Shown here: positions 1 to 64,000 of the stretch, in pieces | Layout: every line of letters starts with the position of its first letter | Position numbering within the stretch: the stretch's first letter is position 1 | NCBI GenBank assembly: GCA_945883495.1 | Contig: CAMCXS010000001.1 | Span: 1 to 64,000 of the forward strand | DNA: 64,000 nt | Origin: Akkermansia muciniphila | GTDB lineage: Bacteria > Verrucomicrobiota > Verrucomicrobiia > Verrucomicrobiales > DEV007 | Direction of reading: 5' to 3' | Notes under the pieces: model-generated | The model's database searches: none | Seen by the model: the letters and a program-made list of their open reading frames with translations, nothing else | What the model was told of the DNA's origin: nothing | Position numbers and translations under genes: made by a program

Positions 1-1418
1 CTCTTCGCGAGGCGCAACTGGCGATCAACCGCCGCCAGTTTTTCGGCCGCTCCGCCACCGGCATTGGTGTCGCGGCCCTCGCCGCCCTGTTGAACCGGGA
101 ATCCGGCGCCGCGGAACACCACCCGCGGCGGGCCAAAAGCGTCATCTACTTGTTCCAGAACGGAGGCCCCACCCACGTCGATCTCTTCGACTACAAGCCG
201 AAGCTCGGCCAGCTCCACGGTCAGCCTGTCCCCACGGAATACCTCGGCGGCAAGCGATTCAGCACGATGACCGGTGATCCCACCGGAAAACTGATGCTTC
301 AGCCGATCGAGCCGTTTCAGCAACATGGGGAGTCGGGAGCCTGGGTCAGCGCGCTGATGCCGCACACCGCCGACATCGCGGACGAGCTTTGCTTCTTGAA
401 AAGCCTGCACACGGACGCGGTGAATCACGCCCCCGCCATTTCGTTCATGTTGAGCGGTGCTCAACTCCCCGGACGGCCCACGATGGGCGCTTGGTTGAAC
501 TATGGCTTGGGCTCGCCGAATGAGGACCTGCCCGGCTTCGTCGTCATGACCTCGGTCAGCAAAGGGACCTCCTGCGGACAGATTTTCTATGACTTCTACT
601 GGGGCTCCGGCTTTCTCCCCTCCCGCTTTCAAGGTTCCAAGTTCCGCGGCAGCCGCGACCCGGTCCTCTATTTGTCCAATCCGGACGGCATCAGTCCACA
701 ACTGCGGCGCGGCATGCTCGACGATTTGGCGGAACTCAACCAAGCCAAGTTCGCCACGGCCGGCGATCCGGAAATCCTCACCCGGATTGCCCAATACGAG
801 CTGGCTTACCGCATGCAAGCCTCCGTGCCTGAACTGACGGACTTATCGACGGAACCCGATCACGTCCTCGAGATGTACGGACCGCAGGTGCGGGAACCGG
901 GGACCTTCGCCTACAACTGCCTCATGGCCCGCCGCCTCGTGGAGCGCGGAGTGCCCTTCGTCCAGTGCATGCATGCCGGGTGGGATCAACACAACAGCTT
1001 GACCACCGAACTCTACACCCAGTGCCGGGACACCGATCAGCCGAGCGCCGCCCTGGTGCGCGATCTCAAAATGCGAGGTCTGTTGGATGACACGTTGGTG
1101 ATCTGGGGCGGGGAATTTGGTCGCACCCCGTTTATCCAAGGAAACTTCGACAACCGCCCGCGCTGGGGCCGCGACCATCACCCGTATGCCTTCACCGTCT
1201 GGATGGCCGGCGGCGGGGTCAAAGCCGGGATCACCCACGGCGCCTCAGACGATCTCGGCTTCAACGCGGTGGAAAAGCCCGTCCACGTCCACGACTTTCA
1301 GTCGACAGTTCTCCACCTCCTCGGCATCGACCACGAACGGCTCACCTACCGGTTCCAAGGCCGCTACTTCCGCTTAACGGACGTCCACGGCCACGTGGTT
1401 CGGGAAATCCTGGCCTGA
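1..1418 (+). CDS. DUF1501 family secreted protein (5' end outside window)
   Basis: The frame is open from base 3 and ends at the stop at 1416-1418. The first visible residues contain a twin-arginine export motif (NRRQFFGRS) followed by a hydrophobic Ala/Leu/Gly stretch, so the true start lies upstream of the window; the first start-like codon in the window (TTG at 90) is already past the signal. DUF1501 landmarks are FQNGGPTHVDLFDYKP near the mature N-terminus and GGEFGRTPF in the C-terminal half, a sulfatase/alkaline-phosphatase-like fold. In Planctomycetes and Verrucomicrobia such genes usually follow a DUF1549/DUF1553 cytochrome-like gene, which would be off the left edge. The biochemical role of the family is not established. 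It is exported folded across the inner membrane (inference from the Tat signal). Confidence 0.9.
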   Translation, partial: LREAQLAINRRQFFGRSATGIGVAALAALLNRESGAAEHHPRRAKSVIYLFQNGGPTHVDLFDYKPKLGQLHGQPVPTEYLGGKRFSTMTGDPTGKLMLQPIEPFQQHGESGAWVSALMPHTADIADELCFLKSLHTDAVNHAPAISFMLSGAQLPGRPTMGAWLNYGLGSPNEDLPGFVVMTSVSKGTSCGQIFYDFYWGSGFLPSRFQGSKFRGSRDPVLYLSNPDGISPQLRRGMLDDLAELNQAKFATAGDPEILTRIAQYELAYRMQASVPELTDLSTEPDHVLEMYGPQVREPGTFAYNCLMARRLVERGVPFVQCMHAGWDQHNSLTTELYTQCRDTDQPSAALVRDLKMRGLLDDTLVIWGGEFGRTPFIQGNFDNRPRWGRDHHPYAFTVWMAGGGVKAGITHGASDDLGFNAVEKPVHVHDFQSTVLHLLGIDHERLTYRFQGRYFRLTDVHGHVVREILA

Positions 1419-1680
1419 GGAAGCTTCCCCACGGAGCCACTCCCTGCTCAAGCCTGGGGCCCGCCTCCGCGGCCGCCTTCTTCTGCGGCCGCCCTGCCTC
1501 AACGACACTCCGGGCGGCGAAGTAGCCCTCGATAAACCCGCCGTCGCCGAACTGCTCCACCAAGCCGTCCATCTTTTGGAAGATGGCTTCCACGGCACTG
1601 AACCGATCCCGCAAAGCCGCCGTCAACGCCCGGCTCTGATCGAGTCCGAACTGCGGAACTTGTGCTGGATGTCTCCCCAC
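1342..1680 (-). pseudogene. Short coding-like remnant, function unknown
   Basis: The interval between the DUF1501 gene and the RNase Z-like gene (1419-1763) holds no intact recognisable gene. One minus-strand frame looks coding over about 80 residues: it has strong G/C third positions and an amphipathic stretch including FSAVEAIFQKMDGLVEQFG. The upstream part of this ORF loses that bias, and the ORF runs 77 bp into the 3' end of the DUF1501 gene. The likeliest reading is the leftover of a decayed gene; a genuine small protein is possible. I do not recognise the family. Confidence 0.3.
1469..1492. terminator. GC-rich hairpin downstream of the DUF1501 gene
   Basis: Two copies of the self-complementary octamer GCGGCCGC (1469-1476 and 1485-1492) flank an 8-nt pyrimidine-rich loop and could form an 8-bp stem. 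The hairpin lies about 50 bp after the DUF1501 stop. It has no T-run, so a role in transcription termination is only a possibility. Confidence 0.3.
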
Positions 1681-1763
1681 GCCTCGGCGGCTGAGGCTTT
1701 CGCGAGAGGGTTCGGTTCAAGGTGGGGTTGCCCTGAGTCCCTGTCCCTTCAGCAGTTCAGTGG

Positions 1764-2789
1764 TCACAGATTCCAAGCCGCCGGGAATTGGGTCAGAGGA
1801 AAAATCGCCCGGGCCTCCCGCATCATTTCCCGCCAGATGAATTCCGGGTAACGCCGGGAAAGGTGGAACAGTTCCAACCGCCCCACGCCGGCGCGTCTGG
1901 CCAGCTCCGCCACCTGCGCGGTCGTGGAATGAAAATTTTGAGCGGCCAAAGGTGCGTCGTTCTTGGCGTACTGCGCTTCGCATATCAACACGTCGCACCC
2001 CGCCAGCCACGAAGCCAAGCGCTCCGTCCAATCCTCATCGAGCCGAAAATCCGTGAGATACGCGATCGAAGCGCCGGGAGATCTTTCCAGCAAATCGGCG
2101 CGAAGCTGCTCCAGATCCAACGATTGCCCCTGAATGTCCACCGTGCCGGTCACGGACAAATCTTTGAGGCATTGAATCCACGGCCCCGGTCGCAAACCGG
2201 ATTGGGTCAATCTCTCTGGATTCACATTCAAGCGGCATTCCTCGTCCACCCGGTAGGCAGCGGAAGGACCGCGATGATCCAACAGCCGCACCGTGACCCG
2301 GTAATCGGGCCCATCGATCAATGGCTCGCAAGGGCCGCCTCCCGCTGGGTGACGCACCGCGAACGCCTCCGCCACCTCCATCCGCGCCGCATCGACAGAG
2401 TCAGGGCGAATCTCATGCACCACCCAGCTCCCGGTTTGCTCCTCATGGAGGTTCCACCAAAAACTGCGAAACCGGTGCTGCATCAAATCAATCGTCTGCG
2501 CTGGGCCCCATACGTGAACGGGCTTGGTGTCCCGGTTGAAATTGATCCGGAAAAAGCCATCGAACCCCGCCACGTGATCCATGTGGAAATGGGAAAAGAA
2601 AAGGTGATCCACCGCCTGAAGTTCGGCGGAACCGAGCGGCCCGATGCATCCATTCCCGCAATCAAAGAGTAACCGGTGAATCTGCTGGCCAGTGTTCACC
2701 CTCACCCAAAGAGCGTTATCCCCGCCCGGACGTCCCAACACCGCATGCTCGATCACCGCGCAATATGAATGCGGATACGCCGCTGACAA
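1764..2789 (-). CDS. RNase Z-like metallo-beta-lactamase-fold protein
   Basis: This 341-aa protein has the metal-binding motif SHFHMDH (H67, H69, D71, H72), a TDF strand near the middle and a C-terminal NFHSTTAQVAELARRAG...LFHLSRRY segment. That matches the HST and HxSxRY signatures of tRNase Z-type phosphodiesterases. Family knowledge suggests 3' processing of tRNA precursors or a related phosphodiesterase activity in the cytoplasm. The gene starts 9 bp after the hemA stop and is probably the last gene of a ccsA-hemA operon. The protein is slightly longer than bacterial RNase Z (about 310 aa). A general MBL hydrolase rather than true RNase Z cannot be excluded. Confidence 0.8.
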   Translation of the reverse strand: MSAAYPHSYCAVIEHAVLGRPGGDNALWVRVNTGQQIHRLLFDCGNGCIGPLGSAELQAVDHLFFSHFHMDHVAGFDGFFRINFNRDTKPVHVWGPAQTIDLMQHRFRSFWWNLHEEQTGSWVVHEIRPDSVDAARMEVAEAFAVRHPAGGGPCEPLIDGPDYRVTVRLLDHRGPSAAYRVDEECRLNVNPERLTQSGLRPGPWIQCLKDLSVTGTVDIQGQSLDLEQLRADLLERSPGASIAYLTDFRLDEDWTERLASWLAGCDVLICEAQYAKNDAPLAAQNFHSTTAQVAELARRAGVGRLELFHLSRRYPEFIWREMMREARAIFPLTQFPAAWNL

Positions 2790-2798
2790 GGGAGCAGC

Positions 2799-3866
2799 TT
2801 ACGTTGCCGTGCCACTTTGCTCAGCGCGGACTGGAGAATATGCGGGCGGCACCGAGTCCAATGCCGCGATCCCTTTTTCCTCGAGGTACTTGTGGAGCAC
2901 CTGATCGCACTGCCGGATTTGCGCTTCCCGCTTGCGCCGCGCCGCATCCGCGATCTGGGAAAGCGCATCGATCGGGTAAAGATAGACATCAGGAATCCGC
3001 GCCACCATCGGATCGACGTCGCGCGGCACGGCGATGTCGATCACGATCAACGGCCGCCCCCGGCGGGATTTCATCGCGGCCGCAATCGCCTCCGCGTGGA
3101 TCACGATGTGCGGGGCCGAAGTCGAACTGATGATGATGTCCGTGCCCGGCACCCGGCTTTCCCAATCATCGAACCGAATTGCCTCCCCGCCAATTACCTC
3201 CGCCAGTTCAACGGCACGGTCATGCGAGCGGTTCGAAACAATCACACTGCTGGCGCCGCGCGAGAGCAGACTTTGCGCGACGACCCGGCTCATGTCCCCG
3301 GCCCCGATGAGCATGACGTGGCAACGCTTCAGGTCACCGAAAACCTTTTCCGCGAGATCCACCGCCACGGAACCAACCGAGGTCGAACCCCGCTGAATCT
3401 GCGTGTTGTTGCGCAGGTGCTTGCCCACTTGGAACGACTGCTGGAAAAGCTTGTTCAGCACCCGCGAGGTCGTGCCAGCACTTTGCGCCGTGGCATACGC
3501 CTTTTTGACTTGCCCAAAAATCTCCGTTTCCCCCAAGACCATCGATTCCAAGCCGCTGGCCACCCGGAACAGGTGAATGGCGCCATCGCGATCCGACTTC
3601 CGATAAAACGGCAAATCGTCTCCGGTCGCCAAGTCAAACCGGCGCCGGAAATACTCCTCCATGCCCTCAAAGCCGTTGCCAGCATGCTCCGCGACGGCGT
3701 AGACCTCAACCCGATTGCAGGTATTGAGCACGACGGCTTCCTGGACGCCCTCCAAAGCCACGAGGTCGCGCAAGGCCTCCGGAAGTTCTTTTTCGGCAAA
3801 AGCCATCCGCTCCCGGATTTCCACGGGTGCCGTCTGGTGGCTAATGCCAAGACAAATGAGGTTCAT
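2799..3866 (-). CDS. hemA: Glutamyl-tRNA reductase
   Basis: This enzyme catalyses the first step of C5-pathway tetrapyrrole synthesis, the NADPH-dependent reduction of glutamyl-tRNA(Glu) to glutamate-1-semialdehyde. The N-terminus (GISHQTAPVEIRERMAF) and the catalytic-cysteine motif VVLNTCNRVEVYAV (C50) are intact. An NADPH-binding Rossmann segment follows (VMLIGAGDMSRVVAQSL). At 355 aa it is clearly shorter than the usual 410-420 aa: the long C-terminal dimerisation helix bundle is reduced to a tail of about 50 residues. It lies 49 bp downstream of ccsA, a common hemX-hemA type arrangement. The ATG start at 3866 gives the canonical N-terminus. Confidence 0.95.
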   Translation of the reverse strand: MNLICLGISHQTAPVEIRERMAFAEKELPEALRDLVALEGVQEAVVLNTCNRVEVYAVAEHAGNGFEGMEEYFRRRFDLATGDDLPFYRKSDRDGAIHLFRVASGLESMVLGETEIFGQVKKAYATAQSAGTTSRVLNKLFQQSFQVGKHLRNNTQIQRGSTSVGSVAVDLAEKVFGDLKRCHVMLIGAGDMSRVVAQSLLSRGASSVIVSNRSHDRAVELAEVIGGEAIRFDDWESRVPGTDIIISSTSAPHIVIHAEAIAAAMKSRRGRPLIVIDIAVPRDVDPMVARIPDVYLYPIDALSQIADAARRKREAQIRQCDQVLHKYLEEKGIAALDSVPPAYSPVRAEQSGTAT

Positions 3867-3915
3867 GCGCAGGGATACTTCGACCGAAATGCGGGCGCGG
3901 GGTTCAACTTCGGTT

Positions 3916-4692
3916 TTAGTGTTCCAGCATCAAGAGCGTGATCACCGGCAGGCCGAAAACGATCACCGCGGCCCGCGCCGTTTCCAAAGACGGCAAACCG
4001 CGCCACCATTTTACGGCTAAAATCACGGCATAGGCCAGCCAAACCCCCACCGAAAGCAACAGATGGATCCCCGTCGGAGGACGCGAAGTGCCAAAGCCGC
4101 TGGCAATCCCCACGCTCAACAGCACTAATCCGATGCTCATCAACCGCACGATCGCCGTCGCCAGGTTAGTCACCGGTGGCAGCTCGTAACTCAACGCCTG
4201 CAAGTCCCCACGACGCAAAAGCCGGTCCTGGACGAGGAACATCACCCCCGCGATGCAGGCCAATGCGAACGCGCCGTAAGCCAGCAGCGAGACCGATGCA
4301 TGCATCTCCAACCAGTAATCATCCGCCGGACGATGCACTGCCGGTTTGATCAGAAACGGCAGCGCCATCAACTGGAACAAACTCACCATGGGCGCAATGA
4401 ACATTCCCAAGAGGGAAAGCCGGAAAGCCCGCCCCAGCACAAAATAAAGCAGCACCGCGCTCCAACTCACGAAAACCAGAATTTCTTGCGGACTGGTGAT
4501 CGGGCAACGGCCCGTCGCCTGCCCCCGCACGGCCAGAAATAGGCACTGCCCCGCAAAACCCGCCGCCATCGCCACCAGCTTCGCCGCCGGGGGCTGGTAA
4601 CGGCCGTGACGCAACGCCAACACCGCCTGGACGAAGCCGCCCAGAAAGCATGCCGTGGATATCGCCAGCCAAATCCAACCGGACCCAGTCAT
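3916..4692 (-). CDS. CcsA/HemX-type cytochrome c biogenesis membrane protein
   Basis: This 258-aa protein has about eight predicted hydrophobic segments. It carries the CcsA/HemX-type region WLEMHASVSLLAYGAFALAC, including a conserved His in a membrane helix, followed by a second half ending in a His-containing helix. CcsA proteins work with CcsB in System II cytochrome c maturation, while HemX-type relatives accompany hemA and affect its level. Its position directly before hemA supports a heme-related role, but no ccsB is visible in the window, so I leave the symbol blank. The gene is divergent from feoA across a 157-bp region with a Fur-like operator. Confidence 0.8.
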   Translation of the reverse strand: MTGSGWIWLAISTACFLGGFVQAVLALRHGRYQPPAAKLVAMAAGFAGQCLFLAVRGQATGRCPITSPQEILVFVSWSAVLLYFVLGRAFRLSLLGMFIAPMVSLFQLMALPFLIKPAVHRPADDYWLEMHASVSLLAYGAFALACIAGVMFLVQDRLLRRGDLQALSYELPPVTNLATAIVRLMSIGLVLLSVGIASGFGTSRPPTGIHLLLSVGVWLAYAVILAVKWWRGLPSLETARAAVIVFGLPVITLLMLEH

Positions 4693-4796
4693 GCGCCCAT
4701 TGTAAGGCCAATTCCGAATCTGTCACCTTCCGGAAGAACTGCATCACAAAGGAGCCAAGCGGCTTGTTTTGTTGTTGCGAGACGACGTCCGAACAC

Positions 4797-4828
4797 GTAA
4801 TAAGATATTACTCTGATACTGAGTCTCA
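4797..4828. promoter_or_regulatory. Double dyad, putative Fur-type iron-responsive operator
   Basis: Two adjacent inverted repeats lie between divergent ccsA-hemA and feoA. GTAATA-AGA-TATTAC (4797-4811) is a perfect 6-3-6 dyad. TGATACT-G-AGTCTCA (4814-4828) is a 7-1-7 dyad with one mismatch, closely matching the 7-1-7 form of known Fur boxes (TGATAAT-N-ATTATCA). The segment is strongly AT-rich compared with its surroundings. A site 21 bp before the feoA start is well placed for iron-dependent repression of feoAB and could also act on ccsA-hemA. The assignment to Fur rather than DtxR/PerR-type proteins is inference. Confidence 0.6.
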
Positions 4829-4849
4829 ATTGCACAGCTCCTTTTTTCA

Positions 4850-5107
4850 ATGGACTCCGCCCGCATCACTACCATCGATCGTCTCCCACCGCGGGCCAAA
4901 GCGGTCGTCGTTTCTTGTTCCGGCCCCGCCTCATTCCGTCTCCAGGAACTCGGCCTGCTCCCGGGCGCCCACATTCGGGTCCTGCGGCGCGCCCCTTTGC
5001 GGGATCCTCTCCAAATCGAAGTAGGACAGTCGCTCCTGGCCCTCAGGCTTCGTGAAGCCCGGTCCGTCCAGGTCGAGCCGTTGGATTCCGGCACCACTAG
5101 CGCATGA
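4850..5107 (+). CDS. feoA: Ferrous iron transport protein A
   Basis: This 85-aa SH3-like FeoA protein has the typical core RLQELGLLPGAHIRVLRRAP and an isoleucine/leucine-rich end (IEVGQSLLALRLREA). FeoA is a small cytoplasmic partner that supports Fe2+ transport by FeoB. The stop overlaps the feoB start by four bases (ATGA), implying translational coupling. No clear ribosome binding site precedes the ATG, but the start gives the normal FeoA length. A Fur-like dyad lies just upstream. Confidence 0.9.
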   Translation: MDSARITTIDRLPPRAKAVVVSCSGPASFRLQELGLLPGAHIRVLRRAPLRDPLQIEVGQSLLALRLREARSVQVEPLDSGTTSA

Positions 5108-7104
5108 GTTCTGCTCCATCGTCTTCCGGGATCCGCGTCGTTGCTTTGGCCGGTAATCCAAACTGCGGCAAGTCCACCATCTTCAACGCCCTGACCGGCC
5201 TCCGCCAGAAAGTCGCGAACTACCCGGGCGTCACTGTCGAACGCAAGGAAGGCGTCGCCTACGATCAACACGGCCGCGCCCTGCGCCTGATCGACCTACC
5301 CGGCGCCTACAGCCTGCACCATCAGTCCCCGGACGAGGCGATCCTCCGGGATGTTCTGCTCGGTCGCATGGCGGACGTCCCCCGGCCGGATGTCGTCATT
5401 TGCGTGGTGGATGCCTCCAACTCGGAGCGCCACCTTTTCCTCGCCAGTCAAATCCTCGAGCTCGGGATCCCAGCGATCATCGTGCTCAACATGATGGACA
5501 TCGCGGAAGCTCGCGGCATTCGCCCGGATGCGGGCCGTCTCAGCGAAATCTTCGGCGTCACGGTGGTCACAATGGAAGCCACCTCGCGCAAAGGTCTTGC
5601 GGAACTCAGGATCGCCCTCGCCTCTGCCCACCTCAAGGCGAGCGCCCACGCCACTCCCCTGCCGGAAGAGAGTCTGCGCCACCTTCCGGTCCTGCCCGAC
5701 GGCACGGTGGATCGCCGGCATCTCTATTTGGGAGAAAACCACGGCTCGCCCAACGGCGACGCGGAGTGGCGCGACCGCATCACCGCGAATCGCTACGGGG
5801 CGATCCGCGAGGTTTGCTCGCGCGCCGTCCAGATCATTGATCCCACCCGGATCCATCCCACGGAACGGATCGACCAATTCGCGCTGCATCCGCTGCTGGG
5901 CCCAGTGATCGCCCTGCTGGTGTTGACGCTGATGTTCTACCTCATCTTCAGTTTCGCGGAGATCCCGATGGGGTGGATTGAAAGTTTGTTTGCCTGGGCT
6001 TCCGGACTGGTGAGTCAGTGGCTCCCCGAAGGCGACCTGCGCTCCCTAATTTGTGACGGCATCCTGGCCGGCGTCAGCGGCGTGGTCGTCTTCCTCCCTC
6101 AGATCTTGATTCTCTTTTTCTTCATTGGCCTGATGGAGGATACCGGGTATCTCCCGCGGATCGCTTTTATGATGGACCGGATCATGTCCCGGGTCGGCTT
6201 GAGCGGGAAATCGTTCGTTCCCTTGCTAAGCTCTCACGCCTGCGCCGTGCCCGCCATCATGGGCGCGCGCACCATCGAGCACGAGAAGGACCGCCTCATC
6301 ACCATCTTGGTCGCGCCCTTAGCCAGTTGCTCGGCGCGGCTCCCGGTTTACCTGCTGCTCATCGCGGCGATGATGCCCACGGAAACAGTGCCACCATTGA
6401 CCAAATCCCTCATTCTCATGGGCCTCTATTCCGGCGGCATTTTGGGCATCTTTGTTTTCGCCTGGCTCTTCAATCGCATGCTGCACCGTTCGGAAACCGG
6501 GCCGTCCATCATGGAATTGCCGACCTACAAGCTGCCCGCCCTCTCCTCCGTGGCCTTCCAAATGGCTCAACGCGGCTGGCTCTTCGTGCAGCGTGCCGGA
6601 ACGATCATCCTGGCGGTCACCATCGTTTTGTGGGCCGCGAACAATTACCCCAAAAACGACGATCCGCTCCTCCAGCGTGAGAAAAGCATCGCCGGCCGCC
6701 TCGGCAAAGCCATCGAACCCGCCATCGCGCCGCTCGGATTCGACTGGAAGATTGGCATTGGCTTGATCGCCTCCTTCGCGGCCCGGGAAGTCTTCGTGAG
6801 CGCCATGGCGATCACCTACGACGCTGGGGAGATCGAAGACGAGGAAGGCCAGCGCATGGCACTCCGCCAGCGGTTCCGGGAAGCGAAACGCGACGATGGC
6901 AGCCCCGCCTTCACGCCGCTAACTTACGTGAGCCTGATGGTGTTTTACGTGTTTGCGATGCAATGTGCCAGCACGACGGCCGTGGTTAGGAGGGAGACAA
7001 ACTCCTGGAAGTGGCCGCTATTTCAATTCGCCTACATGACAACGACGGCCTGGATCGCCGCGTTTCTCGTTTTCCAAGGCGGCCAGCTTTTTGGCTTCAG
7101 CTAA
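5104..7104 (+). CDS. feoB: Ferrous iron transporter B
   Basis: This 666-aa inner-membrane Fe2+ transporter has an N-terminal G domain with G1 GNPNCGKS (residues 17-24), G3 DLPG and G4 NMMD. The GDI linker follows, then the polytopic part with two gate regions, including GYLPRIAFMMDRIMSRVGLSG and SFVPLLSSHACAVPAIMGARTI. It is shorter than the E. coli protein (about 770 aa), mostly in the linker and C-terminus. It couples to feoA by a 4-bp overlap and is followed after 12 bp by a small Cys-rich gene. Confidence 0.96.
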   Translation: MSSAPSSSGIRVVALAGNPNCGKSTIFNALTGLRQKVANYPGVTVERKEGVAYDQHGRALRLIDLPGAYSLHHQSPDEAILRDVLLGRMADVPRPDVVICVVDASNSERHLFLASQILELGIPAIIVLNMMDIAEARGIRPDAGRLSEIFGVTVVTMEATSRKGLAELRIALASAHLKASAHATPLPEESLRHLPVLPDGTVDRRHLYLGENHGSPNGDAEWRDRITANRYGAIREVCSRAVQIIDPTRIHPTERIDQFALHPLLGPVIALLVLTLMFYLIFSFAEIPMGWIESLFAWASGLVSQWLPEGDLRSLICDGILAGVSGVVVFLPQILILFFFIGLMEDTGYLPRIAFMMDRIMSRVGLSGKSFVPLLSSHACAVPAIMGARTIEHEKDRLITILVAPLASCSARLPVYLLLIAAMMPTETVPPLTKSLILMGLYSGGILGIFVFAWLFNRMLHRSETGPSIMELPTYKLPALSSVAFQMAQRGWLFVQRAGTIILAVTIVLWAANNYPKNDDPLLQREKSIAGRLGKAIEPAIAPLGFDWKIGIGLIASFAAREVFVSAMAITYDAGEIEDEEGQRMALRQRFREAKRDDGSPAFTPLTYVSLMVFYVFAMQCASTTAVVRRETNSWKWPLFQFAYMTTTAWIAAFLVFQGGQLFGFS

Positions 7105-7116
7105 CGCACACGAAAG

Positions 7117-7287
7117 ATGAATCAAGATTGGCAAACCTGGGCGACGCTTGCGATCACCGCTGCGGCAGGCGCATCGCTGCTTCGACACGCTTGGAGAAAA
7201 ATCCATCAGGTATCCTCAACCTGCGGATCCGGTTGCGGCACTTGCCCGGCCCCCAAACCAAATCGCGGCGGCGAGGCCAGCCGTTGA
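7117..7287 (+). CDS. FeoB-associated Cys-rich small membrane protein
   Basis: This 56-aa ORF starts at ATG 7117, 12 bp after the feoB stop, and ends at TGA 7285-7287. It has a hydrophobic N-terminal segment (TWATLAITAAAGASLL), then a basic patch, then the cysteine cluster CGSGCGTC near residues 36-43, then a Pro/Lys/Arg tail. This is the layout of the FeoB-associated Cys-rich membrane proteins found after feoB in many bacteria. They are thought to help Fe2+ transfer, in place of enterobacterial FeoC. The role here is inferred from position and the Cys motif. Confidence 0.75.
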   Translation: MNQDWQTWATLAITAAAGASLLRHAWRKIHQVSSTCGSGCGTCPAPKPNRGGEASR

Positions 7288-7311
7288 ATTCACCGTTTTC
7301 CTGAGCAGCGC

Positions 7312-7327
7312 TCCCTTTCGCAAGGGA
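7312..7327. terminator. Hairpin between convergent feo and clpX genes
   Basis: TCCCTT-TCGC-AAGGGA forms a perfect 6-bp stem with a 4-nt loop in the 64-bp gap between the convergent feo operon and clpX. There is no strong T-run on either side. Its position suits a bidirectional terminator. Confidence 0.4.
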
Positions 7328-7351
7328 CCGGTTGAGAACCACGAGCTGATC

Positions 7352-8605
<1,254 letters not shown>

Positions 8606-8709
8606 ACTCAGAATCGCCGGGACTTACAAGTTCCCAACTATACGACGGACCGGGCCACGGCGCCACCCGGAATTCGAAAAAGCCGAATGGCGCCTTTCTG
8701 AAGGGGAAA

Positions 8710-9399
8710 TCAACCGAGCTTGTCGGCGCCTTCTTGGCTCCGGTGAAGCACCGTGTCCACCAAACCGTAGCGGCACGCTTCCTCGGCGCTCATGTAGTTG
8801 TCCCGGTCGGCATCGTTGGCGACTTGCTCAACGGACTTCCCGCAATGCTGCGCGAGGATCTGGTTGAGCTTGCGCTTTAAACCGTACATGAACTCCACGG
8901 TCCGCTCCACGTCACTGGCGGTCCCCTGAGCTCCACCGGAGACTTGGTGAATCATGACGTGGGAGTTCGGCAAGGCAAAGCGCTTGCCCTTGGTCCCAGC
9001 GCAAAGCAGCACAGCGCCCATGCTCGCGGCCATGCCCACGCAATACGTGTTCACGTCGCACGTGAGGAACTGCATGGTGTCGTAGATCGCCAACCCCGCC
9101 GTCACCGATCCTCCCGGTGAATTGATGTAGAGGTTGATGTCCTTCTTGGGGTCCTGCATTTGCAGGTAGAGCATCTGGGCGATCAGGTAATTCGCAATCG
9201 GATCATCGACCGGCTGGCCCAAGAAAATGATCCGGTCCTTCATCAGGCGCGAGGCCAGATCGAACTGGACCACATGCCCCCCCTCTTTTTCGTAGATGGT
9301 CACGTTCTGGGGAGCCCCGGTCATGGCGTCAGCCACCCGGTCTTGCAGGTGGGACGGCAACATTGGGTTCGAGTAAAGGAGTTGGTCTCGAGTGGTCAT
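8710..9399 (-). CDS. clpP: ATP-dependent Clp protease proteolytic subunit
   Basis: This serine peptidase forms the tetradecameric ClpP chamber that works with ClpX. The catalytic residues are visible in [11 protein letters not shown] (Ser), NSHVMIHQ (His) and [13 protein letters not shown] (Asp). I place the start at ATG 9399 ([14 protein letters not shown]), 11 bp after the tig stop. This gives 229 aa; the longer reading from 9441 would overlap tig by 31 bp and adds no family-like sequence. It is encoded between tig and clpX. Confidence 0.96.
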
Positions 9400-9410
9400 A
9401 AATGATGAAA

Positions 9411-10763
9411 TCAAGCAGTCTGGTGATCCGGGTGATCGCAATGATGTGGAGCCCGGTCCGTCTCGGTGACGCTCGCACTGTCCCGCAGAAGATCAAGCGT
9501 CTTGACCCGCACGATGTTATCGATGACGTCGCCGATCATGTTCGCCTTCTTTAGCTGGCCAATGAATTTCTTCACGGATACCCCGGCTTCGTGCGCTTGC
9601 TGCGCACAATACTGAAGAATCTCCCGCTCTTCCGCCTGCACCCCTTCCTTCTCGGAAATCTGCCGGAGGATGAAACTCGTTTTGACATTCGCTTCCGCTT
9701 GGTTGCTGGCGTAGCGGATGATCTTTTCCTTGTGCTCCATGACGTCACCGTCACTCGCCCCTTGCATATGGCTGCGGCGCACAATCTGATTCACTTGACG
9801 CTGAGTCTCCTGCGCCAGAACGCTCGCCGGCAGCTCGAAACTGGTCTGTGAATCGAGGTGCCCAAGAATCTGCGTAATGATTTCCCGGTTTCGTTCCTCT
9901 ACCTGACCCATGCGGATTCGCTCCCGCAAACGATCGCGTAGCTCGGTCATGCCTCCTTGCCCACCCAGCAAATTCGCCGCCAGTTCATCGTTCCACTCAG
10001 GAAGCCGTCGCTCTTTCAGCTCCAAAACCGTTACCGTGAAATGGAGCTTCTTTTCACGCAATTCCTCAATCCGGTAATCAGCTGGAACCACGAGGTCAAA
10101 CTCGCGCACCTCCCCAATTCCTTGACCCACGATTTGAGAGCCGAATCCAGGAAAAAGCACGTCTTCGTGAATCGGAAGCCAGCTCCCTTCAATCCAGCTC
10201 AAGCTTGCGGCCGCGGACACTGCGTCGCCAACCGGCACACCGTCGAGCTCAGTCTTAATATCAACCAACGCATGGTCTCCGGTCTGGGCCGACCGGCTGC
10301 TGACAGGGATCATCTCCCCAAGCTCCATCCGGATGTGATCCAGCTCATGATCCACATCGTGATCCGTCACTTCCACCCGCTGCACCGTCACCGGAATTCC
10401 GCGATACTCTGGCAGCTCCACCTCCGGAGCGGTTTGCAGTTGAGCCGTGAAGCTGAACGAGTCATCGTCGTGCAGCTCGACATCATCAATGTCGGTGACG
10501 TTGATCACCTCGATATTCTCCTTGGCAATTCCGTCACGGCATCCCAAACGCACAAGGCGATCGCGCAATTCATCGTCGATCGCTTTGCGATAGCGCTTTT
10601 CGATGACTTCGCTGGGAACTTTGCCGGGGCGGAAGCCCGGGATCTTCGCTTGACCGGCAAAAGTGGTTACGATTTTCTGGCGCTCAGCCCGGACCACGTC
10701 CGGCTCCAACTCGACGCGCATGGTTGCCCGGCAGGCCGGCAATTTCTCAAGATAAGTGGTCAT
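9411..10763 (-). CDS. tig: Trigger factor
   Basis: This 450-aa ribosome-associated chaperone and peptidyl-prolyl isomerase has the N-terminal ribosome-docking signature near residues 41-51 (IPGFRPGKVPSEVIEKRY). A PPIase-like middle domain (GDHALVDIKTELDG) and a long helical C-terminal substrate-binding region follow. It binds nascent chains at the ribosome exit tunnel. It heads the tig-clpP-clpX cluster. A His-rich tail (HHCDHPDH) at the extreme C-terminus is a small oddity that might bind metal. Confidence 0.95.
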   Translation of the reverse strand: MTTYLEKLPACRATMRVELEPDVVRAERQKIVTTFAGQAKIPGFRPGKVPSEVIEKRYRKAIDDELRDRLVRLGCRDGIAKENIEVINVTDIDDVELHDDDSFSFTAQLQTAPEVELPEYRGIPVTVQRVEVTDHDVDHELDHIRMELGEMIPVSSRSAQTGDHALVDIKTELDGVPVGDAVSAAASLSWIEGSWLPIHEDVLFPGFGSQIVGQGIGEVREFDLVVPADYRIEELREKKLHFTVTVLELKERRLPEWNDELAANLLGGQGGMTELRDRLRERIRMGQVEERNREIITQILGHLDSQTSFELPASVLAQETQRQVNQIVRRSHMQGASDGDVMEHKEKIIRYASNQAEANVKTSFILRQISEKEGVQAEEREILQYCAQQAHEAGVSVKKFIGQLKKANMIGDVIDNIVRVKTLDLLRDSASVTETDRAPHHCDHPDHQTA

Positions 10764-10881
10764 GCTCTTAAACTGCTGAACCCGGCCACTTGACCTGCTC
10801 GGTCAGACGCCGGGGGAAGAGTTTAGGCCGGTGTCCGGGCAACCGCCAACACAAAATGATGCCAGCGGTCCAGAAAGCAGC

Positions 10882-12882
10882 TCATTGCCCACGCTCCGCC
10901 TTCAGCTTTTGAAGAGCTTCCCGGTGCCTGCCCCAAGCCTCGCTGCCATCCGGGACCACCGTAATATCCGTTTTGGCGTTACCAAATCCCGCGTTCAAAT
11001 TCTCTAAGGCCTCCCGATGGCGCCTCCACGCATTCTCCCGTTCCCGGCTCACGCTGATGTCGTAGTACTCCAGCAGTGTTCCTTTGGCTCGCTCCACGTT
11101 CGCGAACGCCGAATTGTAAAGGACCATGCTGACTAAGAACTGCTCCTCCGCTTGCTGATTGCGATCCAAGGCGTCGAGAATCAATTGCAGCTGATAGCCC
11201 ACTGTCTGCCCGTCGGTGCTGCTATCGACATCTAGCCGCTCCGTGAGCACCTTCACCTCTTCACGGCTCGCCAACACCGATTGATAGCGCCCTTGCATTT
11301 CCCGGTACGCGGTCATGAGTTCTCGATAGGTGGTCACCGCATCGAGAAGAACTTGATCAATCGTTCCGCGCAGCTGATTCACCTGTTGACGATATTCATA
11401 CTCGCGACGCTTCAATCGAGCGGATTCCAGGTTTCGTTCCAAACTTTGCTCATAGCCGATCCCCACATTCCAGCCGCTGCCGTGAGCAAACTGATCGTTG
11501 AAGGCCCCTCCAATCTCCTTTCCTTCGTCCAAGCCCGCCACTCGGCTCTCGAAGGTCAAATTGAGCTGCGGCTGCGAATCCTGGCGCTGAACGTCGCGGC
11601 GAATCCCCGCAGCTTGAAGCTGGTAAAAGCTCTGCACGACCTCCGCCCGATGATACAGCGCGGCCAAGGCTGTTTCCTTTACGTCACTGGCAGGACGTGT
11701 CAGCACCGGCCGAGTCAGCGGGATAAACTCTCCTCCGCCCCCAATGGCAAAATCCGGGTCATTCACTAAAGCTCGAAGCCGCTCCTCTGCGTTTCGAATC
11801 GCCATCTCAGCCCGGATTAAAGCAGCCTGCCGTTGGGTCAACGAGCTGCGTGAACGCAACAGCTCACTGCGGGTCGCCTCAGCATCCACTCCTTGGCGGT
11901 GCTCCAATTGTTCGACAATCGCCTTGGTCTCGGCCACCAACGACTGCTTCTGCAAAAATGCCGCCCTGGACAAATAGACTTCCCAGTATGCCTTGTTCAC
12001 CTCAATCATGTGCGTCTCCAAGGCCCGTAGATACTCAGCTGTTCCCATCCCCACGTCCAGCTGGGCCACCTTCAGACGTGCCCGGTTATATGCGTATCCG
12101 CCACCTCGGAGCAGAGGTTGCACAATGCTAAATACCAGCTCGCTTCCAGTCTGTGGATTAGGACTAACAAACTGTGAATTGCTATCTAGTAGATTGAGGC
12201 GATTCGCCAAAGAGATTTCCGCACCAGAGCCGAGCTTCTTCCGCAGTCCATAGTCTGCCTGTCCCAAGTCCTCCAGCAAGCGACCGGTGAATCCGCTCGT
12301 CAACTGACTTGGCGTAGGCTCGTCGACATGACCATATTTCACTTCACCGAAGGTTCTCCAATCAAACTCACCTTCCGCTTCCTGGATTGCGGTCTCCTGA
12401 ATGAGAGGAAGGTCACTGAAGACCTTGACTGTGTTGGAGTGGATCAAAGCACTGCCGTACACTTGGACGAGGTCCTGACGAATTTTATCTCCCCCAGGCC
12501 AGAAGGGTTGCCTCACTCCTGCCGACCACGCGGCTTCGAAGTCAGGCCGCACCGAAGGTAGCGCCCCAAGTGTGTCGAGCTGGAGATCTGCACCCGACAT
12601 ATTCGCCACCTTGCGTTCGTACTCAGAGTAGATTTCCGCAATCGTCTCTTCAACTTGCGCTTCTTGGCGGGTTTTGCGGTAGTCCTTAGTCTCCTGAACC
12701 GGATAGGCAGATACAGCGCTAGAACCATCCCGGCGCACAACCTCAGAGGAGGCTGCGGGATGCTTGGAAAACAGTTTCCCGAACGGTCGCGGGCGATCTT
12801 GAGCCTCCACCGATACACAGATCAGCGCCACAACCAACGGGATCATCCGGGCTCGCGTTGGGAGAAGACGATAAGAATTCAT
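10882..12882 (-). CDS. TolC-family outer-membrane efflux protein
   Basis: This 666-aa protein has a signal peptide (ends near SVEAQ) and two long helical/coiled-coil outer-membrane efflux domains, with the usual internal pseudo-repeat. Such proteins form trimeric outer-membrane channels for tripartite efflux or type I secretion. It is longer than E. coli TolC (about 490 aa). No adaptor or pump gene is adjacent; neighbours are lptB and tig. The extreme C-terminus carries a near-duplicate segment, AWRRHREALENLNAG (about 618-632) and AWGRHREALQKLKAE (about 649-663), separated by 16 residues. Confidence 0.85.
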   Translation of the reverse strand: MNSYRLLPTRARMIPLVVALICVSVEAQDRPRPFGKLFSKHPAASSEVVRRDGSSAVSAYPVQETKDYRKTRQEAQVEETIAEIYSEYERKVANMSGADLQLDTLGALPSVRPDFEAAWSAGVRQPFWPGGDKIRQDLVQVYGSALIHSNTVKVFSDLPLIQETAIQEAEGEFDWRTFGEVKYGHVDEPTPSQLTSGFTGRLLEDLGQADYGLRKKLGSGAEISLANRLNLLDSNSQFVSPNPQTGSELVFSIVQPLLRGGGYAYNRARLKVAQLDVGMGTAEYLRALETHMIEVNKAYWEVYLSRAAFLQKQSLVAETKAIVEQLEHRQGVDAEATRSELLRSRSSLTQRQAALIRAEMAIRNAEERLRALVNDPDFAIGGGGEFIPLTRPVLTRPASDVKETALAALYHRAEVVQSFYQLQAAGIRRDVQRQDSQPQLNLTFESRVAGLDEGKEIGGAFNDQFAHGSGWNVGIGYEQSLERNLESARLKRREYEYRQQVNQLRGTIDQVLLDAVTTYRELMTAYREMQGRYQSVLASREEVKVLTERLDVDSSTDGQTVGYQLQLILDALDRNQQAEEQFLVSMVLYNSAFANVERAKGTLLEYYDISVSRERENAWRRHREALENLNAGFGNAKTDITVVPDGSEAWGRHREALQKLKAERGQ

Positions 12883-13020
12883 CGCAAAGATCGCAAATCG
12901 ACTCTCGAATTTGCGCTAATTCGCAAGATCGCGAAACACCACCCATACAAACACCCTCTCGTGAGTGGGTCAATCTGTTTGCGACGTGGAAGGCAGATTC
13001 CCTTTGCCCCAAAGGCACGA

Positions 13021-13806
13021 CTACATGCTAAATCGTTCCCCGAGATAAAGTTCGCGACTTACGGGGTCATTGATCAAGTAGTTGCGATCTCCTTCCCGAA
13101 CCACCTTGCCCTCAGAGATCAGATACGCCCGATCCACAATTGACAACATCTCCCTGACTGCGTGATCGGTAATCAAAATGGCCAGCCCCGCTTTGCGCAG
13201 GTCGAGGACGATCTGCTGCACGTCAGCGACGGCAATGGGATCAACCCCACTAAATGGCTCGTCAAGCATCAGCAAACTTGGCTCAGTTACCAACGAACGA
13301 GCGATAGACAGCCTCCGTTTCTCACCACCCGAGCAAGTGATAGAAACGTTGCTCGCGATGTGAGTGATACCAAATCGTCTCAGCAATGCCTCCGTTCTTG
13401 CCTCGCGCTCGCTCCTCTTCAAGTCGAGGGTCTCCATCACCGCCATGATGTTTTCTCGCACGGTCAACCCCCGAAAAATCGATTCTTCTTGAGGCAGATA
13501 GCCCATGCCCAAACGGGCCCTTTGATACATGGGGCGATTGGTCACGTCCACCCCGTTGAAAAGAACCCGGCCGCCGTTGGGCTGCACGATGCCGGCGATC
13601 ATGTAAAAGGTGGTCGTCTTTCCAGCCCCATTCGGTCCAAGCAAACCAACTATCTCGCCTGGCCTGACGTAGACGTTCACTCCATTAACCACTGTACGCC
13701 CATCATATATTTTCACGAGCCCCTCGGTCATCAAGAGAACGTCATTCTGGGCCGAAGTGGCAGAGGATGCGGCAGGCATAGTGGAAAGAGAGGATGGCGG
13801 CGACAA
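13021..13806 (-). CDS. lptB: LPS export ABC transporter ATPase
   Basis: This 261-aa ABC ATPase energises LPS extraction from the inner membrane as LptB2FG. Walker A is GPNGAGKTT, the signature region is ITCSGGEKRR with Cys in place of the usual Leu, and Walker B is LLMLDEPFSGVDP; the switch His is in ITDHAVREML. The stretch GIGYLPQE-like LGMGYLPQEESIFRGL is characteristic of LptB. It closes the kdsA-lptC-lptA-lptB cluster. An N-terminal Ser/Ala-rich extension of about 20 aa may reflect a start that is too early (M10 or M26 are options). Confidence 0.93.
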   Translation of the reverse strand: MSPPSSLSTMPAASSATSAQNDVLLMTEGLVKIYDGRTVVNGVNVYVRPGEIVGLLGPNGAGKTTTFYMIAGIVQPNGGRVLFNGVDVTNRPMYQRARLGMGYLPQEESIFRGLTVRENIMAVMETLDLKRSEREARTEALLRRFGITHIASNVSITCSGGEKRRLSIARSLVTEPSLLMLDEPFSGVDPIAVADVQQIVLDLRKAGLAILITDHAVREMLSIVDRAYLISEGKVVREGDRNYLINDPVSRELYLGERFSM

Positions 13807-13859
13807 TTACAGCCCCCTTGTGCAGAATAATCAAAACAAGGCTAAGACCGAGTCCCCCC

Positions 13860-15032
13860 TCATGGCTTCCGCCCGGGTTTGGGAAGCTGATTGTCCGCCG
13901 TGACGAGTTCAAAAGTTGCTGGACCGTCCACTCGATACTTGCCGTCTGGACTGAGAATAATGCGTGTCCAAGCTTCTTTGCCTCGCACTAAGTTCTTTCC
14001 GTCGTCCAGGACTGGATATTCACTCAAGGTCACGATCTGACTCGTGGCGTCATACACTGTCTTTCGTGACTTGGCCACCTGGCTTCCCTCGGGTGTGAGC
14101 TTTTCAATCACCACATATCCGATTGCCGTGGCTGATTTGAGTCCGCCCGCCGCGACTCGAGCCGCCGCCGCTTGTGGATTCCCCATGTCCGCGGCAGCGC
14201 CGCCAACTTTCGCCGCTTTGTCCGGGTTGCTTAGCTCAGCAACGAGCACGTCGCACGTGAGCCGAAACTCGATATGATCGAGTTCCACATTGTCCTCGAA
14301 GGTAACCACGTTCGTTTTCGCATCGAACTCAGCCCGTCCTGCCGTGATTCGGGTCGGTTTCACGGAAGCATCTACATCGGGCCGCGGAATCCGATTCGGA
14401 AGCGGGTCGATCGGGGCGGGCACCTGGACGCCCGCTGGCAATAGGCGCACGGTTGGTGCTTGTTTTTTAACATCGGCCGCCGCTTTCTTGACCTGCGGGT
14501 TGTCGGCCATCACCTTTTCCAGCACAGGCCCTGCCACATCCCTCAATCCCGGAGCGGCCGCCGCCACCGCTGGCGCCAAACTCCCCAGGTCCACCTCGCC
14601 AGTTTTTGCCTCGGGCAACGACGACTCCAGCAGCTTCGCTCCCTGGGTGAGCATCTTTTCGGTATCGAGCTTGGATAGCAGCTTCTCCGTGTCCAGATTC
14701 GATGCGGTCAGCTTCACTGGAGTCTCCGGAGAGGCGGCAGAAGCCGCCCCAGACGCCTTGATGAGGGCATTCGCGGCATTCTCGATCGCCTTCATCGCCT
14801 CGGGATCTTCCGCCACGGCCGCCACTGCGGTCGCGGCCTTTTCCTTTACTTCGGGCGTCAATTCAGCCTGACGCTCAAAAAGTTTGCTCAAACGAACCGG
14901 CTGTTTGCGCTCCTGCAATTGACTGGACCGGTTCGCTTGGGAAGGTCTTCGATCTGCCCCGGTTTGAGCCGCCGCCGGACCAACGCCGAGGACATAAATG
15001 AGAGCGGCAATAAGCCAAGCGCTGCGTTTCAT
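13860..15032 (-). CDS. LptA/OstA-like periplasmic LPS transport protein with long N-terminal extension
   Basis: The 390-aa precursor has a signal peptide (ends near AAAQ). The C-terminal 180 residues match the OstA/LptA beta-jellyroll family: ITAGRAEFDAKTNVVTFEDN, then a mid strand region, then GKEAWTRIILSPDGKYRVDG. LptA bridges the periplasm and carries LPS from LptBFGC to LptD. Typical LptA is about 185 aa. Here about 190 extra residues, Ala/Lys/Glu-rich and probably helical, sit between the signal peptide and the OstA domain. Position between lptC and lptB supports the assignment. Confidence 0.8.
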   Translation of the reverse strand: MKRSAWLIAALIYVLGVGPAAAQTGADRRPSQANRSSQLQERKQPVRLSKLFERQAELTPEVKEKAATAVAAVAEDPEAMKAIENAANALIKASGAASAASPETPVKLTASNLDTEKLLSKLDTEKMLTQGAKLLESSLPEAKTGEVDLGSLAPAVAAAAPGLRDVAGPVLEKVMADNPQVKKAAADVKKQAPTVRLLPAGVQVPAPIDPLPNRIPRPDVDASVKPTRITAGRAEFDAKTNVVTFEDNVELDHIEFRLTCDVLVAELSNPDKAAKVGGAAADMGNPQAAAARVAAGGLKSATAIGYVVIEKLTPEGSQVAKSRKTVYDATSQIVTLSEYPVLDDGKNLVRGKEAWTRIILSPDGKYRVDGPATFELVTADNQLPKPGRKP

Positions 15033-15052
15033 CCTTCTAAATCCATCCGATT

Positions 15053-15595
15053 CTATTTGCGCGGCGGAACTCCCGCCGGGTCCAGCCTCTCAACCGTAGA
15101 AGCATAGATGACCATCTCGACGTGCCCGTTCAATTTACCTGTGCCTAATTGGGTGTCAAAAACCAAGCTGTCCCCCTGCATGTCAAACTGCGGGTGCTCA
15201 ATGAATGTCTTGGTGCGCGTCTTCAACTCCTTTGTTGCAAGGTCATAAGTGCCCTTCGCGGTCTTCAGCCGAAGCGAAATCGTTCGGTCCGGCTCGAACA
15301 TCGCCAATGTCAGCCCCTCCATTTGCAGCAGTTGCCTCGCCTCCCGGGTCAAAAGCTCAGAATGCATGATGGAAGTGAGCCGGTCTTTCTCATCGTAACG
15401 AGGCACCCGCACATCCTGCCAAGGTTTCCCGATGGGAAACAAGTCAAACCCTGCGTCCTCCTTGGTGCCTCCTCCGGGCACGGTAATGGTCGCTCCCTCC
15501 TCCTGTGGCCCTTCCCCCGCGATCATGACGGACACCCACAGCCCTGACAAGAGAGCCAGACGCCGCAGCCATACGCTGTAAGGTAGTTTGATCAC
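15053..15595 (-). CDS. LptC-like LPS transport protein
   Basis: This 180-aa exported protein has an N-terminal hydrophobic signal or anchor (LALLSGLWVSVMIAG). Beta-rich LptC-like sequence follows, including RLTSIMHSELLTREARQLLQ and KTFIEHPQFDMQGDSLVF. LptC is the bitopic partner that passes LPS from the inner-membrane extractor to LptA. The gene overlaps kdsA by 4 bp and precedes the lptA-like gene by 20 bp. Sequence divergence is high, so the call leans on gene order. Confidence 0.7.
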   Translation of the reverse strand: MIKLPYSVWLRRLALLSGLWVSVMIAGEGPQEEGATITVPGGGTKEDAGFDLFPIGKPWQDVRVPRYDEKDRLTSIMHSELLTREARQLLQMEGLTLAMFEPDRTISLRLKTAKGTYDLATKELKTRTKTFIEHPQFDMQGDSLVFDTQLGTGKLNGHVEMVIYASTVERLDPAGVPPRK

Positions 15596-16446
15596 AAATT
15601 TTGAAGCGGACTGAGCGTGGATGCCCGGCTCACCCGGTGCAATTCGACGAGGGTGACAAGCAAGCTCTTCAACTGATCCATCGGAATTTGGTTCGGCCCA
15701 TCCGAAAGCGCTTCGTCAGGATTGAAGTGCGTCTCGATGAACACGCCGTCGCATCCCGCCGCAACCGCCGCTCGCGCCAAGACGGGAGCCAGGCGACGAT
15801 CCCCCCCCGACCGATGCCCTTCTCCCCCAGGGCGCTGCACGGAATGCGTAGCGTCGAATACGATCCGATGCCCCGCTTCGCGAATCCAGTGGAGCGAACG
15901 CATGTCCGCCACCAAGTTGTTGTAGCCGAAGGAGGCTCCCCGTTCCGTGAAGAAGTAACGATCATTCCCGAAGTAACTCAATTTCTCCGCGATCGCATCC
16001 ACGTCCCAAGGGGCCAAGAACTGCCCCTTTTTCACGTTCACAACCCGCCCAGTACGCGCCGCACGCTCAATCAAGTCCGTCTGTCGACAGAGAAACGCGG
16101 GAATCTGCAAGATATCGATGAACTCCGCCGCGATGTCCGCCTCCTCGGGCGAATGCACGTCCGTGGTCACCGGCACCTGAAGGCGCTGACCGATCTCGCC
16201 TAGCACCTGACAGCCTTCATGGCAGTCCGTCCCACGGAACGATGAATGCGAGGTCCTGTTGGCTTTGTCGTAAGAAGCCTTAAAGACCCAGCGAATGCCA
16301 AGCTCCGTCGCGATCTCCTTGAGCGTATGCGCCATGCGCCACACGAACTCCTCGGATTCCATGACACACGGCCCCAGGATGAACACGGGTTCCTCACCGT
16401 CCACCACGGTGCGGCTGTTGATCTCAATTCGAGGAAGTTCTCTCAT
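15592..16446 (-). CDS. kdsA: 3-deoxy-8-phosphooctulonate synthase
   Basis: This 284-aa cytoplasmic aldolase condenses phosphoenolpyruvate with arabinose-5-phosphate to Kdo-8-phosphate for the LPS inner core. Family motifs include FILGPCVMES, FKASYDKANRTS, TDVHSPEEA and IPAFLCRQTDL. Downstream VFDATHSVQRPGG completes the active-site set. It opens a cluster with lptC, lptA and lptB; kdsC and kdsD are not in the window. The start at 16446 gives the usual length. Confidence 0.96.
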   Translation of the reverse strand: MRELPRIEINSRTVVDGEEPVFILGPCVMESEEFVWRMAHTLKEIATELGIRWVFKASYDKANRTSHSSFRGTDCHEGCQVLGEIGQRLQVPVTTDVHSPEEADIAAEFIDILQIPAFLCRQTDLIERAARTGRVVNVKKGQFLAPWDVDAIAEKLSYFGNDRYFFTERGASFGYNNLVADMRSLHWIREAGHRIVFDATHSVQRPGGEGHRSGGDRRLAPVLARAAVAAGCDGVFIETHFNPDEALSDGPNQIPMDQLKSLLVTLVELHRVSRASTLSPLQNL

Positions 16447-16511
16447 CTGGACCCCGCAACCAAACTGGCCGGAACGTCAGGCCGCAACCTTTTTTGATCG
16501 CGAAAGTCCGT

Positions 16512-17531
16512 TCAGAATTGCCCGGTCACCAAGCTGAGATAGCTCAGTCCACTGCTGCTCAAGGCGGCGCTTGAACCAGATCCCGTCAGGCGCCCCCGCG
16601 TGTAGTAGGCATGATACGTTTTGCTCGGCACGACCCAGGTCACCACCGGATTCGCCGTCGGCACCGTTGAAGGATACACCGCCAAGGGAATGCCCGACTG
16701 GTTGAAATGAATCTCCCAAGCCGTCGGCTGACTCGGCGCGGCTTGCTTCAGCAAAAACGGATATCGTGCGATGAGCGGAAACTTCCCCTTGGCCGGTACC
16801 CGGATCTTGTGATGCACTTTCTCCCGGGTCAAAAAAGTCGCCAAGGTCAAAGAAGAATCCGCTTGGCGCTCTTTGTAGAGCCGTGCCAAATCAATCCCCA
16901 CCAAATTCAGTCCGTTGTAAACGCCATGATGGTTCGGCGTTTGAAACCGGGGCGCATGCCACTTTTCAAACCGGTCGCTCAAGAGAAGATTCAATTCCAC
17001 GTGGAGATGCGCCCGGACGCGATCGATCCCCTCCCCGGTGTAGCCCAATCGCCCAACCACCGTCTCGGAATCGGCCTTGGCGCCAACGCTGACCCGCGTA
17101 TCCATGAGGTGAGCGTAAAGGCTATAAAAAGGTCCTTCCGGCCAGTCATGCCGGATCACTACGTATTTTCCATAACTAGACTGGCTCGCCTGCGACGCCA
17201 CATGGACCACGGTGCCAGCGGAGATCGGATGCACGAGGTCCAGGGGAATTCCCTGGCCGTCACGCTTCACCGGCTTGATGTCCAAGCCTTCGTGAAACTT
17301 GGTCAGGATGATCCCCTCCGCCGTCCGTTTTTGGTCTCGAACGAACCCGTACTGCCCGGCCGTCCATGGCTGGCTCTTGACTCCCTCGAAGTTCCGGTCC
17401 GTGTACATATAGAAGTCCGAGGGATCCCCCGAGAAAATCGCCCGGTTCTCCGTCGGCAGCGTCAACTCCCAAGCCTGCGCCTGGGACGCCAACGCCAGCG
17501 CCAACCACCAAGAAAAGCCGCGAATCATCAT
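16512..17531 (-). CDS. M23 family metallopeptidase, exported
   Basis: This 339-aa protein has a signal peptide (LALALASQAQA). The LytM/M23 zinc site is intact: FHEGLDI supplies the first His and Asp and HLHVEL the later His. Around them is the beta-sheet core, GTVVHVASQ...GKYVVIRHDWPEGPFYSLYAHL. M23 enzymes cut peptidoglycan cross-bridges; catalytic residues are present, so activity is likely. About 120 C-terminal residues form an unrecognised domain. It lies 6 bp downstream of the preceding exported hypothetical gene. Confidence 0.88.
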   Translation of the reverse strand: MMIRGFSWWLALALASQAQAWELTLPTENRAIFSGDPSDFYMYTDRNFEGVKSQPWTAGQYGFVRDQKRTAEGIILTKFHEGLDIKPVKRDGQGIPLDLVHPISAGTVVHVASQASQSSYGKYVVIRHDWPEGPFYSLYAHLMDTRVSVGAKADSETVVGRLGYTGEGIDRVRAHLHVELNLLLSDRFEKWHAPRFQTPNHHGVYNGLNLVGIDLARLYKERQADSSLTLATFLTREKVHHKIRVPAKGKFPLIARYPFLLKQAAPSQPTAWEIHFNQSGIPLAVYPSTVPTANPVVTWVVPSKTYHAYYTRGRLTGSGSSAALSSSGLSYLSLVTGQF

Positions 17532-17537
17532 CCCACT

Positions 17538-18041
17538 TCAGCGAGCTTCCACATCCCGAACGTGCGGAAACCGCTCCGCGAACAGCCGCAAGTGCTTATC
17601 CGTAAACCCGTCCCACACCACCAGAATACCGTCATCGACACGTCGATCGATCTGCACGTAACTGCGCAACGGCCCGCTGTTTTCATCCAATGGCTGAACG
17701 TTGCTCGCCAACAGCTTGCCGTGGTTCTCCGGAGCGGAGGTGACCTGTTGGAGGATGTTGGTGCCGTGCTGGGAAAGTCTGAAGGCACAACCATAGGTCA
17801 CGCCATCCTGGGAGATGAACGGGGAGAACCACTTGATCTCCCCGTCCGTGATGACCGGGCTCAACTTGAAGTAATATTGCTGAGCCGGATCGCCCATCTT
17901 TACCGCCTGCGCATACTTCGGCCAATCATCCTTGCTGGTCTCCAAGTGGAAAGAAAGAAGAACCGAGGTTCCCTTCTTGCTCGAGGCCATCGAGACCGCC
18001 CCGAGCAACAAAAGGACGATCGCCCACCAGCATTTTCGCAT
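17538..18041 (-). CDS. Exported hypothetical protein
   Basis: I place the start at ATG 18041 (MRKCWWAIVLLLLGAVSMAS). This gives a clean signal peptide and a purine-rich AGAAG shortly upstream; the ORF extends to 18077 but would then overlap the preceding gene. The mature part, about 147 aa, is mixed alpha/beta without recognised motifs (for example YFKLSPVITDGEIKWFSPF). It is separated from the M23 peptidase gene by 6 bp, so the two are probably co-transcribed. Function unknown. Confidence 0.7.
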   Translation of the reverse strand: MRKCWWAIVLLLLGAVSMASSKKGTSVLLSFHLETSKDDWPKYAQAVKMGDPAQQYYFKLSPVITDGEIKWFSPFISQDGVTYGCAFRLSQHGTNILQQVTSAPENHGKLLASNVQPLDENSGPLRSYVQIDRRVDDGILVVWDGFTDKHLRLFAERFPHVRDVEAR

Positions 18042-18073
18042 GGCGCTTCTTTTACCCCGAAATCCCTCGGGGT

Positions 18074-19000
18074 TCAAGACAGGACCGCAGCTCCGCTTTC
18101 GAATAGAGCCTTGGCGGCCGCGGCGATCCGGGGACGCTCCCCTTGCGGAACCCGGCTCATCAACGGCAGAAGCTCACCCGTGTCGGCGATTCCCGCGAGC
18201 GCCACCGCCTCGTGAAGAACCCGGATCGGATGAATCGCGTTCCGCAGATCCTCCAAGGGCCGGAAGATTTCGCGAATCGCCTCTGCCTCGTCCCAGGCGC
18301 CCGACTGAATCGCCAAGAACATGCGACGGGAAAGATCTGGAGCCACGCAAACGCACCCCGAGGTGTAACCGGTTAGCCCGAAATCCCGCACGTGAATGAT
18401 CGCCGGTTGTTCACCGATGCCACTCACTACCAGCTCCCCACCGATCAAACCCAGCAATTCGCTCAGGTAGGCATCGCGCGAGGGATCTTCCCGGACGATC
18501 GCGTATTTGATGCAGGAGACCAAACCGTCCTGCACCAGCTTGGCCGCCGTCGCGGGCCGCAAGTAACCTTCGTCCTTCAGATACAACACGGACGGACGTC
18601 CCAACGCTTCTACGAAGTGCCGGAACCCCGTCGCCACGCCCTCGTCGGTCAAGACACCAAGCATCGGCAGCACCATCACGGTGGGGAATTCGTGCTGACG
18701 CAGGATGTCCGCTTGATCCATCATCGTCCCGTAGTACGGCCCCACGGAAGGAATCACCAGGGAGTCGCGCCCCGCTTCTTCCGCCAACATGTCCAGAGCG
18801 GCGCCGAACTCGCTGAGACGGATGTGGTAGAAATTCGCATTCCCCCCGTAAAGGAAGGTGGTCACCCCACCCGCTTCAATGTGGCGGATGATCTTGCGGT
18901 TCGCCTCGCGATTCAACGAGAGGTCGGCATGACGCGCCAATGGAGGCACGGCAATCACGGAGCCCAACAGGTGTTGGCGGGTTACGGGAACGGTTTGCAT
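18074..19000 (-). CDS. DapA-family (dihydrodipicolinate synthase-like) lyase/dehydratase
   Basis: This 308-aa TIM-barrel protein belongs to the N-acetylneuraminate lyase/DHDPS superfamily. It has GGVTTFLYGGNANFYHI in place of the usual GTTGE loop, a PSVGPYYG barrel strand, and a candidate Schiff-base lysine in SCIKYAIVRED. The true lysine-pathway enzyme is unlikely because the partner gene 5 bp upstream is an IlvD/Edd sugar-acid dehydratase. That pairing is typical of non-phosphorylative pentonate or hexonate catabolism, where a DapA-type enzyme acts on 2-keto-3-deoxy sugar acids. Substrate unknown. Confidence 0.8.
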   Translation of the reverse strand: MQTVPVTRQHLLGSVIAVPPLARHADLSLNREANRKIIRHIEAGGVTTFLYGGNANFYHIRLSEFGAALDMLAEEAGRDSLVIPSVGPYYGTMMDQADILRQHEFPTVMVLPMLGVLTDEGVATGFRHFVEALGRPSVLYLKDEGYLRPATAAKLVQDGLVSCIKYAIVREDPSRDAYLSELLGLIGGELVVSGIGEQPAIIHVRDFGLTGYTSGCVCVAPDLSRRMFLAIQSGAWDEAEAIREIFRPLEDLRNAIHPIRVLHEAVALAGIADTGELLPLMSRVPQGERPRIAAAAKALFESGAAVLS

Positions 19001-19005
19001 GTCGG

Positions 19006-20751
19006 TCAGTGGATTTCTGGGTCAGGTGTTCGGGAGCCGTCGTTGTGCAGAAAGCGGAAGTCGCACCCGAGGTTCGACTGGGTCACTTCATCGGCGAAAA
19101 GTTTGCCATAGCCACGCGAAAAACGCGGTTCGGGAGCCTTCCAAGCCGCGCGACGCCGCGCTGCTTCCTCCTCGGTGACATCCCAATGAAGACGGCGGTT
19201 CGGCACGTCAAGCTCGATCCAATCCCCATCCTGGACCAACCCAAGAGGCCCACCGGCCGCCGCTTCCGGCGCCACGTGAAGCACGCAAGCACCGTAGCTC
19301 GTCCCGCTCATCCGGGCGTCGGAAATCCGCACCATGTCGCGCACCCCTTTCTCCAAAAGATACTTCGGCAGCGGCAATTGGCCCGACTCCGGCATCCCCG
19401 GGGCTCCCATGGGTCCACCATTCTGCATCACGATGACATGTTTCGGCGTCAGGCCGAGCGCGGGATCGTCGATCCGTGCTTTGATGTCCTGCAGATCCCG
19501 GAAGACCACGGCCGGCCCCCGATGCACCAGAAGGTGTGCCTCCGCCGCCGAAGGCTTGATGACGGCACCGTCCGGCGCCAAGTTCCCGCGCAAAATCGCC
19601 GTGCCGCCCTCGCCAAAGACGGGATTGTCCCAGGTGCGGATCACTTCCGCGTTCCAAACTTCCGCTCCTTCCAAGGTTTCCCCCAAGGTCATGCCGGAAA
19701 CTGTCGGGCAATCCAGGTGGAGCAAGTGCTTGATCCGGCTCAACAACCCCGGCAACCCGCCCGCATCAAAGAAATCCGCCATCACGAAGCGTCCCGATGG
19801 CTTGATGTCCGCCAAAACCCGGGTGCGACGCGAAATCTCATCGAACCGGTCCAGAGTCAACGAAACTCCTGCCCTTCCCGCCATCGCCAGCAAGTGGACG
19901 ATCGCATTCGTCGATCCACCCAGCGCCATGTCCGCCGTGATGGCATTATCGAAGGACTTTTCGGTCAAAAACCGGCTCGGCCGGACATCGTCCCAGACCA
20001 TGTCAACAATGCGCAGGCCGCATCGGGCCGCCATCCGGGCATGCGCCGCATGGAGGGCAGGAATCGAGGACGCCCCGGGCAAGGTCAATCCCAAGACATC
20101 AATCATGGCCGTCATCGTCGAGGCCGTCCCCATGGTCATGCAGTGCCCCGGACCGGCGGTGATGTGGTCCTCAAAACTGTTCCAGGCCTCGCACGAGAGG
20201 TTGCCCGCCTTCCGTTCCGCCCAAAAACGCCAAACATCGCTGCCGCTAGCCACCGCTTCCCCGTGCCAGCTGCTCCGGCCCATCGGCCCGCCCGGAAGAA
20301 AAATCACCGGGATATCGACCATTGTTGCCCCCATGATCAGCGCCGGCATCGTCTTGTCACACCCGCCCAGGAGCACCGCCCCGTCGATCGGATAACTCCG
20401 CAAAACCTCCTCGGTCTCCATCGCCAGGAAGTTGCGATAGGTCATCGCCGAGGGCTTCATGAAGGTCTCGCTCATCCCGAGCACCGGAACTTCCACGGGA
20501 ACGCCGCCCGCCTGCCAAACGCCACGCTTCACTTCGTCCGAGCGCTGCCGGAAGTGCGCATGACACGGGATGAGATCGCTCCAGGTGTTGAGGATCGCGA
20601 TCACCGGCTTGCCGGCGAACTCAGACGTGTTTAGCCCATTCTGCTTCAGCCGGGAGCGATGCCCAAACGCGCGCAAGTCATCGACTCCAAAGAATCGATG
20701 ACTTCGCAGCTCTTCAGGTTTCTTGCGCGGCGAGGGGGCGTCCATGGACAT
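19006..20751 (-). CDS. IlvD/Edd-family dehydratase, sugar-acid type
   Basis: This Fe-S dehydratase of about 581 aa has LLGGCDKTMPALIM (cluster Cys), AGPGHCMTMGTASTM (second cluster Cys) and ISDARMSGTSYG near the C-terminus. The N-terminal RKKPEELRSHRFFG resembles aldonate dehydratases (L-arabonate, D-xylonate) rather than branched-chain dihydroxyacid dehydratase. It probably converts an aldonate to a 2-keto-3-deoxy acid for the DapA-like enzyme encoded 5 bp downstream. I prefer ATG 20751, which has GGGA shortly upstream; ATG 20763 or 20745 and the longest start at 20793 are alternatives. Confidence 0.85.
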   Translation of the reverse strand: MSMDAPSPRKKPEELRSHRFFGVDDLRAFGHRSRLKQNGLNTSEFAGKPVIAILNTWSDLIPCHAHFRQRSDEVKRGVWQAGGVPVEVPVLGMSETFMKPSAMTYRNFLAMETEEVLRSYPIDGAVLLGGCDKTMPALIMGATMVDIPVIFLPGGPMGRSSWHGEAVASGSDVWRFWAERKAGNLSCEAWNSFEDHITAGPGHCMTMGTASTMTAMIDVLGLTLPGASSIPALHAAHARMAARCGLRIVDMVWDDVRPSRFLTEKSFDNAITADMALGGSTNAIVHLLAMAGRAGVSLTLDRFDEISRRTRVLADIKPSGRFVMADFFDAGGLPGLLSRIKHLLHLDCPTVSGMTLGETLEGAEVWNAEVIRTWDNPVFGEGGTAILRGNLAPDGAVIKPSAAEAHLLVHRGPAVVFRDLQDIKARIDDPALGLTPKHVIVMQNGGPMGAPGMPESGQLPLPKYLLEKGVRDMVRISDARMSGTSYGACVLHVAPEAAAGGPLGLVQDGDWIELDVPNRRLHWDVTEEEAARRRAAWKAPEPRFSRGYGKLFADEVTQSNLGCDFRFLHNDGSRTPDPEIH

Positions 20752-20819
20752 CGGTCCCGCCATGATGGCGTAAAGACCGCGCCCGGCAAGCACTCTTCGC
20801 AGTCAGACGCAGGAACGGG

Positions 20820-21560
20820 TCAGCTCTTGGCCGAGCTCTCTTTCTTGGAGACAGCTTTCGTCTCCTTGTCTTTCACCGCGACTTTCGGCTGTTTCTTCGG
20901 CTTCGACTCCTTCTCGGCGGCAGAGATCTCTTTGCGGATTTGGCGACTCCACTTGCGGAAAGAAGCGTCGGCGGCGCCCCATCGAGTCAGCCCTTGCCCG
21001 GGGTCCCACTTAGGCGACTGATTGCGATCGATCACCGCGAAATACTGCTCGCGAGTCCGGGAGTCGATTACTTCCGCCTGCATGGCCGCCGCGCTTGCCC
21101 CGGGAACAGTGCCCGTCGCAACCCCGATGGCTGTTGACACCGCCCCTGCATATGGAGCGTAGCCGGCCAAGAAAAGAGCAGGATTGCCTGGATGCAATTC
21201 CACCAGAGCGGTCCGCACCGTAAGCGTGCTGCTTCCGGGCCGATTGACCACGGTGTGGGACTTACTTAGTTCTTCCTTCAGTTCAGACTGGAATTGGGCT
21301 TTCAACGTCCCGATCTCTTCCGCGCTCGCTTGCCCCGTCGTGGCTTCACTTGCGATCACTCGCACCGGCTCGATGTAGACGCGCTCATTGGCATCCAGCT
21401 CCTCGACGTCGCCTCGGTAGACTTGAGCGTTGCTGAGCCCGGAGGCTTTCTCCAAACCATCGTAGGATGAGAGGAACTTCGCCCTGGAAGGAGCCGTGGT
21501 CTCGCAACTCATGAGAGCCCCCCCAGCAAGAGCCAGTGTGATAAGATTCGTAAATTTCAT
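20820..21560 (-). CDS. DUF3313-like lipoprotein
   Basis: ATG 21560 (MKFTNLITLALAGGALMSCET) gives a lipoprotein signal with lipobox LMSC; the frame extends further upstream without signal character. The 246-aa protein has a DUF3313-like body including SSYDGLEKASG, a later ELHPGNPALFLAGYAPYAGA stretch and a glycine/alanine-rich segment. The C-terminal tail of about 35 residues is Lys/Glu/Ser-rich and repetitive. It is probably anchored in a membrane facing the periplasm. Function unknown. Confidence 0.75.
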   Translation of the reverse strand: MKFTNLITLALAGGALMSCETTAPSRAKFLSSYDGLEKASGLSNAQVYRGDVEELDANERVYIEPVRVIASEATTGQASAEEIGTLKAQFQSELKEELSKSHTVVNRPGSSTLTVRTALVELHPGNPALFLAGYAPYAGAVSTAIGVATGTVPGASAAAMQAEVIDSRTREQYFAVIDRNQSPKWDPGQGLTRWGAADASFRKWSRQIRKEISAAEKESKPKKQPKVAVKDKETKAVSKKESSAKS

Positions 21561-21625
21561 AATTACAATATTTACCGGAAGCGGCAAACAATCAAGGAAT
21601 CTTATGTATCTCCCCGTACAAATTT

Positions 21626-22123
21626 TTAATTTCCGATGATTTCCAACAGCTCCACTTCAAACATCAGCGTCTGATTCGGCCCGATCTTCGGCGGAGAACC
21701 ACGCTCTCCATAGGCCAAGTGCGCCGGAATGCGGAACCGGTACTTCGAGCCCACCGGCATCAACTGCAGCCCTTCCGTCCAGCCCGGTATGACCTGCGTC
21801 AGCCCAAAAACCGCTGGCTCCCCACGTTGCACACTGCTGTCAAACACGGTGCCATCCGGCAAATACCCATGGTAATGCACCCGGACCGTGTCTTGCCTCC
21901 GAGGCTTTTGCCCCGTCCCCGCCCGCAACACGTGATACTCCAGACCCGACGCCGTGGTTCCCTTCGCGCCGGCCACCGCTGCTTGGGCGGCAGCTGGCTC
22001 CTCCCACTGAACGGGAGCGCCTGATTTCGAACCACCAGTTTGGCTGCAAGCCCAGAACAAACCCGCAACAGGCACGGTCAACAGAGAAACAAGGAAACGA
22101 CGAATTGGAGTCACGGGCGCCAT
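21626..22123 (-). CDS. FKBP-type peptidyl-prolyl isomerase, lipoprotein
   Basis: This 165-aa protein has a signal with lipobox-like FWACS near residue 26. One FKBP domain follows: [18 protein letters not shown], then [20 protein letters not shown], then [19 protein letters not shown]. Most active-site aromatic residues are present, so prolyl isomerase activity is likely, in the periplasm or at the outer membrane. It is divergent from the ompH/skp-like gene, another envelope folding factor, across a 135-bp gap. Confidence 0.9.
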
Positions 22124-22258
22124 GCCTAGAGCAAGAGGACACGAAATGCGAGCCTCGTTCCAAAAAATTTGTCACTCAGCCGCTCAACGGTGATCTGTTT
22201 TACAAATCTCCTTGCAAACAGCCCTACTTCGAAAATCAGTCCCCCCCTTCTTGCTGAC

Positions 22259-22891
22259 ATGAACTTCATCTCCTTCAAACTTCTGCCGCTCTCGTTCCTC
22301 CTGGCCGCAGCCACCGGAATCTCCTCCGCTCAAGAACTCAAAGTAGGCGTCGTCGATTACGGCCGTATTCAACGCCACTACTACCGCACTGAGGTCGAGC
22401 GCAAGTCCCTCGAATTGCGCCGCGCCGAAGAAGAGAAAAAGCTGGAGAGTGAAGTCGCTGAGGCCCGCAAACTCCTCGAAGAGCAACAAGCCGCCCAGAA
22501 GACCCTCCAGGACCCAACCTTGAGTGACGACAAGAAAAAGGTCATCCTCCAGGACGCCGAAGGCCGCGCCCGCAAAATCAACGATCTCCAGCGCAAAGTC
22601 CTCGACCTCCAAAACGTCGCCAACAGCGAGTTGTCCCAGGAGGCGAATCGCGCCCAACTCGCTCTCCACCAGGAGATCTACGAAGCCGTCAACAAAGTCG
22701 CCGAAGCCAAAGGCATCGACCTCGTCCACAACCGCACCTTCGGCGTCAATGGCGTCCCTACCGTCGCCTACGCCAATACCAAGAAGATGGTCGATCTGAC
22801 CGACGACATTGTCGGCGAACTCAACAAAAACGCTCCCGCGGATTTCGCCGTGCCAGCCGACGCCAAAAAGGAAGGCGCCGCGAAGAAGTAA
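22259..22891 (+). CDS. OmpH/Skp-family periplasmic chaperone
   Basis: The start at ATG 22259 (MNFISFKLLPLSFLLAAATG) yields a signal peptide ending near SSAQ, then KVGVVDYGRIQRHYYRTEVE, the usual OmpH/Skp beginning. A long charged coiled coil follows (about residues 45-130) and a C-terminal globular strand region. Skp-type trimers hold unfolded outer-membrane proteins in the periplasm. At 210 aa it is slightly longer than E. coli Skp (161 aa). The gene converges on the NfeD-type protease gene with 18 bp between stops. Confidence 0.85.
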   Translation: MNFISFKLLPLSFLLAAATGISSAQELKVGVVDYGRIQRHYYRTEVERKSLELRRAEEEKKLESEVAEARKLLEEQQAAQKTLQDPTLSDDKKKVILQDAEGRARKINDLQRKVLDLQNVANSELSQEANRAQLALHQEIYEAVNKVAEAKGIDLVHNRTFGVNGVPTVAYANTKKMVDLTDDIVGELNKNAPADFAVPADAKKEGAAKK

Positions 22892-22909
22892 GGCACGATC
22901 GTCGCCTGG

Positions 22910-25027
22910 TCACACCGGGGGAATCGCCGTCACCATGACGCGATCCCCCAGCACCCGGCTCACCTTTACCGGCGTGCCCCGGCCGACGAACTCGCCGTTC
23001 GTGGTCACATCCAAAATCTCGGTTCCGAGCCGTGCCCGGCCGGTTGGCCGCAGATCGGTCACCGCCTCCCCTTCCGCATCCAGCAACGCTTCCGGAGGGA
23101 TCGATGTTCCCGAGGGGATCGCCGTTTCCAAAACCAACCGATGAAAGGCGTGCAACCCGGGCAAGAAGCGCATCACGGCGCCGATCAGCACAAGTGCCAG
23201 GACCATCCCGAGCGAAAGTGAAAAAGCTGGCAGCCCGAAAACTCCGGTCAGTCCCGGCGCGCCCTCGCCACCGCCCTTGAAATCGCCAAACGCGTCGCGA
23301 TCGACCATCGCGAACCCGAGCGCGGATACCATGAGCACCAGCCCTAGGATCCCCGCCAAGAAGGTTCCCGGGAAGAGAAAGAGGTCGATGATCACCAGCA
23401 CCAAGCCCAGCCCAAACACGAAGGCGGTCTCGTATCCGGCCATGTTCCCGGCCAGATAATTTCCGAAAAAGAACAGGCTGAAGACCAGCACCGCGATGAT
23501 TCCCGGCAGCCCAAACCCCGGCGTGTTCATCTCCGTGTAAGCCGCCGCCAACCCGATCGCGATAAGGATCGCCGAAGCCAGTTGCACCCACTGCGCGAAG
23601 GCCTCGAACGGGGACGGTTCCACCCGCAAGATTTCGCCGGACAGCCCTTCCCGCTCCACGATCTCGTCGATCGATCTCGCCATGCCTTTGGCCAAGAGCG
23701 GTTTTCCGTGAAACACCCGGGTCGCCTCCACGGCGTTTAAGTTCAGCACCTCGCCCTTCCGGCTAATGACCACGCCGTCGATCACCAACTCCGTCTCCGT
23801 CGTGACGAATGCCTCGGCCACGTCTGGATTATGCCCTTTGGCGATCGCCACGTTGCGCACTTCCGCCCGCGTCATCGCCTCGACCTTCTTGGCCATGTTC
23901 CCCGGCAAATCATCCCCGAGGCCGGTCACCACCAATGCCGAACCGATCGTGCTCGACGGGTACATATAGATATGGTCCGTGGCCAACGCGATCAATGAGC
24001 CGGCGGACTCCGCGTGCGTGTGGACGAAGGTAAACGTCGGAAATGAAAGATCCTGGAACGGCCGCAGAAGCTTCGATGTCTCCAGCGCGTAGCCACCAGG
24101 CGTGTCCATGTCCAAAATCAAGGCCACCGGTTTCTCCTGACGTGCCTTGTCCAGCACCCGCTCCATGAACTGAAAACGCGCTTTCGCCATCAGATCATCC
24201 CAGCCCACCTCGATCACAATGATCTTGCCCGCGTAGCTCTCCCGGTCTCGCTTCCCGGGAAAAGTTGGCCCCGGTCCCGGCTTCCTCGCCTCGCTCGCGG
24301 GAGGCGCGGCGGCAATCGTTTCCTTGGCCCAATCCTGTGCCTCGATCCTCAGCAAATCTCCCGGGAAAGCAGTTTCCAAGCTGTCCGCCACCACCGCCGC
24401 CAAACCTCGCTCCTTGGCCTCCGACGCCGTCAGGGTGACCACTTGCAACTGCGCGGGCGTCTCTGGCCCGCCGTCACGCGCCATGCCGACCATCGATTCC
24501 AACAATTCGGACGACCGCTTCTTCAGCGCCGCCACCCCACGGAGCCGGGCCCGCAAGACCGACAAGGTTTGCAGCGATGCCGGGTCGTCCACCTTCCCGG
24601 TCAACGCCGGAGCCGCGCCGCCAATCACCGCGCCGGGGTGCAAAGCAATGGTGTCGCATCCCAAGGCCAGCAACGCCCCCAGGCCCAGCGCCGAGGAGCG
24701 GACATAGGCATGCATCGGCACGGTGTAGGTGAGCATGTCGTCGAGCAGCAAGGTGGCGAACTGTGGATCGTAGCCCGACTGCGCGGAGACCTCGAACACC
24801 ACGGCCTGCGCCTGGGCCTCGTTCAGCTTCCGGACGTATTGGCGCAACGCCCGCAAGCGAACTCCGTCATTCAAGTCCTCGTGCCGCACCGTCAGCACCA
24901 CGGTGCGGTCCTTGAACTCGGTTGACTCCGAAGGCGCTTCTCCCGGTTTGAGTCCGAGTCCAAACACTCCCAAAACGATGAGAGCCAACGCCCGCGGACC
25001 GCGGACAGGGTTGGGAAAATCTGACAT
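22910..25027 (-). CDS. NfeD/ClpP-class membrane serine protease with duplicated protease domain
   Basis: This 705-aa protein has an N-terminal signal or anchor. A first ClpP-like domain (about 40-225) is followed by a second (about 268-450), four or more membrane segments (about 480-640), and a C-terminal OB-fold NfeD domain (about 650-705). The second domain has DMDTPGG and the nucleophile motif HAESAGSLIAL (S341). The aligned first-domain motif is ALGLGALLAL, with Gly115 where Ser should be, so it is probably inactive. NfeD proteases cut membrane-associated substrates and act with stomatin-like partners. No stomatin gene is adjacent. Confidence 0.85.
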   Translation of the reverse strand: MSDFPNPVRGPRALALIVLGVFGLGLKPGEAPSESTEFKDRTVVLTVRHEDLNDGVRLRALRQYVRKLNEAQAQAVVFEVSAQSGYDPQFATLLLDDMLTYTVPMHAYVRSSALGLGALLALGCDTIALHPGAVIGGAAPALTGKVDDPASLQTLSVLRARLRGVAALKKRSSELLESMVGMARDGGPETPAQLQVVTLTASEAKERGLAAVVADSLETAFPGDLLRIEAQDWAKETIAAAPPASEARKPGPGPTFPGKRDRESYAGKIIVIEVGWDDLMAKARFQFMERVLDKARQEKPVALILDMDTPGGYALETSKLLRPFQDLSFPTFTFVHTHAESAGSLIALATDHIYMYPSSTIGSALVVTGLGDDLPGNMAKKVEAMTRAEVRNVAIAKGHNPDVAEAFVTTETELVIDGVVISRKGEVLNLNAVEATRVFHGKPLLAKGMARSIDEIVEREGLSGEILRVEPSPFEAFAQWVQLASAILIAIGLAAAYTEMNTPGFGLPGIIAVLVFSLFFFGNYLAGNMAGYETAFVFGLGLVLVIIDLFLFPGTFLAGILGLVLMVSALGFAMVDRDAFGDFKGGGEGAPGLTGVFGLPAFSLSLGMVLALVLIGAVMRFLPGLHAFHRLVLETAIPSGTSIPPEALLDAEGEAVTDLRPTGRARLGTEILDVTTNGEFVGRGTPVKVSRVLGDRVMVTAIPPV

Positions 25028-25132
25028 AGGCAGAATCAGTTGCCGGATGGAGCTTTCGCCTGCACGTTGCCGCCCGGGGTTGCGGTCATCTTATCCCCGC
25101 TTGACGACCCGCGCAATGCCTCGCTCGATCTC

Positions 25133-26953
25133 ATGGCTTCCAAGGAACTGATCCGGAAGGTCGCCGAAGCGAATGACATCGTCAGCGTCATCGGCTCCTA
25201 TGTCCAACTCACCCGGGCCGGCTCCGAATTCCGCGCCCTGAGCCCGTTCACCACGGAGCGGACGCCTTCCTTTTACGTCATGCCTTCCAAGCAGGCGTTC
25301 TACTGCTTCTCCTCCCAGCAAGGTGGGGACATCTTCCGCTTCCTCCAACTCTACGAGAACCTCACCTTCCCCGAGGCCCTCAAGAAACTCGCCGACCGCG
25401 CCGGCATCCGCCTCGACGAAGAGGCCATCACCCCGGAGATGGCCGCCAAGGACCGGCATCGGCGCCACGTCCGCGCCCTCCAAGGCGCCGCTCGCGATTG
25501 GTTCCACCAACTCCTCCTCCGTTCCCCGGAAGCCGATCCCGCCCGCCAATACCTCAAAGGACGCGGCATCAACATTGAGGTCGCCAAGCGTTGGAAGCTC
25601 GGCTACGCCCCGGCCAACCGGCGATCCTTCTTCCAGTGGGCCCGGCAAAATAAGTTCAGCGACCAAGTCCTCATCGACGGCGGGCTCGCCCAACCTAAGA
25701 AAGACGGCACCGGCATCTACCCGCATTTCTCGCACCGCCTCATGTTCCCGATCAACAACGACTACGGGGAAACCGTCGCCTTCAGCGGCCGCGTTCTTTC
25801 CCCGGAGCAGACGGGCGGCAAATACGTCAATTCCCCGGAAACCCTCATCTTCGAGAAATCCAAGATGTTCTTCGGGCTCGATCGCAGCAAACAACCCATC
25901 CTCAAGGCCGGGCGCGCCATTCTCTGCGAGGGCCAGCTCGACCTCATCTCCGCCTTTGAAGCCGGGGTCACCAACATCGTGGCCCCGCTCGGCACCGCGT
26001 TCACCGATGGCCAAGCCCGCCTCTTGGCCCGTCAGACCAACGAAGTTCTCATCTGCTTCGATGCCGACCGCGCCGGCCAAAGCGCCACCGCCAAAGCGTT
26101 TGCGAAATTGGCGCCCGCCGGGATTTCCGTCCGCGTCGTCCCCATGCCCACGGGCGAGGACCCGGATTCCCTGATCCGCAAAGGCGGCGCCGACGCCTTC
26201 CGGCAAGTCGTCGAACAGGCGGAGGATTACTTCGATTTCCTGATCCGCATTCGCGGCGGCGCCTCGCCCAACGCCACCATCGCGCAACGGGTGGAACTCG
26301 CCTCCGATCTGGCCCGCCAAGCCGCCCTCGTGCCCGATCCCATTCTTCGCGGCGCGCTCCTGCAAAACCTCTCCACCCGTCTCGGCGTCCCGGTAGATCA
26401 ACTGGCCGCCGCCGTGCAGAAAGAGACGCAGGTGGCCCGCACCCGGCAGGCCGCCAAGTCGCAGGCCAAAAAAACGGTCGAAGCCCCCGGCAGTCACGTC
26501 ATGAAAACCTTCTGCCGCCTCCTCATCAGCTCGTCCTCCGCCCGCCAGTGGGTGCATGAGAACGCGGACCTGGCGCTGCTCAACGACATCGCGGACGCCG
26601 GCCTCGCCCGGTTGCTCTGGTCGGCGGACTTGGATCCCTCCGTCGCGTCTTCGATCTCCGCCTTCCTGGCGGAACTGCCGGAAGAACAGCAAAACGCCAT
26701 CGGCCGCCTCCTCGTCGAGCCCGGCCCCGCGAGCGAGGAAAATCTCGGACCCGAGGGGGAAGCAAATTTGGCAATGGCCTGCTGGGTGTCCTTGCGCCGC
26801 AAAAGCCTGGAAAACCGGATCGCCGAATGCGAAGGCCGTTTGGCCCGGGTTTCCGCCGACTCCACGGAAATCTTCGACCTCATGAACCTTTCCGTGACCC
26901 TGGAGAAGCAATTGCGCGAACTGCCCACGATCAGCGGACTCCCGAATGAATGA
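25133..26953 (+). CDS. dnaG: DNA primase with degenerate zinc ribbon
   Basis: The replication primase has a Toprim core (ILCEGQLDLISAFEAG; CFDADRAGQSA) and a helicase-binding C-terminal region. The start at ATG 25133 (MASKELIRKVAEANDIVSVI) gives 606 aa. The N-terminal CHC2 zinc-binding motif is altered. Where E. coli has CPFH and CFGC, this protein has SPFT (S37, T40) and CFSS (C58, S61), so three of four zinc ligands are missing while the surrounding fold (RTPSFYVMPSKQAFYCF) is kept. It is followed by rpoD, the classic macromolecular-synthesis pairing. Confidence 0.95.
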   Translation: MASKELIRKVAEANDIVSVIGSYVQLTRAGSEFRALSPFTTERTPSFYVMPSKQAFYCFSSQQGGDIFRFLQLYENLTFPEALKKLADRAGIRLDEEAITPEMAAKDRHRRHVRALQGAARDWFHQLLLRSPEADPARQYLKGRGINIEVAKRWKLGYAPANRRSFFQWARQNKFSDQVLIDGGLAQPKKDGTGIYPHFSHRLMFPINNDYGETVAFSGRVLSPEQTGGKYVNSPETLIFEKSKMFFGLDRSKQPILKAGRAILCEGQLDLISAFEAGVTNIVAPLGTAFTDGQARLLARQTNEVLICFDADRAGQSATAKAFAKLAPAGISVRVVPMPTGEDPDSLIRKGGADAFRQVVEQAEDYFDFLIRIRGGASPNATIAQRVELASDLARQAALVPDPILRGALLQNLSTRLGVPVDQLAAAVQKETQVARTRQAAKSQAKKTVEAPGSHVMKTFCRLLISSSSARQWVHENADLALLNDIADAGLARLLWSADLDPSVASSISAFLAELPEEQQNAIGRLLVEPGPASEENLGPEGEANLAMACWVSLRRKSLENRIAECEGRLARVSADSTEIFDLMNLSVTLEKQLRELPTISGLPNE

Positions 26954-27032
26954 ATCCGGCTCCAGATCCGACAGAATGGAAGACCCCCTGGGCTCGCCCT
27001 CACAAAAGCCTAGAAGTCAAAACAAGAAGCAG

Positions 27033-27061
27033 TTGACTGCCCCCGCGCCTCCCGGGATAGT
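27033..27061 (+). promoter_or_regulatory. Putative sigma-70-type promoter for rpoD
   Basis: TTGACT (27033-27038), a 17-bp spacer and GATAGT (27056-27061) match the -35/-10 layout, with 5/6 and 4/6 consensus bases. It lies about 80 bp before the rpoD ATG, in the 189-bp gap after dnaG, and could give rpoD its own transcript. Prediction from sequence only. Confidence 0.4.
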
Positions 27062-27142
27062 GCCTGGCCCCGGTCGCACGGGAAGGGGTGCTTCCGAGTT
27101 TCCTCAGTTTGTTAGTACCCCCCTTGTCCATTCGTGACTCTC

Positions 27143-28882
27143 ATGGCCCGTCGAGTCTCACCCAAACAGCCAGTCGAAGCCCGTTCCAACCCGGGCGTTG
27201 CTCTCGCCTCACCCAAGGAATCTTCTCCATCGCCAAAGGCTGCCAAGCCCGCAGTGATCGATCTGGATTCCTCCTCGTCCGTCTTCAGTGACGACATCAA
27301 TGGCGAAGAGATCCAGGCGCGCATTCGCGACCTGATCAAGCTCGCCAAAGAGCAGGAATATCTCACGTTCGACGACATCAATGAGGCCCTCCCCATTGGC
27401 GTCGTCAGCCCCGATGTCATCGACGAAATTCTGGAGCGCCTCCGCAGCATGGAGTTTGAAATCGTCGATGCCGCCGAGGTCGACGATTCCAAGCCCGAGG
27501 CCAAGCGCGAGGCCGCCGAACCGTCCGACGAGGAATCCGACGAGCCCCGCGAAGAGTCCAAACTGGAAACTCTGGACGATCCCGTCCGGATGTACTTGAA
27601 GCAGATGGGTCAAGTCCCCCTGCTCACTCGCGAGCAGGAGGTGGAAATCTCCAAGCGCATCGAAACTGCGGATTCCACCATTCTCCGCATCATTCACCGC
27701 TTCGGATTCGTCGCGGACGCTTACCTCGATCTCTCTTCCAAACTGGCGGAAGGCACCGAGCGGCTTGACCGTCTCGTGGTCGATAAGAAGCTCGACAGCC
27801 GGGAACGCTACATGAAGGCCCTTCCCAAATTGGTCGAGCAGCTCGCGGCGCAACGCGAAGATGTCTTGGCCATCCGCCGCCGAATCGGGCACTCGGAAGG
27901 CACCGATCGCGCCGCCGTGGAAGAGGAACTCAAGAAGGCGATGACCGCCCTCTCCCGCACCTACGCGAAGCTCCTGTTCCGCAGCAAAATCATCGAGGAA
28001 TTCGTCGCCTTGGCCGATGCCTGGAACGACCGGCTCCTCGCTTCCAACGGCGAGGTCAATCCCCAGGACTTCGTGAACTCCACCTGGATGACCGTCGAGG
28101 AATTCCGCGCCGCTCACTCGGACCTGACCCGATCCCTGGCCGACTCCCGCCAAGCCAAGGAAGAAATGGTCGAGGCCAACCTGCGCCTCGTCATTTCGAT
28201 CGCCAAGAAATACACCAACCGTGGCCTCTCCTTCCTCGACCTCATCCAAGAAGGAAACATGGGCCTCATGAAGGCCGTCGAGAAATTCGAGTATCGCCGC
28301 GGCTACAAGTTCTCCACCTACGCCACCTGGTGGATCCGCCAAGCCATCACCCGTTCGATCGCCGACCAGGCCCGCACCATCCGGATCCCGGTCCACATGA
28401 TCGAGACCATCAACAAGCTGATGCGGGTCCAAAAGCAACTCGTTCAGGAGTTTGGCCGCGAGCCCAGTGCCGACGAGATCGCCGACGAAATTCATCTCCC
28501 TGTCGAGCGCGTCCGTGCCGTCCTGAAAATGGCGCAACAGCCGATTTCCCTGCAGCAACCGGTCGGCGATGGCGATGACACCAACTTCGGCGACTTCATT
28601 GAGGACAAATCCGCGGGAGATCCCAGCGATGCGACCGCCTTCAATCTCCTCCGCGACAAAATCCGCGACGTCCTCGATACCTTGACGCCGCGCGAGCGCC
28701 AAGTCCTCGAACAACGCTTTGGCCTCGTCGATGGCTGCAGCCGCACCTTGGAAGAGGTCGGCAAGCAATTTCAAGTGACCCGCGAGCGCATCCGCCAAAT
28801 CGAGGCCAAAGCCCTCCGCAAAATGCGTCACCCCACGCGGATCCGGCAGCTCGAAGGCTTCATCGAACCACCGCGCTATTGA
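27143..28882 (+). CDS. rpoD: RNA polymerase primary sigma factor
   Basis: The primary sigma factor has region 1.1 ([20 protein letters not shown]), region 1.2 ([20 protein letters not shown]) and region 2 ([20 protein letters not shown]...[10 protein letters not shown]). Region 3 and region 4 ([35 protein letters not shown]) are also intact. I place the start at ATG 27143 (MARRVSPKQ), giving 579 aa, rather than the in-frame GTG at 27134. It lies 189 bp after dnaG. A REP-like hairpin follows directly after the stop and may also terminate transcription. Confidence 0.97.
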
Positions 28883-28883
28883 G

Positions 28884-28904
28884 GTAGTGCGGACTTCAGT
28901 CCGC
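28884..28904 (+). repeat. REP-like element, GTAG-headed hairpin
   Basis: GTAG (28884-28887) and one base precede the perfect hairpin GCGGACT-TC-AGTCCGC (28889-28904), immediately after the rpoD stop. The GTAG foot plus a short GC-rich stem is the hallmark of REP sequences mobilised by RAYT (TnpA_REP) transposases. It may double as the rpoD terminator. Confidence 0.55.
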
Positions 28905-28920
28905 GATTTCCACTTCAACT

Positions 28921-29726
28921 TCAACTAGCCACTTGAACCTCCAAAAAGGTAGGGCGCTTGGTCCTCCAAGCGCCGGTCTCAGGTGGCGCCGCATCGACGG
29001 TGGCGGCTGGTCTGGCGTGAATGGCCAACAGCAACGCTTCTTCCTCGCCGTAGCGCTCGATTGAAAACTTGGCGGTCCGCCGATGGTTGGTCTCATCCAC
29101 CCAGGCGGCCTGCCAGTAGCGGTGGATTCTCCCCGCTTCGGTCTTCCCCACCACCTGGCTCACTCCATCGACACCGGCCCCAAGAGCTTTTTCCTCGTGC
29201 AACCGGCAAAGCGCCAGGACATAGTCCCGGTAATCTCTCGCCATCTCCAGCGCCCGTGCTTCTCCCCCCGATGACCGGTCGGGAAAATGCTTCTGGTGCA
29301 CTTGGCCCTTGAAAGTGGGGCGCACGTAAAACCCAAAATTCTTTTCTCCGGCTGAGCGATTCGCGTAATCCCGAAGCTCACCTCCGCCGTCGTCTCCACC
29401 TTGTGATTTCGCGGACGATGGACGGCAATCACGCGATTCGCTGCGCGCAACCAGTTCTCGGTTTCACGGGTCACCTTGATCCAACCCAGGTCGTGAAATC
29501 GCCCGGAGCCCAACTTGAGGATCAAGCAGCTGGCCCCCTTTGCTTCAGACGTCAGTTCCAACACGCTGCATGCTTCCGGCGCAATGGCAGCTCCGTGGAA
29601 ACAATCCTTACCTTCGCCTTCGTCCAACAAAATGGTTCCCGTCGCGGGGTCAATCGCCACGATTCCTTGCTCTTGATCGATGAAAAGCCCGTAAGGCTCC
29701 GTTCGCAGCGCCTTAATTCGCTTCAT
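28921..29726 (-). pseudogene. Frameshifted AP2-domain protein gene
   Basis: The start at ATG 29726 has GGAG four bases upstream. The frame reads well for about 100 aa (MKRIKALRTEPYGLFIDQEQ; later LGSGRFHDLGWIKVTRETEN). It then loses sense near 29400-29440. The +1-shifted frame continues with KNFGFYVRPTFKGQ and two AP2/ERF-like modules, KHFPDRSSGGEARALEMARDY and YWQAAWVDETNHRRTAKFSI plus YGEEEALLLAIHAR. No start codon exists upstream in the second frame, so a frameshift is the simplest explanation; sequencing error or programmed shift are alternatives. Bacterial AP2 proteins bind DNA and are often linked to mobile elements. A REP-like hairpin lies inside the last 20 codons. Confidence 0.6.
28949..28974 (+). 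repeat. REP-like element, GTAG-headed hairpin
   Basis: GTAG (28949-28952) is followed directly by GGCGCTTGG-TCCT-CCAAGCGCC, a perfect 9-bp stem with a 4-nt loop. It has the same orientation as the element 45 bp upstream and sits inside the 3' end of the AP2-type gene remnant. Its stem sequence is shared with the hairpin at 31354. Confidence 0.6.
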
Positions 29727-30105
29727 GTGTCTCCGTAGAAGCGATACCCCGCAATCCCTCCGATTGCGCAGCGTTCCAACCGATCGCCATGTGTCCGGGG
29801 TCATGATCACTCTTCGTGCCGCGTCCCCGCAACAGCGCTGAAATCGTTGATTCGCTTACCATGGCTTGGGAGTTCGCCTCGGGTAGAATTCAACTCAGGG
29901 CCAATCAGTGCCAGCTTCCTTTGTGACACAGCCGTCTGCATGTCAACCGCCATTCAAGAATTGCGGCAAATCACGAGGATAAAGTCGTCCACCAGATCTT
30001 CTGGACAGTGCGCCTTTGCCCCGTCTTCCAGATCTGGTTGTGATCGCCACCAACCATGTTGCATTTGGGGCACGGAGAGAGCTGCATCCGACCGGCAGGC
30101 GCTGG

Positions 30106-30399
30106 GGCGAATTTTGCATCGAGCGGCATCAACGGCCTGTTGCCGCCGCTCGATTGCGCATCGACCGGCCCTGGCGAGCCTCGGAGATCGCTCGATGTTG
30201 TATCGAGGCACCTCCACAGGCTGCGCGACCCGCTCGATGCGCAATCGAGGCACCTTCACGGTCCTTGGAGGTTGCTCGATTTTGCATCGAGGGGGCTCGA
30301 CGGCTTGGAGACGCCGCTCGTTTCCCCATCGAGACACTTCACCAGCCCGCGAAGCCCGCTCGATGCGGCATCGATGCGTGTTCCCAGAGGAGAAAGCTG
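30106..30399. repeat. Tandem array of seven 42-bp units with palindromic core (array 1)
   Basis: Units start at 30106, 30148, 30190, 30232, 30274, 30316 and 30358, exactly 42 bp apart. Each begins with a dyad of the form GCTCGAT-N5-ATCGAG (for example 30190-30207 and 30232-30249); the first and last units are the most diverged. The remaining 20 bp per unit are more variable, with partial similarity (CTTCACGG-like beginnings). All three plus-strand frames are open through the array because 42 is a multiple of 3. The frame of the downstream DUF6261-like gene runs through it as a 14-aa repeat (ARCxIEA-like). The rest of the gap (29727-30105) shows no gene; an AT-rich leader lies at 30408-30453. 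Confidence 0.85.
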
Positions 30400-30453
30400 C
30401 GCCGACGCAAAAAATACTTAGGATGTATTGACTATTTCCTTTCTTACTCTAAC

Positions 30454-31242
30454 ATGGACCTCAACATGAAAACTTCACCTCTCCAGCCCATCCTGTTCAA
30501 CCAACTGCAGTACACATCGGAGCAACTCTTCGACGTCTACGCACAGCTGCGGACTCTTTGGGAGAAATCACCGATCGTTGCCCAGGATGCGATGTTGCGG
30601 CAGGTGACCGGGCATTTCAATGAGGCGCACGATACACTAGGCAAGTGCTTGGGCCGCATCCCCAACAAGCCGGGAACGGAGGCGATCCGCGCCGCCGACG
30701 AAGAACGCGACAACCTCTGGATGGGCTTAAATGGCGAAATCTCCGCCAAAGTCCGCCTCAGCGATCCCAACCGCCGTGCCGCCGCGGAGCGCCTCAACAA
30801 ACTCATCTCGGAACGGTTCGATCGCACCCTCCACCGCCTGGATCTCGAAGAAAACTCCACCGCCTTGGAGCAATTCTTCGCCACCATCGATGGCAGTAAG
30901 GAATCCCAAGGAGATCTCGCCCTGCTCGGTCTCGCCATCGACTGGTATGTGCCATTGAAAGCCGCCCAAGAGCGGTTCAGAAACCTGGTCGCCAGCTCCA
31001 AAGAAGACGCGGTCAACCGGGAAACCCTTCCGCAAAGCCGCGTGGCCAGCCAACAAGCCGCCCGCAAACTCCGCCTCATCATCGATCTCTGCGAAGACCA
31101 CGCCGAAGAAGGCCGCGAGGCCTACATCCAGCTCCACCGGAGCATCGAGGAAATCATCAGCGGCGTGCGGACCAAAGCCAAAGCCACCGAAACTCGGGAC
31201 CGCAAGAAGCGGACAGCGGTTAAGACGGCGTTGGCTTCTTGA
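30454..31242 (+). CDS. DUF6261-like hypothetical protein, downstream of repeat array
   Basis: This protein of about 262 aa (ATG 30454, or 258 aa from ATG 30466, MKTSPLQPILFNQLQYTSEQ) is predicted almost entirely helical. It has no signal peptide or membrane segment and ends with a Lys/Arg-rich tail (ATETRDRKKRTAVKTALAS). It resembles the DUF6261 family as I remember it; no function is known to me. The frame stays open upstream through the 42-bp array to 30016, so an N-terminal repeat extension is formally possible. The start at 30454/30466 is favoured by the TTGACT hexamer at 30428 and by composition. The array-gene pairing is the main clue to its role. Confidence 0.65.
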   Translation: MDLNMKTSPLQPILFNQLQYTSEQLFDVYAQLRTLWEKSPIVAQDAMLRQVTGHFNEAHDTLGKCLGRIPNKPGTEAIRAADEERDNLWMGLNGEISAKVRLSDPNRRAAAERLNKLISERFDRTLHRLDLEENSTALEQFFATIDGSKESQGDLALLGLAIDWYVPLKAAQERFRNLVASSKEDAVNRETLPQSRVASQQAARKLRLIIDLCEDHAEEGREAYIQLHRSIEEIISGVRTKAKATETRDRKKRTAVKTALAS

Positions 31243-31350
31243 TGGCGCCGGGGGCTCCGTTGAGAGTTGAGGGGCGGGAGCGTTTGTCGATGGAAGTCGC
31301 GATGACTCGCCTTCCGTGACCCGGCGGGCCATTTCGAATCCCCCCCTCGT

Positions 31351-31375
31351 TGGGGCGCTTGGTTGCCTAAGCGCC
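31351..31375 (+). repeat. REP-like hairpin related to the one at 28949
   Basis: GGCGCTT (31354-31360), an 8-nt loop and AAGCGCC (31369-31375) form a 7-bp stem. The stem core GGGCGCTTGG is identical to that of the GTAG-headed element at 28949. The foot here is GTTG-like rather than GTAG. It lies in the 230-bp gap between the DUF6261-like gene and the secretin-related gene, where I see no coding gene. Confidence 0.45.
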
Positions 31376-31472
31376 AATGTCCGTCAACGGCTCAGTGGCG
31401 CCCTAAGACACCTTCGCGAACATCGAAGCTGTCTTGACAGAGTTTTTTGGATCCGGGAGAAACGGATTCGTC

Positions 31473-32351
31473 ATGCCCTCCCGCTCCCGCATCCTTCTCG
31501 CCTTTTTGCTTCTTGGAACCGTTGGTCTCTGCGCGCAGGAGCCGCCGGCCGTCGAGGAGACGATTCCGTTTCAGTATGTTTCCGCGGTAGGCGTTCTCTA
31601 CAAAGTTGTCGAAAAGCCAATTCCCGAAGGGGCGGAGCTCCCAGACAAGCCGATTGCCCTCACCACCGGGCGCACCAAGCTCACCGGAGATCCCGGAGCG
31701 AACACGCTGACGATTTCCGGACCGGCTGCGGAAGTGGCTCGGCTCAAGGCGGCGGCAACGCTTCTTGACGTAAAGCCCGTACAAATCATTGTGAGCGTGG
31801 CGATTGGGCGATGGCACATACAAGGCACAGGGGAGCCGCAGGATTGCATCGGAAGTCAGCTCCCCCGGTGGGAATGGGATCCTGCGAAGGTCCCCGTGAA
31901 GGAGGACCGGACACTCAAAGCTTCAGCTTGGCGCATTGGGATGGAACTCCCCGATCTTCTCCAAGGATTGCCGATCGCCTTCAAGGTGCTCGCGAAGCCG
32001 ACGGCATATACGCTGGCTCGGGTCCCAGCCAAGATCTCAACCGGTCAACGGGGCTGGACGCTTCAAGCCAATGGGCCCGAAGTTGGAATCTTAGAATTTG
32101 AGGTCGTTCCCACGTTGCAAGCCAACGGCGAAATCCAGTTGGACCTCCAATTCACTTTGGATCCGCAGGCTCAGCTCCCCTTCAACGACTTTCCGCACCT
32201 AGACACCGGTCCATTCCAAGCCACCATCACCGTTCCCTCGCGACAATCGATTTATGTGGGGGGCATTTTTCTAGAGAATTCCGATGGCAGCCGATGGGAA
32301 TTGCCGGTCTTCATCAGCCCGAGGGTAGTGGAGGACGCTGCGGACCAGTAA
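31473..32351 (+). CDS. Secretin-related exported protein, standalone
   Basis: The start at ATG 31473 gives a 292-aa protein with signal peptide (RILLAFLLLGTVGLCAQ). Residues 25-110 resemble the N-domains of secretins, with the typical phrase NTLTISGPAAEVARLKAAAT followed by LLDVKPVQIIVSVAIG. The C-terminal half contains a beta-rich segment (GEIQLDLQFTLDPQ...ATITVPSRQSIYVGG) like the start of a secretin pore domain. The full pore domain and other type II/IV pilus genes are absent. The last 6 bp of its ORF are followed after 16 bp by the convergent nucleotidyltransferase gene. Role unknown. Confidence 0.6.
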   Translation: MPSRSRILLAFLLLGTVGLCAQEPPAVEETIPFQYVSAVGVLYKVVEKPIPEGAELPDKPIALTTGRTKLTGDPGANTLTISGPAAEVARLKAAATLLDVKPVQIIVSVAIGRWHIQGTGEPQDCIGSQLPRWEWDPAKVPVKEDRTLKASAWRIGMELPDLLQGLPIAFKVLAKPTAYTLARVPAKISTGQRGWTLQANGPEVGILEFEVVPTLQANGEIQLDLQFTLDPQAQLPFNDFPHLDTGPFQATITVPSRQSIYVGGIFLENSDGSRWELPVFISPRVVEDAADQ

Positions 32352-32367
32352 CCGTAACGGGGTTGCC

Positions 32368-32934
32368 TCAACATGCGGCCAGAGCTTGCAGGAGGAGGTC
32401 CTCGACACCCAATTCCGCAGCGCTACTTCTGAGAAGATCAATGTCGAGTTTCCCGGAGTTCAGCCGCAAGACTCCGATGATATCCCCCCACTGGCGCTCG
32501 GAGGCTTCCCCCCCCAGCCGGTACCATTCGAGCTTTGCGATGACAATGTCTTCGGCACAACAGATTCGCACGTTGAAGGTAACACCTTCGAGAGCGATTC
32601 TCTGGGACCTTGCAAATTCACCGGCATCGAAGCTCCGTAATTTAGGAAGGAACACATCCACTTTCATCGCCGTGTCTAGATGAATTAGATTGAAGGATGA
32701 ACGGTGACACATTGCATCAGCAATGGCCCCTTCGTCCGCATACCACGCGTCGCCCAAAGCCTGCAGAAAGGGCTGCACATGCTGAGGACGGATGTCTGCC
32801 ATGATGTCGGCATCCAAGGTAGCCCGAGGGATTCCGTGGATGGAACTGGCCAGTGATCCGCCAAGAAACCAGCGCACCCCGAGCTTTTCCAGCTCCTCGG
32901 CAGCGGCAAGCGCGGCGCGCAGTGTGTCATCCAT
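32368..32934 (-). CDS. Nucleotidyltransferase-fold protein (AbiEii/DUF6036-like)
   Basis: This 188-aa protein from ATG 32934 (MDDTLRAALAAAEELEKLGV) has the nucleotidyltransferase core WFLGGSLASSIHG followed by a DxD-type pair (TLDADIMADI). It continues to AEDIVIAKLEWYRLGG, matching toxin-like nucleotidyltransferases (AbiEii/DUF6036 group). The start overlaps the upstream small gene by 8 bp, so the two are coupled. Similar pairs behave as toxin-antitoxin or defence-linked modules in some bacteria; that role here is inference. Confidence 0.65.
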   Translation of the reverse strand: MDDTLRAALAAAEELEKLGVRWFLGGSLASSIHGIPRATLDADIMADIRPQHVQPFLQALGDAWYADEGAIADAMCHRSSFNLIHLDTAMKVDVFLPKLRSFDAGEFARSQRIALEGVTFNVRICCAEDIVIAKLEWYRLGGEASERQWGDIIGVLRLNSGKLDIDLLRSSAAELGVEDLLLQALAAC

Positions 32935-33169
32935 CGGATTGAAGCGGCCCGTAGGCCTTTGCGGCGAGTTCACTGCCCAGCAAACGCTCCGCAAGCATTC
33001 GTTGCAGCACTGGAGACGCTACTTCAGGGTGCTGTTGCCGAAGGGAGCTACGCATCAACTCCCGCAAAGACTGGCTCCAACCAAGTGCCAATCCTAAGCG
33101 ACGCGCGGGTGTCATTGCTTGTAAGGCGCGCAACTGCATGAGTTCCGCCGCCGCGCTTGTGTCGTTCAT
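32927..33169 (-). CDS. Small helical partner of the nucleotidyltransferase
   Basis: This 80-aa protein from ATG 33169 (MNDTSAAAELMQLRALQAMT) is entirely helical. It contains ARRLGLALGWSQSLRELMRS and HPEVASPVLQRMLAERLLGSE, a short pattern often found encoded before AbiEii-like nucleotidyltransferases. It overlaps the next gene by 8 bp. An earlier GTG at 33226 is possible but adds non-conserved-looking sequence. It may be the cognate antitoxin or an adaptor (inference). Confidence 0.55.
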   Translation of the reverse strand: MNDTSAAAELMQLRALQAMTPARRLGLALGWSQSLRELMRSSLRQQHPEVASPVLQRMLAERLLGSELAAKAYGPLQSDG

Positions 33170-33248
33170 CTGCAATAGACTGGCATGCTCGGGAGAATTC
33201 GCAATTCGCTTCCGCCCAAGTGACACCCAAGCCTCGATGGTGAAGTCC

Positions 33249-33860
33249 TCAGCTCAGGCTCTTCCGGAACTCCAGAATCGCTTCCCCAGATTCCTCGATC
33301 CGCGCGCACCGGGCGACTGCGGAGAGGTCGATCCCGGGGAGCACAGCGCTGGCGGCGGCCAGTTGGTAGCGGCCGGTGGCGGGATCGAAGAGATGCACGT
33401 GGAGATGTTCCGCTTCCCAGATCCAGACTTCGGGAATCTCGAAGCGCCGGTAGACCGAAAGCTTGTTCAGCCCCCCGCTGGTGATTCCGACCTCCACCGC
33501 CAGATCCGGGAGCTCCTTCTTCTCTCCAAGACAGAATTGCTTGTCCGGCTCCAATCCGGCCTGCTCGAACACCCGCAAGGTCCGGCTTCCTTGGGCCCAA
33601 AAGCGGATTCCCGCATGCAGACAGTATTCGGCGATGAGGTGCCCTAAATGGGAACTTCGGCTCTCGTGTTCTTCGGAGATCGGTGGTGCCATGATTTCAA
33701 GGAGCCCGTCCAGATACGTCAGGCGAACGCGGGTGCCATCGAAGTCTTCGGAGAGCGCCAGGTATCGCTCCCACGAGATGCCTTCCATCAGGACGAACTG
33801 CCCGAGCGCTGGGACCGATGCGGCCTCAGGCGCCTCCAAAGCTGGTTGGGCCAAGCTCAT
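33249..33860 (-). CDS. Uma2-family (PF05685) PD-(D/E)XK-like endonuclease-fold protein
   Basis: This 203-aa protein from ATG 33860 (MSLAQPALEAPEAASVPALG) has Uma2 family hallmarks: RLTYLDGLLEIMAPPISEEH, then GIRFWAQGSRTLR and PDLAVEVGITSGGLNKLSVY with the catalytic-type ExK-like arrangement. The family is abundant in cyanobacteria and some Verrucomicrobia, and its function is not known. The upstream part of the ORF (to 34061) is the antisense shadow of the next gene and is excluded. Confidence 0.8.
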   Translation of the reverse strand: MSLAQPALEAPEAASVPALGQFVLMEGISWERYLALSEDFDGTRVRLTYLDGLLEIMAPPISEEHESRSSHLGHLIAEYCLHAGIRFWAQGSRTLRVFEQAGLEPDKQFCLGEKKELPDLAVEVGITSGGLNKLSVYRRFEIPEVWIWEAEHLHVHLFDPATGRYQLAAASAVLPGIDLSAVARCARIEESGEAILEFRKSLS

Positions 33861-33909
33861 GGACTTCAGTTTGCCGTCCGGGCAGACTCGGCGCAAGCCC
33901 GCATGTCGC

Positions 33910-34821
33910 TTACTCTTCCGGAATCGCAAACGCCCGCAGCACCGCCATGTGTTGCATATTGGGCGCACCGCTGTCGCCCCGCTGCACCGGCGCCACTTCG
34001 GAGAGCGGTTCGTAGGTCCGGGAATCGAAGACCAAACCGTGCGGAAATTTCCGGGACCCAAGCCTCAAGGGCACGCTCAGCCGGTGCAGATCCGCGTCCG
34101 CGAGCACCCAATCATACGGCTTATTCCGTTTCGCATTCGTATCGCCATCGCCCCGGGCATCGGACGGATACGGACCTGCCGTGACGAGATCCGACGACAA
34201 GGTCCGCAAGCACGGTTCCGAGCGATCCTGCGTATTGAAATCCCCGCCCAGCACCACGTAATCCTCAGCCGGAATCGAGCCGAGCCGGCGAAGCAACTCC
34301 TTTGCCTGCTGATTGCGTTGCGCGGCATCGTCGCTCGATGCTTTGAGGTGAACGCTGATCGCCCATAGATCGCGTTTCCCAGGGATGTCAATCCGAGCCC
34401 AGGCGAAGTCGCGATTATCGAGCCACGGATCATCCCACTCACCCGCTTGCACGATGGGATACCGGCTCACAATGCCGTTGGGGATCCCCGGGCCTGATTC
34501 CTGGTAGTAGCGGAATTCTGGACCGAACGTGCTCTCGATCCAGCGCCGGAGATCTTGCGGCGTGTTCGACAGGTAGCTCATCTCTTGGATCAGGACGATA
34601 TCGGGATCCAGACCTTGGAAGATCCGATTTCCATGTCCCGGATCGTAGTCTTGGCCGTTCCCGCTCGTCAAATTCGCGGCCATGATCCGGAGCGGCCGTT
34701 GGGAACTCGGCTTGCCTTCGCTCGCTGGCGGTGGCGCCGGGCAGCTCGTCAGCGCGGCTAAGGTCAAGCCCCCAGCCAAAGCCGGCAGCCAGAATCGACG
34801 AAATAGAGGCAAGCAGCGCAC
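33910..34821 (-). CDS. Endonuclease/exonuclease/phosphatase-family lipoprotein
   Basis: GTG 34821 is preceded by GGGAC and starts 10 bp after the preceding stop. It gives a 303-aa protein with lipoprotein signal (LPALAGGLTLAALTSC). The EEP fold motifs are visible: IMAANLTSGNG, DIVLIQEMSYL, AISVHLKASSDD and VVLGGDFNTQDRS, with a late NKPYDWVLAD. Such enzymes are Mg-dependent phosphodiesterases. Localisation at the envelope suggests extracellular nucleic acid or phospholipid turnover (inference). The longer ORF upstream is antisense or out-of-context sequence. Confidence 0.8.
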   Translation of the reverse strand: MRCLPLFRRFWLPALAGGLTLAALTSCPAPPPASEGKPSSQRPLRIMAANLTSGNGQDYDPGHGNRIFQGLDPDIVLIQEMSYLSNTPQDLRRWIESTFGPEFRYYQESGPGIPNGIVSRYPIVQAGEWDDPWLDNRDFAWARIDIPGKRDLWAISVHLKASSDDAAQRNQQAKELLRRLGSIPAEDYVVLGGDFNTQDRSEPCLRTLSSDLVTAGPYPSDARGDGDTNAKRNKPYDWVLADADLHRLSVPLRLGSRKFPHGLVFDSRTYEPLSEVAPVQRGDSGAPNMQHMAVLRAFAIPEE

Positions 34822-34831
34822 GCGTCCCACC

Positions 34832-35575
34832 TCAGCGCAGCGGCCGATGAACCGCAAATCCAAACGCTGAAACGCTGACAGGACGCCCCGGAGATGACGG
34901 ATCACTCCCCATGGCGATTTCGAACCCGTCGAGCTTGCCATCGCCGTCACTATCACGCCGATTCGCTCCGGTGCCCGCCCGGAATTCCGAGAGGTTGTCC
35001 AGCCCGTCACCGTCTTGATCCAAGGCGGCATCGTCGAACAGCGGATCCAGCCCGTTCGCCAGCTCATAGACATCCGGCATGCCATCCCCGTCCCCATCAA
35101 TGACCACGGTGAGACGAAGGAATCGGGATTGGCCCGGCGACAACGGGAAGGAATCCCGAACGGTGACCCGAAGCAAGGATTCACCGGGGATCGGCTCGGC
35201 TTGAACCTCCGCCGGCCCCTGCCAACTGGTTCCTGGCTTCAACGTGGCGATCGGAAGCCAACTAGCGGCATCCCCACTCCCCTCCACCCGGAGAATCGCA
35301 TCGTCCAATCCCGCATTGGTGATGGCAAAGCTCACGGCAGCATGTCCCGCCATCTGTGAAAAATCGATTCCCAAGCCGCCACTTTGACGGACAAGGGGTT
35401 CCTGGCCGAGCACAAACTCCAGCCCGTTCGGCTGAGAGTCGCCATCTGGATCCGCCGCGAATCCGCGTTGATTCTCCGGAATCTGCCGACTCCAGCTCGC
35501 ATAACTTTCCCCTGCCTCCGATTCAGCGCTCGGCAGCAGGATCAACCACGCCCAAACAAAAAAAATCCGATTCAC
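34832..35575 (-). CDS. Exported protein with thrombospondin type 3-like calcium-binding repeats
   Basis: From GTG 35575 the 247-aa protein begins with a hydrophobic signal (IFFVWAWLILLPSAES). The C-terminal third has calcium-binding Asp-rich repeats: DGDGDGMPDVYELANGLDP, then DQDGDGLDNLSEFRAGTG and DSDGDGKLDGFEIAMGSDP. This spacing is typical of TSP3-like repeats in exported proteins of Verrucomicrobia and Planctomycetes. The middle is beta-rich. The next gene (EEP lipoprotein) begins 10 bp after its stop, so the two probably form one transcript. The start is uncertain because the purine-rich site sits almost on the GTG. Confidence 0.6.
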   Translation of the reverse strand: MNRIFFVWAWLILLPSAESEAGESYASWSRQIPENQRGFAADPDGDSQPNGLEFVLGQEPLVRQSGGLGIDFSQMAGHAAVSFAITNAGLDDAILRVEGSGDAASWLPIATLKPGTSWQGPAEVQAEPIPGESLLRVTVRDSFPLSPGQSRFLRLTVVIDGDGDGMPDVYELANGLDPLFDDAALDQDGDGLDNLSEFRAGTGANRRDSDGDGKLDGFEIAMGSDPSSPGRPVSVSAFGFAVHRPLR

Positions 35576-35708
35576 ACTCCCTCTAGTTGCCAGGATCTCA
35601 GACAAGGCAAGCAACAGTTCGCTAATCTTTTCCCAGTTTCGGACGGGTGTAGGGTCGGGGGATTGGGCGTTTGGAGCTGCCGAAATGACTCCATGACCTC
35701 GATCCGCT

Positions 35709-37547
35709 TCAATACACGTCGCGCAGATAGCGCTTGGTTTGACGCAGACCTTCGATATAGGACTCAGCCTCAGCGCGGGGCTTGCCACCGCATGTCTCTG
35801 CGATGCGGATCAGCGTTTCATGCACATCGCCAGCCATTCGGTTGGCGTCGCCGCAGACATAGACAAACGCGCCTTCTTCGAGCCATCGCCAAAGTTCCGC
35901 CGCGCGCTCTTCCATGCGATTTTGCACGTAGATTTTGTGCTTCTGATCACGCGAAAACGCTACATCGAGGCGAGTCAGTAACCCGTCTTTCAGATATTCC
36001 TGCCACTCGACTTGGTAGAGGAAATCCAACGTATATCGCTGATCACCGAAGAAGAGCCAGTTCCGCCCCGTGGCCCCAACGGCCTGCCGCTCTTGTAGGA
36101 AAGCCCGGAAGGGAGCCACGCCCGTTCCGGGTCCGATCATTATGATCGGCGTGTCACGATCCGCTGGCAGCTTAAAATTTTTGTTCGGAGTGATATACAC
36201 CGGAACTGTGGCTCCGGCCAGGACTCGGTCCGCGAGATAGGTCGAGGCCACGCCCACTCGCTCCCGGCCGTGCGACTGGTAGCGAACAGCCGCCACCGTG
36301 AGATGCACTTCATCAGGATGCGCCCGCAGGCTGGATGCAATCGAGTAGAGACGTGGCGGCAATCTGCGAAGCAGGCCCAAGAAATCAGCAGCCGAAAGCC
36401 CTTTGACCGGGAAATCCGCCAACAAATCAACCACTTGGCGCCCGTAGAGATAATTGCGGCAGGCTTCGCTATCCGCGAGTAGCTGCGTAAGCTTTCCTGA
36501 TTTGGCGATCTCGTTGTATTTCGAAGCTACGTTCTTGGTCAGCGTGGTGCAGTCGAAGTGAACCCTGAGAGCGGTCGCCAAATCACAAGAGGAGCCTTCC
36601 ACCGTCACGCTGGTCCCCTGAAAATTCCCGGCCGCAAGCAGGGCATCGACATCCTCCATCCGATTTGCGGGAACGATGGCGAGGGAATCCCCCGGCTCAT
36701 AGGACATACCCGAGCCTTCGAGAAGAAATTCGTGGTGCCAAACTTCTTTTTCGCTCCCCCGTCCGCTGAGAAGGATTTTCTCTTTTAGAGGCGCCGGAAA
36801 GGGATTCTTCTTGCCATACCCACTCGCCACGGCCGCTGAAGCCACTGCCGGAACCGCTGCTACAGTCGCTCCGCCGGAGGAGCGCTTCTGCAACTCACCC
36901 AGTGCTCCATCCAGCCACTTGGCAAAGGGCGCATCGTAATCGGTATCGCAATCAACCCGGTCAAAAAAGCGCTCTGCCCCAAGTTCCTCGAGCCTGCGAT
37001 CAAAGTCTTTTCCCGTCTGGCAAAACTTGTCGTAGCTAGTGTCCCCCAGCCCGCACACCGCATAGGAAACTCCGGCGAAGGAAGGGGCAGAGGGAGCCAT
37101 AATCGCGGCGTGCAGCGCGACCGCGTTGTCCGGCGGATCCCCGTCGCCCCAGGTACTGGTGATCACCATCAAGTTCTTTTCTTTGGCCAAAGCCGCGACA
37201 CTCCGATCCGCCATATCAATGACAGTGGCCTTGAATCCACGCTTCCCAGCCTCCTTACGGGCTTGCTGCGCGAGCCCTTCAGCATTGCCAGACTCACTGC
37301 CGTAAACAATCGCAAGCGACGACTGGGTGGCGGCTGTGCCCGGCAGCGAGGGCAACGCGGCTGGGGCTGGCATCACAGACTGCTCCAATGCGGAGGCGGG
37401 CGCCAGCCCGGGTTGCTGCAAAGCCGCCTGCAACCCAGCGACAAATCCCGTCAGCCACGTAAGCTGCGACGGCGAGATCGAGGGCAAAATCCGGTTGAGA
37501 GCGGTGCGCTGCTCTTCCGAGAACGGAGCGGAATCGGGAATCTGCAT
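35709..37547 (-). CDS. cysJ: Sulfite reductase flavoprotein subunit (CysJ-like)
   Basis: This 612-aa diflavin reductase has an N-terminal helical lead-in followed by a flavodoxin domain (YGSESGNAEGLAQQ; STWGDGDPPDNA). An FAD-binding domain with PRLYSIASS follows, then an NADPH domain (IGPGTGVAPFRAFLQER; YVCGDANRMAGDVH). It ends in KRYLRDVY, the typical CysJ terminus. It moves electrons from NADPH to the hemoprotein subunit CysI for sulfite reduction. cysI is not in the window; cysK lies 13 kb away. Confidence 0.92.
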   Translation of the reverse strand: MQIPDSAPFSEEQRTALNRILPSISPSQLTWLTGFVAGLQAALQQPGLAPASALEQSVMPAPAALPSLPGTAATQSSLAIVYGSESGNAEGLAQQARKEAGKRGFKATVIDMADRSVAALAKEKNLMVITSTWGDGDPPDNAVALHAAIMAPSAPSFAGVSYAVCGLGDTSYDKFCQTGKDFDRRLEELGAERFFDRVDCDTDYDAPFAKWLDGALGELQKRSSGGATVAAVPAVASAAVASGYGKKNPFPAPLKEKILLSGRGSEKEVWHHEFLLEGSGMSYEPGDSLAIVPANRMEDVDALLAAGNFQGTSVTVEGSSCDLATALRVHFDCTTLTKNVASKYNEIAKSGKLTQLLADSEACRNYLYGRQVVDLLADFPVKGLSAADFLGLLRRLPPRLYSIASSLRAHPDEVHLTVAAVRYQSHGRERVGVASTYLADRVLAGATVPVYITPNKNFKLPADRDTPIIMIGPGTGVAPFRAFLQERQAVGATGRNWLFFGDQRYTLDFLYQVEWQEYLKDGLLTRLDVAFSRDQKHKIYVQNRMEERAAELWRWLEEGAFVYVCGDANRMAGDVHETLIRIAETCGGKPRAEAESYIEGLRQTKRYLRDVY

Positions 37548-37600
37548 AAGAAAGGCCGGAATGCTTTGCCTGGAGCTGACGAATCCAACCGGAAATGATA

Positions 37601-37634
37601 CGAGCGCGAAAGTTCAGAGGGAACCACGCGCTCG
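37601..37634. terminator. Hairpin between rplQ and cysJ
   Basis: CGAGCGCG (37601-37608) pairs with CGCGCTCG (37627-37634) across an 18-nt loop in the 135-bp gap between the rplQ stop and the cysJ start, both on the minus strand. No T-run follows, so it could be a Rho-dependent or weak terminator separating the two genes. Confidence 0.35.
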
Positions 37635-37682
37635 CACCAAAAGCCAGAACCTGCGTTCGTTCAGCGGGCCGAGCCGCGTCGA

Positions 37683-38078
37683 TCAGGCTGCTTCTTCGGC
37701 CGCATCCTTGGCAGCACCACCCGGCATGTCCACCCATTCGATCACCGCCATCGGAGCCGCATCGCTGCGACGAAAACCGAGCTTGGTGATACGAGTGTAA
37801 CCACCCTGACGGCCCGCCGAAGCCGGGACGACTTCTTCGAAGAGCCGCTTCACAGGCTCTTTATGGCGAAGATACGCAACGGCAGTTCGCCGGGCATGCA
37901 AGGTGTCCTTCCGGGCCAGCGTGATCAGCTTTTCAGCGATTGGTTTGAGGGCCTTAGCCTTGGCCAAGGTGGTCCGAATGCGACCGTGCTCAATCAGGCT
38001 GCAGGCCATATTGGCCAGCAAAGCCCGGCGATGGGATGCGGTCCGCTGAAGCTTTGCGGTTTTCTGCCGGTGTCTCAT
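37683..38078 (-). CDS. rplQ: 50S ribosomal protein L17
   Basis: This 131-aa protein begins MRHRQKTAKLQRTASHRRAL, followed by LLANMACSLIEHGRIRTTLAKAK, both characteristic of bacterial L17. It binds 23S rRNA near the exit tunnel. It follows rpoA by 39 bp as in most bacteria. The C-terminal tail (AAKDAAEEAA) is an acidic/Ala extension. Confidence 0.97.
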   Translation of the reverse strand: MRHRQKTAKLQRTASHRRALLANMACSLIEHGRIRTTLAKAKALKPIAEKLITLARKDTLHARRTAVAYLRHKEPVKRLFEEVVPASAGRQGGYTRITKLGFRRSDAAPMAVIEWVDMPGGAAKDAAEEAA

Positions 38079-38117
38079 GGAATGTTCAGTTCAGGTTTGC
38101 GAGGGGCAACCCTAGGC

Positions 38118-39200
38118 TCAGTCGTCGGAATTGCCAATATTCAAATCAATCAGTTCGGAGAGACCGCCGCCACGTGGCTTGAGGTCCGCCAAAAGAGGAG
38201 CCGGGAACGGTGAATCCATCAAGTGCGGATCGATTTGCATCCCCAAGGAAAGACCCAATTCGGAAAGCTTCTCTTTGATTTCGTTCAGTGACTTCTTGCC
38301 GAAATTCCGATACTTCAACATCTCCGCCTCGCTCTTCATCGCCAATTGTCCCACCGTGGTGATATTGGCATTGTTGAGGCAGTTCGCGGCGCGCACCGAG
38401 AGTTCGATCTCGTTCACGCTCATGTTGAGGAGCTTCTTCAGCTCGGCGTTTTCTTCGCTCTCCGCCGGAGCTTCAGATTCAAAGTGGATCAACGAATCGT
38501 CGTAATTCACGAAGACATCCAGGTGGTGGCGCAGAATCGCGGACGATTGCAACAATGCCTCGGAAGGCTCAATCCGGCCATCCGTCCAAATGTGCAAAAC
38601 CAGCTTATTGTAGTCCGTCCGCTGCCCAACCCGCGTGTATTCCACCGCGTATTTCACCCGTTGCACCGGTGAAAAAATGGAGTCGATCGCGATGACGCCG
38701 ATCGGCATTTCCGCATACTTGTTATCGTCGCTGGTGTTGAACCCGCGCCCAACGCGCACTTCAAGATCCGCCTCAAATTTGGTTTTGCGGTCCAGAGTGC
38801 AAATCAGCTGGTCCTTGTTGACGACCTCATACTGGCTGGACTCTTGGATATCACCGGCGGTCACCGGCCCCTCACGATCCACGGAGATACTCAACGTGGC
38901 AGGCTCCTTCTTATCAAAGTGGCGGAATTTCACCTTTTTCAGATTCAGGATGATATCCGTAACATCCTCAACCACTCCGGGAAGCGAGGTGAACTCGTGA
39001 TCCGCACCAGTGATTCGCACCGAAGTGATCGCGGCCCCCTCTAGAGAAGCGAGCAAAACCCGGCGCAGTGAGTTTCCGATGGTGTGTCCGTAACCGTTCT
39101 CGAACGGTTCCGCAGTGAAACAAGCGTAGGTTTCAGTGGCCGTGGCCTCGTCTTTCACGAGGTGTTTCGGCATTTCAAAACGGGCAAGATGGGTCGGCAT
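38118..39200 (-). CDS. rpoA: RNA polymerase alpha subunit
   Basis: This 360-aa protein from ATG 39200 (MPTHLARFEMPKHLVKDEAT) has the alpha-NTD assembly motif GYGHTIGNSLRRVLLASLEG. The alpha-CTD is intact (ANCLNNANITTVGQLAMKSE...KKSLNEIKEKLSELGLSLGM). It is slightly longer than E. coli RpoA (329 aa) at the C-terminus. It starts a two-gene rpoA-rplQ unit. The usual upstream rpsM-rpsK-rpsD genes are missing here; the next gene is divergent. Confidence 0.97.
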   Translation of the reverse strand: MPTHLARFEMPKHLVKDEATATETYACFTAEPFENGYGHTIGNSLRRVLLASLEGAAITSVRITGADHEFTSLPGVVEDVTDIILNLKKVKFRHFDKKEPATLSISVDREGPVTAGDIQESSQYEVVNKDQLICTLDRKTKFEADLEVRVGRGFNTSDDNKYAEMPIGVIAIDSIFSPVQRVKYAVEYTRVGQRTDYNKLVLHIWTDGRIEPSEALLQSSAILRHHLDVFVNYDDSLIHFESEAPAESEENAELKKLLNMSVNEIELSVRAANCLNNANITTVGQLAMKSEAEMLKYRNFGKKSLNEIKEKLSELGLSLGMQIDPHLMDSPFPAPLLADLKPRGGGLSELIDLNIGNSDD

Positions 39201-39551
39201 AGGATTCAAAATCGCCGGGTTTCCTCCGGGGGGAGTCCCTTTGGGCGACGCACTCTCACGCGACGCTCAACCCCAGAGACCAACGGCATTGTTCAAAACA
39301 ACTCCTTACAAACGGGGTGGAGACCTAAGACGCAGTCGATCCCATTGTCAAACAAAATTCCCCACAGCCGCGCAGAATGCCATTAGCACCCGGCCGCCTC
39401 TGATCCCGGAGCGGGCTGATCAATCACATTCATTATGTTGTTATCCCGATCAGTCCGGACCGTCCTTTTCTTTATCTATTTTCCATGATGGCTATTGTCA
39501 TAACATAAAATTCCCGTTGACATTGTTTTCTTTATAGCGGAAAAGCGCGGC
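39201..39551. other. Intergenic region between divergent rpoA and the AT-hook protein gene
   Basis: These 351 bp contain no convincing gene. The right half (about 39420-39540) is unusually AT-rich for the window and includes a TTGACA hexamer at 39517-39522, but no well-spaced -10 box was found. It must contain the promoters for rpoA-rplQ and for the gene at 39552. Confidence 0.5.
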
Positions 39552-40022
39552 ATGAACACAAGCGATATCGCGCAAATTGAAAAGCAAATTGCGGTGCTGG
39601 AAAAGCAACTTAGCGGACTGCACGCTCAACGCCTGGCCGTATTGGAACAACAAGTCCGTGAAGCACAAAGCCGGATCCAAGCGCTCTCCGGTAGCGCTCG
39701 CCGCGCCTCTGTAGTTGAAGTTCCGTCCGCACGCGCCATCGCTCCCGTTGAGCCAGCCGCTCCCCGCGTTGCTCCCCGTGTATTGCGCGGCCGTCCCCCG
39801 AAAGCCGGTGCCAAGAAGAAGCGCACTCGGATGCCTTCTGACCTCGTGAACGACAAGATCATGAATACCATCAAGGAAGCCAACGGCGAAGGTCTCTCCC
39901 AGAAGGAAATCAGCATCCGTTCCGGCGTGAATTATCAAACCACCGCCAAAAAGCTTCGTGAGCTTCCGGGCATCGTGAAGAAGGGTTCCGGCAAAGAAGC
40001 CCGTTACACTTTTAAGGCCTGA
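39552..40022 (+). CDS. Coiled-coil, AT-hook and winged-helix protein (possible nucleoid-associated protein)
   Basis: This 156-aa protein has an N-terminal coiled coil (about residues 5-45; IEKQIAVLEKQLSGLHAQRL), then a Pro/Ala/Val linker. An AT-hook-like RGRPPK is followed by a basic KKKRTR patch (79-93), then a winged-helix-like domain (95-156; GLSQKEISIRSGVNYQTTAK). This oligomerisation plus AT-hook layout recalls nucleoid-associated proteins and xenogeneic silencers such as H-NS, MvaT and Lsr2, without sequence homology that I can see. It is monocistronic with a strong terminator. A DNA-binding global role is inference. Confidence 0.7.
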   Translation: MNTSDIAQIEKQIAVLEKQLSGLHAQRLAVLEQQVREAQSRIQALSGSARRASVVEVPSARAIAPVEPAAPRVAPRVLRGRPPKAGAKKKRTRMPSDLVNDKIMNTIKEANGEGLSQKEISIRSGVNYQTTAKKLRELPGIVKKGSGKEARYTFKA

Positions 40023-40052
40023 ACACCTCCATCCATTTCAACAGACAAAAAG

Positions 40053-40080
40053 AAAAGGGAGCCAATATGGCTCCCTTTTT
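40053..40080. terminator. Intrinsic terminator (bidirectional type)
   Basis: AAAAGGGAGCC-AATAT-GGCTCCCTTTT gives an 11-bp stem with a 5-nt loop, followed by T-rich sequence on the plus strand and mirrored by an A-run upstream. It serves the AT-hook protein gene and probably also the convergent gene ending at 40107. Confidence 0.85.
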
Positions 40081-40106
40081 TATTTCCCTGGAAGCAGGCC
40101 CTGGAC

Positions 40107-42044
40107 TTACGGCTGCCCTGTCTGGACCTGATCGGGGAGCACCACATCGACGAGGCGCTTGATGCCTGCTGAGGCAAAACTGCTCGCCGGATAGAGCTGC
40201 CGGGATCTCAGATACCACGCCAAGCCCGCGCCGGTCTGCCCGCGTTCTTCCAACTCTTCCGCCTTCTTCAACGCGCTGACAAATGGCGCGACCTGAATGG
40301 CATAATCGGACCGGGCTTTGCTCAGCGGAGGATCATCCGGAAATTGCGTAAAGGCGTCCTCGACCGTCTCCCAAGCACCGTAGGCGTTGCCAACCTCCGC
40401 CAACTTTCGGGCTTGTTGGATGGAGATATCGATGGTGTTGATGTTCGTGATGATCTCCTTGAGTTCTTCTTTACGCTTTGGATCATCAACGACGGCCACC
40501 ATGTAGCGCTCCTTGTCCGTATTAATCTGGCGGAAGCTGCGCGTGGCGATGAGCCGGTCGAGGTCAATGGTGGTTTGGCTCTGGCGGTTGCCTTGCTTCG
40601 AGATGGTATCAAAAGCGGCCTTTAATTCCGGGTTCGTCGGCCAAATCTGCGTCGCGGCGGCGATGTTCTCCTTATAGGCCTGTTCGTTTCCTCTCAGGGC
40701 TTCGTTAATCGCCGTTTGCACATGCATGCTGCTGGTGAGCCGCGCGGTATTGATTGCCGCTAGAGGCTTGGAATGATCGAAATCCTGCGCCAGCTCCCGC
40801 AATTCGTTTACCTTCTCTTCGGCCAGGGCGTAATCTTTGACCTCAAGCGAGGACAACAGCTGATTATAAGCCTTCACGAATTTAAGAATCGACTGCTTTT
40901 TCTCAAGTGAGACCGTCTGGACTGGGGGCAGAAACTCCCCGATCATAAAGGCTTCCATCAGGCGTTTGCTTGCACTTGCGCGTTCCGCTTTCTCGATCAG
41001 AAAGTCAAAAGCCTCAACCGCCTGCGCGGTGTCTTGGATTGCCTCGTTGGCCAGGCTGTCTAGAGTGGTTACGGTGGGATCAAAGCCAGCAACGTCCTTG
41101 AACATGTTGCCCGCATCCGAGCCCTCTTTGAACTGAATGCGGCCGCCACCATCGTTGTAGAACTCCGTGTAAATCCGGGCGGCGGCAACCACGTGTTCGA
41201 AACGCCGTTGCGTGAAGAATTGAACCATCAAGCCCTGGAATTCGAGCTTGCTCTCCAACTCCGAAACCGCCATAACCCCTTCGTTAGCAGTAATCTTCGC
41301 TTGGACTTCGGCATAGCGCGTCGCATACTCCCCGGCCGCGCTCAAACGGCCCACCATGTCCTCCGCTTTGTTTGCCTGCTGATCGGCCGCTCCCGCAGCG
41401 GTGCCATTGGATCTACGGCGTTCCAATCCAGTAGGCCGACTCGCCAACTCGGCGTTCCTCACGGTGTCGGAGCGATCCTTGCGCAAACGGTCATTGGCGA
41501 GCCCCAATTCGCGGGTTTGCTTGCGTGCCAACCAGATCCGGTAAACCGCATTCGCGATGGATTCCGACATCCGTCCGTCTTGTGCAAATGTCGAGGCTTT
41601 CTCAAGCAAGGCCACGGCTCCGTTCAAATCAACCCTCCCTCCCTTGGTCTTGTTGTGCGGAGACAACGCCTGCCGAATCCCATCCATCGTAGCGCGGTAG
41701 GCGGCATCGTCCTCGCCGTTCGCCGGCGGAGCGTTGAGATACTTTTCAAATCGCGCATTGAAAATTCGGTTATCATTGATGTCCCACATCTGCCCCTCAA
41801 ACATGACCGTCTCACTCGAAGGATCGAACAGCGGCAGTACATTGCCCATCACCGGATCGTCACCCTTGGACTGCGATGAGGAAGGAGAGCCCATCGCACT
41901 AGATGAGGCCGGTGAGGACGACGGGGCCGAAGGGCTTCCCGATGACGAACCAGCGCCCGTAGATTGTGGCGTAAAGACTTGCGCGAATCCAGGCGACGCG
42001 ACAACGGCAAGGAGAGAGACCAAGACGAACCGAGGAATTTTCAT
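40107..42044 (-). CDS. Exported hypothetical protein with helical repeats
   Basis: This 645-aa protein has a signal peptide (LVSLLAVVASPGFAQ). A Ser/Pro/Gly-rich low-complexity stretch (about 28-62) follows, then WDINDNRIFNARFEKYLNA and a long, almost purely helical body with TPR-like character. The C-terminal end (GAGLAWYLRSRQLYPASSFA) resembles tetratricopeptide units. No catalytic motif was recognised. It is followed upstream on the same strand by the membrane-anchored gene at 42061 with a 16-bp gap, suggesting one operon. It probably acts in the periplasm or outer envelope. Confidence 0.7.
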   Translation of the reverse strand: MKIPRFVLVSLLAVVASPGFAQVFTPQSTGAGSSSGSPSAPSSSPASSSAMGSPSSSQSKGDDPVMGNVLPLFDPSSETVMFEGQMWDINDNRIFNARFEKYLNAPPANGEDDAAYRATMDGIRQALSPHNKTKGGRVDLNGAVALLEKASTFAQDGRMSESIANAVYRIWLARKQTRELGLANDRLRKDRSDTVRNAELASRPTGLERRRSNGTAAGAADQQANKAEDMVGRLSAAGEYATRYAEVQAKITANEGVMAVSELESKLEFQGLMVQFFTQRRFEHVVAAARIYTEFYNDGGGRIQFKEGSDAGNMFKDVAGFDPTVTTLDSLANEAIQDTAQAVEAFDFLIEKAERASASKRLMEAFMIGEFLPPVQTVSLEKKQSILKFVKAYNQLLSSLEVKDYALAEEKVNELRELAQDFDHSKPLAAINTARLTSSMHVQTAINEALRGNEQAYKENIAAATQIWPTNPELKAAFDTISKQGNRQSQTTIDLDRLIATRSFRQINTDKERYMVAVVDDPKRKEELKEIITNINTIDISIQQARKLAEVGNAYGAWETVEDAFTQFPDDPPLSKARSDYAIQVAPFVSALKKAEELEERGQTGAGLAWYLRSRQLYPASSFASAGIKRLVDVVLPDQVQTGQP

Positions 42045-42060
42045 GGCAGCGAGAGATACT

Positions 42061-42501
42061 TTACTTCGGACGAACGTCCCGAGCGATCAGCAACCCGTTG
42101 TCGCCCACTTCAGCGACCAACGATAGGTTGTTGTTCTTCTCAATATTTACGTGACTAAACTCTTGAGGCACCAGTACAGGAACCGGTGATCCGTCGCTGG
42201 CGCTCTCGACATGAAGGCTGATCAAGCGCCCCCGGTCGCGGGTCCAGCGAAGTTGCTCCTCTACTTTGCCCTCCAAGCGATAGGTGTTTCCCCGCAGGGC
42301 GTTGGCGTTGTCTAGATAATCCCGAAGATTGAACTCGTTCGCCTGAATAGCTCGGGAACCTCGTCCCGAAGAGGATCCGCCGTCCCCAAAGAACAGAAAG
42401 GCGACCCCGCCGCCCACGGCGAGAATGAAGAGCAAGCCACCCACCAAACCCAAAATTTGGGCGGAGTTGGCTCCTGACGAGTTCCGGGAACGGCGAGGCA
42501 T
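42061..42501 (-). CDS. Membrane-anchored hypothetical protein with OB-like domain
   Basis: This 146-aa protein has a basic N-terminus, one membrane segment (about 17-38, ILGLVGGLLFILAVGGGVAF), a short Gly/Ser linker and a beta-rich soluble domain. The order is NTYRLEGKVEEQLRW, then RGRLISLHV, then NNNLSLVAEVGDNGLLIARD, like a small OB fold. It is encoded 16 bp upstream of the large exported protein gene and may be its membrane partner (inference). Confidence 0.65.
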   Translation of the reverse strand: MPRRSRNSSGANSAQILGLVGGLLFILAVGGGVAFLFFGDGGSSSGRGSRAIQANEFNLRDYLDNANALRGNTYRLEGKVEEQLRWTRDRGRLISLHVESASDGSPVPVLVPQEFSHVNIEKNNNLSLVAEVGDNGLLIARDVRPK

Positions 42502-42582
42502 GAGAATTTTCGAAGGGATGAAACGTTGGGTGGCAGTATAGGATACTCCGGCGATTTCGGAAACCGTTATTCGGAGCCGGGC

Positions 42583-44292
42583 TCAATGCCCCCACCGGGA
42601 GCGGGAGGCACCGGCGAAGGAGAGGACAACGCCAATGACGAGATGGACCCCGAGCGCCAGCACACAGAGACCTACCGGCCGCAGGCTCGCTTCCGTCACC
42701 GTATCCACGGCAGCGAAGAAACGGTCGTCCAAGGACCGTACCACACCGGACCAACTCCAATACGCGGAAATAAACGGCTGAATCACCGGTTCCACCGCCC
42801 CTGGAAGCGCCAACACCGCGCCGGAGAGCGGCAACTGGAAGCCCACTAGGTAAATACTGAGCAAGGAGGCTTGGTCGGGCGAGGTCATGGCGGCGGAAAT
42901 GCCAAGACAGATGGCAGTCATCGCCGCGTTGACTAGAATGAGAAGACCGCCGTGGATCAAAGCGGGCGCTGGCATTTGCGCGAAAATGTTCACGAATAGA
43001 TACATCCAGGCGGATTGCACCGTCACCAGCACCGCCAAGAAAAACAGCTTGCTGCCGAGATAGCTACTCACCCGCAGCCCGCCCAATTTCTCCTTCTCAA
43101 AAATCAAACGCTCTCCAGCGATCTCCCGCGCCGAGTTATTCGATCCCATCAGCGCTAGAAGCACGACCTGGAACATCACCAAACCAGACAAAAGCCCACC
43201 GACTTCCATCCGGTTTTTCTCGATTTGGATCTGCTCGATGAGCTCCTCGACTCCCGCCGACCGAGTTTCCGAAGCTCTTTTCAGCGCGGGAATCCCTTCA
43301 AACGCAAAGAGCACCACCACCGCCGGAAAGATCAAGAGCATGGCGACTTGGAGCAACAACTGGGTGCGATCCCGGAAAAAGATCGTCCACCGCCGAGCCA
43401 AGAGCACAAAAAGCTGTGCAAAAAACCCCGGTGTCCCGGCTCGTTTCCCCGAAGCCGGTTGACTCGCGGCCGACGGCATGGCCGATGCCGCAAAACCAGG
43501 CATCGCCGAGTAGTAGTGTTCCCGGTGCTTCTCCCAGGACTGAGCCCACTGATCCGGTTCGCGCGTCGCCAAGGCCGGATACACTTCCTCGGCCAAAGCC
43601 ACGCCAAAGTAATGCGCGAGGGCCGACGGCGGTCCGTGATACACGACGCGTCCGGCATAAAGCACCAGCACGGAATCATAGAGATCCAAGTGCCCGAGGC
43701 TGTGCGTCACGCTGGCTACGATCCGGCCATCCGACTTGGACAGCCGGTGCAGCAAATTCACGATCTCGTTCTCGCTCTTCGGATCCAACCCGCTCGTGAC
43801 CTCATCACAAAGCAAGAGCCGCGGATCAGTCGCCATCTCCAACGCCAATCCCAAGCGGCGTTTTTGCCCACCCGAGAGCACGGAAACCCGTCTCTCGCGA
43901 ATCGCGTCAAGTCCCACTTGCTCGATGATGCGGTCCGCCCGCTGCTCCACTTCCGCCCCGGACTTGGTTTTCAACCGCAAACGGATCGCATTGTCGATGC
44001 TCTCCTCCACGGTGAGCTGGTCAAAAGCGATACTGAACTGAGGCACATAACCGAACTCATCCGGCTGCAAATCACCGTCCTCGGAGAGATTGCGACCGTC
44101 CCAGTGGAGATCGCCGCCCGTTTCTACATTGATCCCCGCGATGGTTTTGAGCAGCGTAGATTTTCCACAACCCGATGGTCCCACGATAGCCACGAAGTGC
44201 CCCGCGGGGATTTTCACCGAGATGTTTTGCAGCAGAGGAATCTCCGCGCCGTCTTTTTGTATGGTGAATTGGAGATCGCGGATTTCGAGCAC
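42583..44292 (-). CDS. ABCG-like half-transporter (ATPase fused to ABC-2 permease)
   Basis: GTG 44292 (VLEIRDLQFTIQKDG read as Met) gives 569 aa. The ATPase has GPSGCGKSTLL (Walker A), VLSGGQKRRLGLALEM (signature) and LLLCDEVTSGLDP (Walker B), an order with the ATPase before the membrane part as in ABCG exporters. The C-terminal half has about six membrane helices (LLLQVAMLLIFPAVVVLFAF onward). Such fused proteins act as dimers exporting lipids or hydrophobic compounds. A TTG at 44346 gives a longer but less convincing start. Substrate unknown. Confidence 0.85.
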   Translation of the reverse strand: MLEIRDLQFTIQKDGAEIPLLQNISVKIPAGHFVAIVGPSGCGKSTLLKTIAGINVETGGDLHWDGRNLSEDGDLQPDEFGYVPQFSIAFDQLTVEESIDNAIRLRLKTKSGAEVEQRADRIIEQVGLDAIRERRVSVLSGGQKRRLGLALEMATDPRLLLCDEVTSGLDPKSENEIVNLLHRLSKSDGRIVASVTHSLGHLDLYDSVLVLYAGRVVYHGPPSALAHYFGVALAEEVYPALATREPDQWAQSWEKHREHYYSAMPGFAASAMPSAASQPASGKRAGTPGFFAQLFVLLARRWTIFFRDRTQLLLQVAMLLIFPAVVVLFAFEGIPALKRASETRSAGVEELIEQIQIEKNRMEVGGLLSGLVMFQVVLLALMGSNNSAREIAGERLIFEKEKLGGLRVSSYLGSKLFFLAVLVTVQSAWMYLFVNIFAQMPAPALIHGGLLILVNAAMTAICLGISAAMTSPDQASLLSIYLVGFQLPLSGAVLALPGAVEPVIQPFISAYWSWSGVVRSLDDRFFAAVDTVTEASLRPVGLCVLALGVHLVIGVVLSFAGASRSRWGH

Positions 44293-44406
44293 GGTGACGA
44301 GAGAATAAGAAGGTTCCGGGGGAATCCTCTCTTCTTTAGGAAACAATCGAGCATTCGGCTAGAAAAACCGCACGATCTTTGGCAAGGTGACCGCCAAAAC
44401 CGCCAA

Positions 44407-45870
44407 ATGAGCAGGAGATCTCGACGCAAAACCCAGACTGGCGCGAATTTGGGCGCCGCCATCGGCCAAGGTGCCCTCATCGGCGGAGCGCTCTTCGTGC
44501 TCTCCTTGGCCATCGCCGCCTTCGCCATCGTGTCGTATGCCAAAGGCTTTCTCCGCAGCACCGCGTTCCGCGAGAAAGTAGCTGCTGCGATTTCCAAAAG
44601 CCTCAAGGCGGATGCCGAGTTGGACATCGTCCGCTGGGAGGGTTCCTCCGCCTATACTGATCGATTCCGCGCCACCGGATATCAGGACGCCGCCTTCGGG
44701 TTCCTGGAAGTCTCCGGCTTTCGCGCCGAATTGGATCTGAGCGCAGCACAATTCCGCCGTGGCGTCTGGAAAGTTCCAGAAGTCATCGTGAATCAAGCCG
44801 ATCTCGATGTTTCCGAGAAAGCCAAGCTTCCCCAATCGTTCCCTGCCCCTGCGATCGTCTCCCCCGAACCGCGCCCCCAAGCAGCCCCTGGAATGATTGC
44901 GAGCATGATCCCCAACCGCGCCGAAATTGACGTCGTCCGCATCAGCAATTTCAACCTCCTCTGGACGGAAGGAACCGGCCCAAAATCCGAGGCCGTCGGC
45001 ATGCAAACCATCATCAAGCCAACCCCGACCATGGATGCCTACAAAGTCGAAATCCGCGGCGGTTCCATCCGGCGCCCCGGTCAGGAGAAATTGGAAGTCG
45101 ATCGCGTCGATTTTCGATTCAAGGACGGCGATGTCTTTCTATCTCAAGCGCTCTTGCGAACGGCCGGCGACGCCGAAATCCAAGCGGAAGGAGATATCAT
45201 CAAGGGAACCAAGGAAAAACCGGGCTCGATGCTGCTGCGTGCTTCGATCGACCACTTGCAAGCGCAAGAGGTCGTCGCGGACGCTTGGACGCAAAAGGTG
45301 CGCGGCGACCTGCGAGTCGCGGCCAAAATCGAAGGAGATCCCGCCCGGCCGGATCAAATCTCCCAAACGGGCACCATCACCATGGACAAAGGCATGCTCG
45401 AAGCCTTCCCCGTTTTGGAAACCTTGGCGACCTACACCGGCAGCGAGCGCTTCCGCCGCTTGGCGTTGCGGGATGGCGCCAGCGCGCAATTCAGCCGAAT
45501 TGGGAATCGCACCATCGTAGAAAACATCGATGTGCAGTCGGATGGGTTGGCTCGACTCACCGGGAGCCTCCAAGTGGACGGCAAGGCATTATCCGGCAAA
45601 TTGCGCTTAGGCATCATTCCCGGCAGCGCCACTTGGATTCCCGGAGTGGAACAAGCGATCTTCGTGACCACGGACAACGGCTATCTCTGGACGGACATCA
45701 ATCTCTCCGGAACGGTCGATGCTCCGCAAAACGATTTGGTCCCGAAACTCGCCGCCGCTGGCGTGAAGACGGCCATTGATACCATCAAGAGCCCAGCAGC
45801 GATCAAGCAGTCGGTGGAAGGAGCAATCGGCGTGGGCCGGGATTTGCTGAACGGCTTCTTGGGCCGTTGA
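44407..45870 (+). CDS. AsmA-like envelope protein
   Basis: ATG 44407 (MSRRSRRKTQTGANLGAAIG) gives a 487-aa protein with one N-terminal membrane segment (ALIGGALFVLSLAIAAFAIV). A long beta-rich periplasmic part follows, of the AsmA/DUF3971 type: GSIRRPGQEKLEVDRVDFRF, then LRDGASAQFSRIGNRTIVEN and LARLTGSLQVDGKALSGKLR. AsmA-like proteins are proposed lipid-transfer bridges across the periplasm. The ORF frame is open far upstream, but that part is antisense to the ABC gene and is excluded. It is divergent from the ABC transporter gene. Confidence 0.7.
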   Translation: MSRRSRRKTQTGANLGAAIGQGALIGGALFVLSLAIAAFAIVSYAKGFLRSTAFREKVAAAISKSLKADAELDIVRWEGSSAYTDRFRATGYQDAAFGFLEVSGFRAELDLSAAQFRRGVWKVPEVIVNQADLDVSEKAKLPQSFPAPAIVSPEPRPQAAPGMIASMIPNRAEIDVVRISNFNLLWTEGTGPKSEAVGMQTIIKPTPTMDAYKVEIRGGSIRRPGQEKLEVDRVDFRFKDGDVFLSQALLRTAGDAEIQAEGDIIKGTKEKPGSMLLRASIDHLQAQEVVADAWTQKVRGDLRVAAKIEGDPARPDQISQTGTITMDKGMLEAFPVLETLATYTGSERFRRLALRDGASAQFSRIGNRTIVENIDVQSDGLARLTGSLQVDGKALSGKLRLGIIPGSATWIPGVEQAIFVTTDNGYLWTDINLSGTVDAPQNDLVPKLAAAGVKTAIDTIKSPAAIKQSVEGAIGVGRDLLNGFLGR

Positions 45871-45878
45871 AAGTACAC

Positions 45879-46412
45879 TTATAGTTTGAGCGTTTCCGCC
45901 GGACCATTGCCGTTCTCTTCAATCCATTTGCGGGTGATGTGATTGAAGAGGGCATCGAGTTGCTGCTTTTGGGATAGATTGAACTCCACCGTCTTGGCGT
46001 GCGTGGTGTCGGGGTAATGCTTTACGACCTGGCGCGCGTCTTCGCCTGTTCGCTTCTCGGCCAGTTCAGACAGCTTTTGGGCGCGATTGTTAATGATCTG
46101 CACCGCGTTCAGAGGATTGTTTTCGGAGAGGCTCTCCAAATAATAGAAGCGGGCGATGACCCCTCCGGTGGTATCCACCGTGACTTCATCGACCTTGCCA
46201 CCACCATCGATCACGAATTGTGCGCGGCTCACCGAGACGATCCGGGAATAGGGAATTACGAAACGCCCCTCTTTGTGGGTGATCGCCAAAAAGCCCCGCC
46301 ACCCCTCGGGCTCGGCGGGGGAATTGTTATTGTTGGGAGCAGGCTGGTTTTGCGCCGGCAGTTGTGCAGCGCCGAAAAGACAGAAACAAAGCAGATACTG
46401 ATAAACTTTCAT
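45879..46412 (-). CDS. Exported hypothetical protein
   Basis: ATG 46412 (MKVYQYLLCFCLFGAAQLPA) gives a 177-aa protein with signal peptide, an Asn/Pro-rich linker and a compact domain. The domain starts GWRGFLAITHKEGRFVIPYS and contains VDTTGGVIARFYYLESLSEN. The C-terminal half is helical. No family recognised. It converges on the AsmA-like gene with an 8-bp gap and follows another small membrane-protein gene on the same strand. Confidence 0.65.
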   Translation of the reverse strand: MKVYQYLLCFCLFGAAQLPAQNQPAPNNNNSPAEPEGWRGFLAITHKEGRFVIPYSRIVSVSRAQFVIDGGGKVDEVTVDTTGGVIARFYYLESLSENNPLNAVQIINNRAQKLSELAEKRTGEDARQVVKHYPDTTHAKTVEFNLSQKQQLDALFNHITRKWIEENGNGPAETLKL

Positions 46413-46462
46413 GGCAGGATTTTTGGGTGGAACACCGGGATGGGGAGATTGTCGCGAACGGA

Positions 46463-46984
46463 TCACTCAATGTCCAGAAGTTCGCGCAAGGCCCCTGGCT
46501 CATACCCCTCCAGGCTGGTCAATTCGACTTGATCGATCCGGTGCAGGCGCCAGTCCCAGGGCAACCACCCCGCCTTCCGCCAGGTAAACACGAAGGGTTC
46601 CCGAAGACGATTCGCACGCTCTCGGATAAATTGGCCCGCCCCCACCGGGGAACCTTGGAGCCTCAAGCGCGCTTGGTAGCTCCCCGTTCCCCCGCTCACC
46701 TCAACCTTTTCGTCCTGGACCGCAAAACCGACCGCCAAAAAACAGCGCCGGAGGTCATCGCACGCCAAAAGCACATCCAGGCGATCGAATCCCCACGCAT
46801 CCGCATAATTGGCCGCGAGCAAGCGGTCGATCTTCTTGGCTTTGCGATCTTCGACCGCCCGGAGAAACTCCTTTTGATGCGCCATCACCTGGGCTTCGGC
46901 CCGCCAGATCGTCAGTGAAGCCACCACAGTCACCACGAGACCCACCGCGCCCGCGATGGCCAACCATTGCCCGCGAATTTGCAT
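46463..46984 (-). CDS. Hypothetical protein with one N-terminal membrane helix
   Basis: The start at ATG 46984 (MQIRGQWLAIAGAVGLVVTV) gives 173 aa. After the membrane segment comes an NTF2-like pattern (FLRAVEDRKAKKIDRLLAAN...DDLRRCFLAVGFAVQDEKVE) ending in strand-rich sequence (FVFTWRKAGWLPWDWRLHRI). It is divergent from rppH across 72 bp. The much longer ORF in this frame reads through the antisense of rppH and is not real. Function unknown. Confidence 0.6.
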   Translation of the reverse strand: MQIRGQWLAIAGAVGLVVTVVASLTIWRAEAQVMAHQKEFLRAVEDRKAKKIDRLLAANYADAWGFDRLDVLLACDDLRRCFLAVGFAVQDEKVEVSGGTGSYQARLRLQGSPVGAGQFIRERANRLREPFVFTWRKAGWLPWDWRLHRIDQVELTSLEGYEPGALRELLDIE

Positions 46985-47056
46985 CGCCGCCAGGCTCCGC
47001 CGGTTTCCTTGCGCGATCAAGTTGACGCTGCCCGTGCCGATGGCTTTTGTGTCCAG

Positions 47057-47524
47057 ATGCTTCTTTATCGTCCGAATATTGCCGCCATCCTGCAGGACGA
47101 TTTGGGCCGCATCCTCGTCGCGGAACGGATCAGCATCCGCGGAGCTTGGCAGTTTCCCCAAGGCGGAATCGACGACGGCGAGGACGTGATCGATGCCCTG
47201 AAGCGCGAAGTCCGCGAGGAACTCGGCTTGCCGGAAACCTGCTTTGAGCCCCTTCATTCCCGCACCGGGTATCGCTACGATTTCCCGCCCAACCATCGCC
47301 GCAAAGGTCCCTGGGCCGGGCAAGAGCAAACCTATTTTCTCTGCCGCTTTCTCGGCACCGATGCGGATATCGATCTGGCCCAAGATGACGCCGAGTTTTG
47401 CGCGTATCGCTGGATCGCACCAGCTGAGTTTCGCCTCGGGTGGCTTCCTGAATTCAAGCGCGAGGTCTACCGGCAAGTATTCCAGGACTTCTTTGGCATC
47501 GATCTTTCTGAAGAAACGCCGTGA
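47057..47524 (+). CDS. rppH: RNA pyrophosphohydrolase-like Nudix hydrolase
   Basis: ATG 47057 (MLLYRPNIAAILQDDLGRIL) gives 155 aa with the RppH-type start RPN and the Nudix box GGIDDGEDVIDALKREVREELG. GAWQFPQGGID and the late FKREVYRQVFQDFF also match RppH/NudH. These enzymes remove pyrophosphate from 5' ends of mRNA to trigger decay, or cleave dinucleoside polyphosphates. The stop overlaps the sulP start by one base (TGATG), implying coupling. Confidence 0.85.
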   Translation: MLLYRPNIAAILQDDLGRILVAERISIRGAWQFPQGGIDDGEDVIDALKREVREELGLPETCFEPLHSRTGYRYDFPPNHRRKGPWAGQEQTYFLCRFLGTDADIDLAQDDAEFCAYRWIAPAEFRLGWLPEFKREVYRQVFQDFFGIDLSEETP

Positions 47525-49359
47525 TGGCCTCCGTCCAGGAATGGCTTCGCCAGGCAAGGACGGCCCTCATCGCCTTCCTGCTCACCCGGCCGGTCGATCC
47601 GCTGCCGTTGTTGCGTGATCTCAAGGGATACAACGGCCATCGATTTAAATCTGACTTCTGGGCCGGCCTCAACGTCGCCCTCCTCGCCATTCCCCAAGGG
47701 ATGGCCTACGCGGTGATCGCCGAAGTGCCGATCTATTTCGGCATCACATGCAGTGCCATCGCCTCATTCGTGGCCGCCCCATTTTCAGGCTCCCGGCACA
47801 CCATTCTGGGCCCGACCAACGCCACCGCCCTGATGATTTTCGGGTTCTTCGGAACGCTCCAAGAACCTTCCGCCAAGCTAATCTTGCTTCCGCTGCTCGT
47901 CTTCTTTGTCGGGCTCCTTCTCGTCCTCGGCGCCTATCTCCGGGTAGCGGACCTCATCCAATACATCAGCCGCAGCGTGGTTGTCGGTTATATCACGGGC
48001 GCCGCCGTGTTGATCATCGCCAATCAGGCAAGGATCGTGCTCGGGGTCGACTTCAATTCCGGGGAACCTAGGCCACGAACGTTCTTCGGATTGCTCGCGT
48101 TTCTGGTCCGCTCTTTGCCGGAAGCTCAATGGGAAACGCTGCTCCTCAGTAGCATCACGATCGCGGTGTTTCTGGCGATCCGGCGAACTCGTCCTGGCTG
48201 GCCCGTTTTTGCCATCAGTTTGGCCCTGGCTAGCGCCGTGTATGCCTTCCTCCACGTATTCCATTTCCGGGTGGAGACTTTTGAAGCGTTCAACCTCGCC
48301 AACCTCCAACCCACCGTTCCTCACTTTCCTGGAGGCTTGTTCAATACAATCAGCCTGCTCTTTGGAATCGCCATTTCGGTCGCGTTCCTCGCTTCCTTGG
48401 AGAACAGCGTGATGTCCAAAACTCTGGCCAGCCGCAGCGGCGACCGACCAGACCAGAATCAGGATATGCTCAGCTTGGGCATCGCTAACCTCGTCACCTC
48501 GTTCTTCAGCTCCCTTCCGGCCTCGGGCTCGCTGACCCGCTCCCAGCTGAACTATTCCAGCGGAGCGGAAACGCGCTTGGCAGGCGTTTTCAGCGGCTTG
48601 CTTTGTGCCACGGGCGCCGTTCTCCTCGCCATTCCGGGGAATCAGATGATCACTTGGATCCCGGAGTGCGCCCTGGCAACGTTAGTGATTTGCATCGCGG
48701 TCTCGCTGGTGCATCGACGCCAGATCCGCATTTGCCTGGCCGCGACAGGCTCCGACGCCACGGTCACGTTATCGACGTTTCTAGCCACCCTGATTCTGCC
48801 GTTTCACCAAGCGGTGTTCCTGGGCGTGGCGATTTCCATCATGCTCTATCTGCGCAAAGCGAGCCGCCCCGAACTGGTCGAATATCATTTCACCGACGAA
48901 GGCGACGTCCGGGAATCGTTCGATGGCACCCGCCAACACCCGCTCATTTCCCTGGTCCACGTGGAGGGTGAATTATTCTTCGGTGCGGCGGAATTGCTCC
49001 GCAGCCAGATTCAGCGCTCCTGCATGGATCCGAACTTGCGGGTCATTATCCTGCGGATGCGCAACGCTCGTCGGCTGGATGCCACTAGCGTGATGGCCTT
49101 GGAAGATCTGGCCCGCTTCCTCCGCGGCTCGGGCCGGCATCTCATCCTCAGCGGAGCGACCCCCGAAGTGCTCGGAGTTCTGACCCGCTCGCGCACCCTG
49201 GAAGCCATCGGGCAGGAAAATGTCTTTGCCCACGATCCCCGCAAACCGAACTGGTCCACCCGCGAAGCCCTGAGCCACGCGAAAACCTTGATCGGAGCGG
49301 ACGATGCCGAGGTGCGAATCTTCTTCGACCCCTCCGCCAAACGGCCGGATAACGGCTAG
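47524..49359 (+). CDS. SulP-family anion transporter with STAS domain
   Basis: The 611-aa protein from ATG 47524 has about 10-12 membrane segments with the SulP signature area (GLNVALLAIPQGMAYAVIAE; FSGSRHTILGPTNATALMIF). A C-terminal STAS domain follows (about 455-570; HVEGELFFGAAELLRSQIQR...RRLDATSVMALEDLARFLRG). SulP proteins carry sulfate, bicarbonate or other anions. The start overlaps the Nudix gene. Sulfate would fit with cysJ and cysK nearby, but the substrate cannot be read from sequence. Confidence 0.9.
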   Translation: MASVQEWLRQARTALIAFLLTRPVDPLPLLRDLKGYNGHRFKSDFWAGLNVALLAIPQGMAYAVIAEVPIYFGITCSAIASFVAAPFSGSRHTILGPTNATALMIFGFFGTLQEPSAKLILLPLLVFFVGLLLVLGAYLRVADLIQYISRSVVVGYITGAAVLIIANQARIVLGVDFNSGEPRPRTFFGLLAFLVRSLPEAQWETLLLSSITIAVFLAIRRTRPGWPVFAISLALASAVYAFLHVFHFRVETFEAFNLANLQPTVPHFPGGLFNTISLLFGIAISVAFLASLENSVMSKTLASRSGDRPDQNQDMLSLGIANLVTSFFSSLPASGSLTRSQLNYSSGAETRLAGVFSGLLCATGAVLLAIPGNQMITWIPECALATLVICIAVSLVHRRQIRICLAATGSDATVTLSTFLATLILPFHQAVFLGVAISIMLYLRKASRPELVEYHFTDEGDVRESFDGTRQHPLISLVHVEGELFFGAAELLRSQIQRSCMDPNLRVIILRMRNARRLDATSVMALEDLARFLRGSGRHLILSGATPEVLGVLTRSRTLEAIGQENVFAHDPRKPNWSTREALSHAKTLIGADDAEVRIFFDPSAKRPDNG

Positions 49360-49406
49360 CCCAGTCTCAGACATCCTGACCTGCTCCCGGAAACACGAAT
49401 TTTGCG

Positions 49407-49428
49407 AGGAAGTCAAATCAGACTTCCT
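49407..49428 (+). terminator. Hairpin downstream of sulP
   Basis: AGGAAGTC (49407-49414), a 6-nt loop and GACTTCCT (49421-49428) form a perfect 8-bp stem about 48 bp after the sulP stop. No T-run follows, but the position suits a terminator. Confidence 0.45.
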
Positions 49429-49470
49429 GCCTATCGGTTGCCGTCTCAGGCTCCACGGGCTGCGGGATGA

Positions 49471-49637
49471 CATTCCGGGCTCGGAATGGGCGGCTGCAGC
49501 GGTGCGGGAGGACATTCCGGGCTCGGAATGGTGACTGCAGCGGTGCGGGAGGGCATTCCGGGCTCGGAATGGGTGGCTGCAGCGCTGCGGAAGGGCGTTC
49601 CGGGCTCGGAATGGACAGCTGCAGCGCTGCGGGCGGG
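49471..49637. repeat. Tandem array of four 41-42-bp units with palindromic core (array 2)
   Basis: Units start at 49471, 49513, 49554 and 49596 (spacings 42, 41, 42). Each begins with the perfect dyad CATTCC-GGGCTC-GGAATG (one arm reads CGTTCC in unit 4). A second palindrome follows, GCTGCAGC in units 1, 3 and 4 and CTGCAG in unit 2, and a G-rich end closes the unit. A partial unit end (CTGCGGGATGA) precedes the first. The units are much more alike than those of arrays 1 and 3, so this array looks younger. It fills the 490-bp gap between convergent sulP and the YfgM-like gene, which otherwise holds only hairpins. Confidence 0.85.
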
Positions 49638-49666
49638 GAAAGCTGCCGCCCGGCTGCATGGGTGAT

Positions 49667-49720
49667 GCGGAATTCTACGAAGCGCAGCCGCTACGTCGTA
49701 GAGGCGGGGCTTCCCCCGCC
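49667..49720. repeat. REP-like inverted pair beside array 2
   Basis: CTAC (49691-49694) and GTAG (49698-49701) lie head to head 3 bp apart. The plus-strand element continues into GGCGGGG-CTTC-CCCCGCC (49703-49720), a perfect 7-bp stem with a 4-nt loop. The minus-strand element is degenerate (CGG/CCG closing a large loop back to 49667). This is the layout of paired REPs (BIMEs). Confidence 0.5.
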
Positions 49721-49848
49721 TGTTTCATCCAAAGCACCCGGCGATTGGGTCGCACGTTCAGGGCTCGGGCTCTGGCGAGATGTCCGCGGCTCGACGACTG
49801 AAAGTCCTCGCCACGTTGAAGGTTCGGAACGCTCACCAGCACTCCCGC

Positions 49849-50706
49849 TTACTTGGCAGGAGCTGCCGGTGCGGGCGTGGGAGTTGCCTCAGGCTTGGCG
49901 GGAGTCGCTGGCTTGGCCTCGGCTTTCGCTTCCGGTTTCTCCGGGGCTTTCGGCGCTGCCGCTGCCTCGGTTTTGGCGGGAGCCACCGCTGGAGTCTTGG
50001 CTGGGGTCGGAGCCGTCTCCGCCGCCTTGGGAAGCACAGGAGCCGGCGTTTTCGCCTTGGCTTCCGCCAGTTTCAAAGCTTGAAGCCGCTGCGCAACTTG
50101 CTGACTCCAGGGATTCACCGGGTAATTGGCTTGGATCGGTTCGTAGATCGTTTTCGCCTTCACCAAATCGCCCTGCTGGTAGGCCAAGTCGCCCAATTGC
50201 AGTTGGGCCAGGGCGGCCAGGTCCGAGCTGCTGGGGATCTCACTCAGGAAATCCCGGGCCCTCTCCAGTTCATTGGCGTTCGTGGCCAAGCGGGCCAAGG
50301 CCAGAGTTGCTTGATCGATCAACGCGTGCTGCGGATGACGTTCCCGCAATTCCACCAACGCGGCGCGGGCCTCGTCGATTTTCCCTTCATCCTCCAGCAG
50401 GGCCGCCTTGCGCAAGAGCGCATTCCCCGCCACGGGCGAACTGGGATATTGCGCGATAACGGCATCGAACTCACTCAACGTCGAGGCTTTCGAGAAGGCT
50501 TGCGCGGTCTCCAACTCTGATTCCGCCCGGGTGCCGCTGAACCAAATGGCGGCGCTGACGCCCACCACCACCGCGGCGATTCCTCCGAAAACGGTAACCT
50601 TGTTGTCCTCGATGAATTTTTCCAGAGGAGACGGGCCCAGAGCGGCGGCCAGCGGATCGTGAGCTGGGGCCTCTTCCGGGTGAGATGGGGCGGGTGCTTT
50701 GGCCAT
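49849..50706 (-). CDS. YfgM-like membrane protein with TPR domain and Ala/Pro/Lys tail
   Basis: This 285-aa protein has an N-terminal soluble lead and one membrane segment (about 40-56; VFGGIAAVVVGVSAAIWF). A tetratricopeptide-like domain (about 60-205) follows, with VIAQYPSSPVAGNALLRKAA and LAQLQLGDLAYQQGDLVKAK. Then comes a long low-complexity tail of Ala, Pro, Lys and Glu (about 215-285). The head resembles YfgM, an ancillary factor of the SecYEG translocon. The tail would lie outside the cytoplasm if the topology is like YfgM (inference). Confidence 0.75.
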   Translation of the reverse strand: MAKAPAPSHPEEAPAHDPLAAALGPSPLEKFIEDNKVTVFGGIAAVVVGVSAAIWFSGTRAESELETAQAFSKASTLSEFDAVIAQYPSSPVAGNALLRKAALLEDEGKIDEARAALVELRERHPQHALIDQATLALARLATNANELERARDFLSEIPSSSDLAALAQLQLGDLAYQQGDLVKAKTIYEPIQANYPVNPWSQQVAQRLQALKLAEAKAKTPAPVLPKAAETAPTPAKTPAVAPAKTEAAAAPKAPEKPEAKAEAKPATPAKPEATPTPAPAAPAK

Positions 50707-50793
50707 TTGGCAGATGGGGTAAAAATCAGCAACTTGGCCCCGAATGCCACTTGGTCAAGTGACGGGACCGCCATTCCTTGATTCCTGGTTCGT

Positions 50794-51756
50794 TCAGCCG
50801 CCCACTTGCTGGCGGGCTTCCTCGGCGAGCGCCGTGCTCAGGTAGCGTTCCCCGGTGGAGCAGGCCACCGTGACGATCAGTTTGCCCTTGTTCTCCGGAC
50901 GGGCCGCCACTTTGATGGCGGCGGCTACGTTCGCCCCAGTGCTGATCCCGACGAGGATGCCCTCCTCCTTCGCGATCCGGCGCGCCATGGCGAACGCCTC
51001 GTCGTTGCTGATCTTGACACACTCATCGACGATGTCGAGGTGCAGGTTGGAGGGGACGAAACCGGCTCCGGTCCCTTGGATCTTGTGCGGCCCGGGGACC
51101 ACCGGTTCACCGGCCATCGTCTGCGTGATGACGGGGGAATCCGCGGGTTCCACGGCGATCGCTTGGAACCCCGGACGCCTGGGCTTGATCACCTCGGCGC
51201 AGCCGGTCAAGGTTCCTCCGGTGCCCACAGCCGACACCAGAATATCGACTTGGCCATCCGTGTCCGCCCAGATTTCCTCGGCGGTGGTCTTGCGGTGGAT
51301 CTCCGGATTCGCTTCGTTGTTGAACTGTTGCGGCATCCACGCGCCCGGTGTCTCCGCCACGATCTCCTCCGCACGGGCGATCGCTCCCTTCATCCCTTTG
51401 GCTCCCGGGGTCAGTTCAAGCTTCGCCCCAAGCATCGCCAACAAGGTGCGGCGTTCCAAGCTCATGGTTTCGGGCATCGTCAGAATCAACGAATAGCCCT
51501 TGGAGGCCGCCACGAACGCCAAAGCGATCCCGGTGTTCCCGCTCGTCGGCTCCACGATGGTCGTGCCCGGCTTGAGGATGCCTTGGCGCTCCGCGTCCTC
51601 AATCATGGCCATCCCGATCCGGTCCTTGACGCTACCCAGCGGATTGAAGAACTCGCACTTCAGGGCGATGGTGGCTTCCAGACCAGCCGTCACTTTGTTC
51701 AGTTTGACCAACGGGGTGCGGCCGACGGTCTCGACGATGTTGTTGTAAAGGGGCAT
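50794..51756 (-). CDS. cysK: Cysteine synthase (O-acetylserine sulfhydrylase)
   Basis: This 320-aa PLP enzyme makes L-cysteine from O-acetylserine and sulfide. The PLP lysine is in [13 protein letters not shown]-like [14 protein letters not shown], with the substrate loop [11 protein letters not shown] and the phosphate-binding [11 protein letters not shown]. Length and motifs fit CysK rather than CysM or cystathionine beta-synthase. It lies 87 bp from the YfgM-like gene on the same strand. Together with cysJ it indicates assimilatory sulfate reduction. Confidence 0.94.
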
Positions 51757-51904
51757 TGCGAACGGGGGAATGAAAATCCGTGGAGGGTTGCCATAGCCTC
51801 AGAAAGCCCGGAAAACAAGTGGCGACTCACGATGGCGTGCCTATTTCGGGAAAGTTTGACAATTCCCGCTTGCGTTTCCTAACACTTGCTCCAATGGAAT
51901 CGCC

Positions 51905-52189
51905 ATGGAAAATCTGATCCCTGAGGAAGAATTGGAGCAGTGGATGAAAAAGATCCCCGAATGGGAACTCGAGGATGACTGCATCTGCCGCAGCTTCGAG
52001 TTCGATTCCTACATGGAAGGCATCGATTTCGTAAACGGCGTCGCCGAACTTGCCGAGGAGGCCGATCACCATCCAGACCTCGAAGTCAGCTACGGCATGG
52101 TCGATGTCACCCTCACCACTCACGACCTCAAGGGCCTCACCGAACAGGACTTCCTGCTCGCTCAGAAGATCGACCAAATGTTTAGCTGA
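51905..52189 (+). CDS. Pterin-4-alpha-carbinolamine dehydratase-like protein
   Basis: This 94-aa protein carries the PCD signature: EELEQWMKKIPEWELEDD at the start, FVNGVAELAEEADHHPDLEV with the paired active-site histidines, and LTTHDLKGLTEQDFLLAQKI at the end. PCD dehydrates 4a-hydroxytetrahydropterin during aromatic amino acid hydroxylation; orphan bacterial versions may also help molybdopterin metabolism. Its stop overlaps the convergent ppsA stop by 8 bp. Confidence 0.92.
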   Translation: MENLIPEEELEQWMKKIPEWELEDDCICRSFEFDSYMEGIDFVNGVAELAEEADHHPDLEVSYGMVDVTLTTHDLKGLTEQDFLLAQKIDQMFS

Positions 52190-54593
52190 CTTCAGCGGCC
52201 CCACGCTCCGTTTCGAGAATCGCCAAGGTCGTCTTCAGCACCGTGTCCGGATTGAGAGAAATGCTGTCGATCCCCTCCTCCACCAGGAATTGGGCAAACT
52301 CCGGGTAATCGCTTGGAGCCTGGCCGCAGATCCCGATTTTGCGCCCACGTTCCCGGCAGATCCGGATGACTTGAGCGATCATCGTCTTCACCGCCGCATT
52401 GCGCTCGTCAAAGATCGGAGCCACGATTTCGCTATCGCGGTCCACTCCAAGGATCAACTGCGTGAGGTCGTTCGACCCAATGCTGAAGCCGTCGAAAATC
52501 TCCGCGAATTCGGCGGCTAGAATGACGTTGCTCGGGATCTCGCACATCACGTAGATTTCCAGCCCATTCTCGCCGCGCCGGAGATCATGCTTCGCCATTT
52601 CCGCCTGGACTTGTCGCCCCTCCTCCACCGTCCGGCAAAACGGGATCATCACCTTCACATTCGTCAGGCCCATCTCTTCCCGCACGCGGCGCACCGCTTG
52701 GCATTCCAGGGCAAACCCATCCCGGTAGCGTGGATGGTAGTACCGCGAAGCGCCGCGAAAGCCGATCATCGGGTTCTCTTCCACCGGCTCGAACTCTCGG
52801 CCCCCGATGAGATTCGCATATTCGTTGGACTTGAAGTCGCTCAACCGCAGGATCACGTCCTTCGGATAGAACGCCGCCGCCAGCATCGCAACGCCCCGGG
52901 CCAAACGATCCACAAAATACGCGGCTTTGTCCGGATAACCCGCCGTGAGCCGTTCGATTTCCGCCCGCGCCGCGAGATCTTCCAGGCGGCCAAAGTCGAG
53001 CAAGGCCAACGGATGCACCTTGATGTAGGTGTTGATGATGAACTCCATCCGCGCCAAGCCGACGCCGTCGTTGGGCAGAAAGGAGAACGCGAAAGCTTCC
53101 TCCGGATTGGCCAAGTTCAGCATGACCTTGGTGCGCGGCCGAGCCAAGTCTTTGATGCTGGCCTGCTCCACCTCAAACGCCAGCGCGCCGCTATACACGA
53201 ACCCCGTGTCGCCCTCCGCGCAAGAGACCGTCACGACTTGCCCTTCCTTGAGAATCTCCGTGCCATGCTCGGTCCCCACGATGGCCGGCAATCCCAATTC
53301 CCGGCTCACAATCGCGGCATGACACGTGCGCCCGCCACGATTTGTGATAATCGCGGATGCCTTTTTCATTACCGGCTCCCAGTCCGGGTCCGTCTTGTCC
53401 GCCACCAGGATCTCGCCTTCGCGAAACTCACGCAAAAAATCGACACTTTTGATGACGCGGACCGGCCCGCTCGCAATCCGCTCACCCACGCTGCGCCCGG
53501 TGACCAAAACTGGACTGCGTTCCTTCAACCGGAACGTCTGAATCACCTCCCGGTTCCGCCCCGCCTGCACCGTCTCAGGCCGCGCCTGTACGACGAACAA
53601 CTCGCCAGTGCGTCCATCGCGCGCCCACTCAATATCCATCGGCACTCGACGTCCGCGCTTCTGAGAATAGTGATCTTCAATCACACAAGCCCACCTCGCC
53701 AATTGCAGGATCGCATCGTCGTCCAAGGCAAACCGCGCGCGATCACCGGGAGATACCGGCACATTGCGCACCATCCGGCTCCCGCCCGAGTCGTAGATCA
53801 ATTTGAATTCCTTCGATCCAACGCGCTTCTGGAGAATCGGACTGAAGCCCCGCCGCAACGTCGGCTTGAAGACGCAATATTCGTCTGGGTTCACCGATCC
53901 GAGCACCACGTTCTCTCCTAAGCCGTAAGAAGCATTGATCAACACCGCGTCCGCAAAACCCGTTTCCGTATCAATCGTGAACATCACCCCGGCCGATCCC
54001 AAATCCGAACGCACCATCCGTTGCACGCCGATCGATAAAGCAATCAACGAATGATCATATCCCTTATCCGTCCGGTACGAAATGGCGCGATCCGTAAATA
54101 GCGAAGCAAACGATCGGCGGCAATGCTCCAATAGAGATGCGTTCCCCTGGACGTTGAGATAAGTCTCCTGCTGTCCCGCGAAGCTGGCATCAGGCAAATC
54201 CTCGGCGGTCGCGCTGCTGCGCACGGCCACGTCGAGCGGGATTCCGCCATCGCCACTCAGTGTGGCATACGCCTCAAGGATCTCTTGTTCCAAATCCCCT
54301 GGCAAGGGCGTGGCCAATATCGCGTGACGCACTTCACTGCCTCGCCGTTGCAAGTTATCCATGTCATTCGTGTCGAGCCCAGATAAAATCTGCCGGAACC
54401 GACCTTCCAACCCCGTCACCCGAATGAAATGCCGATATCCTTCCGCCGTCACCGCGAAGCCATCCGGCACTCGCACGCCCTGCGCAGAGAGCTCCCGGAT
54501 CATCTCTCCGAGCGATGCATTTTTGCCACCAACCAAAGGGATATCCTCAATGGCCGTATCACAAAACCAACGGATAAAACGAGGAGGGCTCAT
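52182..54593 (-). CDS. ppsA: Phosphoenolpyruvate synthase
   Basis: The start at ATG 54593 (MSPPRFIRWFCDTAIEDIPL) gives 803 aa (E. coli PpsA is 792). The N-terminal ATP-grasp domain begins VGGKNASLGEMIREL. The central phosphohistidine domain has GGRTCHAAIVSRELGLPAIV, and the C-terminal PEP/pyruvate barrel ends near GQAPSDYPEFAQFLVEEGID. It converts pyruvate and ATP to PEP, AMP and phosphate for gluconeogenesis. The start overlaps the usp stop by 4 bp (ATGA), so the two are translationally coupled. Confidence 0.95.
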   Translation of the reverse strand: MSPPRFIRWFCDTAIEDIPLVGGKNASLGEMIRELSAQGVRVPDGFAVTAEGYRHFIRVTGLEGRFRQILSGLDTNDMDNLQRRGSEVRHAILATPLPGDLEQEILEAYATLSGDGGIPLDVAVRSSATAEDLPDASFAGQQETYLNVQGNASLLEHCRRSFASLFTDRAISYRTDKGYDHSLIALSIGVQRMVRSDLGSAGVMFTIDTETGFADAVLINASYGLGENVVLGSVNPDEYCVFKPTLRRGFSPILQKRVGSKEFKLIYDSGGSRMVRNVPVSPGDRARFALDDDAILQLARWACVIEDHYSQKRGRRVPMDIEWARDGRTGELFVVQARPETVQAGRNREVIQTFRLKERSPVLVTGRSVGERIASGPVRVIKSVDFLREFREGEILVADKTDPDWEPVMKKASAIITNRGGRTCHAAIVSRELGLPAIVGTEHGTEILKEGQVVTVSCAEGDTGFVYSGALAFEVEQASIKDLARPRTKVMLNLANPEEAFAFSFLPNDGVGLARMEFIINTYIKVHPLALLDFGRLEDLAARAEIERLTAGYPDKAAYFVDRLARGVAMLAAAFYPKDVILRLSDFKSNEYANLIGGREFEPVEENPMIGFRGASRYYHPRYRDGFALECQAVRRVREEMGLTNVKVMIPFCRTVEEGRQVQAEMAKHDLRRGENGLEIYVMCEIPSNVILAAEFAEIFDGFSIGSNDLTQLILGVDRDSEIVAPIFDERNAAVKTMIAQVIRICRERGRKIGICGQAPSDYPEFAQFLVEEGIDSISLNPDTVLKTTLAILETERGAAEVS

Positions 54594-55918
54594 GGCAGCA
54601 GTGGAGGAACGATCATCACGGGTTTGTGGGCTTTGGAGAGCACCCCAATCACCGTAGATCCGAGCAAGGCTCCTGTTTTGGAGACTCCCTTGGATTCGAG
54701 ACAAATCAGCTCCGCCCCGATCCGGTCCGCCGCCTCGCAAACCGTCGTGGCCACGTCGTCATGCACGATGACTTCCGAAGTGATCCGCACGCCAGGAATC
54801 GTCGTGAAGACTTCCGGTAATTCTTGAAACTTGCTCTCCGCTTCTTCCCGTTCCCGGACGGTTTCTAGGCAATGATCGAAGTAGACGGCGGAGGCGACCA
54901 ACGGGTTGATTCCACGCTTCGGTTCCGCGCAAACATGCACTAGGTGGATGCGCCCCCCGTCAGGCAGCAACCCCACCGCGGTCCGCAGGGCGTCCGGCCA
55001 ATTCTCCTCAAACTTGGTGGCCACGAGAATGCGCTCCACCTTCGGCAGTTCCATGTCCGTCGCCCCTGCTCCACTTCCGGCCGACGCTGTAACGCAGAGC
55101 ACGTTCTCGTGAGCATGCGTCACCACTCCGCGTGAAAACGAAGGCGCCTTGAGCCGTTCCCATCCATGCCGCTGGTGGCTGCCCACGACCAAAAGCTCCG
55201 CCTTCCGTTCCTTGGCGATCTCCAAAAACGCCGCCACTGCGTCCCCCGCCCGGTCCCGGACATGCACCTGCACTGGCGCCTCGCCGATCGTTTCTTGCAG
55301 CCGTTCCCAAATGTCCCGCTGCCGTGTCTCGGGATCCCCGGAGTAGTCCGCTTGCCGCCCTGTTCCGATCGACGCCGCTTCGATCTCCAACCCGCCCAGC
55401 GCTTTGAGCGCCGCCAATTCCGTCAGCGCCGCGCCCGTGGAAGCCGTCCGGTCCACCGCGCAGAGCAGACGCAGCCTGGCCCCAGCGCGAAGCCAGGAGA
55501 GCAAGACGGCCGGCTCGCGCACCACTAAGGTCGGCACCGGCGCCCTTTCCGCGACCCGCTCCGCGACACTACCGATCAGCCAACGCTCCGCCCGGCCCCG
55601 GCCCGTGGAGCCGATCACCAATAGGTTCGGGCGATCAAACAAGGCCGAGGCGACGATCTCCTGATACGGCACCCCGCTGCGCGACTCGATGCGGATCTCT
55701 ACCCCGGCGTCACGGCCCAGCCGAGTGGCCTCCGCGTCCAATTGACGGCGGATCACTTCTTCATCGCTCAACGGGATCACCACCTCGCCCGCCGTGATCC
55801 AATCGCTGGAACAATACAGCAGCCGCAGAGGCACGCCGAGCCTCTTGGCCAACGCAAAAGCGACATCGGAGGCAGCCGCCGCGGCGGGGGAGAAATCAGT
55901 GGGACAAAGGATCGACAT
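54590..55918 (-). CDS. Tandem universal stress protein
   Basis: ATG 55918 (MSILCPTDFSPAAAAASDVA) gives 442 aa. There are two or three UspA-like alpha/beta modules: ILCPTDFS...LVIGSTGRGRAERWLIGSVA in the first, then LRLLCAVDRTASTGAALTEL...LLVVGSHQRHGWERL, then ERILVATKFEENWPDALRTA with a terminal ICLESKGVSKTGALLGSTVI. ATP-binding GSxGRG-type loops are visible in the first module. The gene directly precedes and overlaps ppsA, linking a stress/energy sensor to PEP synthesis. Confidence 0.88.
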   Translation of the reverse strand: MSILCPTDFSPAAAAASDVAFALAKRLGVPLRLLYCSSDWITAGEVVIPLSDEEVIRRQLDAEATRLGRDAGVEIRIESRSGVPYQEIVASALFDRPNLLVIGSTGRGRAERWLIGSVAERVAERAPVPTLVVREPAVLLSWLRAGARLRLLCAVDRTASTGAALTELAALKALGGLEIEAASIGTGRQADYSGDPETRQRDIWERLQETIGEAPVQVHVRDRAGDAVAAFLEIAKERKAELLVVGSHQRHGWERLKAPSFSRGVVTHAHENVLCVTASAGSGAGATDMELPKVERILVATKFEENWPDALRTAVGLLPDGGRIHLVHVCAEPKRGINPLVASAVYFDHCLETVREREEAESKFQELPEVFTTIPGVRITSEVIVHDDVATTVCEAADRIGAELICLESKGVSKTGALLGSTVIGVLSKAHKPVMIVPPLLP

Positions 55919-56024
55919 GGGGAATTTGCCGGAATGGAAGTCACCTGGAGCCCGACCGCCATCCGATGCCAGTTCGGATGACAACCACAGCTTGCACCGG
56001 ACGGCATGGAAAGTCTTCGCTTAT

Positions 56025-56045
56025 TTTGGCTTAGACTAAGCCAAA
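56025..56045. promoter_or_regulatory. Perfect 10-1-10 palindrome upstream of usp-ppsA
   Basis: TTTGGCTTAG-A-CTAAGCCAAA is a perfect inverted repeat with one central base, 107 bp upstream of the usp start. The single-base centre does not favour an RNA hairpin, so a binding site for a dimeric regulator of usp-ppsA is more likely. A smaller dyad (CAGAC-AC-GTCTG) follows at 56061-56072. The gap 55919-56214 has no gene. Confidence 0.5.
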
Positions 56046-56092
56046 GTTGTCGAGCCACGTCAGACACGTCTGGCATCGAGACTCCGGACGCG

Positions 56093-56110
56093 CCGCCAGA
56101 ATCCTGGCGG
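56093..56110. terminator. Hairpin downstream of vapBC
   Basis: CCGCCAG-AATC-CTGGCGG forms a perfect 7-bp stem with a 4-nt loop about 105 bp beyond the vapC stop and upstream of usp. There is no T-run. A terminator between the two transcripts is plausible. Confidence 0.4.
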
Positions 56111-56214
56111 TGGCCCTTACTTCACGATGCCATACTCCAAGAGGCTTGCCTTCGCTCCCCTGCCTGCCGGATTCCAAACTCGATGGGCAGGACTACCCAT
56201 GCCGAGAGCCTACC

Positions 56215-56634
56215 TTACTCCATTTTCCCTGTCCACTCCGCCGGAGGGGCGATCACTGTCAGCCCGTCCACCCGGTGAAAATGCGCATCCGATGTCATCA
56301 CCGCCGCGCCGATCCTCAGGGCACTGCACGCAATGATCACGTCCGGCCCCGGGATAGGCCGCCCTTGCCGGTCCAATTGCCAGGCCAAATCGCCCGCCTC
56401 CGTCCACAACCGGTTGTCCGTGGGAACGTTGATCATCACGTCCATGAACGCCCCCAGCTTATGCCTCGCTTTCAACGAGGTAAGCCCGCGCAACACTTCA
56501 AGACGGACCATCCCGCAGATCACCAGCGACCGGTCCATGCGATCCGCCCAGTCGAACAGCAACGCAACAGTGTCCCGCCGGGCCCGGAGCAGGTCGATGT
56601 ACACGTTGCTATCGACGAGGACGTCACTTCCCAT
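56215..56634 (-). CDS. vapC: VapC-type PIN-domain ribonuclease toxin
   Basis: This 139-aa PIN-domain protein has the first acidic residue in LVDSNVYIDLLRA (D8), a conserved Glu in CGMVRLEVLRG and the late acidic site in GPDVIIACSALRIGA. VapC toxins cleave RNA (often tRNA or rRNA) and are inhibited by VapB. It overlaps the antitoxin gene by 11 bp. The residues needed for activity are present. Confidence 0.88.
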   Translation of the reverse strand: MGSDVLVDSNVYIDLLRARRDTVALLFDWADRMDRSLVICGMVRLEVLRGLTSLKARHKLGAFMDVMINVPTDNRLWTEAGDLAWQLDRQGRPIPGPDVIIACSALRIGAAVMTSDAHFHRVDGLTVIAPPAEWTGKME

Positions 56635-56866
56635 ATTTCGTGGGAGTCTCCGCCACGCGGAGGGAGTTCAGATCATACGCCGGGTCCACGGCATCCTCCA
56701 ATTCATCCGGAGTCATCCCCATCCCGGCTTTGCCGATCTCACGGAAACGGACTTTGCGATCCAACTCACGCAAAGCCATCTCCACGGCCTCCGTCTTGCT
56801 GACGAAACCATAGTCCGCCATGACGCGCGTCAACAACGCCTCATCAATGTGCATGGTCATCTTCAT
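56624..56866 (-). CDS. vapB: VapB-type antitoxin
   Basis: ATG 56866 (MKMTMHIDEALLTRVMADYG) gives 80 aa. The N-terminal part is a ribbon-helix-helix-like DNA-binding segment, continuing VSKTEAVEMALRELDRKVRF. The C-terminal tail probably wraps the toxin. It is upstream of and overlaps vapC, the normal TA order. A perfect dyad immediately before the start is the likely autoregulatory operator. Confidence 0.85.
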   Translation of the reverse strand: MKMTMHIDEALLTRVMADYGFVSKTEAVEMALRELDRKVRFREIGKAGMGMTPDELEDAVDPAYDLNSLRVAETPTKYGK

Positions 56867-56870
56867 GTTG

Positions 56871-56885
56871 CCATACCATGTATGG
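56871..56885. promoter_or_regulatory. Operator dyad of vapBC
   Basis: CCATAC-CAT-GTATGG is a perfect 6-3-6 inverted repeat located 4 bp upstream of the vapB ATG. VapBC complexes repress their own promoter through such repeats, and the position overlaps the expected initiation region. Confidence 0.65.
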
Positions 56886-56924
56886 CCCCTGCCTTCTTGT
56901 CTACTAAAAAAACAGATCCCGCAC

Positions 56925-58187
56925 TCACTCATACTTCACCCGGAACAACGCCATCCAGGTGCAGGCCACGGTGCTGAACAGGGCTGCCTGAAATGCCTGC
57001 GCCCCGATCTGCCCCAACTGCGGCACCGCCGTCACCCAGGCAATCACCACCACCGCGCATACCGTCACGAAGCTGGCGATCGCTCCATACATCCGCTGCC
57101 CAAAAACGTTACTATTCGATAGCGACAGCGCCCACGGCACCGACATCCCCGCCACCACCGCCCCGGCCAGGGCGAACCGTTGCGACAGCTCTCCTTTCCA
57201 GACCAGCGCGCTCAAGAGCAATACCAGTCCCAAGATGGCGGATCCGCCCACCGCAATGCCTTCCCACCGCTCCCTCGGCTTCAACGCCAGACGCGCCCGT
57301 TGGTCTGCCAAAATCAGCAGCGTCCCGATCCCCTTCCCGACGTAGCCCCAAAGGACGAAAAGCAAGTAAAACGCCACCACCAGCCAGCCAAGCACGGGCG
57401 ATACGGAACTCGCCGCCGCGCGCAGAACTTTGTAAGCGACGTAGATCCCAATGAAGAACCACATCCGGTACTTCTTCTCCAAACTCGCCGCGAAGAACGA
57501 AAACCCCAAATGCGCCCGGTAAATCAACGACCGCGAACGGAACGCATCGAGCAATCCCAACCGGGCCGACTCATTGGAAGCATCTAAACGCAACGCCTCC
57601 AAGAAGTGCGTTTCCGCTTTTCTCCGATCCCCCGCGCGCAACGCCGCCCATCCCGCCGAGGAATGCGTCAACGTATCGTTCGGATCCCGCGCCAAACGTG
57701 AACCGATGTTCTGGGCCAACTCATCCGGCCGATTCTGAAACGTCAGCGCGGCGGACAAGAGATTTTGCGCCAGCACGCAATCTGGATCCAGCTCCAACGC
57801 CTTCCGGGACACCTGCTCGCACAGGGCCCACTCTCCCTGCTGCTGATGCACATAAGCACGCACCGCATGAAAACCCGCATCGCCCGGATCGAATTGCAGC
57901 GCCTGCTCCGCGCTCGCCGCCGCTTCCTTGGGACGCTTCAAGTCCGCCAGGATCTTTGCCTTGAGGGCGTGGTGATTCCCATTCTCCGGCGCCCGCGAGA
58001 TCGCCTGATCCACGATCCGCAAAGCCTCCTCGTCACGCCTCTCCCCCATCCGCGCGCAGATCGCCAGCAGGTGCAACGCCCGGTCGTCCTCCGGATCAAA
58101 CGAGAGGTGCTCCCGGAGCAGCTTCTCCGCCTCGGTCCATCGTTGCCGCTCCACGAGGAGGCAGGCCCTGGAAAATGAGTCACTCAT
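56925..58187 (-). CDS. TPR-domain polytopic membrane protein
   Basis: This 420-aa protein has N-terminal tetratricopeptide repeats (about residues 1-210), for example WTEAEKLLREHLSFDPEDDR and LCEQVSRKALELDPDCVLAQ. About six membrane helices follow (about 250-415). Its start overlaps the upstream TPR-AAA ATPase stop by 4 bp (ATGA), so the two proteins are made in step and probably form one complex, with the TPR face in the cytoplasm. I know no characterised homologue. Confidence 0.8.
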   Translation of the reverse strand: MSDSFSRACLLVERQRWTEAEKLLREHLSFDPEDDRALHLLAICARMGERRDEEALRIVDQAISRAPENGNHHALKAKILADLKRPKEAAASAEQALQFDPGDAGFHAVRAYVHQQQGEWALCEQVSRKALELDPDCVLAQNLLSAALTFQNRPDELAQNIGSRLARDPNDTLTHSSAGWAALRAGDRRKAETHFLEALRLDASNESARLGLLDAFRSRSLIYRAHLGFSFFAASLEKKYRMWFFIGIYVAYKVLRAAASSVSPVLGWLVVAFYLLFVLWGYVGKGIGTLLILADQRARLALKPRERWEGIAVGGSAILGLVLLLSALVWKGELSQRFALAGAVVAGMSVPWALSLSNSNVFGQRMYGAIASFVTVCAVVVIAWVTAVPQLGQIGAQAFQAALFSTVACTWMALFRVKYE

Positions 58188-59566
58188 GGCTTCTTAAGTC
58201 CGAGATATTCGAGCACGTCGTCGTAGTAACCACCTTGGTTCGCGTACAATGCGTAATTCTTGGCGCTTTCGAACCACGCCTGCGTCGTCGGCCGGTGCTC
58301 TTTGGCCGCCCGCAGCAAATGCTTCTGCGTCACCGGAATGATCCGGCCCGCCTCCAACGCGGATTCCAACACGCTTTCCACCGCCGCGTCGAACACCGCC
58401 TTCAAATCCGCTCCCGAGAAATGCTTCGTTTTCCGCGCTAACTCCTCCGCGTCCAAATCCGTCACCGGTTTGTCCTTCGCCAAGAGCCGGATGATGGACG
58501 CCCGCGCCGCTTCATCCGGGGGAGGCACAAAAACCGTCCGGTCGAACCGCCCCGGCCGCCTGAATGCCGGATCAATGTGCCAAGGCGCATTCGTCGCGCC
58601 CAGAAACAGCACGCCGTCGTTGTTGCTCACCCCGCCATCCAACTCCGCCAGGAACTGATTGATCACGGAACGCGACGTCGCGCTCGACTTGAAATCCTTC
58701 CGGTCCGCCGCCAGCGCGTCCACTTCATCGAAGAACAACACACAAGGCGCATTCGCCCGCGCCATTTCAAACACCCCGTGCAGGTTCTTCTCACTCGACC
58801 CGATCCACATATCGAGGATGTCGTGCAACCCGATGCAGAAGAAGTTCGCGTCGATCTCCCCCGCCGTGGCCCGGCTAATCAACGTCTTGCCACAGCCCGG
58901 CGGTCCGTAGAGCAACACCCCGCCCCCGGCGGATTTCCCATACGCCCGGAACAGCTCGGGATGCTTCATCGGGTGCAAAATGCGCATCCGGATCTGCTGC
59001 TTGAGCTGATCCATCCCGCCCACGTCGGCAAACGTTTGCTTCGGCTTCTCGATCTCCGACGCGAAGTCCGGCTCATCCTCCGGCCCCCCGCCCGACTCCA
59101 CTTCCCGCCAACCGCCACCAACCCCGGCCCCCATTGCCACCGGCCGCAGCTCATCTGGGTCCTGTCCTCCAGGGGAAATCCCCAACTGCTTGGCCAACGG
59201 CTCATCCATCGTGCCCCGATCCAGCTTCACCGCCGTCCGGTAACAATCGATCGCCGTGGCCTTGTCCCCTTCCGCCAGGTGCAACCGCGCCAGCATCAGG
59301 TGCGCCGCCGCAAACGACGGATTGCCCTTCACCAAGGCCTCCGCCCGCACGATCGCCTCGGAGAATCGTGCTTCCCCGAACAGCACCCGCACAATCCCCA
59401 AGCTCGCGTCCAGATGGCCGGGCGAAATTCGCAGCACATGCTCATACGACTCCCGCGCCTCCTCGAATTGAAAGTCATCCAAACACGATTGGGCAAACAA
59501 CAACCGCAGCGGCACGTTGTCGGGAGAGTGGCGCAGCGCCTCGCGCAAACCATGGAGATCGGACAT
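58184..59566 (-). CDS. AAA ATPase with N-terminal TPR domain
   Basis: This 460-aa protein has TPR-like repeats (about 1-115; EARESYEHVLRISPGHLDAS), a Gly/Glu-rich linker, then a classic AAA module. Walker A is GPPGCGKT (221-228), Walker B is VLFFDEVDAL, and the arginine-finger region is FRRPGRFDR (about 337-344). The module resembles VCP/p97, spastin and Vps4 more than bacterial FtsH or ClpX. A short C-terminal helix (YYDDVLEYLGLKKP) follows. No protease domain is present. It likely remodels a protein complex at the membrane with the coupled TPR membrane protein. Confidence 0.85.
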   Translation of the reverse strand: MSDLHGLREALRHSPDNVPLRLLFAQSCLDDFQFEEARESYEHVLRISPGHLDASLGIVRVLFGEARFSEAIVRAEALVKGNPSFAAAHLMLARLHLAEGDKATAIDCYRTAVKLDRGTMDEPLAKQLGISPGGQDPDELRPVAMGAGVGGGWREVESGGGPEDEPDFASEIEKPKQTFADVGGMDQLKQQIRMRILHPMKHPELFRAYGKSAGGGVLLYGPPGCGKTLISRATAGEIDANFFCIGLHDILDMWIGSSEKNLHGVFEMARANAPCVLFFDEVDALAADRKDFKSSATSRSVINQFLAELDGGVSNNDGVLFLGATNAPWHIDPAFRRPGRFDRTVFVPPPDEAARASIIRLLAKDKPVTDLDAEELARKTKHFSGADLKAVFDAAVESVLESALEAGRIIPVTQKHLLRAAKEHRPTTQAWFESAKNYALYANQGGYYDDVLEYLGLKKP

Positions 59567-59612
59567 GTCACCTCTTCGTTACCGGATTAGACGCACTCTG
59601 GCAAGTCGCGGG

Positions 59613-59674
59613 CGGAATGCCTGGGGCGATTCCGCTACGAGCATCATTCCGTAGCGGAATTCCCAAGAATTCCG
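59613..59674. repeat. REP-like inverted pair (BIME-like) beside array 3
   Basis: On the minus strand GTAG (complement of 59635-59638) heads CGGAAT...ATTCCG (59613-59634). On the plus strand GTAG (59651-59654) heads CGGAATTC-CCAA-GAATTCCG (59655-59674), a perfect 8-bp stem. The two heads face each other 12 bp apart, and together ATTCCGCTACG/CGTAGCGGAAT makes an 11-bp outer stem (59629-59660). This is the classic layout of paired REPs. Confidence 0.65.
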
Positions 59675-59700
59675 AGTCTCCGATTCATCACCATAATTCC

Positions 59701-60034
59701 CCCGCGCAAACATCCGCATTCTCAGAATTGACGCCGCAAGGCACGTGCGGAGCCCCGCACATGCCCCGTACAGCCCGAAATGCCACGTGCAACTCTCCGC
59801 ACCTGCCTATTTGTGTCAGTTTCGACACGTGCGGATCTCCGCACCTGCCATTTCCGGCCTGCAAAGCCACGTGCGGATCGCTGCAGCTGCCATTTCAGGC
59901 CTGAGTGAGCACGTGCAGCTCTCCGCACTCTCAAATCTGATCCGGAATGCCACGTGCGGAGAGCTGCACTCGCAAAAATGCACCGACACCCCCAGGTGCG
60001 GCTAGCTGCACGTGCCAAAACCGTCACAATTGCC
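59701..60034. repeat. Tandem array of about eight 41-42-bp units with palindromic core (array 3)
   Basis: CACGTGC-type unit starts lie at 59742, 59784, 59826, 59868, 59910, 59951 and 59993 (spacings 42, 42, 42, 42, 41, 42), with a diverged unit at 59701. The first 22 bp of each unit form an imperfect dyad, consensus CACGTGCGGANCTCCGCACG. About 20 bp of variable sequence follow, though two units share CCATTTC.GGCCTG. The last unit overlaps the 3' end of the metallophosphoesterase gene. Apart from this array and the REP pair, the 435-bp gap 59567-60001 holds nothing recognisable. Confidence 0.85.
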
Positions 60035-60700
60035 TCCAGCAGGCAAAATCCGCCTCGGCCCGCAGATCCACCGTTGGGTCACGCAATCCACCCCATCCTC
60101 CCAAACCGCGCCCCCGGCCCACGGGGAAAACGCAGGCAAGATCCACCGCGTCCGCCCGGCCCCCTGTTCCGCGATGAACGCCGGCAACTTGAGCCGCAGC
60201 CCCGCCCCGTCCCGCAAGGTCACCGCCGGGTGAAAATGCCCCGTCACCTCCACGCACCCGTCCGGCACCGGCAGTTCCAAATGCCCATGATGAAAGAAAA
60301 AACCGGGCTCCGAGTGACTCTCCACAAACCCCGCCGCCCGGACCGTGGGACTCCGGTCATGGTTCCCGCCCACCAAAACGACCCGGGGCGCCAAGCCGCA
60401 CAACCGCTCCAGGAATCCGCCAAACACCTCCCGGCGCACCCGCCCATGCACCAGATCCCCGTTGATGATCAACGTCTCTGGCCGGTAATCCGCGCACAGC
60501 GCCCCCAGGCGTTCCTCGATCGGCGCATCGCCCCAAACCGGAAACAGCCCTCCGGAAGCACGCATCGCCTCGGAAAATCCGTAGTGCACATCCGCCACGG
60601 CAAGCCACCCCTGCTCCTTGTGAACCAACGCCAACCGGCGATCCAACACGACCCCCGGAGCCACCGGAGCTGAACCTGAATCCGAACCCGCCACGGCCAT
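60002..60700 (-). CDS. Calcineurin-like metallophosphoesterase
   Basis: This 232-aa protein from ATG 60700 (MAVAGSDSGSAPVAPGVVLD) has metallophosphoesterase motifs: VADVHYG, IINGDLVHGR, VGGNHDRS and a late VTGHFHPA. It resembles the phosphoesterases often encoded beside a large DEAD/DEAH helicase (Lhr-associated), but no helicase is present here. The last codons and stop fall in the terminal unit of repeat array 3, so the natural C-terminus may have been changed by the array. The ORF extends upstream to 60841 without coding character. Confidence 0.75.
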   Translation of the reverse strand: MAVAGSDSGSAPVAPGVVLDRRLALVHKEQGWLAVADVHYGFSEAMRASGGLFPVWGDAPIEERLGALCADYRPETLIINGDLVHGRVRREVFGGFLERLCGLAPRVVLVGGNHDRSPTVRAAGFVESHSEPGFFFHHGHLELPVPDGCVEVTGHFHPAVTLRDGAGLRLKLPAFIAEQGAGRTRWILPAFSPWAGGAVWEDGVDCVTQRWICGPRRILPAGGNCDGFGTCS

Positions 60701-60771
60701 CCCGGAGAACCTGGGAGGGGTTGGCAAAAAGCGCAAGCGACGCTTCTCCCGCGGAAGGCTCCCGGCACCCC

Positions 60772-61221
60772 TCACTTCGGCGGCAGCCGGCAAGATTGCC
60801 AAGCCAGGAAGCGCCAGTTCCCGTCCGCTTCCTGGCGCCACACCGCCAGAAAGCTGAGGACGACGTCCATGCCACCGCTGTGCGTCTGCACCACGATGCG
60901 CGCCCGCCCGGTCATCAGCGCAATTTGCGGCGCAGGGACGGTGAACTTCCGTTCTTCGTAATCGATTTCGACGTATTTCGTCTTCCCCGAGGTGACCAGT
61001 TCCATGAACGAATCCTTGGTATCGACAAGGCCATTCGAGTGCGCGTAGTGCAGCTCTTCAGAGAGAATGGCTTCGAGCCCGACGCGATCCGCCGCTTTGG
61101 TCGCCTCCACCCGGCGATCATCCAGCGCCGCCAACTTGGCTAGAGTGGATTCCTCCGCCGCTCCAGCGCCCAGCATGGATCCGGCGAGCAGAAGACAGGT
61201 GATCAGGGTTTTCACGGTCAT
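60772..61221 (-). CDS. Exported SnoaL/DUF4440-like (NTF2-fold) protein
   Basis: The start at ATG 61221 (MTVKTLITCLLLAGSMLGAG) gives 149 aa with a signal peptide. An NTF2-like domain follows: LAALDDRRVEATKAADRVGL, then ILSEELHYAHSNGLVDTKDS and VVLSFLAVWRQEADGNWRFL. DUF4440 proteins bind small ligands or act as isomerase-like enzymes; the role here is unknown. It is encoded 71 bp upstream of the metallophosphoesterase gene on the same strand. Confidence 0.75.
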   Translation of the reverse strand: MTVKTLITCLLLAGSMLGAGAAEESTLAKLAALDDRRVEATKAADRVGLEAILSEELHYAHSNGLVDTKDSFMELVTSGKTKYVEIDYEERKFTVPAPQIALMTGRARIVVQTHSGGMDVVLSFLAVWRQEADGNWRFLAWQSCRLPPK

Positions 61222-61292
61222 CCCCTTACATTCCCGCGAACCGGTGCGGGCCGACACTTTTCTTCCAGCTCCGTCGGGTGTAGTCGTCCCCC

Positions 61293-61730
61293 ATGTCGAC
61301 CAAGCCCGATCCCGCCACGCTCCCTTGCAGCCCGTTGCAGCAAGTCAACGGCTTCGCCTACTTCCCCAGGATGCTGGCCAAGATCCGCTTGGCGGCCCAA
61401 GGAACGCTTTGGGAGGAACTGCACACGAACCTGGGCAAAGGCCAAGACGCGTCTTGCGTCGAGTTCCTCCACCTGAACTACGAGGCGTTGCAAGCCCGAG
61501 TCCTCCAGGGCGGCAGCGACGAAGAGATCCTGGAATGGTGCCAAACCGAAGGCCGGACGCTCAATGAGACCGATAAACTGGTCTGGAATTATTACGTCTC
61601 CAAACTCGGTTGGAATGATCACATCACGTCCATCCTGGCCCGCCGCAAAGCCGAAAGCGGCCTGGCGCATCGGGATGACATCGTCACCATGCCGCACTAC
61701 ATCGATGTCGATGAAGGACGCGAGGTTTGA
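61293..61730 (+). CDS. DUF5069-family protein
   Basis: This 145-aa soluble protein starts MSTKPDPATLPCSPLQQVNG, continues FAYFPRMLAKIRLAAQGTLW and has the conserved tail HRDDIVTMPHYIDVDEGRE. This matches the DUF5069 family common in Verrucomicrobia and Planctomycetes, of unknown function. Its stop is 3 bp from the stop of the convergent downstream gene. Confidence 0.8.
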   Translation: MSTKPDPATLPCSPLQQVNGFAYFPRMLAKIRLAAQGTLWEELHTNLGKGQDASCVEFLHLNYEALQARVLQGGSDEEILEWCQTEGRTLNETDKLVWNYYVSKLGWNDHITSILARRKAESGLAHRDDIVTMPHYIDVDEGREV

Positions 61731-61733
61731 TCC

Positions 61734-63002
61734 TCACTGGAGCCGCCACCAAGCGCACTCCACCCAGAAAAAGGTGGAGTAGTAGAGCCCTCGGTAATCG
61801 AGGTACGCGATCATTTGCTGAATGGCCGGCCGGTGCTCCTCCACGACACTCCGGTCGGGGCATAGCGTGACGATCCAAGCCGCCGAAACGGGTTCGCGGA
61901 TGAAGCTTGTTTCCCCGTGACGGCGCGTGGAGATCTTCACGAATTCGCGCAGTTGCCGGATCGCCAAATCGGAAGCCTCATGTTCGGTCTTCTGCGGAAC
62001 CCAAAGCGGCATCATCGCGGAACGCCAGTCTTGGCTGAAGGTCGTGCCATCGTCGGCCTGAAACTTCACTCCGTCCGGAAGACTTTCCGCCGCCAGCAAG
62101 GCGCTCTTGCGCAATCCCTCCGCGAAGGCAGCGCGCCGCTCCGGATCACTCTCCATCTCCCACAATCCCCGCAGGGCGGAGACCGAGACACAGGAGGTCC
62201 AATTGTGGGTCCTCGCGTAATCGAAGACCATCCCAGCTTGGCAAATCTCCAAGCGACTGCGATTTCCTTCCCCGCCGCGCTGCGTCAGCGACTCCAGGTA
62301 ATCGGTTTGCCACCGGCTCTCTCCGGTGATCCGGTGCATCAGCTGGAGCACGAACAGCTGCCTCGGCGCGGACTCGAACGTGTAGCCGTTAAATCCGCCG
62401 CGAAAGCCAAACGGAGCCTCCGCCGGCATCTTCCAGCCGGAAGCGATGATCGCCGTGGTCGTCGTCGTGAGGTGGCGGATGATGCGCTCGCGTTCTTCCG
62501 GCGTGGCCAAGCCCGACTCCAGATAGCGCCACAACCCGAAATACCACGGCATCGTTTGATCATTCGATCCCATGGGAAAGTGGGAACGGCCATCCGTGCT
62601 GACGCCACGGCCGACGAAACCGGGCACGTCGCTGATGGAATTCAGGAGCAGCAGCCCTTCCATGAGCCTCCTGGCCTTGGCAGCGTCGTCGTCCGACTTC
62701 GTGGCCTTCCACCGGTTCAGCGCGCCGTCCAAGTAGAGTCCATTGAACATCGCGCCGTTTTCGATTGGCTGAAACCAGCCCAGGGCATTGGGCTTTCCCT
62801 CCCGGCACTCTTCCGGCGTGGGTAACTGAATCGTGCCATCCAGATCCGTGAAATCGACGAGAACGCCGTGGCGATCCACGAAGCGACGCCAAATCTCCGC
62901 GTGGGCTTGCTCCACCGCCGTGCCAGGGTCCACGGCCAAGGCGGCAGAGGTGCCCGAGAGAAGGATCAAAAAGCCAAGCCAGAAGCGCATCACCATTTTC
63001 AA
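61734..63002 (-). CDS. Exported hypothetical protein, helical-barrel type
   Basis: This 422-aa protein has a signal peptide (FWLGFLILLSGTSAALA). Its long helical body contains LMEGLLLLNSISDVPGFVGR, FPMGSNDQTMPWYFGLWRYL and GGEGNRSRLEICQAGMVFDY, reminiscent of alpha/alpha-barrel glycoside hydrolase-like folds. I cannot name a family or catalytic residues. The start overlaps the VOC gene stop by 4 bp, implying co-translation. The product is probably periplasmic or secreted. Confidence 0.7.
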   Translation of the reverse strand: MKMVMRFWLGFLILLSGTSAALAVDPGTAVEQAHAEIWRRFVDRHGVLVDFTDLDGTIQLPTPEECREGKPNALGWFQPIENGAMFNGLYLDGALNRWKATKSDDDAAKARRLMEGLLLLNSISDVPGFVGRGVSTDGRSHFPMGSNDQTMPWYFGLWRYLESGLATPEERERIIRHLTTTTTAIIASGWKMPAEAPFGFRGGFNGYTFESAPRQLFVLQLMHRITGESRWQTDYLESLTQRGGEGNRSRLEICQAGMVFDYARTHNWTSCVSVSALRGLWEMESDPERRAAFAEGLRKSALLAAESLPDGVKFQADDGTTFSQDWRSAMMPLWVPQKTEHEASDLAIRQLREFVKISTRRHGETSFIREPVSAAWIVTLCPDRSVVEEHRPAIQQMIAYLDYRGLYYSTFFWVECAWWRLQ

Positions 63003-63445
63003 TGCCAGCGTTGCAACTCCACGATGTTCCCCTCCGGGTCACACATGTAAATCAAGGTCAGCCGCCCCGCCCCGGGAATGTCCAGGGTCACGAGCTTCCC
63101 GAGATCGCGCCCGCCCTCACGGATCACCTCTTCCCGCTTGGCTTCCACATCCGGGACCTCAAAGGCCACATGGGCGAACCCGGGCCGGATCAGAGAGCTC
63201 GGCAGGGAAGGCTCTTGCTCGACATATTGAAAAATTTCCAGAGTGGGTCCGTGATCTCCATGACCGGGTAAGCGCAGATGACACCCCTTGGCATTCGCCG
63301 CCGGAATGCCCGTCAAGGCCTCGAACAAGGGGCCGCGATGGTCGCGTTCACTGCTGACGGGGACGCAATCGAAGACGCGGGTGTAGAACTCGACCATGCG
63401 CCGCCAGTCGTTCGCGATGAGGTTGGTGTGGGCGTAGCGGATCAT
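62999..63445 (-). CDS. VOC-family (glyoxalase/dioxygenase-like) protein
   Basis: ATG 63445 (MIRYAHTNLIANDWRRMVEF) gives 148 aa; a TTG at 63460 would add five residues and overlap the upstream gene. It has two beta-alpha-beta-beta-beta modules: YAHTNLIANDWRRMVEFYTR, then HVAFEVPDVEAKREEVIREG and DPEGNIVELQRWH. Metal-site positions (His7-like, a Glu in PTLEIFQY, a His in FAHVAFEV, a Glu in NIVELQ) are present, so metal-dependent activity is likely; the substrate is unknown. Confidence 0.85.
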   Translation of the reverse strand: MIRYAHTNLIANDWRRMVEFYTRVFDCVPVSSERDHRGPLFEALTGIPAANAKGCHLRLPGHGDHGPTLEIFQYVEQEPSLPSSLIRPGFAHVAFEVPDVEAKREEVIREGGRDLGKLVTLDIPGAGRLTLIYMCDPEGNIVELQRWH

Positions 63446-63449
63446 CTGT

Positions 63450-63812
63450 TTAGCGGGCAAAATGAGTGTAGTGAATCATGAGCAGGCCCGACAACACGAG
63501 TCCACCGCCGATCAACAAACCCGCTCCGGTGAGCACCGGCTGGAGGCAATCTCCGGGCCGCTTCCAAGCCAGCCAACCCGGGACGCCCAGGGCAACGAGT
63601 CCCGCCGCCGCTTGGCAGAGCACACGCGGCCATCCTGGCAAAAAGAGCCCGACGCCCAAAAGAACCAGCGGAACGACCACCCCGGGCAAAAACCAGCGTC
63701 CCTCCTCGGTCAACTCCGTGGCGATCAGGATCATCAATCCGGCCACGGCCACGAACACGGCGGCCACGGCGCCAAGTGAGAGAAAGAGTTCCGGAACGGT
63801 GATGAAATCCAT
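63450..63812 (-). CDS. Small polytopic membrane protein, unknown function
   Basis: ATG 63812 (MDFITVPELFLSLGAVAAVF) gives 120 aa with four hydrophobic segments, for example LFLSLGAVAAVFVAVAGLMI and GVVVPLVLLGVGLFLPGW. It starts 40 bp after the preceding stop and ends 4 bp before the VOC start, so it sits in a compact operon with the VOC and exported protein genes. The ORF upstream of 63812 (to 63959) is the shadow of the next gene. No family recognised. Confidence 0.65.
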   Translation of the reverse strand: MDFITVPELFLSLGAVAAVFVAVAGLMILIATELTEEGRWFLPGVVVPLVLLGVGLFLPGWPRVLCQAAAGLVALGVPGWLAWKRPGDCLQPVLTGAGLLIGGGLVLSGLLMIHYTHFAR

Positions 63813-63852
63813 GAGCTGAAACGCGGTGCGCTTGGAGTCTCGGCTTGCTCGC

Positions 63853-64000
63853 TTAATGCCGTTGCAAGCCCGCCGGCCGTTCCGAACAAACGAGAGCAGG
63901 ATACCCCATCGCTTTCCAAAACTGCACGAACTCCCCCTGGGAAATATCCACGTAGCCATACTGCGGGTCCATCAAGAGCACGCGGCTGGCCGATGCTCCC
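63853..64000 (-). CDS. C-terminal end of a gene cut by the window edge
   Basis: A minus-strand frame is open from the window edge to the TAA at 63853-63855. It gives 48 residues including SRVLLMDPQYGYVDISQGEF and FWKAMGYPALVCSERPAGLQ. Position and composition support a real coding end upstream of the small operon. The family cannot be told from this fragment. Confidence 0.5.
   Translation of the reverse strand, partial: GASASRVLLMDPQYGYVDISQGEFVQFWKAMGYPALVCSERPAGLQRH

Follow-up and report, generated by a model that had tools for sequence, protein, structure and literature searches.

Iteron arrays and plasmid partition sites are helically phased repeats that lie beside the gene of their binding protein. 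The arrays described here resemble them in that helically phased repeats adjoin the gene of a putative binding protein, but they are chromosomal, number tens of paralogous pairs that are unrelated in sequence, include solo copies between convergent genes and have no recurrent ParA- or Rep-like neighbour gene. The nearest known logic is RAYT-driven REP biology, the 'REPtrons' of REP/BIME palindromes and RAYT (TnpA-REP) genes (PMC3733652, PMC2817692, PMC8266576). Like REPs, our arrays consist of short palindromes scattered through intergenic DNA close to the 3' ends of genes, with a cognate gene beside the source copy, dispersed solo copies and co-variation of palindrome and protein. Unlike REPs, they are partnered by an all-helical DUF6261 protein or a second helical family rather than an HUH/Y1 nuclease, carry no GTAG/CGTC tag, and have units running strictly head to tail at 40-43 or 21 bp. 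Membership of the REP/RAYT group was rejected for want of the transposase and the tag, even though some arrays have RAYT genes nearby. In the part of its description available to us, the BrickBuilt minisatellite-MITE of Porphyromonas gingivalis has a 23-nt unit, a leader, a tail and terminal inverted repeats, and forms one sequence family at about 19 loci (PMC4596501). That part shows the same dispersed, intergenic tandem arrays but reports no dedicated partner gene, whereas here many array sequences each have their own gene paralogue and no terminal inverted repeat was found. Neither of these nearest described elements, REPs (PMC3733652) or BrickBuilt (PMC4596501), fits. A CRISPR array was also rejected, since the stretches between the dyads repeat as well and no neighbour gene recurs except DUF6261.

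The window, a stretch of 64,000 nucleotides on contig C1, comes from a genome of the order Verrucomicrobiales (6.46 Mb, 206 contigs, 20 DUF6261 genes). Its array contains six copies of the dyad form GCTCGAT-N5-ATCGAG at a pitch of exactly 42 bp, plus a decayed seventh at 30106 (Table 1). A pattern search of both strands allowing up to two mismatches gave 12 matches against a shuffle mean of 2.7, none of 100 shuffles reached 12, and the dyad score of the folded units exceeded that of all 300 column permutations. The array and its pitch, proposed in an earlier note made from the letters alone, are borne out by these searches. The same note had the array ending 54 bp before a DUF6261-like gene, a TTGACT hexamer in the AT-rich leader between them, and the frame of the gene open over the whole array. 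All of this holds: the gene belongs to PF19775 (E 1.1e-16; 61.6 bits, gathering cut-off 27; the sole Pfam family found), the hexamer at 30428 forms part of a promoter-like site, TTGACT-16-TAACAT, and the open frame spans 30016-31242 (408 aa), translating the array into RCCIEA/RCAIEA/RFCIEG repeats. Contrary to the note, arm mismatches are not confined to edge units, the fifth unit (30316) also having one. To the left of the array, broken-up ORFs at 28921-29810 on the minus strand are perhaps a decayed gene; the one checked had no Pfam match.

Table 1. Positions of the array, gene and solo arrays in the window, and loci grouped by the side of the gene on which the array lies.
Feature	Position or loci	Strand	Basis or remark
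Phased dyad array adjoining DUF6261 gene	30094..30399	+	seven 42-bp units, first one decayed
Decayed dyad, unit 1, GGCGAATTTTGCATCGAG	30106..30123	+	sequence
Dyad GCTCGATTGCGCATCGAC	30148..30165	+	pattern search
Dyad GCTCGATGTTGTATCGAG	30190..30207	+	pattern search
Dyad GCTCGATGCGCAATCGAG	30232..30249	+	pattern search
Dyad GCTCGATTTTGCATCGAG	30274..30291	+	pattern search
Dyad GCTCGTTTCCCCATCGAG, one arm mismatch	30316..30333	+	pattern search
Dyad GCTCGATGCGGCATCGAT	30358..30375	+	pattern search
AT-rich leader, promoter-like TTGACT-16-TAACAT (30428-30455)	30400..30453	+	sequence; TTGAC-type leaders comparable in many paralogues
DUF6261 gene, 262 aa, C-terminal tail ...TALAS	30454..31242	+	Pfam profile; AlphaFold model
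Solo array, 41/42-bp pitch, CATTCCGGGCTCGGAATGG	49459..49637	.	between convergent SulP permease (+) and TPR protein (-)
Solo array, 42-bp pitch, GTGCGGA..TCCGCAC	59727..60020	.	same type as array of DUF6261 paralogue L029, contig C76
Array directly upstream of DUF6261 gene	window, L014-L016, L019, L021, L025-L027, L029, L104, L111, L119, L120, L122		
Array directly downstream of DUF6261 gene	L010-L012, L103, L105, L115, L118, L124, L126, L127		

Arrays were measured as self-match at lags 40-43 within 84-base windows, with a threshold of at least 48/84 in the source genome and at least 60/84 in other genomes; 346 windows of 3.4 kb, drawn from a 1.2-Mb sample of the source genome, served as background. 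An array of 41/42-bp pitch was found within about 1.3 kb of 15 of the 20 source-genome DUF6261 loci; in the background, 22 of the 346 windows had one (odds ratio 44, p 7e-13). One of the five loci without an array is cut by a contig end; another, L017, resembles in sequence the single DUF6261 copies of the congeners G001 and G002, which adjoin a DegP-like protease gene and also have no array. A profile built from the source-genome paralogues detected DUF6261 in eight further Verrucomicrobiota genomes, where 14 of 18 loci (near-identical copies L105 and L107 of genome G393 included) have an array with a pitch of 40-42 bp and a score of at least 60/84, and a fifteenth has a weak array at a contig end. 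Linkage is thereby seen in nine genomes. Arrays beside other homologues were the key test set by the earlier note, and their presence supports selection on the DNA rather than on a peptide. In an all-against-all comparison of neighbouring ORFs no third gene was kept at the loci; DUF6261 alone recurs. The array may lie upstream or downstream of the gene, and so has no single positional role. Of the earlier proposal of an operator or template site with the protein as its partner, the pairing is supported by this linkage; a strict operator is too narrow a reading, because arrays also occur downstream or solo between convergent genes. Just upstream of the array of L016 lies an Acido-Lenti-1 RNA (RF01687; L016:655-699, minus strand), and CAGGCCCAACGGGCC-like sequence follows the array of L010 and precedes that of L021.

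What is kept between loci is the pitch and usually the dyad; the array sequences themselves are unrelated, close paralogues excepted. Nearly every step from unit to unit measures 41 or 42 bp, single-base indels being rare, and noncoding tandem repeats in the source-genome sample have periods concentrated at 41-43 bp and, in a second group, at 21 bp. These numbers would correspond to about four turns of B-DNA and, for the shorter period, about two; 41 bp gives 10.25 bp per turn, so the phasing is approximate. Dyad symmetry is significant singly in 14 of 28 DUF6261 arrays (combined p 5e-14), the other half showing no individually significant dyad, and is also present in the solo arrays (combined p 6e-12). 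In addition, 21-bp arrays occur in the source genome at C3:29811, C7:204, C8:122, C8:16209 and C9:48410; some have dyads (GAGGTGG..CCGCCTC), several are flanked by convergent genes, and ORF calls over them are probably spurious. Noncoding 72-bp tandem repeats occur at C2:141992-143208 and C9:29581.

Such dyads could fold into hairpins, and the array might be transcribed as a hairpin leader or 3'-UTR recognised by DUF6261 or a nuclease, with solo arrays as terminators or mRNA stabilisers. One clade does have arrays right behind the stop codon, and solo arrays sit at gene 3' ends. However, non-complementary arm positions read in the gene sense comprise 47 G-T and 40 A-C; lacking a G-T excess, they give no sign of the G-U tolerance expected of RNA stems, and the transcribed hairpin leader put forward earlier is not supported. 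A strict helical-turn pitch would serve no purpose in RNA, a search over the arrays of eight loci matched no Rfam family at gathering score, and the DUF6261 array of the window and several other upstream arrays precede a promoter-like leader, which would place them outside the gene's own transcript. We consider a role as RNA unlikely, though it keeps some plausibility.

DUF6261 is not the only partner. Contig C5 has at its end an array that adjoins a gene for a second helical protein without a Pfam match (family B, C5:144808-145740), which has about 14 paralogues in the source genome (loci including L164-L174); upstream arrays of 21- or 41/42-bp pitch are found at 6 of 15 family B loci (p 2e-4). 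RAYT-like Y1_Tnp genes are also found near arrays: four of seven loci (L156, L158, L159 and L163) lie within 1.5 kb of a 41/42-bp array, with a chance of about 6e-4, and three further genes of no assigned function stand near arrays beside RAYT genes. The arrays could then be REP/BIME-like elements, palindromic, intergenic, 3'-biased and dispersed, that RAYT (Y1 HUH) transposases mobilise in trans, with DUF6261 as a passenger. Against this, of 46 unit consensi, 4 contain GTAG and 18 contain CGTC, where chance alone would give about 13; G393 has array-linked DUF6261 yet no Y1_Tnp, G005 has 36 Y1_Tnp yet no such array in its sampled DNA, and contig C1 of the window has no Y1_Tnp match. Arrays beside RAYTs are, moreover, also near helical genes of no assigned function. 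We regard mobilisation by RAYTs as doubtful.

Solo arrays share the types of the gene-linked ones: three of the window type (C50, between ispF and hemB; C13; C21), two of the L029 type (window 59727-60020 and C2:892) and one of the L010 type (C3:1). In a hand-curated list of gene orientations, 10 of 14 solo arrays from the sample have convergent genes on either side, where 16-22% would be expected (p 1e-4 to 6e-6). The idea that they are remains of full units was rejected: no DUF6261 or family B relic lies beside those of the sample, C50, C13 and C21. The array-bearing ispF-hemB gap of the source genome corresponds to a gap of 22 bp in G001 and to an array-free one of 256 bp in G002. Samples of 0.35 Mb from G001/G002 and 0.35 Mb from G005/G012, the latter two having no DUF6261, contained no noncoding array of 40-43-bp pitch. 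Genome G693 has at least six DUF6261 genes and arrays that include a solo one between convergent genes; its sample comes mostly from DUF6261 contigs, so that array density there is a biased estimate.

The placement of arrays also bears on plain autoregulation, in which DUF6261 would be a repressor and the array, immediately ahead of a TTGAC-type promoter, its multi-site operator. In the window the array stops 54 bp short of the gene with a promoter-like site in the gap, and many paralogues have similar leaders; yet the array follows the gene at no fewer than 10 loci, and solo arrays keep away from promoter regions. Autoregulation appears a rather poor candidate.

Array similarity follows protein identity (Mantel r 0.61, p 2e-4), a signal that comes nearly all from pairs above 60% identity; below 60%, array likeness is about that of chance. 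The paralogues on C30 and C58 have 1119 bp in common, made up of leader sequence (91 bp), the gene and a downstream array, in unrelated flanks. The DNA common to C6 and C22 starts 2 bp past the stop codon and reaches the outer part of the array, again between unrelated flanks, and C6/C39 and C39/C22 show the same pattern; C5 and C99 have somewhat longer DNA in common. Since paralogues in unrelated flanks have common DNA only over array, leader and gene, we conclude that these disperse together as a unit of about 1.1 kb, whose ends are read from homology decaying at 74-84% identity and are not base-exact. No target-site duplication, terminal inverted repeat or terminal motif was seen at the stop-codon or array side of the aligned units.

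Neutral minisatellites grown by replication slippage, by chance beside an expanded gene family, would give tandem arrays with decayed edge units such as these, but the odds ratio of 44 with recurrence in eight other genomes in unrelated sequence, a period that seldom departs from 21 or 40-43 bp, and an array and leader still alignable between diverged paralogues make this improbable. That the array encodes an N-terminal domain of 14-aa repeats of the DUF6261 protein, another suggestion of the earlier note, is hardly credible: the frame is open over the array in the window and in L015 and L021, but any stop-free unit stays open at a 42-bp period, the many 40/41-bp arrays cannot hold frame, many arrays lie downstream, and stop codons cut off most upstream arrays (between array and gene in L014, L016 and L024-L027).

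Collectively, these findings point away from a coding repeat and towards DUF6261 and its array as a DNA element of two parts that has not been described before. We see about an even case for array and gene forming one bipartite dispersing element, in which the protein would act on the cognate phased array in duplex form. The partners would be the all-helical DUF6261 gene product and about 3-10 head-to-tail units with centres every 40-43 bp, roughly four helical turns, or, for part of the second family, at a spacing of 21 bp, two turns; the dyads would thereby come to lie on one face of the duplex. We infer direct binding and cooperativity: most likely the DUF6261 protein, or a complex that it nucleates, would engage the cognate double-stranded array cooperatively along that face. 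Solo arrays of the same type may be trans-acting sites or non-autonomous offspring, and array copying or maintenance, silencing and DNA organisation are candidate outcomes of the putative complex. More tentatively, and a little short of even confidence, we propose a new class of dispersing element in which all-helical families (DUF6261 and at least one unrelated-looking second) each have a private phased dyad array as duplex-DNA target, array sequence and protein turning over rapidly together and the solo arrays making up a set of sites across the chromosome. This is the first functional lead for DUF6261, and a gene-plus-array module recurring in Verrucomicrobiota that conserves pitch and not sequence. 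If the protein reads the array, the many paralogous pairs in this one genome would be a ready set for studying co-diversification of proteins and DNA sites, and the solo arrays between convergent genes could represent either a new level at which the chromosome is organised or a lineage of selfish elements.

DUF6261 is a Pfam family without assigned function that is common in Bacteroidota. It was not found in plasmid, phage and viral collections, and an alignment-based scan of GTDB contigs gave one DUF6261 locus, in an Akkermansia-labelled MAG. Within the scope of our literature search, outside which lay most subscription papers and all preprints, no association of DUF6261 with arrays was found; a single paper among 5.39 million mentions the family, under a title on Streptococcus oralis and its resistance to daptomycin. 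AlphaFold2 models the window protein confidently (pLDDT 93) and as all helical. A fold search of the PDB with both helical families gave no convincing match and no familiar DNA-binding fold, a profile search of PDB sequences no match below E 0.02, and PADLOC and NCBIfam searches only weak matches, none meaningful. The basic tail of DUF6261 is mostly limited to the source-genome clade, homologues of other families having net charges of about -4 to -23; that these proteins are mostly not basic counts against simple electrostatic DNA binding.

Most upstream-array DUF6261 paralogues and most family B proteins of the source genome end in [GASE]-L-x-[SAGN]-COOH (window 31228-31239, for example). This tail occurs in just 8 of 797 other sampled proteins, one of them a family B relative, and is missing from the downstream-array clade (L010-L012) and from genomes of other families. 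Its Leu codon varies, so the tail is conserved as protein, and the idea of a DNA motif kept at the stop codon was rejected. Presumably it resembles the LAA/LVA degradation tails (degrons) of the ssrA type. The leaders of L010-L012 contain a GTGAC-N6-GTCAC dyad about 75-90 bp ahead of the DUF6261 start codon, for example GTGACGAAGTTGTCAC.
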